Of a stretch of 10,000 nt of DNA, positions 1 to 10,000 are shown one piece after another; the stretch's first letter is position 1, and each line of letters begins with the position of its first letter. The stretch comes from Asticcacaulis sp. (lineage in GTDB: Bacteria; Pseudomonadota; Alphaproteobacteria; Caulobacterales; Caulobacteraceae). Both the position numbers and the translations under genes were made by a program. The stretch covers positions 1 through 10,000 of the forward strand of contig NZ_JAIWNX010000130.1 in NCBI RefSeq assembly GCF_020217185.1, given 5' to 3'. Under the pieces are notes generated by a model. It worked only from the letters and a program-made list of their open reading frames with translations. It did not search any database and had not been told where the DNA came from.

Positions 1-549
1 GACTGGCGCGCGCTTGACTGGCGGCCGGACGGACTCACGAAACCCGAAGGTCTCAAACTCGACCTTTGCGGCATCGCCAAAGGCTTTGCCGTCGATGCCG
101 TGACCGACAGGCTCAAGGCAACGCCGGGGGTACATTCGGCACTGATCGAGATTGGTGGCGAATTGAAAGCGTTCGGCATCCGGTCCGAAGGTCAGCCGTG
201 GTGGATTGAGATTGACCGCGCCGATAATGCGTCCGACACCGAAACCCTTGTGGCGCTCTGCGATCTGGCCGTGGCCACCACGGGCGACAGCCAGCGCTAT
301 TTTATCCATGACGGTGTGCGCCTGTCGCATACGATCGACGCCGCCACCGCCGCCCCGGTGCAGAGCGGCATCCGTCAGGTCAGCGTCTTTGATGCGCAGT
401 GCTGGCGCGCCGATGCGCTGGCCACCGCTCTGATGGTCATGGGCGAACAGCGTGCCATGTCTTTTGCACAAACCCATGCTATCCCTTGTCTGATGGGGCT
501 GAGCGACGGGCGTGAGGTGCTGAGCCCTGCCCTTGAGGACTGGCTATGA
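1..549 (+). CDS. apbE: FAD:protein FMN transferase (ApbE family), 3' part
   Basis: This is the C-terminal 182 residues of an ApbE-family protein; the 5' end lies left of the window and the frame is open from base 1. ApbE proteins move FMN from FAD onto a Thr or Ser of a target flavoprotein, usually at or outside the cytoplasmic membrane, using Mg2+. Family hallmarks seen are LDLCGIAKGFAVD (nt 58-96), IEIGGELKAFG, VATTGDSQRYF, the HTIDAATAAPV segment and the C-terminal RADALATAL stretch that supplies metal ligands in the family. Two positions look divergent: Cys where LDLGGIAKG usually has Gly or Ala, and IDAATAAPV where IDPxTGxPV is usual. The stop overlaps the start of the next gene by ATGA, so the two are translationally coupled. 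Family assignment is firm. Whether the donor is a PepSY-linked membrane reductase system is inferred from the partner gene. Confidence 0.9.
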   Translation, partial: DWRALDWRPDGLTKPEGLKLDLCGIAKGFAVDAVTDRLKATPGVHSALIEIGGELKAFGIRSEGQPWWIEIDRADNASDTETLVALCDLAVATTGDSQRYFIHDGVRLSHTIDAATAAPVQSGIRQVSVFDAQCWRADALATALMVMGEQRAMSFAQTHAIPCLMGLSDGREVLSPALEDWL

Positions 550-1859
550 TCGACTTCGTTACCACTGATCCGCTGCGCGTGGGACTGGCCGCCGGGGCCG
601 GCGTGTTGTGGATGCTGATGAGCGGCGTCATGCTGACGCGCGGTCGCACCCGTGCGTCGGCCGTGGCCGTCGATGCCCTGATCCTCTCGGCCTCGCAGAC
701 CGGGCAGGCCGAAGAACTGGCGCGCCATACGCACAAGGCGCTGAGCACGGGCGGTCTGACCACGCGCCTGATGTCGCTGGGCAAGGCAACGGTCGAAGAC
801 CTGCAACAGGCCAAACTGGTGCTCGTCGTGGCCTCGACCACCGGTGTCGGGGATGCCCCGGACGACGGCGCGGCCTTTGAGCGCGCACTTATGTCTGCGC
901 GTCCCGACCTGTCGGCCCAAAGCTTTGCCGTACTGGCCCTGGGCGACCGCAGCTACGAAGACTTCTGCGCCTTTGGCCATCGCGTGCACGACTGGTTTAC
1001 CGCCTGCGGCGCGACGGCCAAAAAACCGATCACCGAGGTCGATGATCTCGATGCAACGGCCCTGAAACAGTGGGAATCCTACCTCAAGGAATGGGGTGGC
1101 GCGGCGATGCAAGCGGATAATCCCTTCGTCACGACGCCCCTGATCGCGCGCGAACGGCTCAATGCCCACAGCGCGGCGGCGGGGCTTTACGCCATTGATT
1201 TCGCAATACCCGAAGGCGCGACGTGGGTGGCCGGCGATCTGGCCGAAATCCTGACGCCGTCCGGGCACCGTCGCGACTATTCCATCGCCTCCCTGCCCGA
1301 AGAGGGGCGGGTGCGCCTGTTTGTGCGCGAAGTCATCAAGGCCGACGGCTCACGCGGCGAAGGCTCCGGCCTGCTGACGACGCTTCCCTTGGGCGAAAAC
1401 GTGCCGCTGCGGCTGAAAACGCATAAGGGCTTCCAGGCCCCGTCGGGCAACGGTCCAGTGCTGCTGATCGCCGCCGGGTCGGGTCTGGCCGGCCTGCGGC
1501 CGCATCTGCTGGAATTGGCCGGGCGTGGGCGGGCGTGCTGGCTGATCTATGGCGAGCGCCATCCGCTGCACGATGGGCGTCTGTCTGATGAGATGCGCGG
1601 CTGGCAACACGGCGGGCGTCTCCGCAAGCTGGATCTGGCTTTTTCGCGTCCTGATGATGGCGTGAAAACCTATGTGCAGGACGTGATAGCCCAACAGGCC
1701 CCGGCCATCCGCGACTGGCTGGGGCAGGGCGGCAGCGTGCTGGTCTGCGGCGGGTTGGATATGGGGCGCGGAGTCGATGCGGCTCTGAAAGAGGCGCTTG
1801 GCCCGGACTGGCTGGAGGCCGCGCTCAGCGACGGGCGTTATCGCCGCGACCTGTATTGA
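546..1859 (+). CDS. Membrane-anchored flavodoxin/FAD/NAD(P)H diflavin reductase (CysJ/CPR-like)
   Basis: The 437-residue protein has three parts. Residues about 10-30 form one hydrophobic N-terminal helix (anchor). Residues about 43-185 are a flavodoxin domain with the FMN phosphate loop SQTGQA (50-55), ASTTGVGDAPDDG and ALGDRSYEDFC. The rest is a ferredoxin-reductase-like module with the FAD motif RDYS (243-246), GSGLLTTLPLGE, the nucleotide-binding AAGSGLAG (Gly311/Gly313) and the terminal RYRRDLY, close to the RYxRDVY end of CysJ and cytochrome P450 reductases. It is much shorter than CysJ (about 600 residues) because the helical connecting domain is largely missing. Expected role: passing electrons from NAD(P)H through FAD and FMN to a membrane partner. 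Proteins of this build are often called sulfite reductase alpha subunit, but no hemoprotein subunit is present. The ApbE neighbour and the Fur site just downstream favour ferric or siderophore reduction with a PepSY-type protein; that role is inference. Confidence 0.88.
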   Translation: MIDFVTTDPLRVGLAAGAGVLWMLMSGVMLTRGRTRASAVAVDALILSASQTGQAEELARHTHKALSTGGLTTRLMSLGKATVEDLQQAKLVLVVASTTGVGDAPDDGAAFERALMSARPDLSAQSFAVLALGDRSYEDFCAFGHRVHDWFTACGATAKKPITEVDDLDATALKQWESYLKEWGGAAMQADNPFVTTPLIARERLNAHSAAAGLYAIDFAIPEGATWVAGDLAEILTPSGHRRDYSIASLPEEGRVRLFVREVIKADGSRGEGSGLLTTLPLGENVPLRLKTHKGFQAPSGNGPVLLIAAGSGLAGLRPHLLELAGRGRACWLIYGERHPLHDGRLSDEMRGWQHGGRLRKLDLAFSRPDDGVKTYVQDVIAQQAPAIRDWLGQGGSVLVCGGLDMGRGVDAALKEALGPDWLEAALSDGRYRRDLY

Positions 1860-1862
1860 TCC

Positions 1863-1896
1863 AAAAAAGAACCCGCCTCAGACTGAGGCGGGTTTT
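1863..1896. terminator. Rho-independent terminator, bidirectional but stronger leftward
   Basis: An 11-bp perfect stem (1870-1880 with 1884-1894, AACCCGCCTCA / TGAGGCGGGTT) encloses a 3-nt loop. On the + strand only four T follow (1893-1896), about 10 nt after the diflavin reductase stop, enough for a modest terminator. On the minus strand the stem is followed by TTCTTTTTT (complement of 1863-1871), a much better U tract. No long minus-strand gene ends here, so the asymmetry suggests a short leftward transcript. Confidence 0.85.
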
Positions 1897-1975
1897 GAGT
1901 GCACCGAGGATAATTGAGCGACAAGACGTCCCTCAGAAAGCGCCGGAAGGGGAGGCTGTCCGGTCCCGAACGCTT
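1863..1975 (-). ncRNA. Candidate Fur-repressed small RNA (about 110 nt, RyhB-like in role)
   Basis: The call rests on a complete transcription unit with no convincing reading frame: a leftward promoter (1981-2010), a Fur box against its -35, and a terminator with a good U tract on this strand. The predicted start is near 1973-1975. In the deduced RNA, 1963-1959 (CCGGA) pairs with 1947-1943 (UCCGG), leaving an 11-nt loop CAGCCUCCCCU. The CCUCCCC in it is complementary to Shine-Dalgarno-like GGGGAGG, the arrangement seen in several alphaproteobacterial trans-acting sRNAs. A weaker second hairpin (1934-1932/1918-1916 plus 1930-1928/1922-1920) and an A/U-rich single-stranded stretch (about 1908-1915) precede the terminator, whose U tail would suit Hfq. 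No homologue is recognised. The alternative is that the terminator merely serves the convergent + strand operon and the promoter match is chance. Everything beyond the sequence signals is inference. Confidence 0.42.
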
Positions 1976-1980
1976 GAGAC

Positions 1981-2010
1981 TATCTAACCCTGACTGCGCG
2001 CATTCGTCAA
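1981..2010 (-). promoter_or_regulatory. Leftward sigma70-type promoter overlapping the Fur box
   Basis: On the minus strand, TTGACG (complement of 2005-2010) and TAGATA (complement of 1981-1986) are separated by 18 bp. The -35 matches 5 of 6 bases of TTGACA and is the form found in the Caulobacter housekeeping consensus (TTGACGS with a GCTANAWC -10). The -10 block GTTAGATA agrees at 6 of 8 positions of the latter, counting N as agreement, though it is weak against E. coli TATAAT. Predicted initiation is around 1973-1975. The Fur site overlaps the upstream edge of the -35, so bound Fur would block polymerase. Confidence 0.5.
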
Positions 2011-2027
2011 TGAGAATTATTCGCATT
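2009..2027. promoter_or_regulatory. Fur box
   Basis: The 19-mer AATGAGAATTATTCGCATT is a 9-1-9 inverted repeat centred on 2018 with one mismatched pair (the left half is AATGAGAAT; the right half complements to AATGCGAAT). It agrees with the classical 7-1-7 Fur core TGATAATnATTATCA at 11 of 14 positions. It touches the -35 of the leftward promoter and lies about 100 nt upstream of the start codon at 2129. The best-supported target is the leftward transcript; the rightward secreted-protein gene may be co-regulated. The ApbE/diflavin operon next door fits an iron-responsive locus. Confidence 0.72.
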
Positions 2028-2041
2028 ATTGGCTTTGCAGG

Positions 2042-2064
2042 TTTCCGTTCACGGAAATGCGAAT
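2042..2064. repeat. Hairpin plus a second Fur-like half-site
   Basis: TTTCCG (2042-2047) and CGGAAA (2052-2057) form a 6-bp inverted repeat around TTCA. Overlapping its right arm, AATGCGAAT (2056-2064) is the exact reverse complement of the right half of the Fur box (2019-2027), with 28 nt between the two. The DNA could give Fur a second weaker contact toward the rightward gene, or the two 9-nt arms could pair around the small hairpin. Function is not established. Confidence 0.4.
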
Positions 2065-2084
2065 AGGTGCTGAGGCGATTTCGG

Positions 2085-2096
2085 TTACACTTGTAA
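2085..2096. promoter_or_regulatory. TTACA-CT-TGTAA inverted repeat in the 5' region of the secreted-protein gene
   Basis: Perfect 5-bp arms TTACA and TGTAA flank a 2-nt centre, 32 nt before the ATG at 2129. TACACT (2086-2091) inside it could also be a -10 element, but no good -35 lies 16-18 bp upstream. It may be an operator or the core of a promoter for a non-housekeeping sigma factor. I cannot name the binding protein. Confidence 0.25.
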
Positions 2097-2128
2097 GCGG
2101 ATGCAATAACCGCGAGGGTACAAACCGC

Positions 2129-2527
2129 ATGAAGTCAATGGCTGCCCTGCTTGGAGGTTTGTGTCTGGCCTTTGCAGCCGGGCAGGTGGCGGCGCAGCCG
2201 TGCGAGCGGACGATTACCCTCGATATCCGCACCATAGACTACAAATCCAAACCCTATGATCCGATGCTCAAACCTCTGCTCGACAAGGTCGATCCGGACA
2301 CTGGCCGCATCGAACTGACCTTTGCCTCGGCACGGGTGCACCCGGAAATCGTCGATCTTCAAGCCGCTGGCCTCAAATACGTGCAGTCGAAGATCACGCT
2401 TCAGGGCTACGACCCCGCTCTGATCCAGCGTCAGGAGGTCATGCTGCCGCGCAGTTTTGCCGGCAAGGATGAGCTTTACCGCCTGATTGTCACCTATGGC
2501 CCCAAGGAACACGCGCCCGCCTGCTGA
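2129..2527 (+). CDS. Small secreted protein of unknown function
   Basis: This is a 132-residue protein that I do not recognise. Residues 1-22 look like a Sec signal peptide: Lys2, a hydrophobic core (ALLGGLCLAFAAG) and VAA before the likely cleavage site at Gln23. Cys12 is not in a proper lipobox, so a lipoprotein is unlikely. The mature part of about 110 residues has one Cys near each end (PCER and the terminal PAC), which could form a disulfide in the periplasm, and alternating polar/hydrophobic stretches suggesting beta structure. The start at 2129 is chosen because GAGGG (2114-2118) sits 10 nt upstream and the signal peptide then begins at the N-terminus; an in-frame ATG at 2057 would add 24 residues ahead of it, has no ribosome site and lies in a hairpin. 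The photolyase gene follows after 31 nt, so they may be co-transcribed. The upstream Fur box raises the possibility of iron control. Confidence 0.75.
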   Translation: MKSMAALLGGLCLAFAAGQVAAQPCERTITLDIRTIDYKSKPYDPMLKPLLDKVDPDTGRIELTFASARVHPEIVDLQAAGLKYVQSKITLQGYDPALIQRQEVMLPRSFAGKDELYRLIVTYGPKEHAPAC

Positions 2528-2558
2528 ACCGTGACCGTGTGCGGGTCGTATTGGCCAC

Positions 2559-4079
2559 ATGGGTACACTCAGGCTTGTTCTTGCGGATCAGTTGTCGGCG
2601 CGGCTCGACATCCGAACCCGCGCCGATAAGGAAACCGACGTTTTTCTGATGGCGGAGGTGGCCGAAGAGGCCAGCTATGTCCGACACCACGTCAAGAAGA
2701 TCGCCTTCCTGTTTTCAGCCATGCGCCACTACGCTGAGGCCTTGCAACAGGCCGGCTATCGCGTGCGCTATGTACGGTTTGATGATCCGGACAATACCCA
2801 CAGCCTGAAGGGCGAAATCGAACGCGCCCGCACGGAACTGAACCTGTCAGACGTGCAGGTGACCGAGCCCGGCGAATGGCGGCTGAAGCAGGTCTTTGCC
2901 GCCATGGACGACCTAACCCTGCTCGAAGACAACCGCTTCCTCTGTTCGCCGCAGTGGTTTTCACGCTGGGCCGAAGGGCGCAAACAACTGCGTATGGAGT
3001 ATTTCTACCGCGAAATGCGCCGCGCCCGCGGCATACTGATGGACGATGGCAAGCCGTGCGGTGGCGAATGGAATTACGACGCTGAAAACCGCGCGCCGCC
3101 GCGCGACGGTCTGGTCATTCCGCGCCGCCTTAGCTTCCGCAAGGATGCCATCACGCGCGAGGTGCTCGATCTGGTCGCCAGAGCCTTTCCGGACAATCCC
3201 GGTCAGCTTGAGCCCTTCCATTTTGCGGTGACGCGCTCGCAGGCGCTGAGAGAACTCGATCACTTTGTGGCGCACATCCTGCCGCAGTTCGGCACCTGGC
3301 AGGACGCCATGCTGGGGCGTGAGCCCTATATGTATCATTCGCTGCTCTCGGCCTATATCAATGCTGGTCTGCTCTATCCGCTGGAAGTCTGTCAGGCCGC
3401 TGAGCGCGCCTATCGCGAAGACGGTGCGCCGCTAAATGCCGTCGAAGGCTTTATCCGTCAGGTGCTGGGCTGGCGTGAATATGTGCGCGGCCTCTACTGG
3501 CATTCCATGCCAGACTATGGGGCGATGAATGCGCTGGACGCCCACGAAGACCTGCCGTGGTTCTACTGGTCCGGCGACACGCAGATGAACTGCGTTCGCA
3601 CGGCGGTGGCGCATACTCTGGAGCACGCCTATTCGCACCATATTCAACGGCTGATGATTACCGGCAATTTCGCCCTGCTGGCCGGGATTGATCCAAAACA
3701 GGTGCACGAATGGTATCTGGCCGTCTATGCCGACGCCTATGAGTGGGTGGAACTGCCTAATACGCTCGGCATGGCGTTGCACGCCGACGGCGGGATTATG
3801 GCCTCAAAGCCCTACGCGGCGTCGGGCGCCTATATCAACCGCATGAGCGACTATTGCAAAGACTGTCACTATCGGTTCGATGTGCCGGTCGGTGAAAAAG
3901 CCTGTCCATTCAACGCCCTGTACTGGGATTTTATGGCACGTCACGAACAGCGTTTCCGCAAAAATCCGCGCCTGTCCTACGTCTATGCCAACTGGGCGCG
4001 CATGGGTGACGACAAGCAGGCGGCCCTGCGCCGACAGGCACAGGCGCATCTTCAGGCCATGCGCGAAGGCCGTCTGTGA
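2559..4079 (+). CDS. phrB: FeS-cluster bacterial cryptochrome/(6-4) photolyase (PhrB type)
   Basis: This 506-residue protein belongs to the FeS-BCP / prokaryotic (6-4) photolyase group, which repairs UV (6-4) photoproducts with light and carries FAD, a [4Fe-4S] cluster and, in characterised members, a lumazine antenna. The N-terminal half is the alpha/beta antenna domain beginning [10 protein letters not shown]. The C-terminal half is the helical FAD domain with [16 protein letters not shown] and [20 protein letters not shown]. Cluster cysteines are Cys345, Cys433, Cys436 and Cys449; their spacing of 88, 3 and 13 equals that of Cys350, 438, 441 and 454 in Agrobacterium PhrB. His360-His361 correspond to its active-site His pair. 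All key residues are present and the length is typical, so it should be a working enzyme. The ribosome site before the ATG is poor, suggesting low or coupled translation. Its stop overlaps the DUF2256 start. Family assignment is firm; substrate follows from family knowledge. Confidence 0.95.
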
Positions 4080-4231
4080 TGCCACGCGGGGTAAAGAAAT
4101 CCGATCTGCCGCAAAAGACCTGTCAGGGGTGCGGCCTGCCCTTCACCTGGCGCAAAAAGTGGGAAAAGGTGTGGGCAGAGGTGCGCTATTGCTCGGACCG
4201 CTGCCGTCGGGCTAAAAAGAGCGCCCGATAA
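4079..4231 (+). CDS. DUF2256 small zinc-ribbon-like protein
   Basis: This is a 50-residue basic protein whose ATG shares its A with the TGA of the photolyase gene (TGATG), so it is probably translated by re-initiation. It contains [14 protein letters not shown] (Cys15, Cys18) and YCSDRC (Cys38, Cys42), four cysteines laid out as a zinc ribbon, and Trp24, Trp28 and Trp32. The pattern CxxCxxPFxWRKKW...YCSxRC is the signature of DUF2256. Such proteins are found next to FeS-BCP photolyase genes in many bacteria, and sometimes fused to related proteins, but no function has been shown that I know of. A role in photolyase maturation, metal handling or DNA contact is a guess from the coupling and the basic ends. 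Confidence 0.88.
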
Positions 4232-4245
4232 CCGGAACCGCCCTC

Positions 4246-5421
4246 ATGACCCTGCCGCCGCTCAATCCGGTCTATGCCGGGCTTGGCACGACCATCTTCA
4301 CCACCATGTCGGCGCTGGCGGCGGAGACCGGTGCTATCAATCTGGGGCAGGGCTTTCCCGAAACAGACGGCTTCCCGGAGGTGCGTGAGGCCGCCGCCCG
4401 CGCCCTGATCGACGGTTCAAACCAGTATGCGCCAATGAAGGGGCAGGCCGCGTTGCTGGAGGCGGTGGCGGGGTTTTATAGCCGCACGCAGGGCCTCAGC
4501 CTTGATCCGGCAAAAAATGTGCTGATCACCTCCGGCGCGACCGAAGCGCTGGCGGCTTCGGTGTTCTCGCTGATTTCGCCGGGCGATGAGGTGATTGTTT
4601 TTGAGCCCCATTACGACGCCTATGCGCCCCTGATCGAACGCGCCGGGGGCGTGGTGGTGCGTGTGCGCCTCAGCCCGCCCGACTGGCGCTTTACCGAGGC
4701 GCAACTGACCAAAGCCTTTTCGCCGCGCACGCGCATGGTGATGGTCACCACGCCCAACAATCCGACCACCCGCCTTATGTCGCCCGAAGACTGGGCGCTG
4801 CTGGGGCGGTTCTGCATCGCGCATCAGGCCTATGTGGTGTCGGACGAGGTGTGGGAGCAGGTGGTGTTCGACGGTGCGGCGCATCACGGCGTGCTGAACG
4901 TCCCCGGACTGGAGACTTTGGGGGTCAAGATCGGCTCGGCAGGCAAACTGTTTGCCCTGACCGGCTGGAAGGTCGGCTTTGTCTGCGCCCATGAGCGCCT
5001 GATCAGCCAGATGGCCAAGGCGCATCAGTTCCTGACCTTCGCCACGCCGCCCATGCTGCAATCGGCCGTCGCCTTTGGTCTGGGCCTGCCCGACAGCCGC
5101 TTTGCCGAAGAGGTGGCCGCCCTTCAACGCTCGCGTGATCGCCTGCGCGCCGGGCTAGAGGCCGAAGGCTTCCGCACTTTGCCGTCCGAAGGCACTTATT
5201 TCCTCAATATCGACCTGCCGGGGTCGGGTGTGGTTCTGGACGGGCAGTCTTTTGCCTTGCGCGCCGTCAAAGAAGCCGGTGTGGCCACCATTCCGCTCGA
5301 TGCCTTCTGCGCGCCCGGCGGCGAGGACCTGCCGGTTGTCCGCCTGTGCTTTGCCAAGAGCGATGTGACGCTGGATCGTGGCATTGAACGCCTCAGCGCC
5401 GCGCGGCAGTTGTTGAGCTGA
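4246..5421 (+). CDS. Class I/II pyridoxal-phosphate aminotransferase
   Basis: This 391-residue fold-type I aminotransferase is complete at both ends. Seen are INLGQGFPETDGFP and YAPMKGQAALLEAV near the N-terminus, SGATEAL in the cofactor phosphate region, TPNNPTTR (Asn172), VSDEVWE (Asp200, pairs with the pyridine nitrogen), SAGKLFALTGWKVGF with the Schiff-base lysine Lys234, and VRLCFAK with Arg366 for the substrate carboxylate. The GKLFALTGWKVG form and overall pattern resemble the YbdL methionine / kynurenine (glutamine transaminase K) aminotransferase group, acting in the cytosol on aromatic or sulfur amino acids and their oxo-acids; the exact substrate cannot be read from sequence. It starts 14 nt after the DUF2256 gene, so it is likely in the photolyase transcript, although no functional link is evident. 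No clear terminator follows its stop. Confidence 0.9.
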   Translation: MTLPPLNPVYAGLGTTIFTTMSALAAETGAINLGQGFPETDGFPEVREAAARALIDGSNQYAPMKGQAALLEAVAGFYSRTQGLSLDPAKNVLITSGATEALAASVFSLISPGDEVIVFEPHYDAYAPLIERAGGVVVRVRLSPPDWRFTEAQLTKAFSPRTRMVMVTTPNNPTTRLMSPEDWALLGRFCIAHQAYVVSDEVWEQVVFDGAAHHGVLNVPGLETLGVKIGSAGKLFALTGWKVGFVCAHERLISQMAKAHQFLTFATPPMLQSAVAFGLGLPDSRFAEEVAALQRSRDRLRAGLEAEGFRTLPSEGTYFLNIDLPGSGVVLDGQSFALRAVKEAGVATIPLDAFCAPGGEDLPVVRLCFAKSDVTLDRGIERLSAARQLLS

Positions 5422-5448
5422 GATTGCCTCTTTTCCCGTGTGAGAAAT

Positions 5449-5477
5449 GCGCTAATCTGTGATCACAGTTTTAGCGC
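5449..5477. promoter_or_regulatory. CTGTGATCACAG palindrome with outer inverted arms, candidate mmsA operator
   Basis: A perfect 12-bp palindrome (5457-5468) is flanked by GCGCTAA (5449-5455) and TTAGCGC (5471-5477), giving a nearly continuous 29-bp dyad with 1 and 2 unpaired bases between inner and outer arms. It lies 55-83 nt before the mmsA ATG. The inner TGTGA/TCACA halves look like CRP-FNR half-sites but with no spacer between them; GntR-type regulators often use compact palindromes like this. It lacks a T run, so it is not a terminator for the aminotransferase. Confidence 0.45.
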
Positions 5478-5517
5478 GTATCGGGTCCTAAAACCGGACC
5501 ACTTTCCGGGATGCGCT
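5473..5517. repeat. Intergenic palindromic repeat (alphaproteobacterial hairpin element)
   Basis: AGCGCGTATCGG (5473-5484) pairs with CCGGGATGCGCT (5506-5517) with two G-T wobbles and one mismatch. GGTCC (5484-5488) and GGACC (5496-5500) make an inner stem around TAAAACC. The wording AAAACCGG...CCACTTTCCGGGATGCGC resembles a short dispersed palindrome that I associate with intergenic regions of Rhizobiales and Caulobacterales; copy number in this genome is not visible here. Its left arm shares AGCGC with the preceding dyad, so the two hairpins exclude each other in RNA. Confidence 0.5.
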
Positions 5518-5520
5518 TGT

Positions 5521-5524
5521 GGAG
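5521..5524 (+). promoter_or_regulatory. mmsA: Ribosome binding site deciding the mmsA start
   Basis: GGAG with a 7-nt spacer precedes the ATG at 5532. The in-frame ATG at 5511 lies in the right arm of the palindromic repeat and has no ribosome site, so 5532 is the better start. Confidence 0.75.
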
Positions 5525-5531
5525 ACACCCC

Positions 5532-7031
<1,500 letters not shown>

Positions 7032-7114
7032 GGGCGTTTTTGTCCCTTAGCGGCCATGGGTCACTGTCGAGTTGCAGTGGGTGGGAACCGGACGCAGCGG
7101 CTTGTTGTCGCGCC

Positions 7115-7792
7115 CTAATCCTGAAAGCGATAGCCAATGCCGGGTTCGGTGAGGATAAAGCGGGGCTTTAGCGGATCATCTCTCAGCTTTTCGCGCAGGT
7201 GCTGGGTGTGGATGCGCAGGTAATGGGTCTGGTCCGAGGTGTGGCGATTCCACACCGCCTTAAGAAGCTGGGCGTGGGTCAGGACCTTGCCCGGATGGGC
7301 AATAAAGGCCGAAAGCAGCTTATATTCGATGGGCGTCAGGTGGACGTTTTCCCCCTCAAGCCAGACGCGCCGGGCGGCCGTATCGACCTTAAGCCCGTTA
7401 CGCTCGAAGACCTGCGGCACATCGCTCTGCTTTTGGGCGTGGCGCAGCGCCACCTTGATACGGGCCAGTAATTCGCCGGGGGCAAACGGCTTGGTCAGGT
7501 AATCATCGGCACCGTTTTCAAGGGCTCTGATCTTGTCCGCCTCCTGTTCACGCGCCGACAGCACGATGATGGGGATTTGCGACCATTCGCGCAGGGACGG
7601 GATGACGTCCTGCCCGTCATGATCCGGCAGGCCCAGGTCAAGGATGAGCAGATCGGGGGCATTGAGCGTCAGCGCTTTCAGGCCGTCCTGCGCATTACCA
7701 GCTTCAAGCACTTCGTGACCCTGCGCAGACAGGATGGCGCGCAGATGGCGGCGGATATCGCCTTCGTCTTCGATGATCAGAACCTTGGTCAT
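7115..7792 (-). CDS. kdpE: KdpE response regulator
   Basis: This 225-residue OmpR/PhoB-type regulator activates kdpFABC (high-affinity K+ uptake ATPase) when phosphorylated by KdpD. The receiver domain (about 1-120) has the acidic pair Glu8-Asp9, phospho-acceptor Asp52 in LLILDLGLPDHDG, Ser79 and Lys101 in LTKPF. The winged-helix DNA-binding domain (about 125-225) carries HLTPIEYKLLSAF and the HYLRIHTQHLREKL recognition region, ending in the usual GIGYRF. The best family match is KdpE. Its ATG overlaps the kdpD stop by four bases (ATGA), so the pair is co-translated. It converges on mmsA, with 83 nt between the two stops and no strong terminator there. Confidence 0.94.
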   Translation of the reverse strand: MTKVLIIEDEGDIRRHLRAILSAQGHEVLEAGNAQDGLKALTLNAPDLLILDLGLPDHDGQDVIPSLREWSQIPIIVLSAREQEADKIRALENGADDYLTKPFAPGELLARIKVALRHAQKQSDVPQVFERNGLKVDTAARRVWLEGENVHLTPIEYKLLSAFIAHPGKVLTHAQLLKAVWNRHTSDQTHYLRIHTQHLREKLRDDPLKPRFILTEPGIGYRFQD

Positions 7793-10000
7793 GCGGGGTG
7801 TGTATAGGCTGGCAGGGTAAAGATAAAGCTGGCGCCACCGGTGGGGTTGGTCTTGGCGTAGATCAGGCCGCCGTGGGCTTCGATTATGCCTTTACAGATC
7901 GCCAGACCCAGACCGTTGCCCTGAGCTGAGCGGTCAGAGCTTAGCCGGTCGGAAGACAGCCCCCCCGCCCGGTGGAACTTCTCGAAAATCTGGTCTTCTT
8001 CACCGGGGGGCAGGCCCGGTCCATTGTCACTGATCCGAACGCGGACGCGATCGGCGTCGGTTTCAAAGCTGAGGGTGATGATGCCGTCGTCCGATGTATG
8101 GGCGATGGCATTTTCCAGCAGGTTGATCAGGACCTGTTCGATCAGGGCCCCGTCGATATTGACCATCGGAATCTGGCCGCTCGTGACTGTACGAAGCTGG
8201 CGATCCCCCTTTTGCGGGTCAACGCGCTGCAACGCGGCCCCGGCGATTTCCTGAATGAGGTAGGGCCCGAAGTTGAGCTTGAGCTGGCCCGATGTGATGG
8301 CGGCCATGCGCAGGAGATTCGCCACGAACTTTTGAAGGCTGGTCAGATGCCCCCACAGGGAGGTCAGTTCATCGACCGCCTCACGCGGCAGCTTCTTGCG
8401 CATCTTCAGTAGCGAGGCGACCGCGCCGTTCATCACGGTCAGCGGCGTCTTAAGGTCGTGCGACAGCGAGGCCAGCAGGACATTGCGCAGCTTCTCATTC
8501 TCGGTTTCGACACGGGCGCTTTCGGCTTCCCGGCTTTGGCGGGCGCGCTGCAAGGCGCTGGCGATCAGGCTGGCGACGGTTTCAAACACCAGCCACTCGG
8601 CCCCGGTGAACTGACGCTCGCGGTGGCGCGGCGTTAGCCCCAGCACACCGGGTTCGCCGGGCAGGGGCACGTAGAGGCCGCTGGCGGACGGAAGGGTGTC
8701 GGTATGCCGCCCCGCGATCAGGCGGTTTTGGGCCACCCACTGCATGGCCCCCAACTCGCGGGGATCGGTTTCAGGGACGCCTGTGATCTGAGCGCCCTCG
8801 TTCCACAAGGCGACCTCGACATCAAAGGCCGTCGTCAGACCTCGCCGGACCGCATCGCCTATCTCATCAATGCCCCGCGCCGCCGAAAGGTCGCGGGAAA
8901 GGTCATAAAGCAAGCGGGTTTCGGCCTCGCCGCGGCGCGCCAGCCGGACGTGCAGGGACAGGCGTGCCGTCAGAGAGCCTACGATCAGCGAGGTCGCCAG
9001 CATGACGGCGAAAGTCAGGACATAGCTGATGTTGTCAAAGGTGAAGCTGTAATAGGGCTTGATAAAGAACCAGTTGAACGCCGCGACCGAAAGGACCGAC
9101 GCCAAGATCGACGGCCCGATCCCATAGCGCGCCGCAACGATGACCACGCCGGTCAGGTATAGCATGACCAGACTGTCCGGGTCGATCATTTCGCGGAAGG
9201 GCAGGCCCAGAAGGGTCGAGACCCCGACGGCCACACCCGCCATCACGTAGTTGCGGGCGGCCGTGGCCAGAAGCGTGTGCCCGATCGCGTCCCGGGGCCG
9301 CGCTTCGGCCTGATCCGCCGTGAGCGTCGTAATCTCCAGTCCGGCCCCCTGAGCCATCAGCTTTTGTGACAGCGAGGGCTGGCCGAAGCGCCACCAGACG
9401 GGCCGGCTGTGGCCCAGCACCAGGCGCGTAAAGCCATTGTGGCGCGCGTAGTCAAGGATGGTGGCTGCGGCACCGCCAGCGATCAGACGCACGACGCGCC
9501 CCCCCAGCTTTTCGGCCAGCCGCAGATGGTGCTCGACCCTCAGCCGGGCCTTGTCGGACAGGGTTTCGTGCCGGTCCGTTTGCAGGTAGAGGGCGGACCA
9601 CGGCGCGCGTGAGCGGTCGGCCATGCGCTTGGTATGACGGATCAGGCGTTCGGACAGGGCGTCCGGCCCCACCAACACCAGAATCTTGTCGCCTGTGGCC
9701 GCTTCGGATTGCCCCATGGCCGCGCTGAAGGCGTCATTATCCGCATCCACCCGCTCGGCGGCCCGACGCAGCGCCAGCTCACGCAGGCGGCCGAGATTGC
9801 CTTTTTTGAAGAAGTTGTCGGCGGCCCGCTGTGGCGCGCCTTCGGCGACATAAACCTTGCCTTCCGACAGGCGTTGCAACAGGTCTTCGGGCGGAATGTC
9901 GATCAGCGCGATTTCATCGGCTTCGTCAAACGCCACATCCGGCACGGTTTCCTTGACCCAGACGCCGGTCAGCCGCGCCACCACATCATTGAGGCTTTCG
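7789..10000 (-). CDS. kdpD: KdpD sensor histidine kinase, 3' part (N-terminus beyond the right edge)
   Basis: 736 residues are visible; the frame is still open at the right edge (ESLNDVVARLTGV), so the GTG at 9984 is internal and the Walker-containing first part of the KdpD domain lies outside. Order on the minus strand: the end of the KdpD N-terminal domain (FDEADEIALIDIPPEDLLQRL); a UspA-like domain (about 9690-9310); four membrane helices (about 9250-8950); a GAF-like domain (about 8930-8560); a HisKA domain with phospho-acceptor His in SLSHDLKTPL (codon 8458-8460); and an ATPase domain with N box LINLLENAIAHT, G1 DNGPGLP and G2 GNGLGLAICKG. It senses low K+ or osmotic stress and phosphorylates KdpE. 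The ATP lid carries a tandem LSSDR-LSSDR (7930-7959). All kinase motifs are intact. kdpFABC would be expected upstream, to the right. Confidence 0.96.
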   Translation of the reverse strand, partial: ESLNDVVARLTGVWVKETVPDVAFDEADEIALIDIPPEDLLQRLSEGKVYVAEGAPQRAADNFFKKGNLGRLRELALRRAAERVDADNDAFSAAMGQSEAATGDKILVLVGPDALSERLIRHTKRMADRSRAPWSALYLQTDRHETLSDKARLRVEHHLRLAEKLGGRVVRLIAGGAAATILDYARHNGFTRLVLGHSRPVWWRFGQPSLSQKLMAQGAGLEITTLTADQAEARPRDAIGHTLLATAARNYVMAGVAVGVSTLLGLPFREMIDPDSLVMLYLTGVVIVAARYGIGPSILASVLSVAAFNWFFIKPYYSFTFDNISYVLTFAVMLATSLIVGSLTARLSLHVRLARRGEAETRLLYDLSRDLSAARGIDEIGDAVRRGLTTAFDVEVALWNEGAQITGVPETDPRELGAMQWVAQNRLIAGRHTDTLPSASGLYVPLPGEPGVLGLTPRHRERQFTGAEWLVFETVASLIASALQRARQSREAESARVETENEKLRNVLLASLSHDLKTPLTVMNGAVASLLKMRKKLPREAVDELTSLWGHLTSLQKFVANLLRMAAITSGQLKLNFGPYLIQEIAGAALQRVDPQKGDRQLRTVTSGQIPMVNIDGALIEQVLINLLENAIAHTSDDGIITLSFETDADRVRVRISDNGPGLPPGEEDQIFEKFHRAGGLSSDRLSSDRSAQGNGLGLAICKGIIEAHGGLIYAKTNPTGGASFIFTLPAYTHPA

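Follow-up and report, generated by a model that had tools for sequence, protein, structure and literature searches.

The gap of 269 bp between the genes at 546-1859 and 2129-2527 of the window (the whole stretch of 10,000 nt of Asticcacaulis DNA that was analysed) houses a Fur box, a promoter, the body of a small RNA and an intrinsic terminator, which together very likely constitute a real and apparently undescribed RNA gene under the control of Fur. We propose that its product is an iron-sparing small RNA of the RyhB-like kind, repressed by Fur and acting in trans on sodB and acnB, and we give this reading a probability of about two thirds. With the same confidence, iron would be spared via silencing of sodB and acnB in most of the species holding the RNA, genome G004 being a clear misfit.

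The preliminary description of this DNA had placed a Fur box at 2009-2027, followed on the minus strand by TTGACG and TAGATA with 18-bp spacing, and these elements were found as claimed. The box, AATGAGAATTATTCGCATT, is an inverted repeat of the 9-1-9 type with 8/9 matching positions and represents the top 7-1-7 Fur match of the window (11/14). Since a window maximum of at least 11 was also reached by 8 of 200 dinucleotide shuffles, the box by itself is only moderately unusual, and the question would not be decided by the sequence on its own. The putative -35 element TTGACG (2005-2010, minus strand) overlaps the box by 2 bp, a position suited to a repressor, while the putative -10 element TAGATA (1981-1986, minus strand) is weak in comparison to the E. 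coli consensus, and a scan of the window for E. coli-type promoters does not list the pair. The Caulobacter promoter pattern, given as TTGAC-16-G/CCTANA in an excerpt of PMC3751524, fits the window promoter with one mismatch in the -10 region and fits better in G010 and G015. Positions 2004-2027 are 22-24/24 identical across five relatives, TTGAC is conserved in all nine genomes that carry the unit (the members), and in each of them the RNA is preceded by a Fur-like box edged by TTGAC. Paired Fur-like boxes with the core of the sRNA promoter, GAATAATTCTCATTGAC, were also seen near position 1500 of the loci L014, L015, L016 and L017, flanked by the gene of a secreted protein, DUF4198-like by eye, and a TonB receptor-like gene (by eye); this is apparently a divergent Fur-controlled pair.

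The predicted small RNA extends from the start estimated from the -10 element to the terminator (1863-1975, minus strand) and is thus about 112-113 nt long, in agreement with the earlier reading of about 110 nt without a convincing gene in the leftward direction. Its intrinsic terminator (1863-1894, minus strand) has a stem of 11 pairs, seven of them G-C, and the U tract CTTTTTT. The suggestion that it works better leftward was borne out: a terminator scan of the window lists it for the minus strand alone, and stem and U tract were read in 9/9 members. Including the terminator, the segment 1863-1985 folds better than 200 of 200 dinucleotide shuffles (z -2.9). Upstream of the terminator lies the best-kept part of the unit, which the preliminary description had not noticed. 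This is the invariant motif UCCUCGGUGCACU (1898-1910, minus strand), the proposed target-pairing region, which is identical in 9/9 members, occurs once per genome and is located between a hairpin and the terminator. In the predicted fold of the window RNA its mean unpaired probability is 0.89; the corresponding predicted values are 0.82-0.91 in seven members, while the motif is about half paired in G011 (0.56) and G017 (0.53). The hairpin directly before the motif (1915-1935, minus strand) has two pairs changed on both sides, with pairing held in every counted cell (100%). Its covariation score was matched by 7 of 500 shuffles, and 44 of 500 had at least as many doubly changed pairs, so that the covariation support for this hairpin is modest.

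At the 5' end, the fold prediction confirmed the hairpin that had been proposed to display CCUCCCC in its loop (1938-1975, minus strand; CCUCCCC at 1949-1955). The display itself held in part, because three of the seven bases are paired in the predicted fold. All six nearest members have kept the CCUCCCC sequence, G011 and G017 have it in extended form as CCUCCCUCCCC, and it is absent from G004; in the predicted folds of the members that have it, it is partly paired. The predicted RNA length among the members is 111-113, 135, 154 or 329 nt. In G017 an insert of about 160 nt was noticed in the 5' part of the RNA (L007, approximately 1620-1785); it is bordered by 19-nt inverted repeats (17/19) and resembles a small mobile element, and promoter, motif and terminator are still present.

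The sRNA unit stands above chance because it is conserved in relatives. A BLAST search with 1850-2140 against 41 genomes gave long matches in five congeners beyond the genome of the window, a partial match in G017 and short ones elsewhere. When the loci were read on the correct strand, a Fur box with TTGAC, the RNA and the terminator were recognized also in G017, G011 and G004, in all three with the identical sequence TCCTCGGTGCACT near the end of the RNA, followed by the terminator. The 13-nt motif is present in 10 of 25 genomes of the genus, once in each. Nine of these occurrences are the sRNA unit, which is therefore found in single copy in 9/25 Asticcacaulis genomes; the tenth, in G014, was dropped, as it is located in an apparent open frame and no Fur box was seen around it. 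The exact promoter core AATTCTCATTGAC was found in none of the 16 genomes of the genus that lack the RNA (non-holders), and thus this exact-core search detected no replacement RNA. In a named genome collection a search with an exact pattern gave six places, belonging to Asticcacaulis aquaticus, A. sp. YBE204, A. currens, A. tiandongensis and two metagenome genomes, one of which is labelled Asticcacaulis.

With a covariance model of the 3' part, nine strong matches (E-value 4e-12 or better) were obtained among 299 sampled genomes of the family, all of them in the genus, and the next best E-value was 3e-4. No strong match was found in the 274 family genomes outside the genus, and among 398 sampled genomes of the order the three strong matches were all known members. 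Thus, promoter, RNA body and terminator are kept in relatives, as had been asked of a genuine unit, while the covariation search proposed for the Caulobacterales as a whole returned strong matches from the genus only. Of the 18 weaker family-level matches 14 were read, and they have the appearance of ordinary terminators with the exception of L040. This locus, in a genome of another genus of the family (G045), contains CCTCGGTGC after a TonB receptor-like gene, in the context TTTTTCCTCGGTGCTGACC followed by a terminator; no Fur box was found there. This may represent a distant 3'-end RNA bearing a similar motif. Five of the seven weak matches at the order level were new, and when scanned for CCTCGGTGC one locus (L210) contained it.

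Compared to G015, the transcript before the terminator is identical at 79/89 positions and the segment 2004-2027 at 22/24, against 9/18 in the promoter spacer and 60-63% at third codon positions (112/186 in the reductase gene at 546-1859, 84/133 in the rightward gene at 2129-2527). The corresponding values for G010 are 85/89, 22/24, 9/18, 142/186 and 100/133. Judged from sequence comparison, it is the RNA on which selection acts.

The pairing of the RNA with mRNA leaders was predicted with gap-free helices between the unpaired 27-nt segment around the motif and positions -35 to +15 of each gene, with no cost for unfolding of the target. The gene families were fixed beforehand (the succinate dehydrogenase anchor, superoxide dismutase, ferritin/Dps and aconitase), and the sodB match had been spotted by eye before scoring. 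As a background served 1,011 genes from crude ORF calls in 56 stretches of 20 kb of G005, which were also reused to rank the other species. A second superoxide dismutase (L110-L112) and the ferritin/Dps rows L131, L138, L139 and L140 were left out of the scoring; acnB was scored in G005, G015, G011, G017 and G004 and only read in G000, G010, G023 and G019. In G005, UAUCCUCGGUG forms a predicted helix of 11 bp with UGCCGAGGAUG, 3 to 13 nt upstream of the AUG of sodB, and UCGGUGCACU one of 10 bp with GGUGUACCGA, ending on the A of the AUG of acnB, each with two wobble pairs. Both helices have -15.1 kcal/mol and share rank 8 among the 1,011 genes. Among the seven iron genes scored, mononucleotide shuffling of the segment, repeated 300 times, never produced an equal second-best rank; sdhC, bfr, dps, acnA and leuC were unremarkable. 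This rank rests on the unpaired 27-nt segment and not on the whole RNA: with the latter as a query, sodB ranked 18 and leuC 17 of 351 in G005, and with ViennaRNA duplexfold, which allows bulges, sodB ranked 15 of 351. The G005 enzyme fits the Fe-type superoxide dismutase model best (281 bits, below the cut-off of 348), with 168 bits for the Mn type. The RyhB-like role suggested in the preliminary description is therefore retained as far as the predicted pairing over ribosome sites of sodB and acnB is concerned; what did not stand is the proposed route, since the predicted pairing goes through UCCUCGGUGCACU and not through the CCUCCCC loop.

The same sites in sodB and acnB were found in the six nearest members, G000, G005, G010, G019, G023 and G015. 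G015, the most diverged of them, has kept both sites, with an acnB helix of 11 bp in a leader that differs upstream of the site. In G011 and G017 both ribosome sites read CCGAGG, with only 6 bp of pairing (rank 132), and in G004 neither the sodB nor the acnB leader pairs with the motif (ranks 1005 and 983 of 1,011). Thus both pairings hold in 6/9 species, are down to 6 bp in two and are missing in one, and as five of the six well-pairing species are close relatives, their leaders are not independent. The sodB leader contains CCGAGG in 8/9 holders compared to 2/16 non-holders, and CCGAGGA in 6/9 compared to 0/16, a contrast on which no probability is put because the species are related; the two non-holders with CCGAGG have it as CACCGAGG, an 8-nt complement, before sodB.

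It is also conceivable that the RNA is a genuine Fur-repressed sRNA whose main targets are other mRNAs, for example those of outer-membrane transporters as in the case of RusT (see below), and that the pairings with sodB and acnB are side effects or due to chance. This would be in line with the invariance of the motif in G004, where the two leaders do not pair, and with the six called genes that outscore sodB and acnB in G005. One of them, L240:14242 (plus strand), has a 12-bp match, UUAUCCUCGGUG, with two wobbles at its ribosome site and a product that is hydrophobic by eye, which makes it a candidate for a further target. However, some of the six better genes look like wrong starts or false ORFs, and two of only seven iron genes share rank 8 of 1,011, a result equalled by 0/300 shuffled segments. 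We therefore regard this possibility as unlikely, and it is the alternative that survives best. A search for exact complements of the motif (GTGCACCGAGG) in the nine genomes was rejected as a target search: it gave 38 places, nine of which are the RNA itself. Among the 23 loci outside of the RNA (from 30 of the 38 that were retrieved), no ribosome site of an iron gene was recognized by eye, and most of them lie within or antisense to long open frames.

In the favoured scheme, with sodB and acnB as targets, Fe-Fur bound to 2009-2027 would overlap the -35 element under iron-replete conditions and block leftward transcription. In the absence of iron, the RNA of about 112 nt would be made, ending at 1863, and its exposed motif UCCUCGGUGCACU would pair in two registers. 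The left register, within UAUCCUCGGUG, would cover the ribosome site of sodB, whose product is a superoxide dismutase that comes nearest to the Fe type. The right register, UCGGUGCACU, would cover the ribosome site of acnB, encoding aconitase B, and the first base of its start codon. We propose that translation of both mRNAs would be blocked and iron thereby spared. The gene, its conservation and its complementarity to the two leaders are read in the sequence; transcription, Fur binding, repression and any use of Hfq we infer.

Fur may have a second input at sodB. All nine holders have a Fur-like site (12-14/19) ahead of sodB, approximately 105-111 bp from the start of the gene and immediately in front of a TTGAAA/TATATC-like promoter, and a similar site (11-13/19) exists in 14/16 non-holders. 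Many of the sites in the non-holders read TGCGAAGCATTCTCA, as if the preferred Fur site differed between the groups. The location upstream of the -35 element suggests activation, and with its own Fur-like site sodB may respond to Fur without the RNA. If the site activates, Fe-Fur would raise SodB by two routes, one direct and the other through silencing of the RNA. This would amount to a coherent feed-forward loop, in which Fe-Fur activates sodB and represses the sodB-silencing RNA, and one 13-nt motif serves two registers, the left for sodB and the right for acnB; we put it forward tentatively, at somewhat less than an even chance. The published data for C. crescentus, as far as contained in excerpts, are mixed: sodB was down 2.2-fold in a fur mutant, with no iron response there (PMC3751524); superoxide dismutase genes were up under a chelator, which counts against the proposal (PMC6120978); and a putative IscR target lies upstream of sodB, which counts against a double raising of SodB (PMC11475020). 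If true, the loop would contradict the view that this group, owing to its dual-acting Fur, has no need of such an RNA.

The neighbourhood of the unit bears on the question whether the RNA serves its own locus. The convergent neighbour is a flavodoxin-type reductase gene (546-1859, plus strand), the last gene of a presumed iron operon. In G005 this operon comprises, on a single strand, genes for a TonB receptor, a PKHD hydroxylase, an FMN dehydrogenase, PepSY, DUF2271 and ApbE proteins and the flavodoxin-type reductase; from its gene content it looks like an iron operon, consistent with the iron/flavin operon named in the preliminary description. The RNA terminates on the operon's own terminator stem, as would be expected of a cis-acting antisense or 3'-end regulator of the convergent genes. 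However, the reductase gene of G004 ends nearly 600 bp away from the unit and the left neighbours in G011 are, by their translations, different genes, while the 13-nt motif is unchanged; we consider a cis-acting role very improbable. On the right side of the G011 unit there is an aminotransferase gene resembling the one at 4246-5421 of the window (by eye from translations). Together with the retained reductase gene of G004, this makes the locus appear ancestral, with neighbours having been exchanged.

The divergent neighbour (2129-2527, plus strand) encodes a probably secreted protein of unknown family and is present in 7/25 genomes of the genus, in all seven adjoining the sRNA. It begins approximately 100 bp from the Fur box, and the terminator stem, which sits directly after the plus-strand operon, starts 10 bases past the operon stop codon, so that the box could in principle serve this gene only and the terminator the operon only, leaving no leftward RNA gene. 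This explanation hardly survives: G011 and G004, which are without the rightward gene, keep Fur box, RNA and terminator, and conservation is far higher in the RNA body than in the spacer and at third codon positions. In addition, the rightward gene is preceded by a conserved palindrome of its own, TTTCCGTTCACGGAAA (2042-2057), for which 25-27 of 27 positions at 2038-2064 are identical in five relatives; the pattern is also present in G017 and was not found in L056 and L058, the loci without the rightward gene. It is probably the operator of some regulator for the rightward gene or for a photolyase-related gene. Since the Fur box stays with the RNA in G011 and G004 and the rightward gene has its own palindrome, we assign the box to the RNA; the preliminary description's question whether it regulates only the rightward gene is thus answered in the negative. 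Equally slight is the chance of a short protein-coding transcript. A 62-aa ORF is open through the region (1838-2026, minus strand), but its ATG falls within the Fur box, ahead of the predicted transcription start, it has no Pfam family match, the RNA length varies among the members as given above and the changes preserve pairing.

The assumption that the RNA may be undescribed apparently holds: scanned against Rfam, the window RNA matched no family at the gathering score, and a search of open-licence literature gave no title reporting it among the papers listed. The one overlapping hit, to RF02278, a betaproteobacterial toxic sRNA (21 bits compared to a cut-off of 50), lies over the terminator and was rejected. 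In the related C. crescentus several RNAs or transcripts rise in a fur mutant. According to an excerpt of PMC6120978, the sRNAs R0117 and R0088 were raised, R0117 being a 1-kb RNA within a known Fur-regulated region, and the authors saw no conserved Fur box before any affected sRNA. The authors of PMC3751524 speculated, in the part of the text at hand, that the Fur-repressed CC0682-CC0681 transcript could be processed into two iron-sparing sRNAs. By this description the pair is set apart from the Asticcacaulis RNA, as it would be processed from a longer mRNA.

A close comparison within the family is RusT (CCNA_R0199) of C. crescentus. According to an excerpt of PMC11005374, it is an iron-starvation-induced RNA of 118 nt with an intrinsic terminator, is controlled by NtrYX independently of Fur, has a gene flanked by lolA and xth, and acts on many outer-membrane transporters as targets; according to its authors, the Fur regulon of Caulobacter has no known sRNA. 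Likewise, the available part of PMC11475020 mentions RusT and no Fur-controlled Caulobacter sRNA, and Asticcacaulis comes up in it once, through a YBE204 protein that is part of an alignment. The RNA described here shares with RusT the family, a similar size and an intrinsic terminator. In contrast to RusT, as described in that excerpt, it has a Fur box and different neighbours, being located between the presumed iron operon and a photolyase-related gene pair.

Iron-sparing control by such an RNA has long been sought, yet is not established in the Caulobacteraceae. With a promoter, boundaries, a pairing motif and two named targets, the candidate makes the question testable in cultured environmental species, and its distribution in 9/25 genomes of the genus permits a natural comparison of species with and without the RNA.

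RyhB regulates the sodB and acnB mRNAs. To RyhB of E. coli and to PrrF, NrrF, FsrA, IsrR and BrrF the Asticcacaulis RNA is similar in having a Fur box in the promoter, a length of roughly 100 nt and an intrinsic terminator, and in six of its nine species the likeness to RyhB extends to the targets, since both the sodB and the acnB ribosome site are predicted to be covered. It differs from RyhB and its analogues in that its pairing motif is distinct, that it is found in part of one genus only and that its sequence does not match the covariance model of the RyhB family in Rfam. The RNA is a new family of a known kind.
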